A model generated the notes under the pieces. It saw only the letters and a program-made list of their open reading frames with translations. It did not search any database and was not told where the DNA came from. Shown in pieces: positions 1 through 64,000 of a stretch of DNA of 64,000 nt. The stretch is from Ochrobactrum sp. CGA5 (GTDB taxonomy: Bacteria > Pseudomonadota > Alphaproteobacteria > Rhizobiales > Rhizobiaceae). The DNA is taken from NCBI RefSeq assembly GCF_006345815.1, contig NZ_VCIG01000038.1:310001-374000 (forward strand), written 5' to 3'. Each line of letters starts with the position of its first letter. The first letter of the stretch is position 1. Position numbers and translations under genes: made by a program.

Positions 1-32
1 CGCTCTGGCGCGCCGGAACTATGCCGAAATCG

Positions 33-70
33 AAAAGCCGCGCTGTATATGCAGCGCGGCTTTTTCTTTG
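33..70 (+). terminator. Rho-independent terminator at left edge
   Basis: A perfect GC-rich stem (GCCGCGCTG at 37-45 with CAGCGCGGC at 52-60) is flanked by an A-run and followed by TTTTTCTTT. It probably ends a rightward gene lying outside the window, but bases 1-32 are too short to identify that gene. From here to the ttcA start (about 130 bases) nothing else is recognisable. Confidence 0.75.
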
Positions 71-161
71 AGCATTTCAAGCAGAAATGCGAAGCAGTCC
101 TGCGTCTTTCGTCAACAAATGTTGTTTCGCGGTTTTCCCCGCCGCCAGTTTTCGCTATTAA

Positions 162-1893
<1,732 letters not shown>

Positions 1894-1914
1894 AGCTGAT
1901 TAACGACAATATGC

Positions 1915-1949
1915 AAAGGCCCGCCATACTGGCGGGCCTTTCCTGTTTT
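1915..1949. terminator. Bidirectional terminator
   Basis: AAAGGCCCGCC (1915-1925) pairs with GGCGGGCCTTT (1931-1941) around a 5-base loop, with T-rich sequence to the right. It separates the rightward phosphatase gene from the leftward efflux gene and could serve both. Confidence 0.8.
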
Positions 1950-1964
1950 GCATGGCAAGATTGA

Positions 1965-3230
1965 TTAGATCACATGTTCTGCAGGCGGGTTTTGAACCCT
2001 GAACAACCGACCGCGTTCGGCCATCAGAACGCAGCCGATAGCGATGAATCCGAGCACGCAATAGCCTATTGAAACCGGCGCTGTGGTGCCGTCGAATGCC
2101 TGACCGATAATTGCGCCTAACGCTGCGCCGATCACCGTTTGGGCAAAGCCCAGAACAGAGGAAGCTGTGCCGGCAACCTCGCCGAGTGGCTCCATAGCCA
2201 GCGCGTTGAAATTGGCGGTCACAAGGCTGAAGGAGAACATGATTACCATGTAAATCGCCATCAGGATCGGAAAGGGCACAGGGTTTTCCAGCGTGACCGA
2301 CAGTATCATCCACACAAGGCTGAAAGCAGTGAAGACCAGCAACATGGTTTGGGAAATTCGCCGCATGCCGTATCGACCGACCAGACGCGAATTCAGAAAT
2401 GACGCAAGCGCCAGGGTCATGGCGACAGCAGCGAAAGCCAACGGGAACAGAGCGCCGAGCTTGTAAATATCAACGAAGATTTGCTGCGCCGAGTTGATGT
2501 AGCCGAACAACGCGCCGAGGATGAACGACGTGCCGAGCATGTAGAACAGGGCGACGCGATTCGAGAGAACGATCCCGAAGCCGCCGATTACGCTCTTGAA
2601 CGTCAGCGGACGCCGGTTGGATGCGGGTAGGGTTTCGGGCAGGCGAACGAAAGCCCATATGCCAATGATAAGCGCCATCAGGGCCATCGACAGGAAGATC
2701 AAGTGCCACTCGCCGAAAAGCATGATGAGCTGGCCAGTTGCAGGGGCAACGACCGGCAGGATCATGAATACCATCATGACGAGCGACATGACTTCCGCCA
2801 TCTGGCGACCGGCGAACTTGTCGCGTACAACGGAGACGGCAATGACACGTGTTCCCGCAGCGCCAAGTCCCTGCAATACGCGCAGGATGATAAGTGTCGT
2901 GAAATCGGTGACGATGGCTGATCCCAAAGCCGCCAGAATGTAAATGACGAGCCCGCCGAACAGCGGCAGCCTGCGACCGAAGCGATCGCTCAATGGACCG
3001 TAGAAGAGCTGCGAAACGCCAAACCCAAGCAGATAGGCAGTGATTACGAACTGGACGTGGTTTTCCGACTGAACGCCGAGGCTTGCACCGATCTGCGGTA
3101 GGCCCGGCAACATGATGTCTACAGCCAGCGCATTGATGGCCATGATCGCTGCGATGAGCGCGATAAATTCGCCGCGTCCACGCATGGAGGTCTTCTGGTC
3201 CGATGAACCGTTCTTGATGTCGAGCGGCAT
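1965..3230 (-). CDS. Bcr/CflA family drug:H+ antiporter (MFS, 12 TM)
   Basis: This is an inner-membrane proton-driven efflux transporter of the major facilitator superfamily, DHA1/Bcr-CflA type. The first helix carries the family-like ALAVDIMLPGLPQ, and the loop between helices 2 and 3 has GPLSDRFGRRLPL. About 12 hydrophobic segments are present. The open frame extends upstream to 3335, but that extension is not membrane- or signal-like. The ATG at 3230 has an AGGGA about 9 bases upstream and gives a normal length (about 420 residues). The drug spectrum cannot be predicted. Confidence 0.85.
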   Translation of the reverse strand: MPLDIKNGSSDQKTSMRGRGEFIALIAAIMAINALAVDIMLPGLPQIGASLGVQSENHVQFVITAYLLGFGVSQLFYGPLSDRFGRRLPLFGGLVIYILAALGSAIVTDFTTLIILRVLQGLGAAGTRVIAVSVVRDKFAGRQMAEVMSLVMMVFMILPVVAPATGQLIMLFGEWHLIFLSMALMALIIGIWAFVRLPETLPASNRRPLTFKSVIGGFGIVLSNRVALFYMLGTSFILGALFGYINSAQQIFVDIYKLGALFPLAFAAVAMTLALASFLNSRLVGRYGMRRISQTMLLVFTAFSLVWMILSVTLENPVPFPILMAIYMVIMFSFSLVTANFNALAMEPLGEVAGTASSVLGFAQTVIGAALGAIIGQAFDGTTAPVSIGYCVLGFIAIGCVLMAERGRLFRVQNPPAEHVI

Positions 3231-3340
3231 GACTGGCATTCCCTGGCAAAGTGACGCATCGCGTCTGAAAGACACGATGCGAAAGACAAAATTTACAAAG
3301 CAGAAGCAGACAGATGGAATCCGTCTTTGCAGCATCTAGC

Positions 3341-3379
3341 AAAAGCAAAAGGCGCCGTAGAACGGCGCCTTTGGAAAAA
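3341..3379 (-). terminator. Terminator of grxD
   Basis: AAAGGCGCCGT (3348-3358) pairs with ACGGCGCCTTT (3362-3372). Read leftward it is followed by a T-rich tract, 40 bases past the grxD stop. Confidence 0.8.
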
Positions 3380-3414
3380 GGTGAGGCTGAAGCCGTATAA
3401 CCGGCAATTAATCC

Positions 3415-3747
3415 TCAAGCAGCCTTGGTGGCAATACCCTTATCGGTAAAAAGTGCCTGCAATTCGCTCGATTGGAACATTTCGCGCACGATATCGCAGC
3501 CGCCGACGAATTCACCCTTTACATAAAGCTGAGGAATAGTTGGCCAGCTCGAATATTCCTTGATGCCCTGACGCAGCTCGTCCGAGGACAGAACGTTGAC
3601 GCCCTTATATTCCACGCCGAGATAGTCGAGGATCTGGACGACCTGACCGGAGAAACCGCACTGCGGGAAACCCGGCGTGCCCTTCATGAAAAGCACGACG
3701 TCGTTGGTCTTCACTTCATTCGCGATGAAATCGTTGATGCCGGTCAT
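3415..3747 (-). CDS. grxD: Monothiol glutaredoxin Grx4 (CGFS type)
   Basis: CGFS glutaredoxins bind a glutathione-ligated 2Fe-2S cluster and pass it on, usually with BolA proteins. The 110-residue product has the active-site stretch PQCGFSG near residue 30, preceded by FMKGTPGFP. It also has the [19 protein letters not shown] glutathione-binding region. It lies downstream of bolA on the same strand, matching the known physical partnership. The gap to bolA holds a dispersed palindromic repeat. Confidence 0.95.
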
Positions 3748-3762
3748 TTGTGGTCCTTTCCA

Positions 3763-3808
3763 AGCATAACTCCGAAAAGTTGCCTGACTTTTCGGAAAGG
3801 ATTATGCG
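3763..3808. repeat. Dispersed REP-like palindromic repeat, copy 1
   Basis: A 46-base imperfect palindrome (AGCATAACTCCGAAAAG ... CTTTTCGGAAAGGATTATGC) resembles a short palindrome common in Hyphomicrobiales intergenic DNA (type GCATGATCCCGAAAA-n-TTTTCGGGATCATGC). It lies between bolA and grxD and is related to the elements at 11047 and 19279. Confidence 0.6.
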
Positions 3809-3985
3809 CTAAACAAACACGTCGAGGCAAATTTCGACGCGAACTGGGAAGTCTTCCCCAATATAGTCATTTGAATGCTGGTAACCACCCCGTTTGGGTG
3901 AATGCAAGTCAAATGCGCAGAAAATCCGCATCCAAGGGAGCTGCATCTTGCCGCAGCAAGCTTTACTTCCCAAGACGGCCTTCCG

Positions 3986-4219
3986 TTATTCGGGTACGCT
4001 TGTCTGCAAAGCAAGTGCGTGAAGCACGCCGCCCATATTACCCTTCAGCGCATCATAGACCATCTGGTGCTGCTGCACACGGGACTTGCCACGGAAACTT
4101 TCCGCAACAACCTCTGCGGCATAATGGTCTCCGTCTCCGGCAAGGTCGCGGATCGTCACCTTTGCGTCGGGAATCCCCTCGCGTATCAGCTTTTCGATCT
4201 CATGTGCGTCCATAGCCAT
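3986..4219 (-). CDS. BolA family protein
   Basis: This is a small (77-residue) alpha/beta protein of the BolA/YrbA family, a partner of CGFS glutaredoxins in Fe-S cluster trafficking and iron signalling. The family's helix-turn region HQMVYDALKGNMGG, with the conserved His-Gln, is near residues 50-63. It lies between purL and grxD on the same strand. The start could be residue 1 or the Met at position 3. Confidence 0.9.
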   Translation of the reverse strand: MAMDAHEIEKLIREGIPDAKVTIRDLAGDGDHYAAEVVAESFRGKSRVQQHQMVYDALKGNMGGVLHALALQTSVPE

Positions 4220-4325
4220 GCAAAATCTCCCGCCGTTTCCGGCCTTTTCTTATCGTTCTGTCGAATCGTAACGCGCCATCGTGGAACGTCAACTAACATC
4301 TGTCTAACGCTTAAATAGCCGACAA

Positions 4326-4364
4326 GCAAACCGCCCGGAGAGGCTTTCTATCCGGGCGGCAAAA
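4326..4364 (-). terminator. Terminator downstream of purL
   Basis: CCGCCCGGA (4331-4339) pairs with TCCGGGCGG (4351-4359), located 25 bases past the purL stop. The T-rich tract is short, so termination may be partial and allow some read-through to bolA. Confidence 0.6.
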
Positions 4365-4386
4365 GGTATCAACAATGGAAACCAGA

Positions 4387-6609
4387 TCAGTTATCGCTGA
4401 CCGGTTCGCCACTCATGAAGGTTGGGAACCAGCCTTCAAAGCTATCGGTCAGGTCGGCCACGCTCACATCGACCAGATCGCCAATTTTCAAGCGATCGCC
4501 GCCAACCGTGCCGAGCACGCGGAACGGCACACCTGCGCCTTCGGCATTAAGGGCAATGAGCTTTGCCATTTCCGCCGTAGCTGCAACGACGTAGCGCGCC
4601 TGATCTTCACCGAAAAGAATCGCGTGCGGCAGGCCGTCACCGGCATCGAGTTCTGCCCCCTTGCCGGACTTGATGGCCATTTCCGCGACGGCAATCGCCA
4701 GACCGCCATCGGAAAGGTCATGGCACGCTGTAACCTGACCGTTACGGATGGCCGAACGGACGAACTCGCCGTTACGCTTTTCAAGCGCGAGGTCAACTGC
4801 CGGAGCAGGGCCGTCGGCGCGGTCAAACAAATCGCGTAGGTAAATCGACTGGCCGAGATGTGTGCCATCGCCGCCAAGCAGAACGAGCACATCGCCATCC
4901 TGCATGCCGCCGATCTTTGCCATTTGCGACCAATCCGGGATCAGACCCACGCCTGCAATGGTCGGTGTTGGCAGAATGGCTTGGCCGTTGGTTTCGTTGT
5001 AAAGCGAGACATTGCCCGAAACGATCGGGAAGTCGAGTGCACGGCAGGCTTCACCGATACCTTCGATAGCCTTGACGAGCTGTCCCATGATTTCGGGTTT
5101 TTCAGGATTGCCGAAGTTCAGATTGTCGGTCGAAGCCAGCGGTTCTGCACCGGTCGCGGTAATGTTGCGCCAGCATTCGGCAACGGCTTGCTTGCCGCCT
5201 TCAAATGGGTCGGCTTCGCAATAACGCGGGGTCACATCGGAAGAGAAAGCGAGTGCCTTGGTGTCATGGCCTTCTACGCGAACCACACCTGCGTCACCGC
5301 CTGGGACCTGTAGTGAATTGCCCTGAATGAGCGTATCGTACTGTTCATAGACCCAGCGACGGGATGAAAGATCGGGCGAACCCACCAACTTGAGAAGGGC
5401 AGCCGAATAATCCTCTACCTGCGGCACATTGCTGGCAGGGAGCGGCGCATGTTTGCCTGGCTCCATCCATGGGCGATCATATTCTGGTGCTTCGTCGCCC
5501 AAATCCTTGATCGGAAGGTTGGCGACTTCTTCCCCCTGATGGATGATGCGGAAGCGCAGATCGTCGGTCGTCTTGCCGACGATGGCGAAGTCGAGGCCCC
5601 ATTTGCGGAAAATAGCCTGTGCTTCGGCTTCCTTCTCAGGCTTCAGAACCATGAGCATGCGCTCCTGGCTTTCCGAAAGCATCATTTCGTAGGCTGTCAT
5701 GTTCTCTTCGCGGACAGGAACATGATCGAGAATGAGTTCAATACCGAGATCGCCCTTTGCGCCCATTTCGACGGCGGAGCAGGTAAGACCGGCAGCACCC
5801 ATATCCTGAATTGCGATAACTGCACCGGAAGCCATCAGCTCAAGACAGGCCTCAAGCAGGCACTTTTCGGTGAAGGGATCGCCAACCTGGACGGTGGGGC
5901 GTTTTTCCTCAATCGACTCGTCGAATTCAGCCGAAGCCATCGTCGCGCCGCCGACGCCGTCGCGGCCTGTCTTTGCGCCGAGATAAACGACCGGCAATCC
6001 AACGCCTTCGGCCTTGGAATAGAAAATGCCATCGGTCTTGGCGAGACCGGCAGCGAAGGCATTTACGAGAATATTTCCATTATAGCGCTTGTCGAAATTC
6101 ACTTCGCCGCCGACAGTCGGCACGCCGAAAGAATTGCCATAGCCACCAACGCCGGACACGACGCCCGATACGAGGTGACGGGTTTTCGGATGATCGGGTT
6201 CGCCGAAGCGCAGCGCGTTCATTGCAGCGACAGGGCGCGCGCCCATAGTGAAGACGTCACGGAGAATGCCTCCCACACCGGTCGCCGCGCCCTGATAAGG
6301 TTCGATGTAGGATGGGTGGTTATGGCTCTCCATCTTGAAGACGATGCAATCGCCGTCACCGATATCGACCACGCCAGCATTTTCACCGGGCCCCTGAATA
6401 ACGCGCGGCCCGGTAGTCGGAAGCGTGCGAAGCCATTTCTTGGAGGACTTGTACGAGCAGTGTTCATTCCACATGGCTGAGAAAATCCCAAGCTCTGTGA
6501 AGGTGGGCTCGCGTCCGATCAGTTCAAGAATGCGCTGATACTCGTCCGGCTTAAGACCATGCGCTTCGATCAATTCCGGCGTGATGTCTCGCGTATTGGA
6601 AATAGTCAT
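4387..6609 (-). CDS. purL: Phosphoribosylformylglycinamidine synthase subunit PurL
   Basis: PurL is the ATP-dependent synthetase subunit of three-part FGAM synthase (purine synthesis step 4). It works with PurS and the glutaminase PurQ encoded 3.5 kb upstream on the same strand. At 740 residues it is the 'small' PurL type that lacks a fused glutaminase. Typical motifs are [12 protein letters not shown] near residue 50, MESHNHPS near 95 and GDGDCIVFK, with the second AIRS-like half in the C-terminal part (for example CHDLSDGGL). It has its own upstream region rather than being joined to purQ. Confidence 0.97.
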
Positions 6610-6782
6610 GGAAATGGGGAACCCCGTCGCAGGCTGCGGCGTCCGACGCCCTATGCCTAAGGGACGGTCACCTAAGGTTTCAAGGCGCCTCTTTAACCTA
6701 AGTTTTCATGAAGTGCGACAGGAAAATACCGCTTTCCCGGCCTCAATCATATATCAATAACTATAAAAAGAGGCCAGGCCGG

Positions 6783-8189
6783 TCAGACGCTCCCTTCATA
6801 TCCCGCCTGTTCATTTTCGAGCAGGCGACGAAGGGTCCGAAAACAGTTTTCGACGATACTGCGATCAGCCGGAGAAGAAAAGGCGACGCGCACCCGATGA
6901 TAGATTTGATCGACGCGTCCGGCCTTGAACTCGTCCTCGTCATCAATCAGGATTCCGCTTTCATAGGCGGCTGCTTTGAATGTGCCCGAAAGCCATGGCT
7001 CGGGCAGTCCCATCCACAGGAATGGCACCGTCGGTTGCGATACAAAATCGAAACCGTCGAAGATCTCCCTCGCCATTCTCTCGCGAATGACCGTTTCTTC
7101 TCGGCATTTGCCCTGAATAACTTCTGCCTCGCCAGACAAGACAAGTTGAGCGCCGGTTTCTGCAAGCAGGAACGCCGCGCCGCCCGTGACCATTTTGTGC
7201 GTTACCTTCACACGTTGGGCGCAATGCGTAGGGCAGGCGACCCATCCGCTGCGTATCCCTGCCGCAACAGCTTTTGACAAGCCAGAGACGACGAAGGTGC
7301 GTTCAGGTGCAAAGCTTGCCAGTGGCGGTATCTGGCTGTCGCACATAACGGCATAGATATCGTCTTCGATAAGCCAGACATTGTAACGCCTTGCGATGTC
7401 GGCAATTGCGCGACGCCTTTCTTCCGGCATGACGGATAGTGTCGGGTTGTGCAGGGTTGGCATCAGAAAGGCGAGTGTCGGATGCTGCTGGCGGCAGGCG
7501 CGTTCAAACTCTTCCGGGATTAGACCATATTCGTCCAGGCCTGCCTGAATAGTACGACGACCCAGAAGGCGAACGGAGCGACTGATCTGGGCGTAAGTCA
7601 GGTTTTCAAACAGGATCCGGTCACCCGGATTGGTGAAGGCTGTGATAATGGCGATGCTTGCAGCCTGCGCGCCATTGGTAACGACAATATTGTCCAGTTC
7701 TGGCTGCCAACCTGCTCGCGAAAGCCATTTCTGCCCGGCTTCGAGCCAGTGTTGCGGGAAGTAGCGCGAATAGCTCGCAATATCTTGCGGAAAATCCCGG
7801 TGAACGTCAGCGTTGATTTTGGCCAGGACTTCGTGCTGACCCACATTCGGCGCCGCCGTCGTGTCGAAACGTATTTTCCCGGACGGGATGTCGGCAGGCT
7901 TTGTGCCGGCGATACCGGAGACGGCTAGCGCATTGTTTGCAGGTTCTTCGCCGAGAACATAAGTTCCCCGACCGACCTCGCCGGTCACGAGGCCACGCTC
8001 ATGGGCCAGCGCATAGGCGCGCCCGATTGTGCCGATTGTTACCTTTAAATCAAACGCCAGATTGCGTTGCGGTGGAAGCTTGGCACCAGCCGGCAGACCG
8101 CCGCTTCCGATAGCCTCTTCGATGGCGTCAGCGAGTTGCAGGTAAAATGGGCCGGATTTGCCGGCAAGATCTGGAATCCAATTTGTCAT
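6783..8189 (-). CDS. MocR/PdxR-type regulator (GntR HTH + aminotransferase domain)
   Basis: This 468-residue protein has an N-terminal winged-helix GntR domain (about residues 10-80, including LPPQRNLAFDLKVTIGTIGRAY). It is followed by a fold-type I PLP aminotransferase-like domain. The PLP lysine is in SGLSKAVAAGIRSGW and an LIEDDIYA stretch precedes it. MocR proteins usually control the adjacent or divergent gene in response to PLP or an amino compound. Here the divergent neighbour is a DUF1127 gene 165 bases away. The ligand and target are unknown. Confidence 0.88.
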   Translation of the reverse strand: MTNWIPDLAGKSGPFYLQLADAIEEAIGSGGLPAGAKLPPQRNLAFDLKVTIGTIGRAYALAHERGLVTGEVGRGTYVLGEEPANNALAVSGIAGTKPADIPSGKIRFDTTAAPNVGQHEVLAKINADVHRDFPQDIASYSRYFPQHWLEAGQKWLSRAGWQPELDNIVVTNGAQAASIAIITAFTNPGDRILFENLTYAQISRSVRLLGRRTIQAGLDEYGLIPEEFERACRQQHPTLAFLMPTLHNPTLSVMPEERRRAIADIARRYNVWLIEDDIYAVMCDSQIPPLASFAPERTFVVSGLSKAVAAGIRSGWVACPTHCAQRVKVTHKMVTGGAAFLLAETGAQLVLSGEAEVIQGKCREETVIRERMAREIFDGFDFVSQPTVPFLWMGLPEPWLSGTFKAAAYESGILIDDEDEFKAGRVDQIYHRVRVAFSSPADRSIVENCFRTLRRLLENEQAGYEGSV

Positions 8190-8354
8190 GGTGACAACAT
8201 ATAAATTGTACCTATTTCTAAGTCAATTATAGAGTCAATTCGTCGCTATCTGGTGACAATCATCTGCATGGGCGGATTTGTGGGCAAAATTGTCATTTGC
8301 CTCGGCTGCCTTCCAGTTCCCAATTGGCCAACTAGCAATGAATGGACAGAGCCA
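8190..8354. promoter_or_regulatory. Divergent promoter region with direct repeat
   Basis: This AT-rich intergenic stretch separates the leftward MocR gene and the rightward DUF1127 gene. AGTCAATT occurs twice (8221-8228 and 8233-8240), 12 bases apart, about one helical turn. MocR regulators commonly bind direct repeats, so this is a candidate operator by inference only. Confidence 0.35.
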
Positions 8355-8642
8355 ATGTTCTACTTTAGACCGCAGACCGAGACAATAGATACAATTCTTC
8401 CGGTGCCTGTGGCAGATAGGGTCACAGACTTGCCAAAAGCATTGCAGCTCAACCTGACGGAGGCGTCCCAGCCGAAAGTTGGATTCGTGCGGCAGGTGCT
8501 GGATTGGCTCTCTTATCGAATGATGCTTCGGCGCACCCGGATCGCACTAAGTGAGCTGACAGACGATCAGTTACGCGACATCGGACTACAGCGCGACGAA
8601 GCTGAGCGCGAAGCGCGCAAGGTGCGCTTTCATCTTCGCTGA
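8355..8642 (+). CDS. DUF1127 domain protein (95 aa)
   Basis: The C-terminal half matches the DUF1127 (YjiS-like) pattern, an Arg-rich helix with LSELTDDQLRDIGL at about residues 66-79. The N-terminal 45 residues are not recognised. The frame opens at 8253, but the ATG at 8355 gives a normal family size and removes a Cys-rich, unlikely leader. DUF1127 proteins are small, often stress-induced and in some cases RNA-binding; no specific role can be claimed here. It is followed by a strong stem-loop. A second, shorter DUF1127 gene lies at 59894-60040. Confidence 0.7.
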   Translation: MFYFRPQTETIDTILPVPVADRVTDLPKALQLNLTEASQPKVGFVRQVLDWLSYRMMLRRTRIALSELTDDQLRDIGLQRDEAEREARKVRFHLR

Positions 8643-8645
8643 ACC

Positions 8646-8682
8646 GCATCGCGGAAGCCTGAATTCTGCGTTTCCGCGATGC
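8646..8682. terminator. Stem-loop between convergent genes
   Basis: A perfect 11-bp stem (GCATCGCGGAA at 8646-8656 with TTCCGCGATGC at 8672-8682) lies between the DUF1127 stop and the convergent lipoprotein stop. There is no clear U-tract, so it may be a weak terminator or a 3'-end stabiliser. Confidence 0.55.
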
Positions 8683-8691
8683 AGCTTGATA

Positions 8692-9093
8692 TTACTGGCA
8701 TCCGCTTTGGCCCGAAACCCAGCGGTTGACATCCGCGGCTATACGTCCGCCATGGCTCTCTCCCATCATGGGGCCGAAAGCCTCGACGCGCGCGGGATTG
8801 CCTTGCGCTTGCACGACGAGCAGCGGACGCGATGTGGGGTTACGCGCAGGTACGACCAGAATGCGCGGACGTCCGGTAAAGGAATTCAATTCCGGCGCGA
8901 GGGAGTAACCACGGAAATCCTTGTCCTTGGATTTGAACCAGCAGCTATTGGCTGCCAGGGCGATACGCTCCATGGTAGGCAGCGCCGCCTTGCTGGCGTC
9001 GACGGCGATGGGCCCTGTGGGCTTGCTGGAGGTGCAGGCTGCAAGCAAAGCAATGGCCGGAAGGGTCAGAATAGCGAAAGACTTGGTCTTCAA
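8692..9093 (-). CDS. Putative lipoprotein, function unknown
   Basis: The 133-residue product begins with a type II signal peptide: MKTKS, a hydrophobic core and a lipobox LLAAC with the lipidated Cys near residue 20. The rest is a small soluble domain with no family recognised; two further Cys residues (near 51 and at the C-terminus) could form a disulfide in the periplasm. A strong AGGAGGAG ribosome site is visible about 8 bases before the start. It lies downstream of the GST gene on the same strand, separated by a stem-loop at 9111-9132. Confidence 0.75.
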   Translation of the reverse strand: MKTKSFAILTLPAIALLAACTSSKPTGPIAVDASKAALPTMERIALAANSCWFKSKDKDFRGYSLAPELNSFTGRPRILVVPARNPTSRPLLVVQAQGNPARVEAFGPMMGESHGGRIAADVNRWVSGQSGCQ

Positions 9094-9110
9094 GGAGGAG
9101 CTCCAATAGT

Positions 9111-9132
9111 GCGTGCCTTTAAAAAGGCACGC
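9111..9132. terminator. Stem-loop between GST and lipoprotein genes
   Basis: GCGTGCC (9111-9117) pairs with GGCACGC (9126-9132). On the leftward transcript the U-run falls in the loop rather than after the stem, so this is not a textbook terminator. Confidence 0.4.
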
Positions 9133-9159
9133 ATGAGAGATGGAAAGAATAGGCAGAAT

Positions 9160-9807
9160 TCAGGCTAGTTGGGGCATGAAAGCCTTCAGTCCGTCGCTCA
9201 TCTCGTTCCAGATGCGCTCAAAAACTGGATGCTGCTTTGCCTTGGCGGCATATGCATCAAATTTTGGGAATTCGTCCAGCAAATCCGCTTTGTCCGAGAG
9301 TTTCTTCAACGGGTCCATCAGAAAACGCACAGGCAAGAGCCAGCAATCCGCAAGCGTTGGTTCGTCTCCGGCGGCATAGGCTTTGTCTGAAAGACGGCTC
9401 TCGACCACTTTCAGGCCGGTATACATCTTATCGAACAGGCGTTCGATGGTTGCATGATCGCGCTCGGGTTTGCTCAGAAGGATGAAAAGCTTCATCGCAG
9501 GGCCAAGCACATCGATCTCGGTCACGCGCGCCAGCAGGCGGATGAGTGCACGCTCCCTCGGTGTGCCAGGCAGAACGGGTGTTTCTGGAAAGTGATCTTC
9601 GAGATATTCGGCAATGACCGCGCTCTCGAACAGCGTTTCACCCGAACTGGTGATCAGCACCGGCACACGGCGAAGCGGCGTTACATTGCCAAAATCGGCT
9701 GGAAACGGGTACGGCATGCTCACCGGCTTGAAAGGCAGGTCCTTTAGATAAAGAACCCCGCGGACAAAGGCCGAGTAAGGGGAAAGAGGTCTGGAATAAA
9801 GCTGCAT
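9160..9807 (-). CDS. Glutathione S-transferase family protein
   Basis: The 215-residue protein has a thioredoxin-like N-terminal domain, beginning MQLYSRPLSPYSAFVRGVLYLK. The GST glutathione-site motif follows (RRVPVLITSSGETLFESAVIAEYLED, near residues 47-72), where the Glu-Ser binds the gamma-glutamyl group. An all-helical C-terminal domain comes last. The likely role is detoxification or glutathione-dependent chemistry in the cytosol; the substrate is unknown. Ser and Tyr near residues 5 and 11 are candidates for thiol activation. Confidence 0.85.
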   Translation of the reverse strand: MQLYSRPLSPYSAFVRGVLYLKDLPFKPVSMPYPFPADFGNVTPLRRVPVLITSSGETLFESAVIAEYLEDHFPETPVLPGTPRERALIRLLARVTEIDVLGPAMKLFILLSKPERDHATIERLFDKMYTGLKVVESRLSDKAYAAGDEPTLADCWLLPVRFLMDPLKKLSDKADLLDEFPKFDAYAAKAKQHPVFERIWNEMSDGLKAFMPQLA

Positions 9808-10003
9808 AAATGAAGTTCCCCTGATTCGTTATCGCTAAAATGTGCGAGGCATTGCCAGCAAAAATGTGAACGCTTTTGCTTGGATGCGCATGAAACAAAT
9901 ATGGGATGATCCCGACGTTTATCTCGGTCTGAACCCTCCCGGAGCCAAGCTGCCACGAAAATAGCTGCTTTGCCAGTGCAGTTTTGAGCAGAGGCAAGCG
10001 CAA

Positions 10004-10040
10004 CAAAAAAGGCGGCTCGATGGCAGCCGCCTTTTCCATT
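10004..10040 (-). terminator. Terminator of the purC-purS-purQ run
   Basis: AAAGGCGGCT (10008-10017) pairs with AGCCGCCTTT (10025-10034). Read leftward it ends in TTTTTTG, 16 bases past the purQ stop. Confidence 0.85.
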
Positions 10041-10055
10041 TATCTTTTTGCCAGT

Positions 10056-10727
10056 TTAAGCGGCAACGCCCAATGCGCCTGCAAAGAGCGCCCGGCCGTC
10101 ATCGCCACCATGCGCGGCTTCGATCAGGTTCTCTGGATGCGGCATCATGCCGAGCACATTGCCGCGCGCGTTGACGATACCGGCAATATCGTTGATCGAG
10201 CCGTTCGGATTGGTGCCTTCGGCATAGCGGAACACAACCTGGCCTTCACCTTCAAGACGCTTCAGTGTCTCGGCATCGGCAAAATAATTACCGTCATGAT
10301 GCGCGACCGGGCAGCGGATGATCTGACCTGGCTTATAGCCCCGCGTAAACGACGTGTTGGCGTTGGTGACTTCGAGCTTTACTTCGCGGCAGACGAATTT
10401 CAGCGAAGCATTGCGCATCAATGCGCCCGGCAAAAGCCCGGCTTCGACGAGAATCTGGAAACCGTTGCACACGCCCATGACCATGACGCCTTTATCGGCC
10501 TTCTCGCGAACGGCCTGCATCACAGGCATGCGGGCTGCAATCGCTCCGCAACGCAGATAGTCACCGTATGAGAAGCCGCCTGGAATCAGAATCAGGTCCA
10601 CATCGTCGGGTATGCTCGTATCCGTCTGCCAGACGGTCACCGGAGCCTGACCGGTGATCTTGGTGAGCGCAGCGATCATGTCGCGATCGCGATTGAGACC
10701 GGGAAGGAGAATGACTGCGGATTTCAT
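10056..10727 (-). CDS. purQ: FGAM synthase glutaminase subunit PurQ
   Basis: PurQ is a class I glutamine amidotransferase that supplies ammonia to PurL. The 223-residue product has the nucleophile elbow GVCNGFQ with the catalytic Cys near residue 88, an [15 protein letters not shown] oxyanion-side segment near 46-60, and the His/Glu pair in MMPHPEN near 197. It follows purS by 23 bases and both follow purC, so the three probably form one leftward transcript. Confidence 0.97.
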
Positions 10728-10750
10728 GAGCGTCTCTGTCCTTTACCTGA

Positions 10751-10993
10751 TCAGCCGATGGTGATGGAATAATCTTCGATCACTGTGTTGGCGAGCAGCT
10801 TTTCGCACATGGCCTTGAGGTCGGCTTCGGCTTTGCTCTTGTCAGAGCCATTGAGTTCGAGGTCAAAAACCTTGCCCTGACGTGCCGAGTTGACGCCGTC
10901 GAAACCGAGGCTGCCGAGTGCGCCGACGATGGCCTTGCCCTGCGGGTCGAGAACGCCGTTTTTCAGTGTAACGGTGACGCGTGCCTTGATCAC
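10751..10993 (-). CDS. purS: FGAM synthase subunit PurS
   Basis: PurS is the small (80-residue) structural subunit that bridges PurQ and PurL in three-part FGAM synthase. The family pattern is clear: MIKARVTVTLKNGVLDPQGKA at the N-terminus and LGFDGVNSARQGKVFDLEL in the middle. It sits between purC and purQ. The 117-base purC-purS gap holds a palindromic repeat, which may affect relative expression. Confidence 0.96.
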   Translation of the reverse strand: MIKARVTVTLKNGVLDPQGKAIVGALGSLGFDGVNSARQGKVFDLELNGSDKSKAEADLKAMCEKLLANTVIEDYSITIG

Positions 10994-11046
10994 TCTGTGG
11001 TTCCTGCAATTTTAGAACGAATGAAACAGCCCGGAAGGCGTATCTG

Positions 11047-11087
11047 GCATGATCCCGAAAACCGGTTCCCGCTTTTCGGTGTCGTGC
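11047..11087. repeat. Dispersed REP-like palindromic repeat, copy 2
   Basis: GCATGATCCCGAAAACCGG followed by TTCCCGCTTTTCGGTGTCGTGC forms an imperfect palindrome in the purC-purS gap. It is the copy in this window closest to the GCATGATCCCGAAAA-type repeat frequent in Hyphomicrobiales. Confidence 0.7.
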
Positions 11088-11110
11088 CCTCCCGGGCTGG
11101 GCGGATCATT

Positions 11111-11875
11111 TTACTTCACAAGCGTAGGGCCAGCCGGGCGCGGCGTGTCGTTCTCGTTCATGATACCGAGACGGCGTGCCACTTCCTGGTAAGCCTCGAC
11201 CAAACCGCCCATATCGCGGCGGAAACGGTCCTTGTCGAGCTTGTCATTGGTTGTGATATCCCAAAGACGCGCGGAGTCTGGAGAGATTTCGTCGGCGACG
11301 ACGATGCGCATCATGTCGCCTTCCCAAAGACGCCCGCATTCCATCTTGAAGTCGACAAGCTGGATGCCGATGCCAAGGAACAGACCAGTCAGGAAATCGT
11401 TGACGCGGATGGCGAGCGCCATGATGTCGTCGATTTCCGGCGGGCTAGCCCAGCCAAAAGCCGTGATATGCTCTTCGGTGACCATCGGGTCATCGAGTGC
11501 GTCGGCTTTGTAGTAGAACTCAATGATCGAGCGCGGCAGAACGGTGCCTTCTTCAAGACCAAGACGCTTGGCCAGCGAACCGGCAGCGATATTGCGCACA
11601 ACCACTTCAAGCGGAATGATTTCCACTTCCTTGATCAGCTGCTCACGCATGTTGAGGCGGCGGATAAAGTGTGTTGGAATACCGATACGGTTGAGCTGGG
11701 TAAAAATATGCTCGGAAATGCGGTTGTTCAGCACGCCTTTTCCGTCGATGACTTCATGCTTCTTCGCATTGAAAGCGGTTGCATCATCTTTGAAAAATTG
11801 GACGAGCGTACCGGGTTCAGGGCCTTCGTAAAGAATCTTGGCCTTGCCCTCGTAAATACGGCGGCGACGGTTCAT
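11111..11875 (-). CDS. purC: SAICAR synthetase PurC
   Basis: PurC ligates aspartate to CAIR using ATP (purine synthesis). The 254-residue product shows the N-terminal [21 protein letters not shown] nucleotide-site segment, the [14 protein letters not shown] signature near residue 90, and the later [13 protein letters not shown] and [12 protein letters not shown] motifs (about 170-215). It heads the leftward purC-purS-purQ run. The upstream 255 bases are shared with the divergent DUF1476 gene. Confidence 0.97.
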
Positions 11876-12130
11876 GGCTTTTCTCGGATTTCCATATTTA
11901 TGGTGATCGGCTCTAAGCCGCTATTCTCGCGGGCTACCTATAGCAATTGTGGGCTTTTAACAATCCTGCTTTGTGCCCGTTCCCCCGTTTTCGCTGTTTC
12001 TGATGCAAGTTTATGGATGAGTCGCAAGAAAGTACTCTTTAGCTCTTGTATAATCTTGCGCCCCTTGCCAGCTTTAGGCAAGAGAACGAATGACGATCTC
12101 GTCTAACTTGTAAGTCTGGGAGCTTTACGA

Positions 12131-12454
12131 ATGACCACTGGCATGGATGATCGCCGCGACGCTTTTGAAAAGAAATTCGCGCTTGATGCGGAACTGCGCT
12201 TCAAGGCGGAGGCACGCCGCAACAAGCTTCTGGGGCTCTGGGTCGCAGACCAGCTTGGCAAGAAGGATGGGGATGCCGAAGCCTATGCCAAGGAAGTCGT
12301 TGCCGCTGATTTCGAGGAAGCTGGCGACGAGGATGTTTTCCGCAAAGTTCGCGCCGATTTTGATGCTGCAGGCGTAAGCGTTGCAGATGACGTCATCCGC
12401 GAGAAGATGTTAGCTTTCCTTGAAGAGGCAATCCGTCAAGTGAAGCAGGATTGA
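12131..12454 (+). CDS. DUF1476 protein, F1-ATPase inhibitor zeta subunit
   Basis: The 107-residue, highly charged helical product has the DUF1476 start pattern (MDDRRDAFEKKFALD, then LRFKAEARRNKLLGLWVA). In Paracoccus this family is the zeta subunit, which inserts its N-terminal segment into F1 and blocks ATP hydrolysis. The same role is likely here by homology, in the cytoplasm on F1Fo. It is monocistronic and divergent from purC. A short hairpin (CTTGCC at 12064-12069, GGCAAG at 12077-12082) lies in its probable leader. Confidence 0.88.
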   Translation: MTTGMDDRRDAFEKKFALDAELRFKAEARRNKLLGLWVADQLGKKDGDAEAYAKEVVAADFEEAGDEDVFRKVRADFDAAGVSVADDVIREKMLAFLEEAIRQVKQD

Positions 12455-12462
12455 TGAACGTT

Positions 12463-12568
12463 CCGGGGCAGAAGTGCGAGGGGATTTGTCGAATTTGACG
12501 TTTGACGCGAGATTAATATCGGACGCGCATCAAACCTCAAATTCCATCCTCGCTCACTTCTGCCCCGG
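12463..12568. repeat. 106-bp long palindromic element
   Basis: The outer arms CCGGGGCAGAAGTG (12463-12476) and CACTTCTGCCCCGG (12555-12568) are perfectly inverted. They continue inward with a CGAGG/CCTCG match. An inner pair follows: GAATTTGACGTTTGACGCG (12491-12509) and CGCATCAAACCTCAAATTC (12526-12544). Nearly the whole element folds on itself. It fills the gap between DUF1476 and the aldolase gene. Size and structure resemble the roughly 105-bp Bru-RS palindromes described in Brucella, but sequence identity to those could not be checked. Confidence 0.8.
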
Positions 12569-12592
12569 CGCCATGAAATGAAGGAAGTTCGA

Positions 12593-13354
12593 ATGTCGTT
12601 GTCTTCGCGCCTTCGCGCCGGGGAAACTGTGCTTTCCGCATGGTCTTCCCTTCCAGAACCGCTGACGGTCGAAATTCTCGCTCATAGCGCGTTCGATGCC
12701 GTAACGCTCGACATGCAGCATGGAGGTCACGACGAGGCGAGTGTTCTTCGTTCTCTCGGTCTCATCCTGAGCGCTGGAAAGCCGCCAGTCGTGCGCGTTC
12801 CTGTCGGGCGCTTTGACATGGCGAGCCGCGCGCTTGATTTTGGCGCGCAGGCGGTCATTGCTCCGATGATCAACTCGGTCGAGGATGCCCGTCGGTTTGC
12901 GGCCGCAATGAAGTATCCGCCGGTGGGCGAACGTTCGTGGGGCGTGTTCCGGGCCAATGCGGATTATGGTGCGCCGGGTTCCAACGATTATCTGACCACC
13001 GCAAATCATGACACACTTGCCTTCGCGATGATTGAAACGCGCGATGCCTACGATGCGCTGGATGCCATTCTGGATGTTCGCGGTATTGACGGTGTTTTCG
13101 TGGGACCGGCGGATTTTTCCATCGCATGGAGCAATGGGCGTGAGGCCAATCCGAATTCCGATGCGATTGTGGAGCCGATTGGCAATATTGCCCGCAAGGC
13201 CGCTGCGGTCGGGAAGATCGCGGGCATCTATTCACCGTCGCCGGAATTTGCGCGTCGTTATATTCCGCTCGGATTCCGTTTTCTGACGCTCAGCAATGAT
13301 GGCGGTTATATCCGGCTAGCAGCGGAAACGCTGACGAAAGCGGTTCTCGGCTAG
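12593..13354 (+). CDS. HpcH/HpaI aldolase/citrate lyase family protein
   Basis: This is a class II (metal-dependent) pyruvate-type aldolase with a TIM barrel, related to HpaI and GarL, which cleave or form hydroxy-oxo acids. The conserved segments are VTLDMQHG near residue 37, APMINSVEDARRFAAAM, the MIETRDAYDALDAIL metal-binding Glu, and the VFVGPADFS signature with its Asp ligand near residue 175. A Met at 12578 is in frame, but the ATG at 12593 has AAGGAA six bases upstream and is preferred. The natural substrate is not predictable. A terminator follows. Confidence 0.85.
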   Translation: MSLSSRLRAGETVLSAWSSLPEPLTVEILAHSAFDAVTLDMQHGGHDEASVLRSLGLILSAGKPPVVRVPVGRFDMASRALDFGAQAVIAPMINSVEDARRFAAAMKYPPVGERSWGVFRANADYGAPGSNDYLTTANHDTLAFAMIETRDAYDALDAILDVRGIDGVFVGPADFSIAWSNGREANPNSDAIVEPIGNIARKAAAVGKIAGIYSPSPEFARRYIPLGFRFLTLSNDGGYIRLAAETLTKAVLG

Positions 13355-13373
13355 TTTCATCGCGGAATAGGAG

Positions 13374-13405
13374 AAAAAAGGCGGATCCATGGCCCGCCTT
13401 TTTGC
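13374..13405. terminator. Terminator after the aldolase gene
   Basis: An A-run then GGCGG (13380-13384) pairs with CCGCC (13394-13398), followed by TTTTT. It lies between the aldolase gene and the convergent hydrolase gene. Confidence 0.7.
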
Positions 13406-13421
13406 ATGCAATGCGAAAACA

Positions 13422-13988
13422 TCAGTGATGCTTGGGCGCCTGCAGTTGTGTCATGAACTCGGCGAATACCATGGAGCCTTCCGGCCAAGGTCCATGCCCG
13501 GATTCAGAATTGATATGCCCGGATTCACCGGCATCAATCAGCATTGCACCCCAATCCTTGACCACATCCTCCGCAGCTTCGAAGCTGGAAAAAGGGTCAT
13601 TGCGGCTAACCACGGTGATCGTCGGAAACGGCAGGCGTTCACGCGGGTAGGGACCGAACGTCATTAGATGTTTGGGGCGGATTTTGTCGTTTGAAACATC
13701 CGGTGGGGCGACGAAAAAGGCCCCGGCTACCTTGTGCTGGAAATGCGGCAACGCATGAACTGCGGTTGCAACGCCCAGCGAATGCGCGACCAAAACAATT
13801 GGCTTGGTTGCTGCATCGGCGGCCTTGACCACTTCGCCGATCCAGTCTTCGCGAACAGGCTTGGTCCACTCGGCCTGCTGGACACGTCGCGCCGTGGAGA
13901 GTTTGCTTTCCCAACGGGTCTGCCAGTGGTCGGGGCCGGAATTGGTATAGCCGGGGATGATGAGGATATCTGCGTCTTTGACTTTCAT
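13422..13988 (-). CDS. RBBP9/YdeN family alpha/beta hydrolase
   Basis: This is a small serine hydrolase of about 188 residues. The nucleophile motif is VLVAHSLG (Ser near residue 68). A candidate acid lies in VVSRNDPFSS and the C-terminal His in GESGHINSESGHGPWPEG. The N-terminal LIIPGYTNSGPDHWQTRWE is characteristic of the RBBP9/YdeN group. A longer reading uses a TTG at 14024; the ATG at 13988 gives the normal family start. The substrate is unknown; esterase activity is likely. Confidence 0.83.
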   Translation of the reverse strand: MKVKDADILIIPGYTNSGPDHWQTRWESKLSTARRVQQAEWTKPVREDWIGEVVKAADAATKPIVLVAHSLGVATAVHALPHFQHKVAGAFFVAPPDVSNDKIRPKHLMTFGPYPRERLPFPTITVVSRNDPFSSFEAAEDVVKDWGAMLIDAGESGHINSESGHGPWPEGSMVFAEFMTQLQAPKHH

Positions 13989-14155
13989 GGCTTCCCATTT
14001 AGAGAGGCTTGGTAATTTCTTCAAGCCGTGCTTGTTGTATGCTTAGCATGGAAGGTATGCGAATGATGAACAGCCTGTTCGCTGATCGCTATCTTGTGAA
14101 ATGCGCCCCAAATGGTGATGTTTAGGCAAGATTTGAAACGCGACGGAGAAATGAC

Positions 14156-15112
14156 ATGGCAATCAGCAGACGTAAGATCCTCGGCGCTGCCGGGACTGCT
14201 GCAATGGCCAGCATTCTTCCTGTTCGTGCAGAAATGCCGTCGAAGGAGGGCGTCATGACACAGCATTTAAGAGCAGGCGAAATCGACGCCGAACGTCCGG
14301 TTGCTCCGCTTCCATTCGCAATGACCACCCCAATGCGTGTGGCACGTGTTGGCCTGAGGGCACGCGACGCCGAAACATTGGCTGAGTATTATCGTGACGT
14401 CGTGGGCTTGCGCGAGATGACACGCCGTGGCGCATCGATTGTATTAGGTGCTGGCGACCGCGAACTGATGGAGATTGAGCAGTTTTCAGCCGCCAAACCG
14501 GATGATCCCCGCAGCGCCGGCCTATATCACACCGCGTTCCTGCTGCCGACCCGTGGCGATCTCGCGCGCTGGTCGCGCCGCGCCATCGACAAGCAGTTGG
14601 CGGTCAGCGGTGCATCGGATCACAAGGTGAGCGAAGCAATCTATTTGACCGACCCGGAAGGCAACGGCATCGAAATCTATTCAGACCGTCCCAACGATGA
14701 GTGGCAATGGAATGGCGACCGCGTTGCAATGAGCACTGATCCGCTCGATGTCGGAAATCTGCTCGATGTCATCAACCGCGAGGGTGGAGAATGGGACGGC
14801 GCGCCACAGAACACCGTGGTTGGTCATGTACATCTGCGCGTCGGTAATGCCCAGGAAGCAGAAACCTTCTGGCACAGCGAACTCGGCCTCGAAACCGTGC
14901 AAACCTATGGTGATCGGGCAGTGTTCATGTCCACCGGGCGCTACCATCACCATATCGCTGCCAATGCCTGGCAGAGCGCCGGTGCGGGCAAGCGTGATGA
15001 GGATCGGACCGGCCTCGGCTGGATTGAGCTGGAAGACACGCGTGGTGGCAATAACAGCACTTTCGTGGACCCATGGGGCAACGTGGTCAACACGGTCAAG
15101 ACCAAGGCGTAA
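14156..15112 (+). CDS. VOC family (glyoxalase/extradiol dioxygenase-like) protein, dual start candidate
   Basis: The 318-residue product contains two vicinal-oxygen-chelate domains (about residues 60-180 and 205-315), resembling the CatE type of catechol 2,3-dioxygenase. Candidate metal ligands are the His of the RVGLRARD/LYHTAFLL region, VVGHVHLRV near 220 and the late Glu in GWIELEDTRGG. The first 25 residues look like a twin-arginine signal (SRRKILGAAG, small hydrophobic core, PVRA). However, an internal ATG at 14255 follows a near-perfect AAGGAGGG ribosome site and would give a cytoplasmic 285-residue form. The 14156 ATG has GGAG 7 bases upstream. Activity is unproven. Confidence 0.8.
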   Translation: MAISRRKILGAAGTAAMASILPVRAEMPSKEGVMTQHLRAGEIDAERPVAPLPFAMTTPMRVARVGLRARDAETLAEYYRDVVGLREMTRRGASIVLGAGDRELMEIEQFSAAKPDDPRSAGLYHTAFLLPTRGDLARWSRRAIDKQLAVSGASDHKVSEAIYLTDPEGNGIEIYSDRPNDEWQWNGDRVAMSTDPLDVGNLLDVINREGGEWDGAPQNTVVGHVHLRVGNAQEAETFWHSELGLETVQTYGDRAVFMSTGRYHHHIAANAWQSAGAGKRDEDRTGLGWIELEDTRGGNNSTFVDPWGNVVNTVKTKA

Positions 15113-15132
15113 CCAGCCGATCTTCAGAATGT

Positions 15133-15171
15133 AAAAAAGCCCCATGTTTTCATAAACATGGGGCTTTTTTC
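15133..15171. terminator. Strong bidirectional terminator
   Basis: A perfect stem AGCCCCATGTTT/AAACATGGGGCT with a short loop is flanked by A6 on the left and T6 on the right. It separates the VOC gene from the convergent purB. Confidence 0.9.
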
Positions 15172-15234
15172 GGATTCAAATTATGAACCAATTAAAGGGT
15201 GCAGCGCAGATTTTGGTTATGGTGAGCCGAAATC

Positions 15235-16536
15235 TCAACCGAAGACGCGCTTGAAAATCGTGTCCACATGCTTGGTGTGATAGCCGAGATCGAACTTCTC
15301 GCGGATCTGTTCTTCGGAAAGAGCCGCACGTACTTCCGCGTCAGCCAGCAACTCCTCAAGGAAGTCGGCACCCTGTTCCCAGACCTTCATAGCATTCCGC
15401 TGCACGAGACGATAAGCGTCTTCACGCGACACGCCTGCTTGCGTGAGTGCCAGAAGCACACGCTGGGAGTGCACCAGACCACGGAACTTATTCATGTTTT
15501 TAAGCATGTTGTCCGGGTAAATGACCAGCTTTTCAATCACGCCAGCCAAGCGGTTGAGCGCGAAGTCGAGCGTGATGGTGGTGTCCGGGCCGATCGCACG
15601 TTCGACGCTGGAATGCGAAATATCGCGTTCATGCCAGAGAGCCACGTTTTCCATCGCAGGCGTTACCGACATGCGCACCAGACGGGCGAGGCCGGTCAGG
15701 TTTTCGGTCAGAACCGGATTGCGCTTGTGCGGCATGGCAGACGAGCCCTTCTGGCCCGGCGAAAAGAATTCTTCGGCTTCCAGAACTTCCGTGCGCTGCA
15801 TGTGGCGGATTTCGATGGCGATGTTTTCCATCGAAGATGCAATGACGCCGAGTGTCGCAAAGAACATGGCATGGCGGTCACGCGGGATCACCTGCGTCGA
15901 CACCGGTTCTGCTTCAAGGCCGAGTTTTGCGCAGACATATTCTTCTACACGCGGGTCAATATTGGCGAACGTGCCGACAGCGCCGGAAATGGCGCCGGTT
16001 GCGATTTCCGCACGGGCGGCAACGAGGCGGGCGCGACCACGCGCCATTTCGGCATAGAAGCGCGCAAAGGTGAGGCCCATCGTCGTCGGTTCGGCATGGA
16101 TGCCATGGCTGCGACCGATGCGGACCGTATCCTTGTGTTCAAAAGCGCGCTTCTTGAGTGCTTCCAGAACGCGATCCATGTCAGCAAGCAGCAGATCGGC
16201 AGCGCGTACAAGCTGGACATTGAGCGTGGTGTCCAACACGTCCGAGGAGGTCATGCCCTGATGCACAAAACGGCTGTCCGGGCCGATGAATTCGGCCAGA
16301 TGCGTCAGGAAGGCAATAACGTCGTGCTTGGTGACGGCTTCGATTTCGTCGATGCGGGCGACGTCGAATTTCGCCACGCTACCTTTTTCCCAAATGGTCT
16401 TTGCTGCTTCCTTCGGGATGACACCGAGTTGCGCGAGTGCCTCACAGGCATAGGCTTCGATCTCGAACCAGATGCGAAACTTCGTTTCGGGCGACCAGAT
16501 GGCGACCATTTCAGGCCGGGAATAGCGCGGGATCAT
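15235..16536 (-). CDS. purB: Adenylosuccinate lyase PurB
   Basis: PurB catalyses two fumarate-releasing steps in purine synthesis (SAICAR to AICAR, adenylosuccinate to AMP). The 433-residue product has the fumarase/aspartase superfamily signature GSSAMPHKRNPV near residue 262. It also has the TSSDVLDT segment near 95 and the GRSHGIHAEPTTMGL His motif near 140. It lies 26 bases downstream of rpe on the same strand and is likely co-transcribed with it. A bidirectional terminator follows. Confidence 0.97.
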   Translation of the reverse strand: MIPRYSRPEMVAIWSPETKFRIWFEIEAYACEALAQLGVIPKEAAKTIWEKGSVAKFDVARIDEIEAVTKHDVIAFLTHLAEFIGPDSRFVHQGMTSSDVLDTTLNVQLVRAADLLLADMDRVLEALKKRAFEHKDTVRIGRSHGIHAEPTTMGLTFARFYAEMARGRARLVAARAEIATGAISGAVGTFANIDPRVEEYVCAKLGLEAEPVSTQVIPRDRHAMFFATLGVIASSMENIAIEIRHMQRTEVLEAEEFFSPGQKGSSAMPHKRNPVLTENLTGLARLVRMSVTPAMENVALWHERDISHSSVERAIGPDTTITLDFALNRLAGVIEKLVIYPDNMLKNMNKFRGLVHSQRVLLALTQAGVSREDAYRLVQRNAMKVWEQGADFLEELLADAEVRAALSEEQIREKFDLGYHTKHVDTIFKRVFG

Positions 16537-16562
16537 GGGTGCATCCTGTAGAAAGTGGGAGT

Positions 16563-17240
16563 TTAACGATTGCGGGCAGCTTCAGCCGCGGCACGAATGG
16601 CGTCGATATTGGCGCGGTAGCTCTCGACCGAATTACCCTTGTAAACTGCCGAACCGGCTACGAGAATGTTGGCCCCAGCAGCAACAACAGAGCCTGCGGT
16701 TTCCGGCGTGATGCCGCCGTCAACTTCAATGTCGATAGGACGGTCGCCAACCATTTCGCGGACGCGCTTGATTTTTTCGAGCATTGGCTCAATGAATTTC
16801 TGGCCACCAAAACCGGGATTTACGGTCATGACGAGAACGAGATCGACATCTTCGATAACGTTCGTCAGCGCCTCGGCAGGTGTTGCCGGGTTCAGCGCCA
16901 GACCGGCCTTCTTGCCCAGAGCGCGGATCGATTGCAGCGAACGGTGCGTGTGTGGACCGGCTTCGGCGTGGATTGTAATGAGATCGCAACCGGCGTCAGC
17001 AAACGGTGCCAAATAGGGATCGCAAGGCGCAATCATCAGATGCGCATCGAAGAATGCCTTGGTGCGCGGGCGGATTGCCTTCACCACCTGCGGGCCGAAA
17101 GTGATATTCGGCACAAAATGGCCATCCATGACGTCTATATGCACCCAGTCGGCACCGGCTTCCAGCACAGCGTCGACTTCTTCGCCAAGACGGGCGAAGT
17201 CGGCAGAAAGGATGGACGGGGCGATGGCGATGGGGCGCAT
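16563..17240 (-). CDS. rpe: Ribulose-phosphate 3-epimerase
   Basis: Rpe interconverts ribulose 5-phosphate and xylulose 5-phosphate in the pentose phosphate pathway. The 225-residue TIM-barrel product carries the catalytic and metal motifs [29 protein letters not shown] near residue 33, [12 protein letters not shown] near 140 and [10 protein letters not shown] near 175. It sits between lpxXL (50-base gap) and purB (26-base gap), all leftward. A link to purine supply through ribose phosphate is plausible but inferred. Confidence 0.96.
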
Positions 17241-17290
17241 GGTTGTCTCCTTGGCAGTTCGATGCCCGTATCACATGAAAGCGGTGAATC

Positions 17291-18229
17291 CTATCCCCAG
17301 CGCTTATGGAACCACATCCACTGGCCGGGATATTCGCGCACCCATGCCTCGACGGTATCGTTCAGAAGCTGTGCTGTTGCGGCAACATCAATCTCGCCTT
17401 TGTCGTCACGTGGCAATTCCATGCGCTCATAGAGTTCGAGGCGGTAACGCCCGCCGGGAAGGCGGATACAGCGCGCCGGGTAGACGTCGCAATCATATTG
17501 CCGTGCAAGCTTGGCCAACAACGGGTTGGTCTTCACCGGACGATTGAAGAAGGTGGAAGGCACGCCGCGGCGGAATTTCTGATCCACCAGCATTCCCACA
17601 TTGCCGCCTTCATCGAGAATATGCGCAAGCGACCAGGCCGCACCGGCTTTCGACGGCACCAGATGCCCCATATTGGTGCGACGAGCTTTCAGAACCTTGT
17701 CGGCGATATAGGGATTGTTAGGCGGACGGAAGAGAGCCGTGACGTTCAGACCGAACGTCGCGGCGCAGATCGGCAGAAGCTCAAAATTACCGGTATGGGC
17801 GGTGAAGAATATATGCGGTTTCTTCTCGTCGCGCAGGCGTTCAAAAATCGGAATACCTTCTACCTCGACCAATCCTGGCGTCGTGGAATAGGGATCGAAA
17901 TCGAAAACGGCGTCGAGGAAGATATATTCCGCGAAGAGGCGCGCCATCGAATCCCACATTTCGCGGGCGATACCTTCAATTTCCGCGTCGCTTTTCTCTG
18001 GATAGGCCTGACGCAGATTATCGGTGGCGACCTTGTGGCGCGGCGTCAGCGGCCCGACCAGGCGGGCCACCTTAGCCGAAAAGCTGATTGCTGCCTTCGC
18101 CGGGAAAAGGCGCAGTAGTCCAAGCAGCAGAAACACGGCCTGTGCCCAGAGCCAGTAGTTGAACTGCTTCAGCTTGCGGGTCCAGCGGAAGAGCAGAAGT
18201 TTCAGCTTGAACATCATGGACGTGGGCAA
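17291..18229 (-). CDS. lpxXL: Lipid A VLCFA acyltransferase LpxXL (LpxL/HtrB family)
   Basis: This is a membrane-associated acyltransferase that transfers the very-long-chain hydroxy fatty acid from AcpXL to lipid A. The 312-residue product has an N-terminal hydrophobic anchor (about residues 25-50). The LpxL-type catalytic H-x4-E motif is present as HTGNFE near residue 142. A later GMLVDQKFRRGVPSTFFNRP segment matches the family. It is the last gene of the acpXL cluster and starts one base after the dehydrogenase stop. That context, rather than motifs alone, separates it from the housekeeping LpxL/LpxM enzymes. Confidence 0.88.
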   Translation of the reverse strand: MPTSMMFKLKLLLFRWTRKLKQFNYWLWAQAVFLLLGLLRLFPAKAAISFSAKVARLVGPLTPRHKVATDNLRQAYPEKSDAEIEGIAREMWDSMARLFAEYIFLDAVFDFDPYSTTPGLVEVEGIPIFERLRDEKKPHIFFTAHTGNFELLPICAATFGLNVTALFRPPNNPYIADKVLKARRTNMGHLVPSKAGAAWSLAHILDEGGNVGMLVDQKFRRGVPSTFFNRPVKTNPLLAKLARQYDCDVYPARCIRLPGGRYRLELYERMELPRDDKGEIDVAATAQLLNDTVEAWVREYPGQWMWFHKRWG

Positions 18230-18230
18230 C

Positions 18231-19259
18231 TCAGTCGATCTCGAGAATGATCTTGCCGAAGACGTCGCGACCTTCCATGCGCTTCAAAGCCGTATCGATA
18301 TCATTGAAGCCGACGACAGTGTCGATGACCGGATGTACGATGCCGCGTGCCATCTTCTGCATGGCGTCAGCCATGTTTTCCATGCGGCAACCAAACGAAC
18401 CGAGGATCTTGAGCTGCTGCTGGAAAAGTTGCATCAGGTTCATGCTCGTGGAAACGCCTGAGGTCGAACCACAGGTGACAAGACGCGCGCCGCGTTTCAT
18501 GCACAGCATCGAACCGGCCCAAGTGTCCGCGCCCACATGCTCGAACACCACGTCCACGCCCTTCTTCTTGGTCAGCTTGCGCACCACGCCCTCGAAACGG
18601 TCTTCACGATAATTGATGACGTGATCGGCACCGAGCGCCTTGGCTTTCTCGATCTTGTCATTGGAACCGACTGTCGTGATGACGGTACAGCCCATTTTCT
18701 TGGCAAGCTGGATGGCGGCTGACCCGATGCCAGAACCGCCGGCTTGAACGAGCACTGTTTCGCCGGGTTCCAGCTTGGCATTGTCGAACAGCATATGCTC
18801 GACCGTACCGAAGGTTACAGGCGCAACGGCTGCGCCGATGGCGTCCACACCGCGAGGTGCTGGAACGAGCAAGCGGGCAGGCAGGTTTACGGCTTCGCAA
18901 GCAAAGCCGTCCAGATGGAAACCATGCACGCCGCCGACATGCTCGCACAGATTGTCACGGCCTTCGCGGCAGGCACGGCAAAGTCCACAGGTCCGTGCGC
19001 CATAGATCGAGACGAGCTGGCCGGGTAGGAGATTGGAAACGCCGGGACCTACGGCATCGACCACACCAGAAGCTTCCGCGCCGATAACCAGCGGCATCTT
19101 GCGCTTGGCAAACGCCATACCGCGCCAGCCCCACACGTCAATGTGGTTGAGCGCTACAGCCTTGATCTTCACCGTCACCTCGCCAATGCCAGGGGCAGGC
19201 GGCGGCGCGATATCGGTGATTTCGAGGCGGCGGTCATCAAGAAGCTGCAAGGCGCGCAT
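18231..19259 (-). CDS. Zn-dependent alcohol dehydrogenase of the acpXL cluster
   Basis: This is a medium-chain dehydrogenase/reductase of about 342 residues. It has a GroES-like N-terminus with a structural zinc set (CGLCRACREGRDNLC near residue 95) and a Rossmann segment VQAGGSGIGSAAIQLAKKMG near 170. In rhizobial VLCFA clusters this position is held by adh2XL, presumed to act in elongation or redox handling of the acyl chain. Its reaction is not established. The frame opens at 19313, but the ATG at 19259 has GAAGAGGA upstream and gives the normal start. Confidence 0.82.
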   Translation of the reverse strand: MRALQLLDDRRLEITDIAPPPAPGIGEVTVKIKAVALNHIDVWGWRGMAFAKRKMPLVIGAEASGVVDAVGPGVSNLLPGQLVSIYGARTCGLCRACREGRDNLCEHVGGVHGFHLDGFACEAVNLPARLLVPAPRGVDAIGAAVAPVTFGTVEHMLFDNAKLEPGETVLVQAGGSGIGSAAIQLAKKMGCTVITTVGSNDKIEKAKALGADHVINYREDRFEGVVRKLTKKKGVDVVFEHVGADTWAGSMLCMKRGARLVTCGSTSGVSTSMNLMQLFQQQLKILGSFGCRMENMADAMQKMARGIVHPVIDTVVGFNDIDTALKRMEGRDVFGKIILEID

Positions 19260-19278
19260 GAAGTAATCCTCTTCAAGA

Positions 19279-19314
19279 CATAATCCCGGAAACGGTGAAC
19301 CGTCCGGGATCATG
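19279..19314. repeat. Dispersed REP-like palindromic repeat, copy 3
   Basis: CATAATCCCGG (19279-19289) and CCGGGATCATG (19304-19314) are inverted with one mismatch. The element lies in the gap between fabF1 and the dehydrogenase gene, inside the presumed acpXL operon. Confidence 0.6.
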
Positions 19315-19339
19315 GGAAAATTCGTATTAGCCGGACCGA

Positions 19340-20617
19340 TTAATTCGGATTTGCCGCCAAAACAAGGCTCGTATTCTGCCCGCCGAAACCGAACGAGTTG
19401 GAAAGCACGGCAGAAACCTCGGCCTGACGCTTCACATTCGGCACAACATCAAGCGGAATAGCCGGGTCCGGGTTGTCATAGTTGATGGTCGGCGGCAGCG
19501 TTCCGGTCTGGATCGTCAGAAGGGAGAATACAGCCTCGATAGCGCCAGCAGCGGTGAGCGTATGGCCGATCATCGACTTGTTGGAAGAAACCGGGATGGA
19601 GGCAAGCTTATCGCCGAATACGGTCGAAAGCGCCAGATACTCCATCTTGTCGTTTTCCGGCGTAGAGGTGCCGTGGGCGTTGACGTATGAAATCTGCTCT
19701 TCGGTCAGACCTGCATCGGCCAATGCGGCGCGCACCGTGCCGATGGCAGGTGAGGCATCCGGCTTAGAGCGTGTGCGATGGAAATCGTCGGCCTTTTCGC
19801 CGCAACCGGCGAGAATGCCCAGAACCTCGGCACCACGCGCTACAGCGCTTTCAAGCGATTCCATCACTAGCGCACCGGAGCCTTCAGACATGGCAAAGCC
19901 GTCGCGATCCTTGGAGAAGGGCTTGGAAGCCTTTTCCGGCTTGTCATTCTGCGTGGAGAGAGCCGATAGCAGCGAGAAGCGGATCAGGGCTTCGGCAGAG
20001 ACGGAACCGTCGGTTCCTATGGACAGAACGCGATCGCTTTCACCGCGACGGATGGCTTCGACGCCAAGCTGGATTGCAGTCGCGCCTGAGGCACATGCGG
20101 TCGACAGCGTGATAGGCAGGCCACGCGTGCCGAAAGTTTCCGACAGGCGTTCGGCGATATAGCCAAACTGGGTCGTGTTGAAGAGATCATCCTGACGCGC
20201 ACGGCGGCAGGCTTCCAGCAGAAGCTGATAGCTTGCCGGTCCTTCATTCTTTACGGTCGCATCAAGCGCAAACCGGCTTTTCCAATCCAGTTCGACCGGG
20301 GGTGCTGCAAGAAAAAGCGGGCCGCCGAAATCGGTCGCGGAAAGACCGGACTGTGCGATAGCTTCCTCACCGGCGAGCCGCGCCAGAGCTTCGGAGAGCG
20401 CCGATGCTCCCACCTCGCTTTCCGGCAGGAAATCAACCGTACCGGAAAAGCGCGTGTTGAGATTGTCGGTCGGAAAGCGCGTGATGGTATGGATGCCCGA
20501 TTTTCCGCCGGTCAATGCAGCCCAGTTATCGTCCTTGCCCTGACCGAGCGAGGAGACCACACCAGCGCCGGTGATGGCGACAATGGGACGGCCGAGATGG
20601 TCTGTATATTTCGTCAT
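19340..20617 (-). CDS. fabF1XL: Beta-ketoacyl-ACP synthase FabF1XL (catalytic KS)
   Basis: This is a condensing enzyme presumed to extend acyl chains on AcpXL toward the C28 hydroxy acid of lipid A. The full KS catalytic triad is visible: Cys175 in STACASG, His in VNAHGTSTPEND near 310, and His in KSMIGHTLTAAG near 347. At 425 residues it fits FabF. Its start follows the fabF2 stop by one base. It pairs with fabF2, which lacks the Cys, so this is the likely active partner. The gene name is based on cluster context. Confidence 0.9.
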   Translation of the reverse strand: MTKYTDHLGRPIVAITGAGVVSSLGQGKDDNWAALTGGKSGIHTITRFPTDNLNTRFSGTVDFLPESEVGASALSEALARLAGEEAIAQSGLSATDFGGPLFLAAPPVELDWKSRFALDATVKNEGPASYQLLLEACRRARQDDLFNTTQFGYIAERLSETFGTRGLPITLSTACASGATAIQLGVEAIRRGESDRVLSIGTDGSVSAEALIRFSLLSALSTQNDKPEKASKPFSKDRDGFAMSEGSGALVMESLESAVARGAEVLGILAGCGEKADDFHRTRSKPDASPAIGTVRAALADAGLTEEQISYVNAHGTSTPENDKMEYLALSTVFGDKLASIPVSSNKSMIGHTLTAAGAIEAVFSLLTIQTGTLPPTINYDNPDPAIPLDVVPNVKRQAEVSAVLSNSFGFGGQNTSLVLAANPN

Positions 20618-20618
20618 C

Positions 20619-21800
20619 TTATACTCTCACCAGTTTTGCTGCGCCTTCGGCACGGGTAGCGCCAACTATGGTGACAATTGCTTCGCTGATTGGGCCTTCA
20701 GCGTCCTTTTCGGATGCATCCAGCGGTGCAAAAGCCTCGCCCTTCCAGACTGATATGGCCGCAAGGGCCAATGCCAGTGGGAACTGCGCTTCGCGCATAT
20801 GACCGGTCATGCCTGAAATGCCGCGATAGGTCGCTGAAAGAGCATCCAGCGCGGTTTTCTCGGCGCCGGTCGCGTCATGGGCTCCGGACGCACCTGAGAC
20901 AACATAGGAGGGCGCCTTGCCGTCATTGGCAGCAAGGATGAGCTCGCGGATCGCTCTTGCAAGATCGGCGCTGTCGCGTCGAATCTGTGCGCTTTCGATG
21001 CCGGTCACTTCCGCATAGGCGCGCGCGCCTCGCTTGGCCGCGTGGTCGGCGCTTTCCAGAACGAGGAATACGCCACCGGAACCGGAAACCATGCCGCCGC
21101 CTGCGGAGCCATCACGCTGCCAGAGCGAAGCCCAGCCGTCATGTTTGAGCAGTCCGCCAAGCTCGTGACCGAGAATCATGTCGAAATGTTCAGCATTGTA
21201 AGAACCGCCGACGAGCGCATGAGTGCTCTGACCGGTGCGGATGCGCGCGGCTGCCGTTTCTATGGCCGAAAGGCCGGAACCTTCTTCGCCCATAAAGGTA
21301 CGCGAAGAACCAGTCACCTTGTGGACGATCGAGATATTGCCCGCGAGCAGGTTGGAAAGCTGCGCTAGAAACAGCGTCGGACGCAGTTCGGTAGACAGCT
21401 TCTCGTTCAGCATGACGCCACGGTCGTTACGGGTGCGGCCTTCCTCTAGAATCTGCATGTCGACGGTAATATCGCGTTCGCCGCCACCGGCACCCACGAC
21501 CATATCCATGGTCGCGCAAAGCGCTTCGTCGTCCTTCATGCCTGCGTCCTGCAACGCCAGTCCGGCGGCGTAGGTGCCGAGACGTTGCCAGGTTTCCATC
21601 TGGCGCTGGTCCCCACGCTTTGGAATCTGCAAGCTCCAGTCTACTTCACCGAGAGGGTGAACAGTGTAGGGCGCAAAGGCTTCCTTTTCGAGGCGCGGCT
21701 CAGTGCCTGCGTTCGAGAAAGCATTCCAGTGGACATCAACGCCTTCGCCAAGCGATGATATGATGCCGATACCTGTGATGACGACTTTATTGTTCTGCAT
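20619..21800 (-). CDS. fabF2XL: FabF2XL, ketosynthase-like protein lacking the catalytic Cys
   Basis: This is a thiolase-fold condensing-enzyme homologue of about 393 residues beginning MQNNKVVITGIGIISSLGEG. Aligning its GEEGSGLSAI with TACASGATAI of the neighbouring fabF1 product puts Glu173 where the nucleophilic Cys should be. The NAHGTxT His motif is replaced by a VSGASGAHDATG region; a later GMTGH remains. It therefore probably cannot condense alone. It resembles the KS/chain-length-factor arrangement, so a chain-length role is an inference. The ATG at 21800 follows ACGGGA and is preferred to the longer frame opening at 21842. Confidence 0.83.
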   Translation of the reverse strand: MQNNKVVITGIGIISSLGEGVDVHWNAFSNAGTEPRLEKEAFAPYTVHPLGEVDWSLQIPKRGDQRQMETWQRLGTYAAGLALQDAGMKDDEALCATMDMVVGAGGGERDITVDMQILEEGRTRNDRGVMLNEKLSTELRPTLFLAQLSNLLAGNISIVHKVTGSSRTFMGEEGSGLSAIETAAARIRTGQSTHALVGGSYNAEHFDMILGHELGGLLKHDGWASLWQRDGSAGGGMVSGSGGVFLVLESADHAAKRGARAYAEVTGIESAQIRRDSADLARAIRELILAANDGKAPSYVVSGASGAHDATGAEKTALDALSATYRGISGMTGHMREAQFPLALALAAISVWKGEAFAPLDASEKDAEGPISEAIVTIVGATRAEGAAKLVRV

Positions 21801-21921
21801 GGGTCCCGTTCGTCCATCGATGCTGAGACTGCCCCGGCACACGAAGATTTCGTATTGCCAGAAACGGAATCAGGGCGAACATTTCTGTTCACCCCTCAAT
21901 ACCGCCATATTATGTGCCAGG

Positions 21922-22203
21922 TCAGCCTTTTTTGGCTGCAACCAGCTCGTCGATTTTCGCGCAGAGGTTCTTGAGAACGAAATATTCTTCAGTTGGAACC
22001 TTGCCTTCGTTGACTTCCTGGGTCCACTGCTCAAGCGGAATCTTGATGCCGAAAGCCTTGTCGATAGCGAAGACGATGTCGAGGAAGTCGAGGCTGTCGA
22101 TGCCCAGATCGTCGATAGTGTGGCTATCTGGCGTGATGGTATCACGGTCGATTTCACTGGTTTCGGCGATGATGTCGGCGACTTTGTCAAAAGTAGAGGA
22201 CAA
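21922..22203 (-). CDS. acpXL: Acyl carrier protein AcpXL
   Basis: AcpXL is the specialised acyl carrier protein that holds the very-long-chain hydroxy fatty acid for lipid A. The 93-residue acidic helical product has the phosphopantetheine attachment site in GIDSLDFLD at Ser37. A basic AAKKG tail and extra length compared with housekeeping AcpP are typical of AcpXL. It heads the leftward cluster fabF2-fabF1-adh-lpxXL. The fabZ-like gene that follows acpXL in Rhizobium clusters is absent; only about 120 bases separate it from fabF2. Confidence 0.92.
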
Positions 22204-22416
22204 GTTTCGATTCCTTTATTCATGGCTGTGCCACAGTTGGCACGCAGCTGACTGTTTGCGCGTGTCTAGCGTTTTTCCGGTGATAGGGAAAGTCATATTA
22301 CTTTCATAAGCACCGAGCTTTCAAAAGCGCATATAAGGCGCGCAACATGCGATGCGCAACATAAAGGCTAACTCTAGTTTTGGAAATATTCTCAAAACTG
22401 AGTTATCGCGGCAAGA

Positions 22417-23175
22417 TCAGGGTTCATTTCTGACCCGCCTGACAAAGTACCAAAGACCAGCAACAGCACAAGCCATCATCACAATTGCCAGCGCGTATTG
22501 TACGGGACCATTCCTTGATGCAATCGCTACGAGGCCTGATGCAACGCTGCCCATCGTACTGATGGCCTCAGGATGCTTCAGAACGGATGTGACTGCCATG
22601 TCGCCCTGACGTGCCTTGGGTGCTATATCCTTAACCGGTTCCGCCGGTTGGGTGACCGGTGATTTTGCGGCGAGCGCCAGAGAACGGGATCGCACCCGTT
22701 CTACACGGGCAAGCCAGCCTCTTCCGAACGTGGATGCCGTAGACAATCCTCGCAACCATGATGTACGCGCATCGCACAAAGCATTGATTACCTCATCCAA
22801 GGGCCGCGTCTTGGTGGCGGCAACCGTCTGCGCGCCGATTATTCCATCTTCAGGCAGGCCCAGAACGCTTTGAAGCATTCGTGCCGCACGTGCAGGACCT
22901 GAATTGACCGAAAAGTCGAACACGGCGTAGTCGAGTCCCGAGGGCAAGTTGTCTCCGTCGATCTTATTCCAGAATTGGGCCTGATAGATTTCGGTCGCGG
23001 TCGCCTGCGTCATCTCTTTTATATCTTCAGGCGATGCCCGATGCCCCTCCCACGCCGACAGGGTTGCGATGGTGACGCCCATATTTGTTGCACCACCGGG
23101 ATCAGCGGGATTATCCACGTACCCGCCTTCTTCACTAAAGATATAGGGCATTAATTTTTGAAAATTTGTTTTCAT
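22417..23175 (-). CDS. GH108 family muramidase-like protein with C-terminal TM segment
   Basis: The 252-residue protein starts with a glycoside hydrolase 108 domain. The characteristic EEGGY with the catalytic Glu is near residue 16, followed by VDNPADPGGATNMGVT. A PG-binding-3-type region (SGLDYAVFDFSVNSGPARAARMLQ) follows at about 80-160. A linker leads to one hydrophobic segment near the C-terminus (YALAIVMMACAVAGLWYFV) and a basic tail. There is no signal peptide. Such proteins are phage endolysins or, in Brucella-like bacteria, SagA-type muramidases that open the wall for secretion machinery. No phage genes adjoin it. The upstream DNA is AT-rich. Confidence 0.8.
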   Translation of the reverse strand: MKTNFQKLMPYIFSEEGGYVDNPADPGGATNMGVTIATLSAWEGHRASPEDIKEMTQATATEIYQAQFWNKIDGDNLPSGLDYAVFDFSVNSGPARAARMLQSVLGLPEDGIIGAQTVAATKTRPLDEVINALCDARTSWLRGLSTASTFGRGWLARVERVRSRSLALAAKSPVTQPAEPVKDIAPKARQGDMAVTSVLKHPEAISTMGSVASGLVAIASRNGPVQYALAIVMMACAVAGLWYFVRRVRNEP

Positions 23176-23394
23176 TGAAATAGTCCTTATTTAGTAAATA
23201 TTGATAATAAGCAGTAAGTTATACCCTCAGAATAGCACCGGTCCTTTATGTGAAAATAGTGTGAAAACTACGCGCTCATGCGGCTACACAAAGTTGGTTC
23301 AAAATCATTATTTGATCATGATGCGTCTTGCGTCCCGCAAAATGATACGGCTTCATGTGCATCTCATCGCTGCATCATGTACAGGCGGACAAAA

Positions 23395-24417
23395 GTGAAT
23401 TCGGAAATCTTTGGATATGCACCGGACGGACAGGCGGTTCACCGGCTCACGATCTCCAACGGCCCGCTGACGGCCAGGATCATAAATTGGGGCGCAGCGA
23501 TTCAGGATCTGCGCATGAAGGGCCATGCTGCTCCGCTTGTGATCGGCTATCGCGATTTTCCCGATTATCCGGCCCATTCACCACATCTGGGCGCAATTGC
23601 GGGTCGGTCGGCCAATCGTATTCGCAATGCGCGGTTTGATCTGGATGGGATGACTTACGTGGTTGAGCCGAATTTTCAGGGGCGTCATAATCTGCATGGC
23701 GGCAGCAAAGGACTTGGCAACCGCGTCTGGAAGATCACCGGAAACGGCCCGGATTTCGTGACGCTCGCGACTGTGATGCCTGACGGCGAGATGGGTTTCC
23801 CCGGCAATTTGAATGTGAGCTGTACCTATATGCTTACGGACGAGGGGACGCTCATCGTGCGGCTGGAGGCAGTCACTGACAAGCCGACTGTCTGTAATCT
23901 GCTGCATCACAGCTATTTCAATCTGGATGACGGCGGTGAGGGCGATATTCTCGATCATCAGCTCAAGATCGAAGCAGATGCCTATATGCCGGTTGACGAT
24001 GCTCTCATTCCCGATGGGCGCGTTCTGCCGGTCAGAGGGACGCCTTACGACTTCCGTGAGTTCCGTCCGATTCGCTGCGAGGAAAATGGCCGTCAGGTTG
24101 AATACGACAGCAACTTTTGTTTAGCCGCAGCGCGAGGACCATTACGCCGCTGTGCGTCGGTCAAAGGCGCTCGTTCCGGCATTCGTCTCGATGTTTCGAC
24201 GACCGAGCCGGGCATTCAGTTCTATGCGGGCAATACCATGGCCAATGATTGTATCGGCCTCACGGGCAAGCCCTACGGAAGACATGCAGGTTTCTGCCTG
24301 GAGCCGCAGATATGGCCGGGATCGCTGGAATATCCCTATTTCCCGCAGGCAATATTACGCCCGGGCGAGATTTACGCCCAGACCAGTCATTTCCGTTTCA
24401 CGCGCGAGGAAGGCTAG
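23395..24417 (+). CDS. galM: Aldose 1-epimerase (galactose mutarotase)
   Basis: GalM interconverts alpha and beta anomers of aldoses. The roughly 340-residue beta-sandwich product has the family's NRIRNARFDLDG and HNLHGGSKGLGNRVW segments (about 60-105). It also has the catalytic His in LLHHSYFNLDD near 172 and the catalytic Glu in GFCLEPQIWPG near 305. The frame opens further upstream, but a GTG at 23395 preceded by AGGCGGA is the best start. It ends by sharing a CTAG with the convergent kdgK stop. Confidence 0.9.
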   Translation: MNSEIFGYAPDGQAVHRLTISNGPLTARIINWGAAIQDLRMKGHAAPLVIGYRDFPDYPAHSPHLGAIAGRSANRIRNARFDLDGMTYVVEPNFQGRHNLHGGSKGLGNRVWKITGNGPDFVTLATVMPDGEMGFPGNLNVSCTYMLTDEGTLIVRLEAVTDKPTVCNLLHHSYFNLDDGGEGDILDHQLKIEADAYMPVDDALIPDGRVLPVRGTPYDFREFRPIRCEENGRQVEYDSNFCLAAARGPLRRCASVKGARSGIRLDVSTTEPGIQFYAGNTMANDCIGLTGKPYGRHAGFCLEPQIWPGSLEYPYFPQAILRPGEIYAQTSHFRFTREEG

Positions 24418-25331
24418 TCAGCAAAAGCGGCGCGTGCGGTTTCCATGGGAGCGAGCGCGCCGCGTATCTCAACGACACGGGCTGCAACCCGGTGCGCCTT
24501 GTGGGCGGCTTGGACCGGAGAAAGTCCTTTCAATCGTGCTGCAAGATAAGCACCGTTAAAGCTGTCACCAGCGCCAGTGGTGTCCACGGCTTGGGCCACC
24601 ACGGACGGTACGGTTTCTCTATTATTGTCTGAGACGACCAGAGCGGGCTCCGTGCCATCCTTGACGACGATCTCTTTTACGCCGAGTGCGGATAGACGAT
24701 CTGCACAGGTGCCAGCGTCCTTGTCGCCAAAGAGCGCCTGTTCATCTGGAAATGTTGGCAAGGCAATATCAGCAATGCGCATCGCTTCGCTGATGATCTC
24801 CTGCGCAACTTTCCGGTCGGGCCAGAGCTGGTGACGGAAATTCGGGTCGAAAGCGATTCGTGAACCGTCTGCGCGACATTTCCGCAAGACGTTGAAAAAT
24901 GTAGCGCGATGCTCCGGCAGGATCACGGCGATTGAAATGCCCGAAAAATAGATGATATCGCAGCCTGTCAGGCTCTTTTCCAGGGCATCGCGGTCACTTG
25001 CGAGGCGTCTTGCGGCGGCATCACTGCGCCAATAGGTGAAGGAGCGCTCGGCACCGTCGAGGGTGATTGCATAAAGGCCGGGATGAAGCCCGTCGATAAT
25101 GGGGCTGTGCGCGATGCCGATACCGTTCGACGTCAGAAATACACGCTGTTTCTGTGAAAAGCTGTCTGTGCCGAAAGCGGTTACATATTCGACGGGGTAG
25201 GACTTATCCGTCAGTGCCCGCATGTACCAGGCGGTGTTGAGCGTATCGCCCGCAAAACCCATGCGCCATTGGTCGCCTTCATTACCAGAAAGCTCGATCA
25301 TGCATTCGCCGATAGCCGCAAATCCGCCCAT
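24414..25331 (-). CDS. kdgK: 2-keto-3-deoxygluconate kinase (PfkB family)
   Basis: KdgK phosphorylates 2-keto-3-deoxygluconate in sugar-acid catabolism feeding the Entner-Doudoroff route. The 305-residue ribokinase-family product has the N-terminal GECMIELSG and GFAGDTLNTAWYMRAL sugar-site motifs. It also has the DTTGAGDSFNGAYLA signature with the catalytic Asp near residue 255, and an AFDPNFRHQLWPD segment typical of KdgK. Assignment within PfkB kinases is likely but not certain. A GntR-like palindrome lies about 40 bases upstream. Confidence 0.87.
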   Translation of the reverse strand: MGGFAAIGECMIELSGNEGDQWRMGFAGDTLNTAWYMRALTDKSYPVEYVTAFGTDSFSQKQRVFLTSNGIGIAHSPIIDGLHPGLYAITLDGAERSFTYWRSDAAARRLASDRDALEKSLTGCDIIYFSGISIAVILPEHRATFFNVLRKCRADGSRIAFDPNFRHQLWPDRKVAQEIISEAMRIADIALPTFPDEQALFGDKDAGTCADRLSALGVKEIVVKDGTEPALVVSDNNRETVPSVVAQAVDTTGAGDSFNGAYLAARLKGLSPVQAAHKAHRVAARVVEIRGALAPMETARAAFAD

Positions 25332-25367
25332 GTCAGTCTCCTCAATTCTGATGGGGCTAACGCCTAT

Positions 25368-25394
25368 ACCAATTTGCGGCTATGTAAAATTGGT
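25368..25394. promoter_or_regulatory. Candidate operator upstream of kdgK
   Basis: ACCAATTT (25368-25375) and AAATTGGT (25387-25394) form a perfect inverted repeat 37 bases before the kdgK start. It resembles the ATTGGT/ACCAAT half sites of GntR-type sugar-acid regulators. It could bind such a repressor; this is inferred from symmetry and position only. Confidence 0.4.
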
Positions 25395-25557
25395 TTGTCG
25401 GCAGTCATACAGCCTTTATCGACTTGCCACATTCATTGTGTAAGCATCCGCCGACTGCATCGCCCTCAAAATCGCGATAGATTTTTAGAAGCGCGATGCA
25501 TTACCTGATTTAGAGTTCCGCTGACGTCGTGTAGCGAACCTCGCCTAAGGATTTGAC

Positions 25558-26289
25558 ATGCGTTATGCGATTTATTTCACGCCGCCATCCAATGATGCGC
25601 TTCTGAAGGTTGCCGCAAACTGGCTCGGGCGAAATGCGTTCAGCGGCGAGCCGGTCAAGATGCCGGCGATTCGCTCGCTTGCGACCGACGAAATCTTCCA
25701 GCTGACCGAAGAGCCGCGGCGTTATGGCTTCCATGCGACGATGAAGGCTCCCTTCCGTCTGGGTGGCGAACACACTGAAAACGACCTGCTTTCCGCATTG
25801 ATGCATTTCGCGTCGTCGGCATCACCGGTTGTCATTCCTCGTTTGAAGCTTCACGCAATTGGCCCGTTTTTCGCTCTCGTGCCGGAAGAGCCGGTTGCCG
25901 AGCTGAATCAGCTTGCCAATGATGTTGTCGTGGCCTTCGATCGTTTTCGCGCTCCTCTCACCGAGGCAGAAATTGCGAAGCGGAGGCCGGAGCGTCTCAG
26001 CGAAACACAACGCCACAACATCGAACGCTGGGGCTATCCCTATGTATTTGAAGAGTTCCGCTTTCATATGACCCTGACCGGTCCGGTGGAGGAGAAGGAC
26101 CGCGCTCGGGTGGAGCGGACGCTGGACGAGTTCTTCACACCGCTGCTGGACGATGTGGTAGAGGTTGCGAATCTTGCTCTGTTCGTGGAACCTGAGAAAG
26201 GGGCTCCTTTCGAGATTCATTCGCTGCATCCTCTGACCGGCGGCAAGATAGGGGCTGCTCGGGCTCCGCGAGCGGTTGGGAGGCCGTAG
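25558..26289 (+). CDS. DUF1045 (phosphonate-linked 2H phosphoesterase-like) protein
   Basis: The 243-residue product has the two H-x-T motifs of the 2H phosphoesterase fold: YGFHATMKAPF near residue 60 and FRFHMTLTGPV near 170. DUF1045/TIGR03223 proteins are typically found in phosphonate operons and may act on cyclic phosphate intermediates such as those made by C-P lyase. It lies 3 bases before phnM, so the two are almost certainly co-transcribed. No other phn genes are in the window. Confidence 0.8.
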   Translation: MRYAIYFTPPSNDALLKVAANWLGRNAFSGEPVKMPAIRSLATDEIFQLTEEPRRYGFHATMKAPFRLGGEHTENDLLSALMHFASSASPVVIPRLKLHAIGPFFALVPEEPVAELNQLANDVVVAFDRFRAPLTEAEIAKRRPERLSETQRHNIERWGYPYVFEEFRFHMTLTGPVEEKDRARVERTLDEFFTPLLDDVVEVANLALFVEPEKGAPFEIHSLHPLTGGKIGAARAPRAVGRP

Positions 26290-26292
26290 GCA

Positions 26293-27432
26293 ATGGGAAG
26301 TGAAACGGTTCTGCGCAATGCCCGCATCGTGCTCTCTGACGATGTCGTTCTCGGTTCCCTCAAGATTGTTGACGGCAAGATCGCCGATATTTCCACCGGC
26401 GCATCCATTATTGGCGACGATATGGAAGGCGACTTCCTGACCCCAGGATTGGTAGAACTGCACACGGATCATCTCGAAGGACACTATGCTCCGCGTCCGA
26501 AAGTGCGTTGGAACCCCATCGCCGCCGTGCAGGCGCACGACGCGCAGATTGCCGCCTCCGGGATCACCACTGTTTTCGACGCATTGCGCATAGGTTTCGA
26601 TGACGACGCCGAGACAGGTATCGATGACATGCGCAAGCTTTCGTCCGCGATTGCCGAGGGGCGCGATGCGGGCCGTCTGCGCGCTGACCATTTCCTGCAT
26701 TTGCGTTGCGAAGTTTCTGCACCTGATTGTCTTCCGGCTTTCGAGCAGTTCGGCAATCAGGCGCTGGTCAGGCTGGTATCGCTGATGGATCACGCGCCGG
26801 GACAGCGTCAATTTACTGATATCGAAACCTACAAGACCTATTTCATCCGCAAGCTGAAATTCTCGGAAGAGGAGTTCCGGCTCTATTGCGAGCGACGTAT
26901 CGGTCAGTCCCAGCAATATTCCGCGCCGACACGGAAGGCGATTGCGGAATTGTGCCATCAACGCGGAGTAATTCTAGCCAGCCATGATGACGCGACGATA
27001 GAGCATGTCGCAGAGGCGCAGGCGCAGGGAATAAGGGTTGCAGAATTTCCTACGACACACACGGCGGCTAAGGCCTCGAAGGATTCCGGGATGTCAGTGC
27101 TTATGGGGGCGCCAAACGTCGTGCGCGGTGGTTCGCATTCGGGCAATGTATCCGCGCGTGAACTGGTTGAAGCTGGAAATCTCGACATTATATCATCGGA
27201 CTATATTCCGGCCAGCATGATGCAATCTGCGTTCTTTCTCGCCGATGTCGTCGAGAATATTTCGCTGCCGCAAGCCATTCGTCTGGTTGCCGCCAACCCT
27301 GCCAAAGCGGTAGGGTTGGAGGATCGCGGCGAGATTGTTGCCGAAAAACGGGCCGATCTGGTCAGGGTGCAGATTGCTGATCACGTTCCGATCATCCGCA
27401 CCGTCTGGCGAGAAGGACGGCGAGTGATTTAG
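26293..27432 (+). CDS. phnM: Phosphonate metabolism triphosphatase PhnM
   Basis: PhnM (amidohydrolase superfamily) removes pyrophosphate from ribose 1-methylphosphonate 5-triphosphate in the C-P lyase pathway. The 379-residue product has the metal-binding PGLVELHTDHLEGHYAPRP near residue 52 and the characteristic VRWNPIAAVQAHDAQIAASG. Further ligands are in LASHDDATIEH near 235, and SSDYIPASMM lies near 300. It is encoded with the DUF1045 gene but without phnGHIJKL nearby. Its end overlaps the convergent HAD gene by 4 bases. Confidence 0.93.
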   Translation: MGSETVLRNARIVLSDDVVLGSLKIVDGKIADISTGASIIGDDMEGDFLTPGLVELHTDHLEGHYAPRPKVRWNPIAAVQAHDAQIAASGITTVFDALRIGFDDDAETGIDDMRKLSSAIAEGRDAGRLRADHFLHLRCEVSAPDCLPAFEQFGNQALVRLVSLMDHAPGQRQFTDIETYKTYFIRKLKFSEEEFRLYCERRIGQSQQYSAPTRKAIAELCHQRGVILASHDDATIEHVAEAQAQGIRVAEFPTTHTAAKASKDSGMSVLMGAPNVVRGGSHSGNVSARELVEAGNLDIISSDYIPASMMQSAFFLADVVENISLPQAIRLVAANPAKAVGLEDRGEIVAEKRADLVRVQIADHVPIIRTVWREGRRVI

Positions 27433-28112
27433 CCGACAGGAAAGGGAGCGGTCGGTTCCAGAGCCAGTTTGCCGTCATCCAGAATATCGAGCTGCAAGAA
27501 GCGGTAGCTTTCGATGCTCAGATGAGATGTTTTGGGTGAATGCGGATGGGTTGCGGTCACCACGACGACGCTTGCTCCGGCTGTTTCTCCGGCAACGATA
27601 CCGGCAGGCGCATCCTCGAACACAAGACAATTGTGCGGATCGAAGCCAAGCCGTTTCGCGCCCAGCTGGAAGCATTCAGGGCTAGGCTTGCCGCGCTCCA
27701 CGTCTTCAGCGGACACAATGGTCTTCGGCATTGGTAATCCTGCCGCTGCAACGCGACGGGTAGCGAGTTCAAGCGGTGCCGAGGTCACGATTGCCCAACG
27801 GTTTTCTGGTAATGAACTGAGGAAGTCATATGCGCCATCGATAGGTGCGATACCTTCCAGATCTGCCATTTCGGCCTGAAGCAATCTCTGTGCCTCGCGG
27901 ATCGGGTCCACACCCGGCAAAGCGAGCCGGCGGACGGTTTCGACCGCCCGAACACCGTGGATGGTCGGCAGGAATGTGACCGGATCGATGCCATGGCCTA
28001 TTGCCCATTCGCTCCACACGCGTTCGGTCGCTTCGATAGAACTCAATATCGTGCCATCCATGTCGAACAGGAACGCATCGAATGATTTGCCGAAGGGGGA
28101 AAAGGAGGTCAC
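27429..28112 (-). CDS. HAD-IA family phosphatase, probably a sugar phosphatase
   Basis: This 227-residue haloacid-dehalogenase superfamily hydrolase has motif I FLFDMDGTILSS with the nucleophilic Asp near residue 16, motif II VTSAP near 110, the motif III Lys in ERGKPSPECF and motif IV FEDAPAGIVAGETAG near 170. The cap insert fits the beta-phosphoglucomutase/2-deoxyglucose-6-phosphatase branch. The substrate is not known. It converges on and overlaps phnM; a functional link is not implied. Confidence 0.85.
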   Translation of the reverse strand: MTSFSPFGKSFDAFLFDMDGTILSSIEATERVWSEWAIGHGIDPVTFLPTIHGVRAVETVRRLALPGVDPIREAQRLLQAEMADLEGIAPIDGAYDFLSSLPENRWAIVTSAPLELATRRVAAAGLPMPKTIVSAEDVERGKPSPECFQLGAKRLGFDPHNCLVFEDAPAGIVAGETAGASVVVVTATHPHSPKTSHLSIESYRFLQLDILDDGKLALEPTAPFPVG

Positions 28113-28385
28113 GCCGAATTTCCTTTAATTACGCAGATGAGAATCGGTAGAATACTTCTACAAGCGATCATAATGTTTATTGGGTGAGAAGACAGTCTTT
28201 GGAGCAGCCAGTCTCCCCACACCGGGTATGAAAACTCGCTTCGGCTCACTATATCGAGTGGTGACTGCAATATCAGCGTAACTTGATCATTTCGATCAAT
28301 TGTGGCTTTTGGCACCTTTCCGGTTTCAAGTTAATGTCGAAAGCGCCGATTGCGACTGAATCGCATTCTCAGGATTGTTGTATAA

Positions 28386-29399
28386 ATGACTGAAATAAAA
28401 TCAAAAAAAACCAACTATCCGAACGCGCGCTTTGCCGTTGCCCCCATGATCGATTGGTCGGACAGACATTGCCGGTACTTTCACCGGCTCTTTTCAAGGC
28501 ACGCATTGCTCTATACCGAAATGGTCGTGGCGGATGCCATCATTCACGGCCCACGTGACCGGTTGCTTGGTTTCGACGCCGCCGAGCATCCCGTGGCGCT
28601 ACAGTTGGGTGGTTCCGATCCGGCAAAACTGACAGAGGCCGCGAAGATCGGTGCCGATTACGGCTATGATGAAATCAACCTCAATGTCGGCTGTCCGTCG
28701 GATCGTGTGCAGTCCGGTACCTTCGGAGCCTGTCTCATGCAGACCCCGGACGTGGTCGCGCATTGCGTTTCAGCCATGAAGGAGGCCGTTTCCGTGCCAG
28801 TTACCGTCAAATGTCGTATTGGCGTTGACGATCAGGACGTGGAGGTTGCGCTCGATACTTTGGCCGATCTGACGCTTGACGCTGGCGCCGATGCGCTTTG
28901 GGTTCACGCCCGCAAAGCCTGGCTGAAAGGATTGTCGCCCAAGGAGAACCGCGAGATTCCACCGCTTGATTATGATCGCGTCTATCGTCTCAAGGCACGG
29001 CTTGGTGACGTTTTCGTCGGCATCAATGGAGGAATCAATACACTGGATGAAGCAGAGCGGCACTTGCAGATTGTCGACGCGGTGATGCTCGGTCGCGCTG
29101 CCTACCACAATCCAGAACTTCTGGCAGAGGTGGATGCACGTCTTTACGGTGACGAACAATCCGACATTTCGATAGCAAATATCATTGATAAAATGTGCGC
29201 CTATACTGATCGCCATATCGCGGCAGGCGGCAGGCTTTCGCATGTGAGCCGCCATATGGTCGGGCTTTTTGCCGGGCAGCCGGGCGCGCGGCGTTGGCGG
29301 CAGATCCTTTCGACAGACGCCACCAAGCCGGGAGCAGCCAGTGACGTTCTGCGTCAGGCCTATTCCGTCGTGACTGAAGCGGCGACAGAATCTGCTTAA
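28386..29399 (+). CDS. dusA: tRNA-dihydrouridine(20/20a) synthase DusA
   Basis: DusA is an FMN enzyme that reduces U20/U20a in the tRNA D-loop using NADPH. The 337-residue product begins its barrel with FAVAPMIDWSDRHCRYFHRL. The catalytic Cys is in NVGCPSDRVQSGTFGACLM near residue 100. The HARKAWLKGLSPKENREIPPL segment near 180 is typical of DusA rather than DusB/C. The preceding 270-base gap contains only a short TTGATC/GATCAA inverted repeat. It ends in a TTAA shared with the convergent protease gene. Confidence 0.95.
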   Translation: MTEIKSKKTNYPNARFAVAPMIDWSDRHCRYFHRLFSRHALLYTEMVVADAIIHGPRDRLLGFDAAEHPVALQLGGSDPAKLTEAAKIGADYGYDEINLNVGCPSDRVQSGTFGACLMQTPDVVAHCVSAMKEAVSVPVTVKCRIGVDDQDVEVALDTLADLTLDAGADALWVHARKAWLKGLSPKENREIPPLDYDRVYRLKARLGDVFVGINGGINTLDEAERHLQIVDAVMLGRAAYHNPELLAEVDARLYGDEQSDISIANIIDKMCAYTDRHIAAGGRLSHVSRHMVGLFAGQPGARRWRQILSTDATKPGAASDVLRQAYSVVTEAATESA

Positions 29400-30100
29400 T
29401 CAATCAGAATAAGCTGGTCGCCGCGAACCGTGAATCCGCCGAGAGTTTGCAGGAAGTTCATGCCGAGCAGGCTGCCGGTCATCAAACCTTCCTTCGTCAC
29501 CATGGCGCGCACATTCTGGCGTTCGATATCCCCAATCTGCAATGTGGCAATGTTGACGACTGCTGCAGTTGCCGTGCCATTGGCCGTCATAATCGGGACG
29601 GAATAGTTTAGCGAGGCGGTGTCTATGCCTGCGCGCTCTGCATCCTGCTGGGACAGGACGACAGATGAAGCACCGGTATCGACCAGAAAGTGAACCCGTT
29701 CACCATTCACGCGCCCGTTGACCTCGAAATGGCCGTTCGCAGCCTTTGCAAGCGTAACGGTCAGGGTGCCATCGGCATTGCGCCCAGAAATAGGGCTTCC
29801 GGGAATTAGCCCGGCTGTGACGCGGCTCGCGACGTCCTGTAGCTCATATCGATACTGGTAGCCTGCAACGAGGCCAAGAATAATCACAGCCCACATCGCC
29901 ATGTTGCGCGCAAAGTCGGTCAGTTTGATGCCGGAGCCGAGCAGACCGGCAGCAAGCACGACACCCCATATGCCGAGATAGGCAGCGCGGGCAAACACGT
30001 CATTCTCCATGCCAAGCGTTGAGCCGCTGTCATTGTTGGACATCAGCAGCAGGACAACAATCGCAACTGCCGCAATAATGAGCCAGAAAAAGCGCCCCAT
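29396..30100 (-). CDS. TIGR02281 retropepsin-like membrane aspartic protease
   Basis: The 234-residue clan AA protein has three hydrophobic segments (about residues 4-20, 38-55 and 65-82). A soluble domain follows whose active site is FLVDTGASSVVLS near residue 140, with a second hydrophobic-GMNFL motif near 215. Clan AA enzymes act as dimers with one Asp from each chain. The substrate in bacteria is not known. Its ATG overlaps the stop of the DUF1289 gene (TGATG), indicating coupled translation. Confidence 0.83.
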   Translation of the reverse strand: MGRFFWLIIAAVAIVVLLLMSNNDSGSTLGMENDVFARAAYLGIWGVVLAAGLLGSGIKLTDFARNMAMWAVIILGLVAGYQYRYELQDVASRVTAGLIPGSPISGRNADGTLTVTLAKAANGHFEVNGRVNGERVHFLVDTGASSVVLSQQDAERAGIDTASLNYSVPIMTANGTATAAVVNIATLQIGDIERQNVRAMVTKEGLMTGSLLGMNFLQTLGGFTVRGDQLILID

Positions 30101-30294
30101 CAGCCAATTCTCTTTTCTACAATAATCTCGTGCCTGTCGGCGAGAAGCGCCCATACGGCCAATCGCTCTTCCGCACTCATGCTGGACCAGCGTGCGATCT
30201 CATCCAGCGTCCGGGCACAGCCGAGGCAGAAGCCGGTTTCCGTATCTATCGTGCAAACCAGTATGCACGGGGATTCGATGGTTGTCGTGTCCAT
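30100..30294 (-). CDS. DUF1289 small cysteine-rich protein
   Basis: The 64-residue product has the DUF1289 pattern [29 protein letters not shown], with four Cys between residues 10 and 28. These may bind a metal or Fe-S cluster (inferred from spacing). It lies 18 bases after cobS and overlaps the protease start. The three form a leftward operon whose members have no obvious shared function. Confidence 0.85.
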
Positions 30295-30312
30295 GACTGG
30301 AATGTGGTTGCG

Positions 30313-31095
30313 TTAAAGGGCCATAACAAGCCCGGCGAGGACGGCAACCGATGCGATCTGCTGTACTGCGCCCAGTGTATCGCCTGTTTGCCCGCCTATT
30401 TTAGCCATGCAAAGTCGGGCAAAGCCGATAAGCAGAACTGCTACCAGCACAAGCGCATTGATGGACGAAAGAAACCCACCCGCAGGTATGAGCGTGAAGA
30501 CAAGAAAGACCAGCCCGATCACGAACCCGCAAACAACCGTCTCCCATTGCGGTTGGCCGAGACTGTCGGAAAGCCCGCCGGGACGCACGGAGGGCAGGGC
30601 ATGCCAGAATGCCAGCATGGCTGCACGGCTCGCTGCTTCGCTGCCGATCAGCGCAAGCGCCGCATATCCTGCACCCGCACGGTCGATGATCGCCATCAGG
30701 AAAACCGCTTTCAAACCGACGAAGACAATCAGCGTCAGCGCGGCGAAAGTCCCGATACGGGAATCTTTCATGATGTCCAGCCTGCGATCCACGGAAGATG
30801 CGCCGAAGAAGCCATCGGCAGTATCGCCCAGCCCGTCTTCATGGAGCGCGCCGGTCATCGCCGCCAGGGCGCCAATCGCGAGCAGCGCGCAGGCAAGGGA
30901 CGGGAGGTTCATTTTATAGGCCACGAAAAGCACAGCGCCTGCCAGCAGGCCCAGCACCGCTCCTGCGAGCGGAAAGGCGCGGGCATTGCGGGGCAACGAA
31001 TCATCACCGTTTCCAAACCAGCGCTGCGGAAGCGGCAGGCGGCTCAGAAAACCCAGACTCCGGATCGTGTCGCCAATGAGACTATTTCGCTGCAA
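30313..31095 (-). CDS. cobS: Adenosylcobinamide-GDP ribazoletransferase CobS
   Basis: CobS (CobV in the aerobic-pathway naming) is an integral membrane enzyme that joins adenosylcobinamide-GDP and alpha-ribazole in the last steps of vitamin B12 synthesis. The 260-residue product has several hydrophobic segments and the cytoplasmic acidic motif [14 protein letters not shown] near residue 90, which is diagnostic. It is divergent from cobT (CobU), which makes alpha-ribazole phosphate. The 152-base shared upstream region shows no B12-riboswitch element that I can recognise. Confidence 0.93.
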
Positions 31096-31247
31096 GTGAC
31101 TGTTCCACTTTGTTTCCCGAAACGGATTCCCGCGATAATTCGCCTCAATATTGCTTCAACTCAAAGAGGTGATTTGAAAATTCGCGTCAGTGCTTATAGG
31201 ACGAGCCCAACGAATTTACACCTCCCATCATTGATTGGACTGAACTT

Positions 31248-32267
31248 ATGAGCGCCAGCGGCCTACCTTTTGACGATTTCCGAGAATTGATCCGAAATCT
31301 TCCGGGCCCCGACCTGGGAGCGGAAAGGGCCGTACGTGAGCGTGAGGCTACACTGACCAAGCCAGCCGGTTCGCTCGGACGCATGGAAGAGATCGTGGCG
31401 TGGCTGGCCGCATGGACCGGCAAGCGCACACCTCAGATCAGTCGCCCGCTGGTGGCGGTGTTTGCTGGCAATCACGGCGTTACAGCCAAGAATATCACCC
31501 CGTTTCCGCCAAGCGTCACGGCGCAGATGGTCGAGAATTTTGCCGCTGGTGGTGCAGCAATCAATCAGATTTGCATCGCCAACGATCTTGGGCTGAAGGT
31601 CTTCGATCTGGCGCTGGAACACCCGACCGGAGACATCACCGAAGAGCCTGCCATGGACGAGCGCACCTGTGCCGCGACCATGGCTTTCGGCATGGAAGCG
31701 ATTGCCGGTGGAACCGATCTCCTGTGCATCGGTGAAATGGGTATAGGTAATACCACGATTGCGGCGGCAATCGCGCTGGCACTCTTCGGTGGGGCGGCGG
31801 AAGACTGGGTTGGCCCCGGCACCGGCTCAACGGGTGAACTGCTGGAGCGCAAGCTTGCCGCCGTTCGCCAGGCTGTCGCTCTCCATCAGGCACATCTGCA
31901 AGACCCGCTGGAAGTGCTGAGCCGTCTCGGCGGGCGTGAAATCGCAGCCATGGCTGGTGCAATTCTGGCAGCGCGCATGGAGAAAATTCCGGTGATCGTC
32001 GATGGATTCGTGGCAAGCGCTGCTGCGGCGATACTCTATGTCGCCAATCCAGAAGCCATAGACCATTGTCTGTTCGGTCATGTTTCCGCAGAGCCGGGCC
32101 ATCGCAAGCTTCTTGAGAAAATGGGCAAGCAACCACTTCTAGATCTGGGAATGCGCCTCGGCGAGGGAACCGGTGCGGCGCTTGCAGCCGGGATCGTCAA
32201 GGCGGCGGCACTGTGCCATAGCGGTATGGCCACGTTTGAACAGGCTGGAATATCCAGCTCGAAATAA
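31248..32267 (+). CDS. cobT: Nicotinate-nucleotide-dimethylbenzimidazole phosphoribosyltransferase CobT
   Basis: This enzyme makes alpha-ribazole 5'-phosphate, the lower-ligand precursor of B12. The 339-residue product has the family signatures LTKPAGSLGRMEE near residue 36, VAVFAGNHGVTAKNITPFP near 67, LLCIGEMGIGNTT near 158 and a C-terminal GEGTGAALA with the catalytic Glu in the neighbouring LDLGMRLGEG. It is divergent from cobS, so the two final assembly functions are paired. A terminator follows. Confidence 0.95.
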   Translation: MSASGLPFDDFRELIRNLPGPDLGAERAVREREATLTKPAGSLGRMEEIVAWLAAWTGKRTPQISRPLVAVFAGNHGVTAKNITPFPPSVTAQMVENFAAGGAAINQICIANDLGLKVFDLALEHPTGDITEEPAMDERTCAATMAFGMEAIAGGTDLLCIGEMGIGNTTIAAAIALALFGGAAEDWVGPGTGSTGELLERKLAAVRQAVALHQAHLQDPLEVLSRLGGREIAAMAGAILAARMEKIPVIVDGFVASAAAAILYVANPEAIDHCLFGHVSAEPGHRKLLEKMGKQPLLDLGMRLGEGTGAALAAGIVKAAALCHSGMATFEQAGISSSK

Positions 32268-32283
32268 CGACCTTCAGGATCAT

Positions 32284-32318
32284 CAAAAAAGCCCGCTCTA
32301 TGGCGGGCTTTTCTTTTA
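32284..32318 (+). terminator. Terminator after cobT
   Basis: A-run plus AAGCCCGC (near 32289-32296) pairs with GCGGGCTT (near 32303-32310), followed by TTCTTTT. It may also serve the convergent Lrp gene. Confidence 0.85.
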
Positions 32319-32337
32319 AATCAACAACTTGAAAGTC

Positions 32338-32817
32338 TCAGTTGTTGTCTTTGTCTAGCACCATGTAATCAAGTGGCAATTCGGTGGTATACTTAATCTG
32401 CTCCATGGCGAAGGACGAAGACACATCGCGAATTTCGATCTTGCTTATAAGGCGCTTGTAGAACGCATCGTAGGCGGCGATATCCGGTACAGCCACACGA
32501 AGCAGGTAATCCACATCACCGCTCATGCGGTAGAACTCGATGACTTCAGGGAACTCCTGAACCACTTCGGAAAAGCGCTTGAGCCATTCGTGACTGTGGG
32601 AGCTTGTACGCACCGACACGAACACCGTCACCCGTGCATTGACGCGGACGGGATCGAGAATGGCGACACGGCGCTTGATGACGCCATCTTCTTCGAGTTT
32701 CTGGATGCGGCGCCAGCATGGCGTCGTGGAAAGGCCAACTTTCTTGGCAACATCAGCCACCGCAAGTGTCGCGTCTTCCTGCAATAAGCGCAGTATCTTC
32801 CTGTCGAGCCTGTCCAT
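32338..32817 (-). CDS. Lrp/AsnC family transcriptional regulator
   Basis: The 159-residue product has an N-terminal HTH (MDRLDRKILRLLQEDATLAVADVAKKVGLSTTPCWRRIQKLEEDGVI, about residues 1-47). A RAM/AsnC effector domain with a GDVDYLLRV core near 103 follows. Such proteins form octamers and respond to amino acids. The target cannot be named; no adjacent amino-acid gene is present, so it may be a global or distant regulator. Confidence 0.9.
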   Translation of the reverse strand: MDRLDRKILRLLQEDATLAVADVAKKVGLSTTPCWRRIQKLEEDGVIKRRVAILDPVRVNARVTVFVSVRTSSHSHEWLKRFSEVVQEFPEVIEFYRMSGDVDYLLRVAVPDIAAYDAFYKRLISKIEIRDVSSSFAMEQIKYTTELPLDYMVLDKDNN

Positions 32818-32945
32818 GCGTTCCCGTTCCCGGTTTTAGAAATCGTTTCCCGAACTTTGCGAATAGATGAAACGTCATACCTTATGGTTCGCAATGATCC
32901 GAATTTACAGGAAAAATATTCTTATGAAAACGAGAGGAGTAAAAA

Positions 32946-33581
32946 TTATTTATCGTCTTGGATGAGCTCTCGCACTTTTGCCTGAATCGCAGGCACAACT
33001 TCTGCGTCAAACCATGGATTTCGCTTGAGCCAGCCGCTATTGCGCCAGGATGGGTGCGGCAAGGGTAGGGTGATTCTGCCTGCCGGATTGGGCGTATCGA
33101 TGAAACGCTGCCAGTTCCTGACGGTTTCAGTGAGATTGCGACCACTATAATCAGGCAGATGATAGGCCAGAGCGTATTGTCCGACGACAAGCATGAACTT
33201 CAGTTGCGGCATTGCCGCAAAAATACGGTCATGCCAGGTCTGGCGGCATTCGCGACGTGGGGGAAGATCGCCGCCATGTTTGTCATAGCCGGGAAAGCAA
33301 AAGCCCATCGGGACAATCGCGAAGCGTGATGGATCATAAAACTCCTCGCGTGACACACCGAGCCATTGCCGCAGGCGATCGCCGGACGGATCGTTGAATG
33401 GCAGGGAGGTGTTGTGCACGCGAATTCCTGGCGCCTGACCGCAAATGGCAACCCTCGCTGTGTCAGAGCCGATGCAGACCGGATTGGGCTCGTGCGGCAG
33501 GGGGGGTAGAAATTCTGGTGTGTCGCGACAGATGCGGCAGGCCCGGATTGAGCGAGTGAGTACGTCTAGTTTTTCCATCAA
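32946..33581 (-). CDS. Uracil-DNA glycosylase superfamily protein
   Basis: The 211-residue product has the UDG-fold motif A-like GQAPGIRVHNTSLPFNDPSGDRLRQWLG near residue 48 and a C-terminal PLPHPSWRN near 175 corresponding to motif B. Two Cys in an N-terminal CRICRD might hint at a metal site. It belongs to the 'UDG family' proteins whose glycosylase activity is often unproven. The start could be Met1 or Met2. The SNase-like gene is 5 bases upstream on the same strand, so the two are probably co-transcribed. Confidence 0.8.
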   Translation of the reverse strand: MMEKLDVLTRSIRACRICRDTPEFLPPLPHEPNPVCIGSDTARVAICGQAPGIRVHNTSLPFNDPSGDRLRQWLGVSREEFYDPSRFAIVPMGFCFPGYDKHGGDLPPRRECRQTWHDRIFAAMPQLKFMLVVGQYALAYHLPDYSGRNLTETVRNWQRFIDTPNPAGRITLPLPHPSWRNSGWLKRNPWFDAEVVPAIQAKVRELIQDDK

Positions 33582-33586
33582 TAGTA

Positions 33587-34228
33587 TCAGTTTCGGGGCA
33601 GGATCATTTCAATGAAGGTCCGAATACGCTTCCTGATATAGGTATAGGCGTCGCCGATTACATCCGGCAGTGGTTTGTCATCGGCTTCCTCGTTGCGATG
33701 TTCCTTGCGCCATTGGGATGGCTGCTCGAACTGTCCGGCCCATATGCCGCGTCGGTTGCGGCGAGCTTCTCTTTCTTCGCGCTGATAGTCTCCATAGGAA
33801 GCGGCCCAACCCTGTTCAACCATCCAGCCGTTAAGGTCGGTTTGACCGAGATAGCAGTGCGCCAGATCACGACCGTACTGATCTCGCCCTTCCGTTTCGC
33901 ATCGAATCGGGGAACGGCCGATTCTGCCTCGCAATATGTTGCGAGCTTCCTGGCCGCAGTCGTAGCCGCTTCCTGCCCGGACACATTGCTGTTGAATCTC
34001 CGGTGCATCGATGCCCTTGAGACGGATACGCTTTTTGCCGAGGACCAGGGTGTCACCGTCGATCACATAGACCGGCCCATTCAAAGTTTTTAGGGGTCCG
34101 GACGGTATCGGTAGATAGGCAATGAGTGTAACGAGAACGGAAAAAAGCAATATAGTCAACAAGATGCCGCGAAAACTTATGCCGTTGCTTTTGCGGGCAG
34201 GCCGATAGGGGGGACGGTATCTTCTCAT
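33587..34228 (-). CDS. Thermonuclease (SNase-like) family protein, membrane-anchored
   Basis: The 213-residue product has a basic N-terminus and one hydrophobic segment (about residues 20-42), then an OB-fold nuclease domain. The SNase pattern is present: VIDGDTLVLGKKRIRLKGIDAPE near 80-102, an Arg-containing RYGRDLAHCYLG-like segment and a GWAASYGDYQREEREARRNRRGIW helix near 155-180. It is likely anchored with the nuclease domain in the periplasm. The substrate (DNA or RNA) is unverified. Confidence 0.85.
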   Translation of the reverse strand: MRRYRPPYRPARKSNGISFRGILLTILLFSVLVTLIAYLPIPSGPLKTLNGPVYVIDGDTLVLGKKRIRLKGIDAPEIQQQCVRAGSGYDCGQEARNILRGRIGRSPIRCETEGRDQYGRDLAHCYLGQTDLNGWMVEQGWAASYGDYQREEREARRNRRGIWAGQFEQPSQWRKEHRNEEADDKPLPDVIGDAYTYIRKRIRTFIEMILPRN

Positions 34229-34679
34229 GGAGTTTTCCCGAATCCTTCACGTCCTTGATCGCGTGACAGACTGTGAGTTGGTGTTGTTTGCGTCAACAAG
34301 AGCAGATCACTGATCGGAACAACAGTCAGTTTGTTGTCAATTAGCAACAGTCTTTACCGTTGCTTTAGGTTAGAAAGAGCTCAGGCACATTTTGCCCATT
34401 TCCCGCCACAAACTGGCGTCACCGATCATGGAAAGGCAGAGGCCACCAACGTATTGGGAGCAGATAAGCTCCAACAGGATAGGCAGGAATGACGAAGGGC
34501 GCGTTGTTGTACAACAAACAGATTGGGAACAGGATGTTTCCTGTTTGCGCCCCCTTTATTCTTTCCAATGGTGGTAAGGCTTTTTTCGGCCAAGATCGGG
34601 TCTCAGTCTTGACGAAAATAGCGTGCATTCTGTCCTCTATGATTGTTTCCTCCACTGAGTGTGAAAGACCAGCGTTGTG
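34229..34679. other. 451-bp intergenic region upstream of exoR
   Basis: No convincing gene is present between the leftward nuclease gene and rightward exoR. Visible elements are AACAAC and GTTGTC repeats around 34317-34340, a perfect 14-base palindrome TTGTTGTACAACAA at 34504-34517, and a hairpin AACAGGA/TCCTGTT near 34529-34546 followed by a C- and T-rich tract. These could be operator and leader structures for exoR, but no promoter can be fixed by eye. Confidence 0.45.
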
Positions 34680-35471
34680 ATGCGTATCCGCAGTTTTTCA
34701 TATAGAGCGCTTGCTATGGTTTTCGGCTTGGCCCTTGCCTGTAACAGCGCCTTTGCTTTCGACCTTAATGACGATTCCGAAAAGTCGAGAAGTCCGTTCG
34801 AACTCTTCAAGTTTGGCTTCTCCGCATACAAGAGCGGTCACAAGGACGAGGCAATCAAGGCGCTGCGCTATGCTGCGGATCGCGGTCATCAGGGCGCCAA
34901 GTGGAAACTGGCCCGCATGTATGCCGATGGCGATGGTGTGCCGGAAAATGACTACGAAGCCTACAAGATTTTTGAAAAAATCGTTCGAGAAGGGGCGGAG
35001 CCGGGATCGGAAAATGACTCCTACGTGGCTGACGCCCTCGTTGCGCTCGCCGGTTATGTGAAGCGTGGCATTCCGGGTTCACCTGTTCACGCCAATCCGG
35101 GTATGGCGCGCAACCTCTATGTGCAGGCTGCCTCTAATTTCGGTGATTCAGCGGCCCAGTTCGAGCTTGGCAAGATGCTGCTTGATGGCGACGGCGGAGA
35201 ACGCAATTCCGTGCAAGCCGCCCGGTGGTTCCAGCTTGCAGCCAAGAAAGGTAATGCTGGTGCGCAGGCCATGCTCGGCAATATGCTGTTTCAGGCAGGC
35301 AAGACCGTTCGCGGCTTGGCCATGATGACAGCGGCCTTTGAACGCTGCCCCACGGAGGATTGCCCCTGGATACGTGATATGCAGGAACAGGCGTTTTCGA
35401 TTGCCGGTGAAGCGGACCGTCGTAACGCGATCGCCCTTTCCAGTGACTATGTCGCCAAGGGCGATTTCTGA
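34680..35471 (+). CDS. exoR: ExoR-like periplasmic regulator with Sel1 repeats
   Basis: In rhizobia and relatives, ExoR is a periplasmic protein that binds the sensor ExoS and restrains the ExoS-ChvI (BvrS-BvrR in Brucella) two-component system. The 263-residue product has a signal peptide (core ALAMVFGLALAC, cleavage after AFA near residue 26). Sel1/TPR-like repeats follow, for example AADRGHQGAKWKLARMYADGDGV near 60-85 and LAAKKGNAGAQAMLGNML near 180-200. A GTG at 34677 abuts the ATG at 34680. Naming is by overall resemblance to ExoR. Confidence 0.88.
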   Translation: MRIRSFSYRALAMVFGLALACNSAFAFDLNDDSEKSRSPFELFKFGFSAYKSGHKDEAIKALRYAADRGHQGAKWKLARMYADGDGVPENDYEAYKIFEKIVREGAEPGSENDSYVADALVALAGYVKRGIPGSPVHANPGMARNLYVQAASNFGDSAAQFELGKMLLDGDGGERNSVQAARWFQLAAKKGNAGAQAMLGNMLFQAGKTVRGLAMMTAAFERCPTEDCPWIRDMQEQAFSIAGEADRRNAIALSSDYVAKGDF

Positions 35472-35497
35472 TCTTCGTTTCGAGCTAGCGGCAATTC

Positions 35498-36280
35498 TCA
35501 GTTCGAAAGCCTGACCGTCACTGGCACGTGGTCAGATGGCTTTTCCCAAGCACGGACGTGCTTTTCCACATCACTTGATATGAGTCGGTTGGCGGCCTCC
35601 GGCGACAGCATCAGATGGTCGATACGGATGCCGTTGTTTTTCTGCCAGGCACCAGCCTGATAATCCCAGAAAGAGTAAATGCCGCTCTCGTCGGTTGATG
35701 CGCGGATCGCGTCGGTAAAGCCCAGATTTTCAAGTCTACGGAATGCTTGGCGTGATTGTGGCTTGAAGAGCGCGTCACCAGCCCATTGCTCCGGGTTTTT
35801 GGCATCAACTGGCTCTGGAATGACATTGTAGTCGCCGGCAAGTACCAGGGGCTCTTCTAGAGCAAGGCGCTCTTTCGCCCAAAGCTCAAGCCGCTGCATC
35901 CACGAAAGCTTGTAGGGAAATTTTTCTGTGTCCACGGGATTACCGTTCGGTAGGTAAAGCGAAACGACTCGAACAACGCCCTGGTCCGTTGAATAGACAC
36001 CTTCGATGAAACGCGCCTGCTCATCGCTCTCGTCGCCGGGAAGGCCGCGATTGATCTCATCCGGCGATTTCCTGGATAGAAGCGCGACGCCATTGAAGCC
36101 TTTCTGACCATGTGTTTCCACGTGATAGCCGAGCGCTTCAATCTCCAGGCGCGGAAACTGGTCATCGACCGACTTGATTTCCTGTAGGCAGACAATGTCG
36201 GGAGAGGACTCCTTCAGCCAATGCTGGAGGTTGTCTATGCGGGCTTTGACGCCGTTGATGTTCCAGGTCGCGATTTTCAT
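35498..36280 (-). CDS. xthA: Exodeoxyribonuclease III
   Basis: XthA is an AP endonuclease and 3'-5' exonuclease in base-excision repair. The 260-residue product starts MKIATWNINGVKARIDN and has the catalytic motifs VCLQEIKS with the metal-binding Glu near residue 34, LAGDYNVIPEP near 150 and the C-terminal SDHVPV with the catalytic His near 254. The frame opens further upstream at 36337, but the ATG at 36280 is the usual start. Confidence 0.95.
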   Translation of the reverse strand: MKIATWNINGVKARIDNLQHWLKESSPDIVCLQEIKSVDDQFPRLEIEALGYHVETHGQKGFNGVALLSRKSPDEINRGLPGDESDEQARFIEGVYSTDQGVVRVVSLYLPNGNPVDTEKFPYKLSWMQRLELWAKERLALEEPLVLAGDYNVIPEPVDAKNPEQWAGDALFKPQSRQAFRRLENLGFTDAIRASTDESGIYSFWDYQAGAWQKNNGIRIDHLMLSPEAANRLISSDVEKHVRAWEKPSDHVPVTVRLSN

Positions 36281-36452
36281 AATATTATGATTATGCGCTT
36301 GGGGAGGTGAGGGCAAGCCGGTGTGATTGCGCGTCACAGCTTTTCATCGGCTACAATTTCAATATCCGCTTATATTTTGGAGCAGGATCATTTGTATTGG
36401 CGGTTTTGCATTCCTATTTGCTCTGGACAGGAGCCAAACAGGAGATATTCGA

Positions 36453-37160
36453 ATGTTCGACGCCAAGAAACTTCTCGAACAGTTTCTGGGATCACAAATA
36501 CCCGGCACATCGGGAAGTGTCCGCGACAAGGCCGGGCAGGTAACAGACCTGGCAAAGAAGAACCCGCTTGCAACGGGTGCCATAGCCGCCGCCATCCTTG
36601 GCACGAAGACCGGTCGCAAGCTCGCAGGCAATGTTGCGACCGTCGGTGGCATCGCTGCGATCGCCGGGCTGGGGTATCTTGCCTACAAGAACTACAAGTC
36701 AGGTCAGGCACCGCAGACGGCAGAACAGCCAGCGGCGAAGCAGCCGGAACTTCTTCCTTCACCTCCAGCCGATTCTCCATTTCATCCGCAATCTCCCGCA
36801 ATGAGCAACAGTTTTGCGCTGACGCTTGTGCAGGCGATGATCGCGGCTGCAAAGGCAGATGGCCATATCGATGACGCTGAGCGGGCTCGCATCATGGAGA
36901 AGGTCAGGATTTCTGGTCTGGACAATGAGGCGGAAACCTTCCTGGAGAAAGAACTCGCTGATCCCATTGATATCGAGGCTCTGGTTTCAGCCGCGCAGAC
37001 TGAAGAGCAGAAGGTTGAGCTCTATACAGCGTCACGTCTCGCTATAGATCCGGACAACCGGGCTGAACGGGGATATCTGGATATGCTGGCCGGTCGGCTT
37101 GGTCTGCCGGATGCTCTGGTGGACCACATCGAAGCGACCGTCGCTTCGATAAAGGTTTAA
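36453..37160 (+). CDS. DUF533/TerB-like inner-membrane protein
   Basis: The 235-residue product begins MFDAKKLLEQFLG and has one hydrophobic Gly/Ala-rich segment (about residues 45-78) with GTKTGRKLAGN. A Pro-rich linker leads to a C-terminal TerB-type helical domain (ALTLVQAMIAAAKADGHIDDAERARIM, near 130-155) with acidic residues that may bind metal. DUF533 proteins (YebE-like) have no established function. The ATG at 36453 follows CAGGAGA; the longer frame is not supported. Confidence 0.83.
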   Translation: MFDAKKLLEQFLGSQIPGTSGSVRDKAGQVTDLAKKNPLATGAIAAAILGTKTGRKLAGNVATVGGIAAIAGLGYLAYKNYKSGQAPQTAEQPAAKQPELLPSPPADSPFHPQSPAMSNSFALTLVQAMIAAAKADGHIDDAERARIMEKVRISGLDNEAETFLEKELADPIDIEALVSAAQTEEQKVELYTASRLAIDPDNRAERGYLDMLAGRLGLPDALVDHIEATVASIKV

Positions 37161-37183
37161 GGCTGGTTGTTTCCCGGCACCGA

Positions 37184-37219
37184 TAAAAAACCGGCCGCCA
37201 TTCGGCAGCCGGTTTTGAA
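37184..37219. terminator. Bidirectional terminator between DUF533 and erpA
   Basis: AAAACCGGC (37187-37195) pairs with GCCGGTTTT (37208-37216) around a 12-base loop, between convergent genes. Confidence 0.75.
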
Positions 37220-37239
37220 CGTCCTGTTTGACGCGCCAG

Positions 37240-37566
37240 TCAGATTGCGAAGCTTGTTCCGCATCCGCAAGCCGAAGTGGCGTTCGGATTGCGAATCTGG
37301 AACGACTGCCCCATAAGATCATCCACGAAATCGATTTCCGAACCATCCATATAGGGAACAGAAATCGAATCGATCAGCACCTTGGCGCCCAGCTTTTCGA
37401 TTACAATGTCGTCGTCGGTCTGCTCATCGACGAGATCGTATTTATAGGAGAAACCGGAACACCCACCGCCTTCGACCGAAACGCGAAGGGCAGTCTTTCC
37501 CGGTTCCGATCCGAGAATCTTGGCGATCCGCTTTGCTGCGGAATCTGAAACGGTAATGCCTGTCAT
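37240..37566 (-). CDS. erpA: Iron-sulfur cluster insertion protein ErpA/IscA family
   Basis: This A-type carrier delivers Fe-S clusters to apoproteins. The 108-residue product has all three conserved Cys: GGCSGFSYKYDL near residue 36 and the C-terminal SACGCGTSFAI near 100-106. The closest type by feel is ErpA. It is convergent with the DUF533 gene and divergent from the dGTPase gene, so it probably has its own promoter. Together with grxD and bolA it is the third Fe-S trafficking gene in the window. Confidence 0.92.
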   Translation of the reverse strand: MTGITVSDSAAKRIAKILGSEPGKTALRVSVEGGGCSGFSYKYDLVDEQTDDDIVIEKLGAKVLIDSISVPYMDGSEIDFVDDLMGQSFQIRNPNATSACGCGTSFAI

Positions 37567-37744
37567 CTGCCTTGTTCCGTTTGCAATTGCGAATATCGAA
37601 CCGGGCGATTTTCCAGATTTCCGATAGCCGCATACTTGCCTTCATGATTAGCTGATAGCTATGAACGCGAACTGCGGAAGTCAATGTCTGTACCGGGGCC
37701 GCACCAGTTTTATGTAATCATATTACAGTGAAGGAAGCATCGCA

Positions 37745-38953
37745 ATGTCGCTGGAAGGAATAGGCTTTGGTTATCGCGAACGCGCGCCCTATGCCTGTGA
37801 TCCTGCACGAAGCCGTGGCCGTCTGGTGCCAGAACCAGAAAGCCCGACGCGCACCCCGTTTCAACGTGATCGCGACCGTATCATCCATTCGACAGCATTC
37901 CGTCGTCTGAAGCACAAGACACAGGTTTTCATCGCCCATGAAGGCGATCATTATCGAACGCGGCTTACGCATACGATAGAAGTAGCCCAGATTGCTCGTG
38001 CGCTGGCGCGTGCGTTGCGGCTTGATGAAGATCTCGCTGAGGCCGTGGCGCTCGTCCATGATTTTGGACATACGCCTTTCGGACACACAGGTGAGGAAGC
38101 CCTCAATGAGCGCATGAAGGATTTTGGTGGGTTTGATCATAATGCGCAGTCGCTGCGGATCGTGACCAAACTCGAGCACCGATACGCCGACTTCGACGGG
38201 CTCAATCTATCGTGGGAAACGTTGGAAGGACTGGTCAAGCACAACGGGCCTCTGTTGGGCGCAAACGCGACACATCCGAATGCCGCTGTGCCATTACCGA
38301 TTCTCGATTTCAATGAACGCTATGATCTGGAGCTCACGCGGTTTGCCAGTCTCGAAGCGCAGTGCGCAGCAATTGCCGACGATATTGCCTATAACGCTCA
38401 TGATATCGATGATGGTCTACGCGCAGGACTTTTGAGCCTTGACGCTCTTGATGAAGTGCCGTTGACGAAACGTCTGCTCGATGTCGTGCGGACGCGTTAC
38501 CCAGATCTCGATCCCGTGCGAACCGGACACGAGCTGGTCCGCAGGCAGATCACCATCATGGTGGAAGATGTGATCGAAGAAGCACAGCGTCGTCTGGCAG
38601 TGGCAAAGCCACAGAGCGTGGAAGACGTCCACGGCCACTCGCACGCATTGGTGGCTTTCTCCGATGCCATGCGTACTGATGAAAAAGTACTGAAGAGGTT
38701 CCTGTTCAAGAACCTCTATTTCCACGACAGCGTCGTGGTACGCAGGCATGCGGCTGATAAGATATTGCAAGACCTTTTTGATGCCTGCTTTGCCGATCTG
38801 ACAAACATGCCGCCGGAATGGCAATCGGGCTGCGAGACGTTGGATGAGGCGGCACGAGCGCGGCGGATTGCAGACTATCTGGCGGGGATGACTGACAATT
38901 ATGCCGTGCGAGAACACCGACGATTGTTTGACCGCACTCCCGATTTAGCTTAA
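37745..38953 (+). CDS. dgt: dGTP triphosphohydrolase-like protein (HD domain)
   Basis: This enzyme hydrolyses dNTPs to deoxynucleoside and triphosphate, limiting dNTP pools. The 402-residue product has the HD metal site spread over [19 protein letters not shown] near residue 75 and [18 protein letters not shown] near 100, plus a later [17 protein letters not shown] near 210. The size matches the shorter type 2 dGTPase-like proteins of alphaproteobacteria. It precedes argS by 86 bases on the same strand. Confidence 0.92.
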
Positions 38954-39039
38954 TCGGGGCCAAACGAAGCGACATAGTCGGCAAACACGCCGAGTTCGCA
39001 GAAAATTTGAATCCCGGCGCAAGCCTGACAGGATAGACC

Positions 39040-40797
39040 ATGAATATCTTTGCAGATTTCGACGCACGTATCAAAAAGACGTTGCAAGATATTGATCTAA
39101 AATCGAAAGATGGTGGCGAACTCGATTTCTCGCGCATCGGTGTCGAGCCGCCGCGAGATGCTTCCCATGGTGATATTGCGACCAATGCTGCGATGGTGCT
39201 CTCCAAGGCTGTCGGTCAGAACCCGCGGGAGCTTGCCGGTCGTATTGCCGAGGCTCTTGCCTTGGACGAAGACGTTGAGACTGTCGATGTCGCCGGTCCG
39301 GGTTTCATCAATCTGCGTTTGAAGGCAGCTTACTGGCAGCGCGAACTCTCTTCGATGCTGAACGAAGGCACGGATTTCGGTCGCTCCAAGCTTGGTGCAG
39401 GATCGAAAGTCAATGTGGAATATGTTTCGGCAAACCCTACCGGCCCGATGCATGTCGGCCATTGTCGTGGTGCCGTTGTCGGCGATGTTCTGGCCAATCT
39501 GCTCAAGTTCGCAGGCTATGATGTGGTCAAGGAATACTACATTAACGATGCGGGCGCGCAGATTGATGTGCTGGCCCGGTCCGTTATGCTTCGCTACCGC
39601 GAAGCACTTGGTGAAAATATTGGCGAAATCCCGGCTGGTCTTTATCCGGGCGATTATCTCGTTCCAGTCGGACAGGAACTTGCGAAGGAGTTTAGCCGCA
39701 AGCTTCTGGAAATGCCGGAAGCTGAAGCGCTTGCTCTGGTGAAGGATCGCACGATTGACGCGATGATGGCGATGATCCGCGCCGATCTCGATGCGCTCAA
39801 TGTGCACCACGATGTGTTCTTCTCCGAGCGCAAGCTGCATGTCGATCATGCACGGGCGATTCGCAACGCAATCAATGATCTGACGCTCAAAGGGCACGTC
39901 TATAAAGGCAAGCTGCCACCTCCGAAGGGCCAGCTTCCAGAAGACTGGGAAGATCGTGAGCAGACATTGTTTCGTTCGACGGAAGTGGGCGACGATATTG
40001 ACCGTCCACTGATGAAGTCTGACGGCGCTTTCACCTATTTTGCAGGCGATGTGGCATACTTCAAGGACAAATATGACCGCGGCTTCAACGAGATGATCTA
40101 TGTGTTGGGTGCCGACCATGGCGGCTACGTCAAGCGCCTGGAAGCGGTTGCAAGGGCCGTTTCCGACGGCAAGGCAAAGCTAACGGTATTGCTCTGCCAG
40201 CTGGTGAAGCTGTTCCGCGATGGCGAGCCGGTGCGTATGTCGAAGCGGGCCGGCGAATTCATCACGCTGCGCGACGTCGTCGACGAAGTTGGTCGCGACC
40301 CGGTTCGTTTCATGATGCTTTACCGGAAAAACGATGCGCCCCTGGATTTCGATTTTGCAAAGGTGACGGAGCAGTCGAAAGATAATCCAGTGTTCTACGT
40401 GCAATACGCTTCTGCACGTTGCCATTCGGTTTTCCGTCAGGCGGCGGACCAGCTTGGTCTTGCCGATCTCGACCGAGTCGGCATGGCTGCGCATTTCGAC
40501 AAGCTGACTGATGAAAGCGAGATTGCACTCATTCGCAAGCTGGCCGAATATCCGCGCCTGATCGAGGCTGCGGCCGTTCATCAAGAGCCGCATCGGCTTG
40601 CTTTCTACCTCTATGATCTCGCCAGCGCGTTCCATTCGCAATGGAATAGGGGTACAGAGAACCCGGACTTACGTTTTATTAAGGTTAACGATCCAAACTT
40701 GTCATTAGCCAGGCTAGGGCTGGTACAGGTTGTTTCTGATGTGCTGACTTCCGGATTGACGATAATCGGTGCGGATGCTCCAGCGGAAATGCGCTAG
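39040..40797 (+). CDS. argS: Arginyl-tRNA synthetase
   Basis: ArgS is a class I aminoacyl-tRNA synthetase. The 585-residue product has the HIGH-equivalent [18 protein letters not shown] near residue 133 and a KMSKS-like RMSKRAGEF near 398. The C-terminal DALR-type anticodon-binding domain contains [16 protein letters not shown] near 460. It begins the conserved run argS - SPOR protein - nagZ - scpAB - tatABC. Confidence 0.97.
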
Positions 40798-41110
40798 AGT
40801 ATAGTTTGAAGGTGAATATCTTTCGAGACGGACTATACTTGAAGGATGGTCTCCAAAGTGTGCGGGTCGCGCCATGCGGTTCGAGATGACTGCGGAGCTC
40901 AGACGGTTGTCACAAAGCCTTTTAAGGTCGAAAGACTGATTGAAAGGCAAAAGTTGGCAAGTTGAACAGGCGGAAGGCCATGATGAATGCAAGTCATCGG
41001 TCTTCCTTCTGGCGCAGGAAACTTCCGTCAACTTTTGCCCACATTGCCTCGCTACAAAGCAATGTATGGAGACGTCTTGCGACGTCCAGGGTTTGAGTTA
41101 GGAACACGCT
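40798..41110. other. 313-bp intergenic region with two inverted repeats
   Basis: No gene is seen. AGTATAGT (40799-40806) and ACTATACT (40833-40840) are inverted just after argS. A larger imperfect palindrome occupies 40948-41039, with perfect 11-base outer arms GGCAAAAGTTG (40948-40958) and CAACTTTTGCC (41029-41039) and partial inner pairing (GGAAGGCC with GGTCTTCC). It may be a leader or small RNA structure, or a decayed mobile palindrome. Confidence 0.5.
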
Positions 41111-44047
41111 ATGACGGACAGCAGTGCAAATCCCCGTAATTACGGCGAGCGTCCGTTGCACGAAGACGATCCACTGATGGAACTGTCGCGGATCATGGAT
41201 TTCGGCACGCCTGCTGGTGACAACGTCGCTTGGAATGAGCGTCGATCTGGTTATCGTGAAGAGAGCCGGACAGAGCCGGGTTTCGATCCATCGCTGGATC
41301 TGGAGCGCGAATTGCTTGGTGACTTCAATGATTATTCTCAGCCTACGGATCAGTCACAGTTCGCGGAGCTCCGCACGAGAGATGATTCTCATCTGTCGGA
41401 TGATGCCCCGCTGATACATGAGGACGAACTTGCTTCGGCTCTCGAAGATGAACTCGATCTTCAGATGGATGAGGTTGAGCTGACGTCAGAATTGAAAGCA
41501 CCCTCATTTGAGGCACTTGAGTTCGAAGAAATCGATCGCACAGAGCCCGTACCGCAATTCGATTACAATGATTATTCGGCTGCGCGTGAATCGAGTGCAG
41601 AAAATTATGCCGCATCCTCGTCGGTCTATGTTCGCCGAGAAACCGTCGAGACGCTTCACATCGATCAGACCGATTACGATCCGACGATCTATCAGCCAGC
41701 CATAGAACCGAATGAACAAGCTTACCAGCTTGCGCGCGATGATGACTGGAACGCTCAGGCGGTTGAGCCCACAGAGCAGTCCTATGCTGCCGTCACGGCG
41801 CCGGTATCACTTGAGGACGAACTACAGAATCTTCTTTTCGGCGATGAGCCGCAATCAGTCTCCCACGAGGAAGCGCACTTTTCCCATGTTGCGCCTGTAG
41901 AGGAAACATACACCCACCAGGACGCTGCGGCGGTTCAGAATACCAGATACCAGGATGAACAGGAGCTGGAAGAGCTGCATCTTGAGAATCCGCAGCTTAA
42001 CGAGCCGGCTTATGATTCTGCGCTGCAAGCCGCCACACCTGTTGAATCTTATGCGGCTCAGCCTCTGTCGCAATTTACGTATGCAGGATATCCGTACTAT
42101 ACACGGAGCAATTTTTCCTCGGGCGTTGCTTCACAGGATACGGTAGCAACCGCACCGCAGGCCGATCAAGCGCCTGCTGCAGTCGCAGCCCCTGCGCTTA
42201 ATGATGAAGACGATTTTTCTTTCGATGATGATTTTTCGTTCGATGTTGAGGAAACAACCGCTGTAATTGCTGCAGAAGGAACTGAGGACGACCTCTTAGA
42301 GCTGGGTGAAATCGGCCTTTCGGAGGATGACTTTGGTTATGAAACTTCGGGTGATGTTTCCGGCATTCAGGATGAGAACGCTTTCAATGAGGATGATTTT
42401 TTCACTGAAGACGATCTCAATCTGAACAACGAGTCTGAGGAAGAAATACCCACCTATGCCCACGCGATGCGTGCGGACGATAGTCACTACTCTTCCCAGG
42501 CTTCGTTTTTGCCGTTTGGAAATGCTCATACAGCCACAGCCAGCGCCCCGGCGCCCGAAGTCGAGACGTTGAGCGTGGCCGAAGAAAAGGTTGAGCAAAC
42601 GCATTCGCTCGATTTGCCGGAAGTCAATTATGGCGAAGAAGAAGCTAACGCCGGTTTGACTGATCTCGAAGCGGAATTCGCCGAGGTCTTCAATACGGTT
42701 GGCGTCGATGACTCGTCTAAAACTGACGCGCAGAGCGAAGCTGACAGGGCTTTTGAAGACATCTTCCGCGAAAGCGCTTCAAGCTATCTGCCTAACTCCG
42801 GGGCCGGCCTCGGTGCAGCCGTGGGCGCTGCTGCTGCCGGTGTCGGTGCTGCCGCAGCTGCCGGGGTATATGGCCGCTCACAGGCAACGGCACAGGAATC
42901 AGTACAGCCAAAAGCCTCTAACCCATTGGGTAATCAAGACGATTTCTACAACCATTGGGCCGCTCAGGGGGCACAGACCTTTGAGGGTGGCGACTATGGT
43001 GACCGGGCGGCGATGCCAGCGGAACACGATCTTGGGAGTGCCGCTGAAGCCTATCGTAATCGCCCGGTTCGGGGCCGTCGCGGCCTCATTTTGGCTAGCG
43101 TGGCCGGTGTGGTGGTGCTTTTGGGGGGGATTGGCTATCATTTTCTCGGGGGTAGCAGTTCCGGCGAACCGGTCGTGATCCGGGCCGACAATCAGCCGAT
43201 CAAGGTGCAGCCGGAAAATCCGGGCGGTGTAACAGTGCCAAATCAGGATAAGGCAGTTTACGACCGCGTTGCGGGTACCTTGCCGAACAATCCGGAACAA
43301 AAATCACTGATCACTTCCGGTGAAGAGCCGGTGGACATTTCCAGCACGAATGACGGCAATACGTCAGACGAGCAACCAGTGGCGAACCAGGCTCCGCTCG
43401 AGAACCAGAATAACCATAATGAGCCGTTGGTTCAGCCACGTGAAGTAGAAACCATGATCGTTCGCCCTGATGGCTCTATCGTTCAGCCATCTCCGGCACC
43501 GGAAGAAACCGCTTCCCAACTGACTCCGGCGAACACTGCGCAGCCAATAGCTCCTGCTGGCGGTGATGAGATCGCCGCGCTGGCCGCTGGCAATGCACCT
43601 ACGGAACCTGCTGCGCCAACACCGACGCAGCAGGCGGAGCCTGCGACAGAAGCGCCGCGTCTTCCTGCTCATCCTCCAGTGGTACGATCAAGGCCTGCTG
43701 AACAGCCTGTCAACATTGTTGGCAATGTTCCGCAGCGCACGCAGATTCCGTCTGCTGCCACTTCGGCTTCCGCCGCACCTCAAGTGGCTTCGGCAGCGGG
43801 AGCAGGTGGCTATTTCATCCAGATTGCTTCGCAGCCATCTGCTGAGCTGGCGCAGAAGTCTTATGCGAACATGGCTCAGAAGTATGGCAGCGTGATCGGC
43901 GGACGCAGCGTCGACATCAAGCGAGCCGATATTCCAGGCAAGGGCACTTACTATCGTGTCCGCGTTCAAGCCGGTTCCAAGGAAGAAGCGTCTGCGCTCT
44001 GCGCGCGCCTTAAGTCTACCGGTGGCAGCTGTCTGGTAACGCGGTAA
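41111..44047 (+). CDS. Large acidic SPOR-domain membrane protein
   Basis: The 978-residue product has a very acidic, low-complexity cytoplasmic region (residues 1 to about 560, rich in Asp, Glu, Ser and Tyr). An Ala/Gly-rich stretch follows near 562-590, then a single TM helix (GLILASVAGVVVLLGGIGYHF, about 656-676) and a Pro/Gln-rich periplasmic linker. A C-terminal SPOR domain (AGGYFIQIASQPSAELAQKSY onward, about 895-978) binds denuded glycan strands at septa. A role in division or envelope remodelling is likely. The neighbouring nagZ fits a peptidoglycan context. The acidic tail is much longer than in most SPOR proteins. Confidence 0.88.
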   Translation: MTDSSANPRNYGERPLHEDDPLMELSRIMDFGTPAGDNVAWNERRSGYREESRTEPGFDPSLDLERELLGDFNDYSQPTDQSQFAELRTRDDSHLSDDAPLIHEDELASALEDELDLQMDEVELTSELKAPSFEALEFEEIDRTEPVPQFDYNDYSAARESSAENYAASSSVYVRRETVETLHIDQTDYDPTIYQPAIEPNEQAYQLARDDDWNAQAVEPTEQSYAAVTAPVSLEDELQNLLFGDEPQSVSHEEAHFSHVAPVEETYTHQDAAAVQNTRYQDEQELEELHLENPQLNEPAYDSALQAATPVESYAAQPLSQFTYAGYPYYTRSNFSSGVASQDTVATAPQADQAPAAVAAPALNDEDDFSFDDDFSFDVEETTAVIAAEGTEDDLLELGEIGLSEDDFGYETSGDVSGIQDENAFNEDDFFTEDDLNLNNESEEEIPTYAHAMRADDSHYSSQASFLPFGNAHTATASAPAPEVETLSVAEEKVEQTHSLDLPEVNYGEEEANAGLTDLEAEFAEVFNTVGVDDSSKTDAQSEADRAFEDIFRESASSYLPNSGAGLGAAVGAAAAGVGAAAAAGVYGRSQATAQESVQPKASNPLGNQDDFYNHWAAQGAQTFEGGDYGDRAAMPAEHDLGSAAEAYRNRPVRGRRGLILASVAGVVVLLGGIGYHFLGGSSSGEPVVIRADNQPIKVQPENPGGVTVPNQDKAVYDRVAGTLPNNPEQKSLITSGEEPVDISSTNDGNTSDEQPVANQAPLENQNNHNEPLVQPREVETMIVRPDGSIVQPSPAPEETASQLTPANTAQPIAPAGGDEIAALAAGNAPTEPAAPTPTQQAEPATEAPRLPAHPPVVRSRPAEQPVNIVGNVPQRTQIPSAATSASAAPQVASAAGAGGYFIQIASQPSAELAQKSYANMAQKYGSVIGGRSVDIKRADIPGKGTYYRVRVQAGSKEEASALCARLKSTGGSCLVTR

Positions 44048-44066
44048 TCTCTTGGACAAAAAACTC

Positions 44067-44096
44067 GAAAGGGCGACTTTGGTCGCCCTTTTTTAT
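44067..44096 (+). terminator. Terminator after the SPOR gene
   Basis: AAAGGGCGAC pairs with GTCGCCCTTT and is followed by TTTAT, 20 bases past the stop. Confidence 0.85.
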
Positions 44097-44184
44097 GGTC
44101 CACTACCAAGCCCGGGTTTTTTCGGTTAAACCGGGACAGGGTTGTTTGAATAAAGCATTTCCAGACAGTTTTGGGGAAGAGCGC

Positions 44185-45204
44185 ATGAAAGAGTGCAAGG
44201 CATGGATTGCCGGTGTATCAGGAACGAAACTTACCGAGGACGAAGTTGCGTTTTTCCGCGATGAAAGGCCTTGGGGCTTTATTCTCTTTGCTCGCAATGT
44301 CGAAAGTCTGGAACAGGTTTCCGAGCTGACCGCGCATATGCGCGACCTGACGGGCCGGGACCAGACGCCTGTTTTCATCGATCAGGAAGGCGGGCGCGTG
44401 CAGCGTCTTCGTCCGCCGCTCGTTCCCAATTATCCCTCGGCCTCGGAAATTGGCGCGATCTATGCGCGTGATCGCGAAGCCGGTGTGCGCGCCGCTTGGC
44501 TGCATTCTCGCCTGCATGCATTCGATTTGCTGAAAATTGGCGTCAATGTGGATTGCCTGCCGGTTCTGGACGTGCCCGTCGTAGGTGCACATGATGTCAT
44601 TGGCGCGCGTGCCTATTCAAAGAATCCGCATGCTGTCGCTGAGATGGGGCGATCTGCTGCGGAAGGCTTGCTAGCAGGTGGTTTGCTGCCTGTGGTCAAG
44701 CATATGCCCGGACATGGCCGTGCGTTTACAGACACGCACAAGGAACTGGCGCGGGTCACCGTTCCACTGAACGAATTGGTTGCGCATGATTTTGTGCCAT
44801 TCAAGGCACTCAATGATCTACCGATGGCAATGACGGCGCATGTCGTGTTCGATTGCATTGATCCGCAGCGCCCGTCGACATTGTCGCCGACTGTCATCAA
44901 TACGATTATTCGTGACGTTATCCAGTTCGACGGCCTTGTCATGAGCGATGATATTTCCATGAAAGCGCTCTCCGGCGGACTTGGTGATATTGCAGACGGC
45001 ATCATCGGTGCCGGTTGTGATATGGTTCTCTATTGCGCAGGTGTGATGGAAGAACTCAAAGAAGTCGCAGCGCGTGTGCCGGTTCTTGAGGGCAAATCGA
45101 AGCACCGCGCCGACTTGGCGGAAGTTTATGCTGGCGATCCCGATCTTTCTGATGAGGACGAACTACGTGCAGAATTCAACGCCATGTTTGAACGGATAGC
45201 GTAA
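44185..45204 (+). CDS. nagZ: Beta-N-acetylhexosaminidase NagZ
   Basis: This cytoplasmic GH3 enzyme removes GlcNAc from anhydromuropeptides during peptidoglycan recycling. The 339-residue product has the NagZ pattern GFILFARN, PVFIDQEGGRVQRL near residue 72, KHMPGHGRAFTDTHKELA near 170 with the catalytic His, and MSDDISMKAL with the nucleophile Asp near 254. The ATG at 44185 follows GGGAAGAG; the frame open from 44095 lies partly in the terminator. Confidence 0.95.
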   Translation: MKECKAWIAGVSGTKLTEDEVAFFRDERPWGFILFARNVESLEQVSELTAHMRDLTGRDQTPVFIDQEGGRVQRLRPPLVPNYPSASEIGAIYARDREAGVRAAWLHSRLHAFDLLKIGVNVDCLPVLDVPVVGAHDVIGARAYSKNPHAVAEMGRSAAEGLLAGGLLPVVKHMPGHGRAFTDTHKELARVTVPLNELVAHDFVPFKALNDLPMAMTAHVVFDCIDPQRPSTLSPTVINTIIRDVIQFDGLVMSDDISMKALSGGLGDIADGIIGAGCDMVLYCAGVMEELKEVAARVPVLEGKSKHRADLAEVYAGDPDLSDEDELRAEFNAMFERIA

Positions 45205-45277
45205 TCGTCAAAACTTGGTAAACTGAGATCGTCGGCGGACCGTCCGCCGGTGAAATCTTATCAGTAGGGAAACGGGT

Positions 45278-46129
45278 TTGGCAGCATCGGGGGCAGACAC
45301 AGACGGCAAAGACGGCACACTCGTGCCGATGGACGCGCTGTGGCAAGGTGATTCCGGCGGCAACGAAAGTGAACCTTCGCTTCTCATCGATGTGCAGGGG
45401 TTTGAAGGACCTCTTGATCTATTGCTTCATCTGGCGCGAAGCCAGCGAGTCGATCTTGCCCGTATTTCAGTCCTGGCGCTTACGGAGCAGTATCTTCAGT
45501 TTGTAGAGCAGGCAAGGGCGCTACGTCTCGAACTCGCCGCCGACTATCTCGTCATGGCGGCGTGGCTTGCCTATCTCAAGTCGAAACTGCTTATCCCGAA
45601 ACAGCAAGGAGACGATGGAGCAACCGGCGAAGAGCTGGCCGCCTCGTTGCATTACCGTTTGAAAAGGCTTGAAGCCATGCGCGATGCGGCGGCAAAACTC
45701 GTCAATCGCAATAGGCTCGGGCGGGATGTCTTCGCGCGTGGTATGCCGGAAATGGTTATGGTAGATAGGACCAGTCAGTTTTCCGCGACACTGTACGACC
45801 TTCTCACCGCCTATGCTTCGCAGCGGCAGCGCCAGTCTGTTTCGCAGGTGCAGATCGCCAAGCGAGCGGTCTGGTCATTGAAAGAAGCGCGGGTGGCGCT
45901 TGTGCGTTTGATGGGGGCAGTCGGGGACTGGATATCGCTTGATCGCTTCCTGATTGATTATGCCCTTTCACCCCGCGAAAGAGCTTCGGCGCTTGCGAGT
46001 TCCTTTGCTGCCAGTCTTGAACTTGTGCGTGAAGGCAAACTGGAAGTCAGACAGAGTGCTCCTTTCGAGCCGATCTACATAAGGGCGACAGGAGATGTAA
46101 GCGAATTGGATGAGGACGAAGATGTCTGA
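45278..46129 (+). CDS. scpA: Segregation and condensation protein A
   Basis: ScpA is the kleisin subunit that bridges SMC heads in the condensin-like complex. The 283-residue product shows the FEGPLDLLLHLARSQRVDL N-terminal motif near residue 42, a YLVMAAWLAYLKSKLLIP helix near 90, and a C-terminal winged helix. The start is a TTG at 45278 with AGGGA upstream. The C-terminus overlaps the scpB start by 8 bases. It is shorter than some alphaproteobacterial ScpA proteins, but all main elements are present. Confidence 0.92.
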   Translation: MAASGADTDGKDGTLVPMDALWQGDSGGNESEPSLLIDVQGFEGPLDLLLHLARSQRVDLARISVLALTEQYLQFVEQARALRLELAADYLVMAAWLAYLKSKLLIPKQQGDDGATGEELAASLHYRLKRLEAMRDAAAKLVNRNRLGRDVFARGMPEMVMVDRTSQFSATLYDLLTAYASQRQRQSVSQVQIAKRAVWSLKEARVALVRLMGAVGDWISLDRFLIDYALSPRERASALASSFAASLELVREGKLEVRQSAPFEPIYIRATGDVSELDEDEDV

Positions 46130-46850
46130 AGCGGAACGTCGAAATCTGGCTGAAATCGATAATGACGGCGATCAGCTAGAAGCAGAGGCTCATATCTCGA
46201 CACAGGGACTTGCCGATCTCGCACGCATTGTCGAGGCCATCGTTTTTGCCTCCTCCGAGCCTGTTTCCGAACGTGCTTTGGCTGAACGCCTGCCTGCAAA
46301 TGTGGACGTTGCTCCTGTTTTGCAGCATTTACAGAAAGTATATGAAACGCGCGGCGTGCATCTTGTTCAGGTCGGCAGCGCTTGGGCGTTCCGCACGGCG
46401 CCCGATCTAGCCTTTCTCATGAGCCGCGAAGCCGTGCAGCAACGCAAACTGTCTCGTGCTGCGATCGAAGTGCTGGCCATCATTGCCTATCACCAGCCGG
46501 TCACGCGCGCCGAGTTGGAAGACATTCGCGGCGTGGAGACTTCGAAGGGGACTTTGGATGTCCTCATGGAAACGGGCTGGATCAAGTTGCGCGGTCGGCG
46601 CCGGACTCCCGGCCGTCCGGTTACCTACGGAACAACGGATGCTTTTCTTGACCATTTCGGCCTGCCTGAAATCCGCGATTTGCCCGGACTGGAAGAGCTA
46701 CGTGGGGCAGGGCTGCTCTCTGCGCGTATGCCATCGAGTTTTGCCGTTCCGGTGCCGAATGTCGATCCAGATGAGCTGACTGAAGACGAAGAGCCGCTTG
46801 AAGACATAGATCTGGAAAGCCTCGGCTTGCTTGCACCACGTGGTGAATAG
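46122..46850 (+). CDS. scpB: Segregation and condensation protein B
   Basis: ScpB dimers bind ScpA and regulate SMC ATPase and DNA loading. The 242-residue product has tandem winged helices with RIVEAIVFASSEPVSERALAERL near residue 35 and AAIEVLAIIAYHQPVTRAELEDIRGV near 115-140, followed by GRRRTPGRPVTYGTT. An acidic C-terminal tail follows. The ATG at 46122 lies inside the scpA end and is preferred to the frame opening at 46110. Confidence 0.94.
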   Translation: MSEAERRNLAEIDNDGDQLEAEAHISTQGLADLARIVEAIVFASSEPVSERALAERLPANVDVAPVLQHLQKVYETRGVHLVQVGSAWAFRTAPDLAFLMSREAVQQRKLSRAAIEVLAIIAYHQPVTRAELEDIRGVETSKGTLDVLMETGWIKLRGRRRTPGRPVTYGTTDAFLDHFGLPEIRDLPGLEELRGAGLLSARMPSSFAVPVPNVDPDELTEDEEPLEDIDLESLGLLAPRGE

Positions 46851-46995
46851 TCCCAGTCTCGCCTTTCAAGTGAATTTTATTTGCCGGAGAGCCGTTCACT
46901 GTCACACTTCTGTTTGAAAGATTTGTTGAAAGCGCTTAAATCATAACTGGCATTGCAGGAACATGCCGCGCGTTCGCGGCAATGAGAGGAATAAA

Positions 46996-47214
46996 ATGGG
47001 TAGCTTTTCCATCTGGCACTGGCTGATCGTCCTGGCGGTTGTGCTTCTTCTGTTTGGCCGCGGCAAGATTCCCGAGCTGATGGGTGATGTTGCCAAGGGC
47101 ATCAAGAACTTCAAGCAGGGCATGTCCGACGAAGACGCCAAGGATTCGGGTCGTACAATCGATGCCAAGGCTGACGAAACGGCCAACGACGTCAAGAAAA
47201 CCACCAAGTCCTGA
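46996..47214 (+). CDS. tatA: Sec-independent translocase subunit TatA
   Basis: TatA polymerises to form the twin-arginine translocation pathway for folded proteins. The 72-residue product has a short N-terminal TM ([17 protein letters not shown]), the hinge [21 protein letters not shown] amphipathic helix and a charged tail. The start at 46996 follows GAGAGGA. A small hairpin (GCCGCG/CGCGGC, 46965-46980) lies directly before the ribosome site. It is followed by a 120-base gap with a stem-loop before tatB. Confidence 0.95.
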
Positions 47215-47229
47215 TCTAACGGATAAAGC

Positions 47230-47266
47230 ATGTTGCGTGCGTAGAAGTCGCACGCAGCATATTTTG
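47230..47266 (+). terminator. Intercistronic stem-loop between tatA and tatB
   Basis: ATGTTGCGTGCG (47230-47241) pairs with CGCACGCAGCAT (47249-47260) with a single G-U wobble and a 7-base loop, followed by ATTTTG. It could be a partial terminator or an mRNA-stability element that keeps TatA in excess. Confidence 0.55.
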
Positions 47267-47334
47267 CCATTTACAAGTGCGGTTTTCCGCCGAAAGACGG
47301 GACGCGCGCGCGAATTGCGCGGGGTATCAAGAAA

Positions 47335-47934
47335 ATGCTCGACATCGGTTGGTCTGAACTTCTGATTATTGCGATCGTGATGATCGTGGTGGTCGGTCCC
47401 AAGGATTTGCCGAAAATGCTGCGCGCATTCGGCAAAGCAACCGCACGCATGCGTGCAACCGCCAACGAGTTCAAGCAACAATTCAACGAAGCCTTGAAAG
47501 AAGCTGAGCTTGATGACGTCAAGACCATCATTGATGAGACCCGCAAGCTCGATCCGCGGTCGAAAATCACGCAAGTGTTCGATCCGATTCGTAGTGCCGG
47601 CGAGGATTTGCGCGCGGGCCTTCAGTCCACGTCGTCCATGTCTGCGGCAACGCCTGATAAAGTCGCTGAAGTAACGACGCCGGTGGATGCTGGTGGCGCC
47701 CCGGTTCCGGCTGTTGCGGAGAAAGCCGCTGCGCCTAGGAAGACAATTCGCAAGACTACACCGAAGGCAGAGGGCGAAGCCAAAACGAAAGTTGCTCCGC
47801 AGAAGGCTTCCGTCGCGAAACCTGCTTCCAAGAAGCCCGCAGCAGCGAAGTCGGAAACAGCAAGGGGTGGAATGACCACGGCTGCTGCCGCACCCGCCAA
47901 AAAGACCACGAAGAAGACAGGAACCAAAGCGTGA
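47335..47934 (+). CDS. tatB: Sec-independent translocase subunit TatB
   Basis: TatB forms the twin-arginine signal receptor with TatC. The 199-residue product begins MLDIGWSELLIIAIVMIVVVGPKDLPKMLRAFGKATARMR, the TatB pattern of a TM helix, then a Gly-Pro hinge and an amphipathic helix. The C-terminal third is a Lys/Ala/Pro-rich tail, longer than in E. coli. Its end overlaps tatC by 4 bases. Confidence 0.94.
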   Translation: MLDIGWSELLIIAIVMIVVVGPKDLPKMLRAFGKATARMRATANEFKQQFNEALKEAELDDVKTIIDETRKLDPRSKITQVFDPIRSAGEDLRAGLQSTSSMSAATPDKVAEVTTPVDAGGAPVPAVAEKAAAPRKTIRKTTPKAEGEAKTKVAPQKASVAKPASKKPAAAKSETARGGMTTAAAAPAKKTTKKTGTKA

Positions 47935-48755
47935 CACGCGACGAGGACGAAATCGAACAGAGTGCAGCACCTCTGCTTGAGCACCTGATCGAGCTGCGCC
48001 GCCGCCTGATCTGGGCAATTCTGGCATTTTTCGTGGCATTTATTGTCTGTTTCGCTTTCGCCAAACAGCTCTTCAACCTGCTTGTTGTGCCTTATCAATG
48101 GGCGCTCGACTGGGCGGGTATGGATCGTTCGAAAGCCGAGTTGATCTATACCGCACCGCAGGAATTCTTCTTTACGCAGGTCAAGGTGGCCATGTTCGGG
48201 GGTATTGTGCTGGCATTTCCGGTGATTGCCGCACAGATTTACAAGTTCGTGGCGCCCGGCCTCTACAAGCACGAACGCATGGCGTTCCTACCTTTCTTGA
48301 TCGCATCGCCGATCCTCTTTCTGGCTGGCGGCGCGCTCGTCTACTTCTTCTTCACGCCGATGGTGATGTGGTTCTTCCTTGCAATGCAGCAAACCGGCGG
48401 CAGCGGCGAAGTCCAGATTTCTTTGCTACCGAAGGTATCGGAATATCTGAGCCTCATCATGACGCTCATCTTCGCTTTCGGTCTGGTCTTCCAGCTGCCG
48501 GTCGTGACCAGCCTTATGGCGCGGGTCGGGCTGGTGACTTCGGCGGGCCTCAAAGACAAGCGCAAATACGCAATCGTCATCGCTTTCATCGTCGCGGCTG
48601 TGCTGACACCGCCCGATCCGGCAAGCCAGATCGGCCTTGCGTTGCCGACAATCCTTCTCTACGAGATTTCAATCATCGTGGCGCGCATGATCGAGAAGAA
48701 GCGGGATGAGGCTCAGGAATCGACCGACGCCGAAAACAACACTTCATCGTCCTGA
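47931..48755 (+). CDS. tatC: Sec-independent translocase subunit TatC
   Basis: TatC is the six-TM core receptor for twin-arginine signals. The 274-residue product has the N-terminal LLEHLIELRRRLIW motif near residue 14, an APQEFFFTQVKVAMFGGIVLAFPVIAAQIYKFVAPGLYKHER block near 73-115, and the later LTPPDPASQIGLALPTILLYE. The start is a GTG inside the tatB stop (GTGA), indicating coupled translation. Confidence 0.96.
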   Translation: MTRDEDEIEQSAAPLLEHLIELRRRLIWAILAFFVAFIVCFAFAKQLFNLLVVPYQWALDWAGMDRSKAELIYTAPQEFFFTQVKVAMFGGIVLAFPVIAAQIYKFVAPGLYKHERMAFLPFLIASPILFLAGGALVYFFFTPMVMWFFLAMQQTGGSGEVQISLLPKVSEYLSLIMTLIFAFGLVFQLPVVTSLMARVGLVTSAGLKDKRKYAIVIAFIVAAVLTPPDPASQIGLALPTILLYEISIIVARMIEKKRDEAQESTDAENNTSSS

Positions 48756-48830
48756 TTTGTCACGTTGATTCTGTGAGGTCGCAGGGTGTGCGGCCTCGCT
48801 TCTGTTCAATTTCACGAAACGGCTTTTCCC

Positions 48831-50114
48831 ATGCTTGACATCAAATGGATACGCGAAAACCCTGAAACCCTCGACAAAGCGCTCGCTAAGCGTGGGGCTC
48901 AGTCGCAGTCGTCCGAATTGATGGCGCTGGACGAAAGACGCCGCGAATATGTGGGCAAGGTTCAGGCTGCCCAGGAGCGTCGCAACGCCGCTTCGAAGGA
49001 AATCGGCAAGGCCATGGCTGCGAAGGATGCAGCAACGGCTGAGAAGCTGAAGGCCGAAGTTGCCGAGTTGAAGGATTTTCTTGCTCAGGCCGAAGATGAA
49101 GAACGTCGGCTAACCAAGGAACTGAACGACGCGCTGTCAGCCATCCCCAATATTCCGCTCGAAGATGTGCCGCTCGGCAAGGATGAGAGCGACAATGTCG
49201 AAGTCCGCCGCGTCGGCAATCAGCGCAACTTTTCCTTCCAGCCCAAGGAACATTTCGAGTTGGGCGAAGCGCTTGGCTACATGGATTTCGAGCGCGCTGC
49301 CAAGCTTGCAGGTTCGCGCTTTACAGTGTTGAAGGGGCCGCTTGCGCGTCTGGAACGTGCGCTCGGCCAGTTCATGCTCGACCTGCACACTATCGAGCAT
49401 GGCTATACCGAAACCATGCCGCCGCTGATGGTGCGCGATGAGGCGGTGTACGGAACTGGTCAGTTGCCGAAATTTTCGGAAGACCTTTTTCGCACCACGG
49501 ATGGCCGCTGGCTTATTCCAACGGCTGAGGTTCCACTGACCAATTTAGTCGCGGATGAAATTGTCGATACAAAGTCGCTTCCCCAGCGCTACACGGCGCT
49601 GACTCCTTGCTTCCGTTCGGAAGCGGGCTCTGCTGGTCGTGACACGCGCGGTATGCTGCGCCAACACCAGTTCCTGAAGGTGGAAATGGTGTCGATCACC
49701 GATGCGGATAGCTCGGTTGAAGAGCATGAGCGCATGACTGCCTGTGCCGAAGAAGTGCTGAAGCGTCTTGGTCTGCCCTTCCGTACTGTGGTGCTTTGCA
49801 CTGGCGACATGGGTTTCGGTGCACAGAAAACCTACGACATCGAAGTATGGCTTCCCGGCCAGAACACCTATCGCGAAATCTCCAGTTGCTCTGTCTGTGG
49901 CGATTTCCAGGGCCGTCGCATGAATGCCCGTTATCGTCCGGAAGGCGAGAAATCGACCCGTTTCGTGCATACGCTAAACGGTTCAGGCGTCGCTGTCGGT
50001 CGTGCTCTGATCGCTGTTATGGAAAATTATCAGGAAGAAGATGGCAGCATTCATATTCCTGAAGCATTGCAGCCATACATGGGCGGCCTCACGCGCATAG
50101 AAAAAGCTGCGTGA
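48831..50114 (+). CDS. serS: Seryl-tRNA synthetase
   Basis: SerS is a class II synthetase. The 427-residue product has the N-terminal long coiled-coil arm (about residues 25-105, rich in Glu, Ala and Lys) that reads the tRNA long arm. The catalytic core shows [14 protein letters not shown] near 233, [23 protein letters not shown] (motif 2) near 262 and [18 protein letters not shown] (motif 3) near 385. The ATG at 48831 ([12 protein letters not shown]) is the conventional start. Confidence 0.97.
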
Positions 50115-50152
50115 ATCACAATTATTGATAGCCTTAATGAAGGAGTGACGAC

Positions 50153-50920
50153 GTGCGAATTCTGCTGACGAACGATGATGGTATCCACGCTGAAGGCCTC
50201 GCAGTTCTGGAGCGGATCGCACGCAAGCTCTCCGACGATGTCTGGGTGGTCGCGCCGGAAACCGATCAGAGCGGCCTCGCGCATTCGCTGACGCTGTCGG
50301 AACCGCTCCGTCTGCGCCAGATAGACGAACGCCATTTCGCCCTGCGTGGCACGCCGACGGATTGCGTTATCATGGGTGTGCGCCGCGTTCTGCCGGGTGC
50401 GCCTGATCTTATTCTTTCGGGCGTGAACTCCGGTGCTAATATTGCAGATGATGTTACCTATTCGGGCACCGTCGCCGGTGCCATGGAAGGCACGCTGCTC
50501 GGCGTCCGTTCCATCGCGCTGTCCCAGGAATACGAATACGAAGGCGACCGCCGCATCGTACCTTGGGAAACGGCGGAAACCCACGCACCAGACCTTATCC
50601 GTAAGCTGATGGCAGCCGGATGGCCGGAAGGTGTGCTTCTGAATCTTAACTTCCCGAACTGCGGCGCGGACGAAGTCAAGGGAACGCGCGTCACGGCTCA
50701 AGGTAAGCTTAGCCACGACGCCCGCCTTGATGAACGTCGTGACGGGCGCGGTTTCCCGTACTTCTGGCTGCATTTCGGTCGGGGCAAAGCGCCGGTCGCA
50801 GATGACAGCGATATCGCGGCCATCCGTTCCGATTGCATTTCGGTAACTCCGTTGCACCTGGACCTGACCGCGCATAAGGTTCGAGCAGAATTGAGCGCAG
50901 CACTTGGGGTTGAAGCATGA
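50153..50920 (+). CDS. surE: 5'/3'-nucleotidase SurE
   Basis: SurE is a metal-dependent survival phosphatase acting on nucleoside monophosphates. The 255-residue product begins [16 protein letters not shown] with the metal-binding Asp pair, and has [11 protein letters not shown] near 42, the [10 protein letters not shown] segment near 66 and [22 protein letters not shown] near 92. A GTG start preceded by AAGGAGTGACGAC is used. It overlaps pcm by 4 bases, the common surE-pcm arrangement. Confidence 0.95.
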
Positions 50921-51585
50921 GGCAGGCGACGTCTGAGCGCCCACGGCTTTCGGACAGGGAAGGATTTGCGTCCTTCGTCATGCGGATGCGAGGATGCGGT
51001 ATTGACGATCCGCGTCTGTTTTCGGTCATTGAGGCCACCCCGCGCCAGAGTTTTCTCGCGTCCTCATGGTCTCATCTCGCCTATAGTCCACGTACTGCAC
51101 CGCTTGATTGCGGTGAGTATATGGAAGGTATCGATGAACAGGTGCGCGCCATTGCTGCGCTCAGGCTGGAACCCGGTCATCGGGTGCTGGAAATCGGAAC
51201 AGGCTCCGGTTTCACGGCGGCTGTTATGTCTTCGTTAGCCGGTCGCGTGACGACCGTTGAACGTTACCGAAAGCTTTGCGACCTCGCTTTACAGCAATTT
51301 GTGTCGCTGAAGCGCGAGAACATCATGGTGAAGCATGCCGATGGTCGCCATGGAATGCCGGGCGGTCCGTTCGACCGCATCTTGATCTGGCTCGCCTGCG
51401 ATGAAGTGCCGCGTCACTTCGTTGATCTATTGGCTACGCATGGCGTATTGATCGCGCCCATTGGCCCAGGAGACGGTCCCCAGGTTATGACACGCATCGC
51501 CAAGGTCGGTAGCCGATTCGAGCAGGAAGACTTGATGACGGTCCGCTACCAGCCTTTCATAGAAGGTGTCTCGTCTGTCTTGTGA
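50917..51585 (+). CDS. pcm: Protein-L-isoaspartate O-methyltransferase
   Basis: Pcm methylates isoaspartyl residues to start repair of aged proteins. The 222-residue product has the family's substrate-site block [48 protein letters not shown] around residues 68-110, with the SAM motif [10 protein letters not shown] and VTTVERY after it. The N-terminus fits the alphaproteobacterial subgroup. It is translationally coupled to surE and followed by the nlpD-like gene. Confidence 0.92.
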
Positions 51586-51779
51586 CCGACGCGTATCGAT
51601 TCGTCATGTTGATGGCTATCAGGCTCTCATCGGAAACGCCGGGGAGAGTAATGAGCCTCTTTTGGGCTTATGGTATTTAATTGGTGAATCTTTTCTCGAA
51701 GAATTGCGGTTCTTAACCAGAGAGTAACATTAACGCGTTTTAATCACCTTACTGAGTTTCGAGTATGGGCGAGTTGAAC

Positions 51780-53084
51780 ATGCGTTTAAAAATTTTGCAG
51801 CACACGTCTGAACGTCTTCTGCGGAATGTCGCGATCGTTCTGATTGCCGGTTTTGGTGCCGGGTGCAGTGCCGATACGATGCGCTTCACTGATGGTATCA
51901 GTACGGGCTCTACGTCCAGTCAGCGTGTCGCGCAGCAGCCGGCCGGCGATCTTTATGCATCTGCGGCTCCCGTGGCTCCTGCTTCGAGTGGTTCTGTTCA
52001 GCGCAATTCGTTGCCGCCGGTGTCTTCGGCGCCGATGGCAGCACCTGTCGCAGCAGCACGACAGTCAGTTCAGGCTCCAGTCGCAACGGCATCCAATAGT
52101 ATCCAGAATCATGTCGGGCAGGCGCAGGACATGGCCGCAAGCCGTATGAACAATACGGTCAATGCTGCAGGCACCAAGGTGGCCAGCGCGGCAACATCTA
52201 CGCGCAATACAGTAAATGGCGCGCAGGAAAAGGTGCTTGGTCAGCTTCCGGCGAATCCAACGATGCCAAGGCCAGCGGATAACAATATTGCGGTTGTCCC
52301 GCAGGCGCCTGCAGTCAACGGCAAGAAGCCTTCGGCAAGCGATATGGCTTCGGCGGGCGCAAATGCTACGACGCCACCAGCGCCAAACGGTACCTACACG
52401 GTTAAGAGCGGTGATTCGCTTTTCTCAATCGCGCAGAGGCATAACGTTCCTGTCGAACAGTTGAAGAAGGCAAATGGTCTGTCGAATGGCGCTATTCGGG
52501 TCGGTCAGTCACTCGTCATTCCTTCTGCCGCAGTAGGCAATGCAACGCAGGTAGCAGCGGTTTCGCAGCAGCCAGAAAACCCGGCAAAAACGGCTACCGC
52601 ACCGGCCGCGAAAGCCGATGTGAAACCTTATACGCCGCCACAGGCAAGCAACAAAGTCATTGAAGAAGCGGAAAAGGATCAGGCGGCAGCGCCTTCCTCA
52701 ACCGGCATTTCCCAAATGCGTTGGCCGGTACGTGGCCGCATTCTCGCGAGCTTCGGCCAGCGCGACGGCACATCGGTGAGCGACGGCATCGATATCATGG
52801 TTCCAGAAGGAACGTCTGTTAAAGCCGCTGAAAATGGCGTCGTTATCTATGCCGGTGATGGTCTCAAGGAATTTGGTCAGACGGTTTTGATCCGTCATGA
52901 CAATGGCCTTGTCACTGTCTATGGTCATAACAGCCAGATACTGGTCCAGCGCGGCCAGAAGGTTCGCCGTGGTGAAGAAATCGCGAAATCGGGTATGAGC
53001 GGCAACGCGAAATCTCCGAAGCTGCACTTTGAAGTGCGCAAGAATTCGGCTCCCGTCAATCCTTCCAAGTACTTGGAAACGTGA
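51780..53084 (+). CDS. nlpD: NlpD-like lipoprotein: LysM plus degenerate M23 (LytM) domain
   Basis: The 434-residue product has a lipobox GFGAGC near residue 28, a long Ala/Pro/Gln linker, and one LysM domain ([21 protein letters not shown], about 203-247). A C-terminal LytM/M23 domain spans about 318-430. Metal ligands look incomplete: the first His is Ser in VSDGIDIM, and the H-x-H is K-x-H in SPKLHFEV. In E. coli such degenerate LytM proteins (NlpD, EnvC) activate amidases rather than cut peptidoglycan. The surE-pcm-nlpD order supports the name. The ATG at 51780 has GGGCGAG upstream. Confidence 0.87.
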
Positions 53085-53095
53085 CTAAGAATAAA

Positions 53096-53131
53096 CAAAA
53101 AGGCGGGCAAGAAGCCCGCCTTTCTTTTTAT
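53096..53131 (+). terminator. Terminator after nlpD
   Basis: AAAAAGGCGGGC pairs with GCCCGCCTTT, then CTTTTTA. It may also serve the convergent DUF815 gene. Confidence 0.85.
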
Positions 53132-53146
53132 GGTTAGTTCGTCGTT

Positions 53147-54010
53147 TCAAATAGCAATTCCGAGGCGACCTGCCAGATCCTGTATATATTGCCATGCAAC
53201 ACGTCCCGAACGGTTTCCACGTGTTGTCGACCATTCCAGCGCTTCGGCCTGCATTTTGGCTGGATCGTAAGCCAGCTTGAAATGCGTTGCATAGCCGTCG
53301 ACCATGGCGAGATAATCATCCTGACTGCATTTGTGGAAGCCAAGCCAAAGACCGAAACGGTCAGAAAGCGATACTTTTTCCTCGATGGCTTCCGAAGGGT
53401 TGATTGCCGTCGATCGCTCGTTGTCGATCATGTCACGCGGCATCAGATGACGTCGGTTCGAGGTCGCATAGAAGATCACATTATCGGGGCGACCTTCCAC
53501 ACCACCTTCAAGCGCGGCCTTGAGTGATTTATAGGACGTATCGTCATGATCGAATGAAAGGTCATCACAGAACAAAATGAACCGATAGTCTGTGTCCTTG
53601 ATTAGGTTCATCAATATCGGAAGGCTATCAATATCCTCACGGTGAATCTCGATCAGCTTGAGCTGAGCGCGGTCCGGCATTTCTGCGTTCACGCTTGCCT
53701 GTGCAGCCTTGACGAGGGAGGATTTACCCATGCCGCGCGCACCCCAGAGCAACACGTTATTGGCCGGGAAGCCTTTTGCGAAACGCCGGGTATTGTCCAC
53801 GAGCTGGTCACGTACCAAATCTACGCCACGGATCAGTGCGATATCCACTCGGTTAACGCGCTTTACCGGATCCAGTGCCAGTCGTTCGGGAGCCCAGACA
53901 AAGCAGTCTGCAGCATCAAGATCGGGTGTTTTGGCTTCCGGCGGCGCAATGCGTTCCAGAGCGGCGATCAAACGGTCCAGCTTTTGGCTGAGGATGTCTT
54001 CGGTCGTCAT
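53147..54010 (-). CDS. DUF815 AAA+ family ATP-binding protein
   Basis: The 287-residue P-loop ATPase has a Walker A in LLWGARGMGKSSLVKA near residue 90, a Walker B-like FILFCDDLSFD near 150, and a sensor-like FYATSNRRHLMPRD near 185. DUF815 proteins resemble AAA+ loaders but have no defined role. It is the only leftward gene within the long rightward 39-58 kb run, so it is independently expressed. Confidence 0.88.
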   Translation of the reverse strand: MTTEDILSQKLDRLIAALERIAPPEAKTPDLDAADCFVWAPERLALDPVKRVNRVDIALIRGVDLVRDQLVDNTRRFAKGFPANNVLLWGARGMGKSSLVKAAQASVNAEMPDRAQLKLIEIHREDIDSLPILMNLIKDTDYRFILFCDDLSFDHDDTSYKSLKAALEGGVEGRPDNVIFYATSNRRHLMPRDMIDNERSTAINPSEAIEEKVSLSDRFGLWLGFHKCSQDDYLAMVDGYATHFKLAYDPAKMQAEALEWSTTRGNRSGRVAWQYIQDLAGRLGIAI

Positions 54011-54169
54011 TTCATGCCCCTGATGATAGGGCTAACGGCTTAACATGTCACAGCGGAGGCGAAAAGTGTGCGACCTTGGCGCAGGCGGGATCATCGCCGG
54101 TTGCATTTGGCGCGCTAACCATTGTAATGCCGTTAATAATTTGTCTTCGAGACTTCAGAGGAGTTCCTA

Positions 54170-54511
54170 ATGTTCGTAACACCGGCTTTCGCTCAAGCAT
54201 CCGGCGGCGCTGCTGGACCAGATATGCTCATGAGCATTCTGCCGTTCATCCTGATCTTCGTGATCATGTACTTCCTTATCATCCGTCCTCAGCGGACCCA
54301 GATGAAGAAGCGTCAGGAAATGCTGGGTCAAGTTCGTCGCGGCGACACTGTCGTGACCGGCGGCGGCATTGTCGGCAAGGTTCAGAAGGTCGTTGACGAC
54401 AACGAACTGGAAGTCGAAATCGCTGAAGGCGTTCGCATTCGCGTCATGCGCAGCACGTTGATGGATGTTCGTGTCAAGGGCGAGCCCGTCGCCGACAACA
54501 AGAACAAGTAA
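54170..54511 (+). CDS. yajC: Preprotein translocase accessory subunit YajC
   Basis: YajC is a single-TM protein that associates with SecDF and the Sec holotranslocon. The 113-residue product has a TM helix near residues 22-44 (MSILPFILIFVIMYFLII) followed by RPQRTQMKKRQEMLGQVRRGDTVVTGGGIVGKV, the family signature. It precedes secDF by 152 bases, a gap that contains a stable stem-loop. Confidence 0.95.
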   Translation: MFVTPAFAQASGGAAGPDMLMSILPFILIFVIMYFLIIRPQRTQMKKRQEMLGQVRRGDTVVTGGGIVGKVQKVVDDNELEVEIAEGVRIRVMRSTLMDVRVKGEPVADNKNK

Positions 54512-54520
54512 TCTTTTACG

Positions 54521-54562
54521 GCGCGCTGGCCCTGGTAAGATTTCCATAACCGGGGCCTGCGC
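54521..54562 (+). other. Stem-loop in the yajC-secDF gap
   Basis: The arms GCGC-GGCCC-GGT (54521-54535) and ACC-GGGCC-GCGC (54549-54562) pair with small bulges. No U-tract follows, so it is more likely an mRNA stabiliser or processing site than a terminator. Confidence 0.45.
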
Positions 54563-54663
54563 ATTATCCGGTAAGCGCTGATGCGCGTACCACGACGCCG
54601 GAAAGCGGTTCGCAATCGGCGAACTCCGGCTTGCTCTATCCAAGCTGATACGGAAGCTGCTCT

Positions 54664-56940
54664 ATGCTCTATTTTTCACGCTGGAAATCTGCCCTGATCT
54701 GGCTCGCGGTTCTCGTGAGTTTCGTCATCGCATCCCCTAACTTTTTCTCGCGTGAAACGCTAGCAAAGCTACCAAACTTCCTGCCGAAGCAGCAGATCGC
54801 CCTAGGACTCGATCTTTCCGGGGGCTCTCGTCTGGTGCTACAGGTGCAAAGTCCTGGACGAGATGACCTCAAGCGTACCGCGAATATTATGCGGCAGCGC
54901 CTGGAAGAACTCGGGTATGGCAAACCTCTCGTGGGGGAGGAGAATCGCAACCAGATTCGAGTCGAAGTTCCCGGCGTTTATGATGCGCAACTTCTGAAAG
55001 ACATTCTTAGCGTTCGCGGCAATTTCTCTTTCCGCGTTGTAGACAGCACCATGTCGCCGGACGATGCCATCCGTGGTACGCCACCAGGTGATAGTGAAGT
55101 CATCTACTCCTACGATGACCCGCCTGTCGGCTACCTCGTCAAGAAGCAACCGATCCTGACAGGTGCCAATGTAACCGACGCCAAGGCGACACTTTCCGAC
55201 GATGATAGCGAACCCGTCATTACGCTGACATTGGACGACGCAGGCCGCAAAAGCCTTGCAGAGGCAACATCGCATCTCGTTGGCGGTAATTTTGCCATCG
55301 TCGTTGACAATCAGGTCGTTTCAGCGCCCGCCGTCGACGAGAAGCTTGATACGAATGAGCTCCAGATTTCAGGCGCTTTCGATCTTCAGGCCGCAAATAA
55401 CATGGCGGTCGTGCTGCGGTCGGGCGCGCTTCCGCAGAATGTTACTGTGCTGGAAGAACGCACGATTGCATCGGCTCTCGGCGAAGACTATGCCAGCGCC
55501 GCCGCATTGGCAGCCTTGCTTGCGGCATTGCTGGTCGGCCTGTTCATGGTCCTGTCCTACGGGATCCTTGGTGTGATTGCCATGGTCGCACTGGCTGTCA
55601 ACATCATCATCCTCACTGCCATATTATCACTGATCGGCGCTTCGATCAGTCTCGCCAGCATCGCCGGTTTGGTACTGACCATCGGTTTGGCTGTTGATGC
55701 TCATATCCTGATATACGAGCGTGTGCGCGAAGACCGTCGCAAAGGTTATTCCGTCGTTCAAGCTATGGAATCCGGTTTTTATCGCGCTCTTTCTACGATC
55801 ATTGATGCCAATCTCACCACACTTATCGCAGCGCTTGTTCTGTTCCTGCTTGGATCGGGAACAGTTCACGGTTTCGCGCTGACAGTTGCGGTCGGTATCG
55901 GCACAACACTTTTCACCACGCTCACATTCACGCGGCTGCTTATCGCGCAATGGGTGCGTACAGCCAAACCGAAGGAAGTGCCTAAGCGTCGTCTGAAACT
56001 GGTTCCGACCGTAACGCATATTCCGTTCATGCGCTTGCAGTTTGTGACACTTGGTATTTCTGTTCTGGCGTGCGCTATTGTAGTCGCCCTATTCATAAAT
56101 ATAGGCTTCAATTACGGTATTGATTTCCGTGGCGGCTCGATGGTCGAATTGCAGGCCCGGAGCGGCGACGCCAACCTTGAAGACATCAACGAGCGTCTCA
56201 GCGAACTCAACATCGACAGCGCCCGTGTTTTACCAGCAAAATCCCCGCGCTCTGCCCTTGTCATTATCGGCAGCCAGGAAGTCGGTGATGATGCCGAACA
56301 AACCGTCGCGGTGAAGCTACGCGGAGAATTCGAGGAGGATTATTCGTTCCAGCGTGTTGAAGTCGTCGGACCGACGGTCTCGGAACAGCTTTCCCGCGCC
56401 GGTATTATGGCGGTTATTCTGTCGCTGATCGGCATCTTCATCTACGTGTGGGTTCGGTTCCGCTGGCAACTCGCTCTTGGCGCAGTGCTGTCAACCTTGC
56501 ACGATGTCATCATCCTTGCAGGCATGTTCATAGTGTTCCGCATGGAATTCAATCTCTGGAGCGTTGCCGCAATTTTGACGATCATTGGGTATTCGCTCAA
56601 CGATACGGTGGTGATCTACGACCGTGTGCGCGAGAATCTGCGGGTCTATAAAAGTGCGCCACTGCCTGCCATCATCGATGCCTCTATTAATCAGACGCTT
56701 TCGCGTACCCTGTTGACGTCCTTCGTGACATTTCTCGCTCATATCCCGCTCTACGCCTTCGGTGGCGCTGATATACGCAGTTTTGCGCTGGCGCTGAGCG
56801 TCGGTATTATTGTTGCAAGCTATTCGTCGATCTTCATCGCCGCCCCATTGCTCGTGCAGTTCGGGCTCAAGCCGCGCGGTCCCGAAAAGGGCGATTCTAT
56901 GGACGATGAACTGGCGCAATCACTGAATTTGGAAAGCTGA
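54664..56940 (+). CDS. secDF: Fused protein translocase subunit SecDF
   Basis: SecDF is an RND-family membrane protein that uses the proton gradient to pull exported proteins from SecYEG. The 758-residue protein joins SecD (about residues 1-445) and SecF (about 460-758). The SecD half has [17 protein letters not shown] near 46 and a TM block from about 280. The SecF half has the matching [12 protein letters not shown] near 485 and a second TM block from about 580. Fusion is normal in many alphaproteobacteria. The next gene starts 2 bases after the stop. Confidence 0.96.
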
Positions 56941-56942
56941 AA

Positions 56943-57332
56943 ATGGCCAAAGGGATAGAGATACGCGAAGCCCATTATCCAGGCCGTGCTCCCATTGATG
57001 CCTATGGCAATGGAGGCTTCCGTTTCGCCGAAATGTCGCATCGCGGGTCTATCATTTGCCTGCCTTCGGGAATTCACGGCTGGGAACCTGCGACGCCGCC
57101 GGTATTAGCCAAAGCCGACCTGGAGATGGTCCTAGAGCAGGCATCAGATATTGAGATTCTGCTGGTGGGCACGGGCATGGACCTGCGCCGTATCCCCGAA
57201 GAGGTGCGCGCCATCTTGCGCGAACACCGCATTTCTTCTGATCCCATGAGCACGGGCGCCGCCGTGCGTACCTATAATGTGCTACTTGCCGAAGATCGTG
57301 CGGTCGCGGCGGCTTTGATTGCTGTAGACTAA
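56943..57332 (+). CDS. Mth938-like (DUF498/NDUFAF3 family) protein
   Basis: The 129-residue product matches the Mth938/DUF498 fold, with YGNGGFRFAEMSHRGSIICLPSGIHGW at about residues 20-46 and LLVGTGMDLRRIPEEVRAILREHRI at about 74-98. The mitochondrial member NDUFAF3 is a complex I assembly factor; bacterial function is unproven. It is packed between secDF (2-base gap) and a phytoene-synthase-like gene (4-base gap), so the three are co-expressed. Confidence 0.88.
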   Translation: MAKGIEIREAHYPGRAPIDAYGNGGFRFAEMSHRGSIICLPSGIHGWEPATPPVLAKADLEMVLEQASDIEILLVGTGMDLRRIPEEVRAILREHRISSDPMSTGAAVRTYNVLLAEDRAVAAALIAVD

Positions 57333-57336
57333 CATC

Positions 57337-58170
57337 ATGAACGAGAATGAGGCACATTGCCTGGCATTGCTTCGCGAAGCTGACCGGGATCGCTATCTTT
57401 CAGTGCTCTATGCACCGGAAGATCGGCGTGGCGGTCTGGCTGCATTATACGCCTTTAACGCCGAGGTTGCGCGTATCCGTGATCTCGTGCACGAGCCATT
57501 GCCCGGCGAAGTTCGGCTGCAATGGTGGCGCGATCTTATCAACGGCGAGGCGAGGGGCAGTGCGCAAGCGCATCCCATTGCGGCAGCGCTGACAAGCACC
57601 ATTGAAAAATATGAGCTGCCTAAAACTGCTTTTGACAATTATTGCGAAGCACGCATCTTCGATCTTTATGACGATCCGATGCCTAGCCGCAATGATCTGG
57701 AGGGGTATTGCGGCGAAACCGCATCGGCTATAATCCAATTAGCGGGTTTTGTGCTGGACAGAGACGCCGCACAGGCGCAGACCGAAATAACCGGCCATGC
57801 TGGAGTAACACAAGCCGTGACCGGCTTGCTTCGCCTTATGCCTATTCATCGGCGGCGCGGGCAACTTTATTTTCCCGCTGATATGTTGCAGGCAGTCGGA
57901 GTCACACGCGAAACTTTTATAGCGGGCGAAGACAAAGCAGCGATAGAGCGCGTCATTAGCATCATTCTGGCTTTCGCGCGTGAACATCTGGCGATTTTCG
58001 AGAAGAACAAGTCAGAGTTACCGAAGAGTCTAGCTCCGGCATTCTTGCCTTTGGCGCTTGTTCCAGCCTATCTGCGGGCAATTGAGAATCTAGGCGCGCA
58101 GGCTGCGGAAAAGGTGGCAGATATTTCAGCCGTCAGAAAACAATGGCTCATGTTCAGGGCAAACTTCTGA
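57337..58170 (+). CDS. Squalene/phytoene synthase family protein, NDUFAF6-like
   Basis: The 277-residue all-helical protein belongs to COG1562. The usual prenyl-synthase Asp-rich motif positions read FNAEVARIRDLVHEP (near residue 34) and GLLRLMPIHRRRGQLYFP (near 170), lacking the two D-x-x-x-D sites. A terpenoid-forming activity is therefore doubtful. It resembles NDUFAF6, a mitochondrial complex I assembly factor of this fold. No hopanoid or carotenoid genes are nearby. Confidence 0.8.
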   Translation: MNENEAHCLALLREADRDRYLSVLYAPEDRRGGLAALYAFNAEVARIRDLVHEPLPGEVRLQWWRDLINGEARGSAQAHPIAAALTSTIEKYELPKTAFDNYCEARIFDLYDDPMPSRNDLEGYCGETASAIIQLAGFVLDRDAAQAQTEITGHAGVTQAVTGLLRLMPIHRRRGQLYFPADMLQAVGVTRETFIAGEDKAAIERVISIILAFAREHLAIFEKNKSELPKSLAPAFLPLALVPAYLRAIENLGAQAAEKVADISAVRKQWLMFRANF

Positions 58171-58183
58171 ATGGCGGGAGCAG

Positions 58184-58226
58184 ATAGGCTTCAGTCGATT
58201 CAAACTGAAGCCTATGTTGATTTTAA
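58184..58226. terminator. Terminator between convergent genes
   Basis: A perfect 12-bp stem (ATAGGCTTCAGT at 58184-58195 with ACTGAAGCCTAT at 58204-58215), followed rightward by GTTGATTTTT. It ends the secDF run and lies next to the trmFO stop. Confidence 0.75.
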
Positions 58227-59626
58227 TCGGCAAGTCCCAACCATTGACGGCAATCTGCCAGCGCACGTGCGGAAAGCGCGCGTTTCTTGGCAACCGTCTT
58301 TTCCTTGCCGCGCAGGCGCGTTCCTTCCGGTTTCGGAACGTCGACGGGTGGGAACAGGCCGAAATTCACATTCATTGGTTGGAACGAGCGCTTGCCCGGT
58401 TCGTCATCGGCTACAATATGTCCACCTGTAATATGGCCGAGCAGAGCACCGAACGCGGTTGTGCCCGGCGGCGGCGTCAGCGGCTGACCCAGCTTTTCTG
58501 CGGCGGTGAAACGACCTGCCAATAAACCGATGGCTGACGATTCGACATAACCTTCACAACCCGTCACCTGACCGGCAAACCGCAATGTTTCGCGTGATTT
58601 CAGGCGAAGCGTGCCGTCGAGCAGTACGGGAGAATTCAGATAGGTGTTGCGGTGAAGGCCGCCGAGTCGGGCGAATTCCGCATTTTCCAGGCCGGGAATC
58701 ATCTTGAATATGCCAGTCTGGGAGCCGTATTTCAGCTTGGTCTGGAAACCGACCATGTTGTAGAGCGTGCCGAGTGCATTATCCTGGCGGAGCTGCACGA
58801 CGGCATAGGGTTTTACCGTCGGGTTATGGGCATTGGTAAGACCCATAGGCTTCATTGGACCATGACGCAGGGTTTCTGGCCCGCGTTCGGCCATCACCTC
58901 TATGGGCAGGCAGCCATCGAAATACGGCGTACCTTCCCATTCCTTGAAGTCGGTCTTGTCGCCTTCAACCAATGCGGCCACAAACGCTTCATACTGCTCC
59001 TTATCCATGGGGCAGTTGATATAATCTTTTCCGGTGCCGCCGGGGCCAACCTTGTCATAGCGCGATTGGAACCAGCAGACATCCATATTGATCGAATCAA
59101 AATGAATGATTGGCGCGATGGCATCGAAGAAGGCCAACGCATCCGCACCGGTCTGCTTCTGAATGGCTTCAGCCAGCGAAGGCGCGGTCAGAGGTCCAGT
59201 GGCAACGATGGTTGTTCCCCATTCCTCTGGCGGAAGGCCGGTAACCTCTTCCCGAAGGATTATAATCAGCGGATGGGTTTCAAGCCGAGCTGTGACAGCT
59301 TGTGAGAAGCCTTCGCGGTCGACAGCCAGTGCGCCGCCAGCAGGAACTTGATGCGCATCGGCGCAAGCCATGATGAGCGATCCGGCAAGGCGCATTTCGG
59401 CATGAAGAACACCGACGGCATTGGTTTCGGCATCATCCGAGCGGAAAGAGTTGGAGCATACAAGCTCAGCCAGTTGCTCGGTTTTATGGGCATCGGTGCC
59501 ACGCACCGGGCGCATTTCGTGCAGGATGACGGGTACACCCGCCTGCGCGAGCTGCCATGCAGCCTCAGAACCGGCAAGACCGCCGCCGACGACGTGAACG
59601 GGAGAGAGATCGGATGTGTTTGACAT
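58223..59626 (-). CDS. trmFO: Folate-dependent tRNA U54 methyltransferase TrmFO
   Basis: TrmFO makes m5U54 in the T-loop of tRNA using methylene-tetrahydrofolate and FAD. The 467-residue product begins with a Rossmann FAD motif [18 protein letters not shown] near residue 10 and has the family blocks [21 protein letters not shown] near 56 and [20 protein letters not shown] near 355. The latter contains a conserved Cys. Its start is 80 bases downstream of the small-RNA array on the same strand, so read-through could feed it. Confidence 0.96.
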
Positions 59627-59705
59627 GGGCCATTCCCTTATCGCCTTTGCTGGATGCCTTCAATGGAGAAGGCTCATCACTAAGGGGAATCGTGCCGGAA
59701 AAAGA

Positions 59706-59745
59706 AATGGCATCCGTCGCGGGAGGAGGAGCGACGGATGCCATT
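59706..59745 (-). ncRNA. Cuckoo/CcsR-like sRNA hairpin 4 (terminator-like)
   Basis: A perfect 15-bp stem (59706-59720 with 59731-59745) encloses a 10-base loop that reads TCCTCCTCCC on the minus strand. It is followed leftward by TTTCTTTTTCC, so it probably also ends the transcript. It is the most stable of four similar hairpins. Confidence 0.82.
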
Positions 59746-59788
59746 ATAATAAGACCGGCGTTGGGAGGAGGAGAACCGGTCTTGTTAT
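59746..59788 (-). ncRNA. Cuckoo/CcsR-like sRNA hairpin 3
   Basis: The stem of 59746-59758 with 59776-59788 has 12 of 13 positions paired (8 bp uninterrupted next to the loop). The loop carries CCTCCTCCC (minus strand, complement of 59763-59771). Confidence 0.78.
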
Positions 59789-59820
59789 CGCAAAACCTGG
59801 GAGGAGGGTGGCTTTGCGAT
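59787..59820 (-). ncRNA. Cuckoo/CcsR-like sRNA hairpin 2
   Basis: The 8-bp stem ATCGCAAA/TTTGCGAT (59787-59794 with 59813-59820) has a possible inner C-C/G-G extension. The loop carries CCTCCTCCC (minus strand, complement of 59799-59807). Confidence 0.78.
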
Positions 59821-59822
59821 GA

Positions 59823-59856
59823 ACCAAGCCTGGTGGGAGGAGGAGCCAGACTCGGT
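59823..59856 (-). ncRNA. Cuckoo/CcsR-like sRNA hairpin 1
   Basis: The 11-bp stem (59823-59833 with 59846-59856) pairs fully only as minus-strand RNA, where two mismatches become G-U wobbles. The loop carries CCTCCTCCC (complement of 59835-59843). It is the first hairpin after the DUF1127 stop. Confidence 0.78.
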
Positions 59857-59893
59857 GAAACCCGTATCGGGAGAAACTGCGGGACTCGTTAAA

Positions 59894-60040
59894 TTAGCGA
59901 GCCTTGGTCTGGCGAGCCACGAACGGAATGTCCGCGCGGGAGATGCCAAGATCGTTCAGCTCACGGGTAGAGAGCTGGCTGAGTTCATTGACGGTGTCGC
60001 GATAACGGCGCCAGTTGTTGTAAGAGCGGAGGAGGTTCAT
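59894..60040 (-). CDS. Small DUF1127 protein (48 aa) leading the sRNA array
   Basis: The ATG at 60040 opens a 48-codon frame ending TAA at 59894. The product starts MNLLRSYNNWRRYRDT, continues VNELSQLSTRELNDLGISRADI and ends RQTKAR. This is a complete DUF1127 protein of the short type, strongly basic. AAGGAA lies 6 bases upstream of the ATG. In Rhodobacter sphaeroides the same type of gene (CcaF1) precedes the CcsR1-4 small RNAs and its product binds RNA, so an equivalent role is likely here. A heat-shock-type promoter could not be confirmed by eye. Confidence 0.9.
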   Translation of the reverse strand: MNLLRSYNNWRRYRDTVNELSQLSTRELNDLGISRADIPFVARQTKAR

Positions 60041-60315
60041 CTTGCTATTCCTTCATCGTTGAGGAACTGGAGTTCTGTTCAATTCATCTCGTTTGTTGTC
60101 CATGATATAAGCTATTGTTTTCGCAGGTTGCAGACCCGAGTTTGCATAGCTGCTGTGCGGGTCCTGCACGACACGTTAAATCGATTAGACTGGCGGGGCA
60201 CAAAATTGCCGCAAAGCGATCTGATCCCACTCTTTGCCGTCGGTATAGTTTCCTATATGTTCTCAAACGCTTACGGTTGCGATACCGACAACTGACAGAA
60301 TGACCAGGAGCTAAT

Positions 60316-61446
60316 TTGTCATTTTCCATTTCTGTTGAACGCCTGATCGAGAGATGGCAACGGGACGGTCTGATCGATGTGGAAACCGCATCGAAACTCA
60401 ATGCCGACCTTGAGAAGCGTGCTTCTGTTTTTAGCCTTGGTTCCGTACTGGCCACGCTTGGCGGGCTGCTTCTCGGCGCAGCGGTTATCATGCTGGTTGC
60501 TGCGAACTGGCAGGAAATGCCACGCCTCATGCGGATCGGCCTCATATTCGTTCTGATATGGGTGAGTTATCTCGGCGGAGCATGGCGGCAATCTCGTGGT
60601 GACAAGATGTTGCCGGCGGCACTCTATATTGTAGGTGCAGCGTCATTCGGGGCCGGGCTGGCACTTGTGGGGCAAATGTATCATCTGTCCGGCGATATTC
60701 ATTCCGCCGCAATCTATTGGTCTGTCGGCGTTCTGGTTTCGGCCTTTCTTTTACGCGCACCGGTACTGGCGGCTTTCGGTGCCGGCGTTGCCTGCTTTTA
60801 TCTTTCGACCTACGTATTTGATACGTCGTCCTATGACGATTTGAGCTATCGGTGGATCGGTCCGCTGCTTTTGTTGTTTGGTGCTGGGGCGGCCTTGTTC
60901 ACGCGCTCGCGACATGCCGCACATCTATGGGCGATGTTTTCCATCGGCTGGGCTTTGCTCATCTATGCGGAGCATGAAAGCAATACGGTGCTGTTCCTTA
61001 TGCTGATGGTGGGAATCGGCCTGATACTGGCTGACGGCTTTGCCCATGACACAGTGCAACGATTGACTCGCTTTGCTCGTCCGCTCGCCGCTTACGGCCT
61101 GGCTCTCGCGCTGCTGGCGCTTGTCACGCTTCAGGTCAACCAGGTGTTTTCCTATTCTGGCGACACAGCAAATCTGGATAAGGACACTCTATATAGTATC
61201 TTTACACTGGCGCTTGCGATCGGAGCTATTGCTGTAGCCGGTCGAAACAATGGTGGCCTACGCTCTATCGCCTATGCTGCGTTTTCGTTTCAGGTTCTCT
61301 ATTTGGCTTTCGAGACGGTTGGCACCATGATCGGAACATCCGGCTTCTTTTTGACTGCGGGCATTCTCGTGCTGCTGCTTGCTGCTTTTGTGAGGCGCAT
61401 GGAAAATCGCTTCGGAAGGAAAAGCAGCATGGAGTCTCGCCCATGA
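60316..61446 (+). CDS. DUF2157 polytopic membrane protein
   Basis: The 376-residue product has a soluble N-terminus with RLIERWQRDGLIDVETASKL (residues 9-28), the DUF2157 start pattern. About ten hydrophobic segments follow from residue 40. Function is unknown. The start is a TTG at 60316 with AGGAG six bases upstream. It overlaps the GDYxxLxY gene by 4 bases (ATGA), a pairing common for this family. Confidence 0.85.
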   Translation: MSFSISVERLIERWQRDGLIDVETASKLNADLEKRASVFSLGSVLATLGGLLLGAAVIMLVAANWQEMPRLMRIGLIFVLIWVSYLGGAWRQSRGDKMLPAALYIVGAASFGAGLALVGQMYHLSGDIHSAAIYWSVGVLVSAFLLRAPVLAAFGAGVACFYLSTYVFDTSSYDDLSYRWIGPLLLLFGAGAALFTRSRHAAHLWAMFSIGWALLIYAEHESNTVLFLMLMVGIGLILADGFAHDTVQRLTRFARPLAAYGLALALLALVTLQVNQVFSYSGDTANLDKDTLYSIFTLALAIGAIAVAGRNNGGLRSIAYAAFSFQVLYLAFETVGTMIGTSGFFLTAGILVLLLAAFVRRMENRFGRKSSMESRP

Positions 61447-62012
61447 CTATTCGACTCAAATGGCTTTATGTCGGAGCGACCGTCACGGCGTTGCTGCAAA
61501 CCGGCATTCTTTATGCAGGTATAGAAAGACGCGCTTCTGTTTTGCGCTCGGGTACGGAACTGACGCTTCAGACGGAACCTTTCGACCCACGCGATCTGAT
61601 GCGTGGTGATTACGTTGTACTGCGTTACGCTATTTCTGCTCTGTCACGAAAGGACATACAAGGCGAGCGTCCTGCCGGTTCGCGAACCGTCTATGTGGCG
61701 GTGAAGCCCGATGCGACTGGGATAGCGCGTTTCTCACGCGCGTCATTCGTTCCGATTTTACGGCTCGACGCGGGCGAAGTGCAGATTCGCGGCGAGGCCG
61801 CCTATTCCATCTCCGATGATCCAGAATCAAGTGTTCGTCTCAATTTCGGCATTGAACGATATTATATACCCGAGGGACAGGGGCGTGCGATCGAAGACAG
61901 ACAGAGGGAGCAGCGGATCACTGCCGTAGTGGCTGTCGATCCGAACGGAATGCCGGTCATTAAAGCCTTGCAGGAAGATGGACGGCAGCTTTATCAGGAG
62001 CCACTTTACTGA
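61443..62012 (+). CDS. GDYXXLXY domain-containing protein
   Basis: The 189-residue product has an N-terminal hydrophobic segment (about residues 6-24, membrane anchor or uncleaved signal) and the defining motif DPRDLMRGDYVVLRYAIS near residue 50. This domain is nearly always encoded beside DUF2157 proteins, as here with a 4-base overlap, suggesting a membrane complex of unknown function. Confidence 0.88.
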   Translation: MTIRLKWLYVGATVTALLQTGILYAGIERRASVLRSGTELTLQTEPFDPRDLMRGDYVVLRYAISALSRKDIQGERPAGSRTVYVAVKPDATGIARFSRASFVPILRLDAGEVQIRGEAAYSISDDPESSVRLNFGIERYYIPEGQGRAIEDRQREQRITAVVAVDPNGMPVIKALQEDGRQLYQEPLY

Positions 62013-62248
62013 TCCTGTGATGATGCCTCGTTTCATAAGGGTTGGCTGACGCGACAAGATCGCTATATAGAGACGGAAAGGGTAGGAAGAGCTCAGCCTG
62101 ATCGAGCCTGGTAATTCTCTACTGGGAAAGCGGCTTTTTTCCTTTGAACCGGGAAAATTGGATGATATAGAGACGCGCGCTTTCGAGGGGCGGTTCAATA
62201 TCTGAGACGAATTATAGTGCGTTCTGAGGAATGCTCTTCGGTTCAGAA

Positions 62249-62331
62249 GCGGATGTGGCGAAATTGGTAGACGCACCAGATTTAGGTTCTGGCGGGAGAC
62301 CGTGGGGGTTCGAGTCCCTCCATCCGCACCA
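62249..62331 (+). tRNA. tRNA-Leu (anticodon UAG)
   Basis: The acceptor arms GCGGATG (62249-62255) and CATCCGC (62321-62327) pair. The anticodon stem CCAGA/TCTGG holds loop TTTAGGT, giving anticodon TAG at 62283-62285. A long variable arm (GCGGGAGACCGT) and T-loop GGTTCGAGTCC identify a leucine tRNA, and CCA is encoded at 62329-62331. No integrated element adjoins it. Confidence 0.95.
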
Positions 62332-62419
62332 ACTGCCATAAGGCAAAAGAATTTCTCTCCCGCGACAAGGCAAACAAGCCGGTGACGGCGGGATAATGAC
62401 AAGAAGTGAAGGTTTGAAC

Positions 62420-63853
62420 ATGCAGGTTACCGAAACGCTCAATGAAGGGCTGAAGCGCGAGATCAAAGTCGTGGTTCCGGCCAAGGACCTCGAAGCCAAG
62501 CTCTCGGAGCGGCTCGAAACTGCGCGTGGTCGCGCACGCATCAACGGATTCCGTCCGGGCAAGGTGCCTGCAGGTCATCTGCGCAAGATGTACGGCAAAT
62601 CCTTCATGGCCGAGATCGTCAACGAAATCCTCAACGACTCGTCGCGTTCGCTTCTCGCTGAACGTAACGAAAAGTCAGCTACCCAGCCTGAAGTTATCAT
62701 GTCGGAAGATGAAAAAGAGGCCGAACAGGTTCTCGACGGCAAGGCCGATTTCGTTTTCTCGCTGAACTACGAAGTTCTCCCGGCCATTGAAGTCAAAGAC
62801 TTCTCGAAGATCGCGGTTACCCGTGAAGTCGTCGATATTTCAGATGAAGAAGTCGACGATCAGGTCAAGCGCATCGCTTCTTCGACCCGCACCTTTGAAA
62901 CCAAGAAGGGTAAGGCTGAAAACGAAGACCGCGTCACGATCGACTATCTCGGTAAGCTCGATGGCGAGCCGTTTGAAGGTGGTGCGGACAATGATGCGCA
63001 GCTCGTTCTCGGTTCCGGCCAGTTTATTCCGGGATTTGAAGAACAGCTCGTCGGTGTCAAGGCTGGCGACGAGAAGGTCATCACCGTGACCTTCCCGGCT
63101 GAGTACGGCGCCGCTCATCTGGCTGGCAAGGAAGCGACCTTCGACATCAAGGTCAAGGAAGTTGCCAAGCCAAATGAACTCGTTCTCGATGACGAAACCG
63201 CGAAGAAGCTTGGTATCGAATCGCTTGAGCGCCTGCGTCAGGTTGTTCGCGAGCAGATCGAAAGCCAGTACGGTCAGATTACCCGCCAGAAGGTCAAGCG
63301 TCAGATTCTCGACGCTCTGGACGGTGATTACCAGTTCGAAACGCCGCAGAAGCTTGTTGATGCCGAATTCAATAACATCTGGCAGCAGATCAATTTTGAC
63401 CTGCAGCAGGCTGGTCGCACCTTCGAAGACGAAGAAACCACCGAAGAAGCTGCTCGCGAAGAATATCGCAAGCTTGCTGAGCGTCGCGTACGCCTCGGCC
63501 TTGTTCTGTCGGAGATCGGTGAGAAGGCAGGTGTAGAAGTTTCTGAAGAAGAACTGCAGCGCGCTGTATATGATCAGGTTCGTCGCTATCCGGGGCAGGA
63601 AAAGGAAATCTACGAATTCCTGCGCAAGACGCCGGATGCCGTTGCCAACCTGCGTGCCCCGATCTTTGAAGAGAAGGTCGTTGACCATCTGCTCGCAAAC
63701 ATCAACGTCACCGACAAGAAGGTGTCGAAGGAAGAGCTGACGGCTGAAGACGAAGATGCTGCTTCGGAGGCAAAGCCAGCCAAGAAGGCTGCTGCCAAGA
63801 AGAAGGCTGCTCCTAAGAAGAAAGCTGACGAAGGTAAGTCTGAAGAGGCTTGA
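62420..63853 (+). CDS. tig: Trigger factor (ribosome-associated chaperone/PPIase)
   Basis: Trigger factor binds the ribosome exit tunnel and helps nascent chains fold. The 477-residue product has the ribosome-docking GFRPGKVP near residue 44 in the N-terminal domain. An FKBP-type PPIase domain ([19 protein letters not shown] near 170, then [15 protein letters not shown]) follows, and then a helical C-terminal chaperone domain. A Lys/Ala-rich tail ([14 protein letters not shown]) extends beyond the E. coli length. The ATG at 62420 has GAAGG upstream. Codon use is strongly biased, as expected for high expression. Confidence 0.96.
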
Positions 63854-63876
63854 TCTTTGCTTATGGTATGAATTTG

Positions 63877-63911
63877 GAAAGGCCGCGCATAGCGCGGCCT
63901 TTTCGTTTTTC
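63877..63911 (+). terminator. Terminator after tig
   Basis: AAAGGCCGCGC pairs with GCGCGGCCTTT, followed by TCGTTTTT. The last 90 bases of the window show no recognisable feature. Confidence 0.88.
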
Positions 63912-64000
63912 GTTCATGGAATTGGTGGCTGAAAAGCTTGCATCCGGTGGGGCTTTGCTCTAGCCAATACAACAATCAGTTTCAGCCCAATCACAGTATT

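What the first reader, a model, noticed from the sequence alone, without database searches (positions are those of the whole stretch)
59706..60040. Four tandem CCUCCUCCC-loop hairpins behind a 48-aa DUF1127 gene: a CcsR/cuckoo small-RNA system
On the minus strand a tiny DUF1127 gene is followed by four hairpins whose loops all contain CCTCCTCCC (complements at 59835, 59799, 59763, 59721; spacing 36, 36, 42). The stems differ in sequence while the loops are identical, so the loop is what is conserved. Two stem mismatches in the first hairpin become G-U pairs only in minus-strand RNA, and a T-rich tract follows the last hairpin. Both point to minus-strand transcription. Rhodobacter CcsR1-4 with CcaF1 has the same layout: a DUF1127 gene plus four such RNAs, stress-induced and targeting C1/pyruvate metabolism. 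The loop mimics the anti-Shine-Dalgarno sequence, so each RNA could titrate or mask ribosome sites of many mRNAs. An unremarked version in a Brucella-like chromosome would be a stress regulator worth studying.
Basis: partly seen in the sequence, partly recalled or inferred. Interest (0 to 1): 0.88.

Follow-up and report, generated by a model that had tools for sequence, protein, structure and literature searches.

The report
Cuckoo small RNAs behind DUF1127 gene
Behind a tiny DUF1127 gene in a Brucella/Ochrobactrum-type bacterium lie four RNA hairpins of a known small-RNA family that can block ribosome start sites, and comparison suggests that one known regulator (VtlR/LsrB) switches the gene and the RNAs on together.

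Summary
Four minus-strand hairpins with CCUCCUCCC loops follow a 48-aa DUF1127 gene, and all four stems covary in relatives. Hairpins 2-4 match Rfam ar14 (94.2 bits, cut-off 58.8), the ar14/NfeR1/"cuckoo" family, already known in Brucellaceae. The DUF1127-cuckoo pairing is in print as the "CIN1 locus". So it is a new member of a known kind. It resembles Rhodobacter ccaF1-CcsR, but CcsR1 stays below its cut-off (35.2 of 65.3) and no RpoH-type promoter was found. Instead the published VtlR/LsrB box lies upstream at a steady distance, in 63 of 77 distinct upstream regions (3.9 expected). In this genome three of four short DUF1127 genes carry it, as do both stand-alone ar14 copies above the cut-off. 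The two DUF1127-linked ar14 copies have no box of their own. Best reading: VtlR/LsrB drives one transcript that encodes a small protein and ends in anti-Shine-Dalgarno RNA modules, probably silencing transporter mRNAs. Co-transcription, processing and targets are inferred; no RNA data were available. The added value is the VtlR/LsrB link: some VtlR-activated DUF1127 genes may be double-function transcripts.

The parts
60144..60156 (-). VtlR/LsrB-type box A-N3-CA-N3-ATGC (reverse complement of GCAT-N3-TG-N3-T), ACAGCAGCTATGC
   Evidence: Exact match to the published consensus (PMC8844928, PMC7486931, passages); same position in relatives. No binding data for this site.
60128..60133 (-). -35-like CTGCAA
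   Evidence: Partly conserved in alignment A2; 18 nt before TATAT. The sigma-70 scanner found no site here. Inferred.
60105..60109 (-). -10-like TATAT, invariant in 19 aligned upstream regions
   Evidence: start of transcription near 60097 is inferred
59894..60040 (-). 48-aa DUF1127 gene (short class)
   Evidence: PF06568 64.3 bits
59823..59856 (-). Hairpin 1 (loop CCUCCUCCC at 59843-59835); outside the three-hairpin ar14 model
   Evidence: Fold; 6 of 10 pairs with change on both sides
59787..59820 (-). Hairpin 2 (loop at 59807-59799)
   Evidence: ar14 match 59824-59705; 6 of 11 pairs with change on both sides
59751..59783 (-). Hairpin 3 (loop at 59771-59763)
   Evidence: ar14 match; 3 of 9 pairs with change on both sides
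59706..59745 (-). Hairpin 4 (loop at 59729-59721), 15-bp stem; with the following T-rich tract probably the intrinsic terminator
   Evidence: ar14 match; 3 of 15 pairs with change on both sides, 98.5% of cells paired
59699..59705 (-). TCTTTTT tract after hairpin 4
   Evidence: Sequence. The terminator scanner did not list it; its loop limit is 3-8 and this loop is 10.

Best explanation
A VtlR/LsrB-activated sigma-70-type promoter transcribes one minus-strand RNA. Its 5' part encodes a 48-aa DUF1127 protein. Its 3' end is a four-hairpin ar14/cuckoo module whose last hairpin is the terminator. The module is probably freed by ribonuclease cleavage in the linkers, perhaps helped by the DUF1127 protein as CcaF1 helps CcsR maturation. 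It then acts in trans: the CCUCCUCCC loops pair with GGGAGGAG-type Shine-Dalgarno sequences, above all of transporter binding-protein mRNAs, and block their translation. Shown here: anatomy, covariation, family membership, conserved box, conserved gene order. Inferred: co-transcription, processing, VtlR/LsrB binding at this site, targets.
For: ar14 94.2 bits. Covariation: 18 of 45 pairs change on both sides, shuffle mean 9.3, 0 of 500 shuffles reach it; slid controls give 0-4. Downstream of DUF1127 in 80 relatives, 79 have at least 2 and 76 at least 3 CCTCC clusters within 300 nt; shuffles give 23% and 4.7% of sequences; the other strand has none in 72 of 80 and one in 8 of 80. Among listed hits of the 61-genome searches (lists cut at 150 rows each), 54 of 150 ar14 lie within 200 nt downstream of a DUF1127, in 36 genomes. 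Published VtlR/LsrB box in 63 of 77 distinct upstream regions (window plus 80 relatives; 3.9 expected), and in 18 of 29 family-wide DUF1127 loci (1.7 expected). Own genome: box at 3 of 6 DUF1127 hits, all of the short class; at both stand-alone ar14 copies above the cut-off (L003, L004) and at L005 (39.6 bits, below it), not at L006 (32.6 bits); none directly before the two DUF1127-linked ar14 copies. Positive control: an ar15 (AbcR-type) promoter here carries the 15-mer printed for Brucella VtlR. Literature: VtlR directly activates bab1_0914, bab2_0512 and atu1667 (PMC7486931); LsrB activates NfeR1, whose anti-SD motifs silence mRNAs (PMC10746234). Of 23 own-genome ORFs with GGGAGGAG before ATG, 8 are solute-binding proteins, against 2 of 40 scanned control ORFs (Fisher p = 0.003, or 0.026 leaving out control contigs C1, C2 and C5).
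Against: No transcript data. Relatives are not independent, so counts overstate. With one mismatch allowed the 15-mer is no commoner in the genome than its reversed control (12 against 10). The exact box is missing in 14 of 81 DUF1127 upstream regions and in 11 of 29 family-wide loci; 6 of those 29 show no CCTCC in the 340 nt searched downstream. Of 150 listed family DUF1127 hits only 45 have a listed ar14 within 200 nt downstream. In this genome the third box-bearing short DUF1127 gene has no hairpins behind it, and a fourth short one (45 aa) has neither box nor hairpins. The sigma-70 scan found no promoter. The target test is small, unadjusted and its controls are uneven. In B. abortus, single and combined loss of the four VtlR targets is said to leave virulence unchanged (PMC12595884, passage citing earlier work); whether those deletions removed the hairpins I could not see. 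Recent work gives small DUF1127 proteins a protein-binding role (PhoR; PMC12501420), so the protein may have nothing to do with the RNAs.
Confidence: 0.72

Rival explanations
1. It is a CcsR/CcaF1 system as in Rhodobacter: an RpoH-driven operon of a DUF1127 RNA-binding protein with four stress sRNAs that it helps to mature.
For: Same order of parts and four anti-SD hairpins; weak CcsR1 match over hairpins 2-3 (35.2 bits). In R. sphaeroides the operon has an RpoHI/RpoHII promoter and RNase E processing (PMC10253847, passages).
Against: CcsR1 is under its cut-off (65.3). No CTTG-N15-19-CYTAT in 81 upstream regions. A VtlR/LsrB box is there instead.
Confidence: 0.12
2. The hairpins act only in cis: a strong terminator and mRNA stabiliser for the DUF1127 gene, with no trans-acting RNA.
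For: Hairpin 4 plus T-rich tract looks like a terminator.
Against: Four hairpins are not needed to terminate. The loop sequence stays while stems change, which a terminator does not require. Stand-alone ar14 copies with their own box exist in the same genome, and the anti-SD loops of NfeR1 are tested seeds (PMC10746234).
Confidence: 0.08
3. The hairpin RNA is an independent sRNA with its own promoter that merely sits behind DUF1127.
For: NfeR1 and other ar14 copies are stand-alone (PMC10746234). In some genera ar14 lies upstream of DUF1127 instead (19 of 150 listed hits).
Against: No exact VtlR/LsrB box directly before the DUF1127-linked copies: 0 of 2 in this genome and 0 of 14 family loci of this class (read together by hand), against 4 of 5 family loci with no listed DUF1127 on their contig. 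But of 10 family loci where ar14 lies upstream of DUF1127 only 2 have the box, so absence of the box does not prove absence of a promoter.
Confidence: 0.08

Closest known systems
alpha-r14 / cuckoo RNA family (Rfam RF02344; NfeR1 = Smr14C2 of Sinorhizobium meliloti)
   Same: Three of the four hairpins match the model above its cut-off; anti-SD loops with variable stems; several copies per genome; VtlR/LsrB-type box.
   Different: Here a fourth hairpin precedes the model and the module lies behind a DUF1127 gene; NfeR1 has its own LsrB promoter. The NtrC site of nfeR1 is reported as not evident in Brucella (PMC10746234).
CIN1 locus (short DUF1127 gene with CcsR-like RNAs; Reinkensmeier and Giegerich 2015, cited in PMC10253847)
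   Same: The same gene-RNA pairing.
   Different: The 2015 paper is not held; whether it lists this locus is not known to me.
Rhodobacter sphaeroides ccaF1-CcsR1-4
   Same: DUF1127 gene followed by four CCUCCUCCC RNAs and a terminator.
   Different: RpoHI/HII promoter there, VtlR/LsrB box here; Rfam CcsR1 below cut-off here.
VtlR-activated small DUF1127 genes (B. abortus bab1_0914, bab2_0512; A. tumefaciens atu1667)
   Same: Short DUF1127 gene with the same box.
   Different: The parts I read of PMC7486931 mention no 3' anti-SD hairpins and leave open whether atu1667 acts as protein or RNA. I did not examine the atu1667 locus itself. That the window gene is the bab1_0914 orthologue is inference.

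Membership tests
ar14 / cuckoo RNA (RF02344) | Covariance model score above the curated cut-off | tested here: met
   94.2 bits, cut-off 58.8, model 1-123
ar14 / cuckoo RNA (RF02344) | Adjacent hairpins with CCUCCUCCC in every loop and variable stems | tested here: met
ar14 / cuckoo RNA (RF02344) | Expressed as a small RNA | not testable with these tools
   No RNA data held
CcsR RNAs (RF02791) | Covariance model score above the curated cut-off | tested here: not met
   35.2 bits, cut-off 65.3
CcsR/CcaF1 operon | DUF1127 gene directly upstream on the same strand | tested here: met
CcsR/CcaF1 operon | RpoHI/RpoHII promoter | tested here: not met
   No CTTG-N15-19-CYTAT in the upstream 160 nt of the window gene or 80 relatives; consensus search only
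CIN1 locus | Short DUF1127 gene together with CcsR-like/cuckoo RNAs | tested here: met
   definition taken from a passage of PMC10253847
VtlR/LsrB regulon | Box GCAT-N3-TG-N3-T upstream of the promoter | tested here: met
   60156-60144 exact; conserved
VtlR/LsrB regulon | Binding by, and expression dependent on, VtlR/LsrB | not testable with these tools
   Shown for other DUF1127 genes and for NfeR1 in the literature only

The most novel reading that the evidence does not exclude
The VtlR/LsrB regulon is at heart an anti-Shine-Dalgarno RNA regulon: most of its DUF1127 'protein' targets (two of the three box-bearing ones in this genome) are double-function transcripts whose 3' cuckoo modules act with the stand-alone ar14 copies and AbcR. 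The RNA part, not only the protein, then carries much of the VtlR/LsrB phenotype across Brucellaceae and Rhizobiaceae.
Probability: 0.37. Interest if true: 0.62.

Novelty: new member of a known kind. Interest (0 to 1): 0.42.

Why it matters
It joins two lines of work that, in the passages I read, are not connected: VtlR/LsrB-activated small DUF1127 genes, whose function is disputed, and LsrB-activated cuckoo/ar14 RNAs. If DUF1127 mRNAs end in such RNAs, then experiments that delete, complement or overexpress 'the protein' may have changed or omitted an sRNA. The question left open in PMC7486931, whether atu1667 works as a protein or an RNA, becomes directly testable wherever such hairpins follow the gene.

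Tried and rejected
Fifth CCTCCTCC in codons 3-5 of the DUF1127 ORF: looked like the masked C-rich codons of an S. meliloti DUF1127 leader (PMC12218461), but only L013-L015 of the 80 relatives carry it with the window. Rejected as a feature.

RpoH promoter: no match to the pattern. The sigma-70 scan found no site on either strand, and the terminator scan found only one plus-strand site.

The one-mismatch 15-mer is no commoner in the genome than its reversed control (12 against 10). I therefore rely on the exact published 13-position box and its fixed position. Still, 5 of those 12 sites lie at the window and C35 DUF1127 genes, the C9 short DUF1127 gene, the C6 ar14 and an ar15.

Target test: 30 GGGAGGAG-N3-9-ATG sites (3 with the pattern reversed); 23 gave ORFs of 60 aa or more and all 23 were scanned. 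Control AAAGGAGA-N3-9-ATG: 52 sites (5 reversed), so the excess over the reversed pattern only says that these are ribosome sites. Of the 52, 50 were looked at (30, 20), giving 43 ORFs, 40 scanned. L214 and L217 were left out for want of room, and L212 duplicates L211. Of the first 30 control sites, 15 lie on contigs C1, C2 and C5, which look plasmid-like.

Rows dropped: L015 was left out of alignment A1 because its aligned stretch is identical to that of L013. Alignment A2 used 18 of the 80 relatives plus the window.

L006 (32.6 bits, one anti-SD hairpin) has no box and is probably not a full ar14.

Full report
WHAT IS THERE. The window is G000:C31:310001-374000 of a 4.6 Mb genome. Its DUF1127 protein is 100% identical over 48 residues to those in Brucella tritici, B. 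cytisi and B. pseudintermedia records, so the organism is of the Ochrobactrum-type Brucella group (inference). On the minus strand lie a 48-aa DUF1127 gene (60040-59894) and then four hairpins at 59856-59823, 59820-59787, 59783-59751 and 59745-59706. Each loop holds CCUCCUCCC. A TCTTTTT tract follows hairpin 4, and after 72 more bases starts a 467-aa GIDA-family gene that I take for trmFO (the name trmFO is recalled). The fold is far stronger than shuffles on the minus strand (z -11.4) and less so on the plus strand (z -5.8).

FAMILY. Rfam ar14 (RF02344) covers hairpins 2-4 at 94.2 bits, cut-off 58.8. CcsR1 (RF02791) reaches only 35.2 of 65.3. Hairpin 1 lies outside the three-hairpin model. 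In an alignment of 27 loci (window plus L013-L039 without L015), 96.3% of cells pair. Of 45 pairs, 18 change on both sides (shuffle mean 9.3, 0 of 500 shuffles as high), against 0 to 4 for slid partners. Hairpin 1 alone has 6 of 10 such pairs. Loops keep CCTCC in 27, 27, 26 and 26 of 27. So the loop is held while the stem drifts with compensation, as described for this family with three and four hairpins (PMC3927594, section 2.7 read).

DISTRIBUTION. ar14 was found in 60 of 61 family genomes at E 0.001 (over the cut-off in 56 of 61) and in 0 of 14 control genomes. Of the 150 ar14 hits listed there, 54, in 36 genomes, lie within 200 nt downstream of a listed DUF1127 hit on the same strand, 16 more lie 201-1500 nt downstream, and 19 lie upstream of one within 1.5 kb; 48 have no listed DUF1127 on their contig. 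Seen from the other side, 45 of 150 listed DUF1127 hits have a listed ar14 within 200 nt downstream. Both lists were cut at 150 rows, so these are lower bounds. Of 272 relatives of the window's DUF1127 protein the best 80 were kept. Of these, 79 have at least two and 76 at least three CCTCC clusters within 300 nt downstream (shuffles: 23% and 4.7%). The one with a single cluster is L073. On the other strand 72 have none and 8 have one. It is commoner at family level: 6 of 29 loci show no CCTCC in the 340 nt searched downstream.

PROMOTER. The published VtlR/LsrB box GCAT-N3-TG-N3-T (PMC8844928 and PMC7486931, passages) is matched exactly, in reverse complement, at 60156-60144. It occurs in 67 of 81 upstream regions (window plus 80 relatives), or 63 of 77 distinct ones (3.9 expected from shuffles), starting 95 to 116 nt before the start codon in all 67. 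In alignment A2, 19 sequences share an invariant CAGC-ATGCA core and an invariant TATAT at 60109-60105. With a start near 60097 (inferred) the box would lie at about -59 to -47, close to the -61 to -49 given for the S. meliloti abcR1 promoter (PMC8844928). Across 29 family-wide DUF1127 loci 18 have the box within 200 nt (1.7 expected).

OWN GENOME. Of six DUF1127 hits, four are short (45 to 48 aa by the most likely start). Three of these (window, C35, C9) have the exact box; the fourth (C41:447526, 45 aa) and the two long ones do not. A fourth Brucella DUF1127 gene without VtlR motif is likewise reported (PMC12595884). Of the three with box, two (window, C35) have ar14 behind them and one (C9) does not. 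Of the stand-alone ar14 hits, L003 and L004 (above the cut-off) and L005 (39.6 bits, two anti-SD loops) have the box starting 58, 57 and 51 nt before the match, and L006 (32.6 bits) has none. The two DUF1127-linked ar14 copies have none directly before them (the slices end 10 nt inside the match, so its ar14 offsets are 10 too large). Reading together, by hand, for the 29 family ar14 loci: 0 of 14 loci downstream of a DUF1127 have a box within 150 nt, 4 of 5 loci with no listed DUF1127 on their contig have one, and 2 of 10 loci upstream of a DUF1127 have one. As a positive control, an ar15 (AbcR-type) gene in this genome has upstream the very 15-mer printed for VtlR in PMC12595884.

MECHANISM. 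VtlR directly activates bab1_0914, bab2_0512 and atu1667 (PMC7486931). LsrB activates NfeR1, an ar14 RNA whose three anti-SD motifs act redundantly and which silences ntrBC mRNA (PMC10746234). CcsR RNAs are cut by RNase E from the ccaF1 3' UTR with help of the DUF1127 protein CcaF1 (PMC10253847, PMC8625941). From these I infer one VtlR/LsrB-driven transcript, cleavage, and translation block by the loops. In the own genome, GGGAGGAG 3-9 nt before ATG occurs 30 times against 3 for the reversed pattern; a different strong SD shows the same kind of excess (52 against 5), so this alone means little. Of 23 GGGAGGAG ORFs of at least 60 aa, 8 are solute-binding proteins (L163, L165, L176, L178, L181, L182, L186, L192), against 2 of 40 scanned control ORFs (L224, L241); p = 0.003, or 0.026 leaving out control contigs C1, C2 and C5 (unadjusted). 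That fits the transporter targets reported for NfeR1 and AbcR.

KNOWN OR NEW. ar14 is described for Brucellaceae (PMC7143759), and the DUF1127 association is named CIN1 locus (PMC10253847). So it is a new member of a known kind. What I did not find in the library is the joint statement that VtlR/LsrB-driven DUF1127 genes carry cuckoo RNAs at their 3' end. Paper searches gave no paper saying so in the listings and passages I read. The 2015 cuckoo paper and the 2021 CcaF1 paper are not held. The 2015 CcsR paper, the 2018 B. abortus DUF1127 paper and the 2020 A. tumefaciens DUF1127 paper were not asked for. So it may be in print.

PAPERS SEEN. PMC12218461: outline with abstract, passages, sections 11 and 12. 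PMC10746234: passages, section 5. PMC7486931: outline with abstract, part 2 of 3 of Results, passages. PMC3927594: passages, section 2.7. PMC12595884, PMC7143759, PMC12501420, PMC10253847, PMC8625941, PMC8844928, PMC7717549, PMC11975290: passages only. The RpoH patterns used were written from recall; PMC8844928 gives a similar consensus for S. meliloti RpoH1.

Noticed in passing
window 8253-8642 (+): A second, longer DUF1127 protein (ORF of 129 aa; hit at 8499-8606) in the same window, with no exact VtlR/LsrB box in the 250 nt before the hit and no CCTCC in the 300 nt after it.
   Followed up: partly
window 62249-62331 (+): tRNA-Leu gene between the GDYXXLXY gene and a 485-aa ORF that looks like trigger factor (name by eye).
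   Followed up: no
window 60316-62009 (+): DUF2157 membrane protein and GDYXXLXY protein genes side by side, divergent from the DUF1127 unit.
   Followed up: no
L154 1501-1740: Third box-bearing short DUF1127 gene of the genome, with no anti-SD hairpins behind it; a stand-alone ar14 lies 2.7 kb downstream.
   Followed up: partly
L004/L005 (G000:C6:67372-68172): Two divergent ar14 copies about 0.6 kb apart, each with its own box; the second has two anti-SD loops and scores under the cut-off (39.6 bits).
   Followed up: partly
L006 (G000:C50:94306-94416): One anti-SD hairpin followed by a strong hairpin without the motif, 32.6 bits; perhaps a decayed or single-module cuckoo RNA.
   Followed up: no
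L037, L039, L043 downstream of DUF1127: Module number and loops drift: L043 has six CCTCC clusters, L037 has lost CCTCC in loop 3 and L039 in loop 4.
   Followed up: partly
L067 and L086 (record titled Bacillus subtilis SK6B4), L020 (titled Xylophilus sp. MAG): Brucellaceae-type DUF1127 loci in records titled as other organisms; probably mislabelled or mixed assemblies.
   Followed up: no
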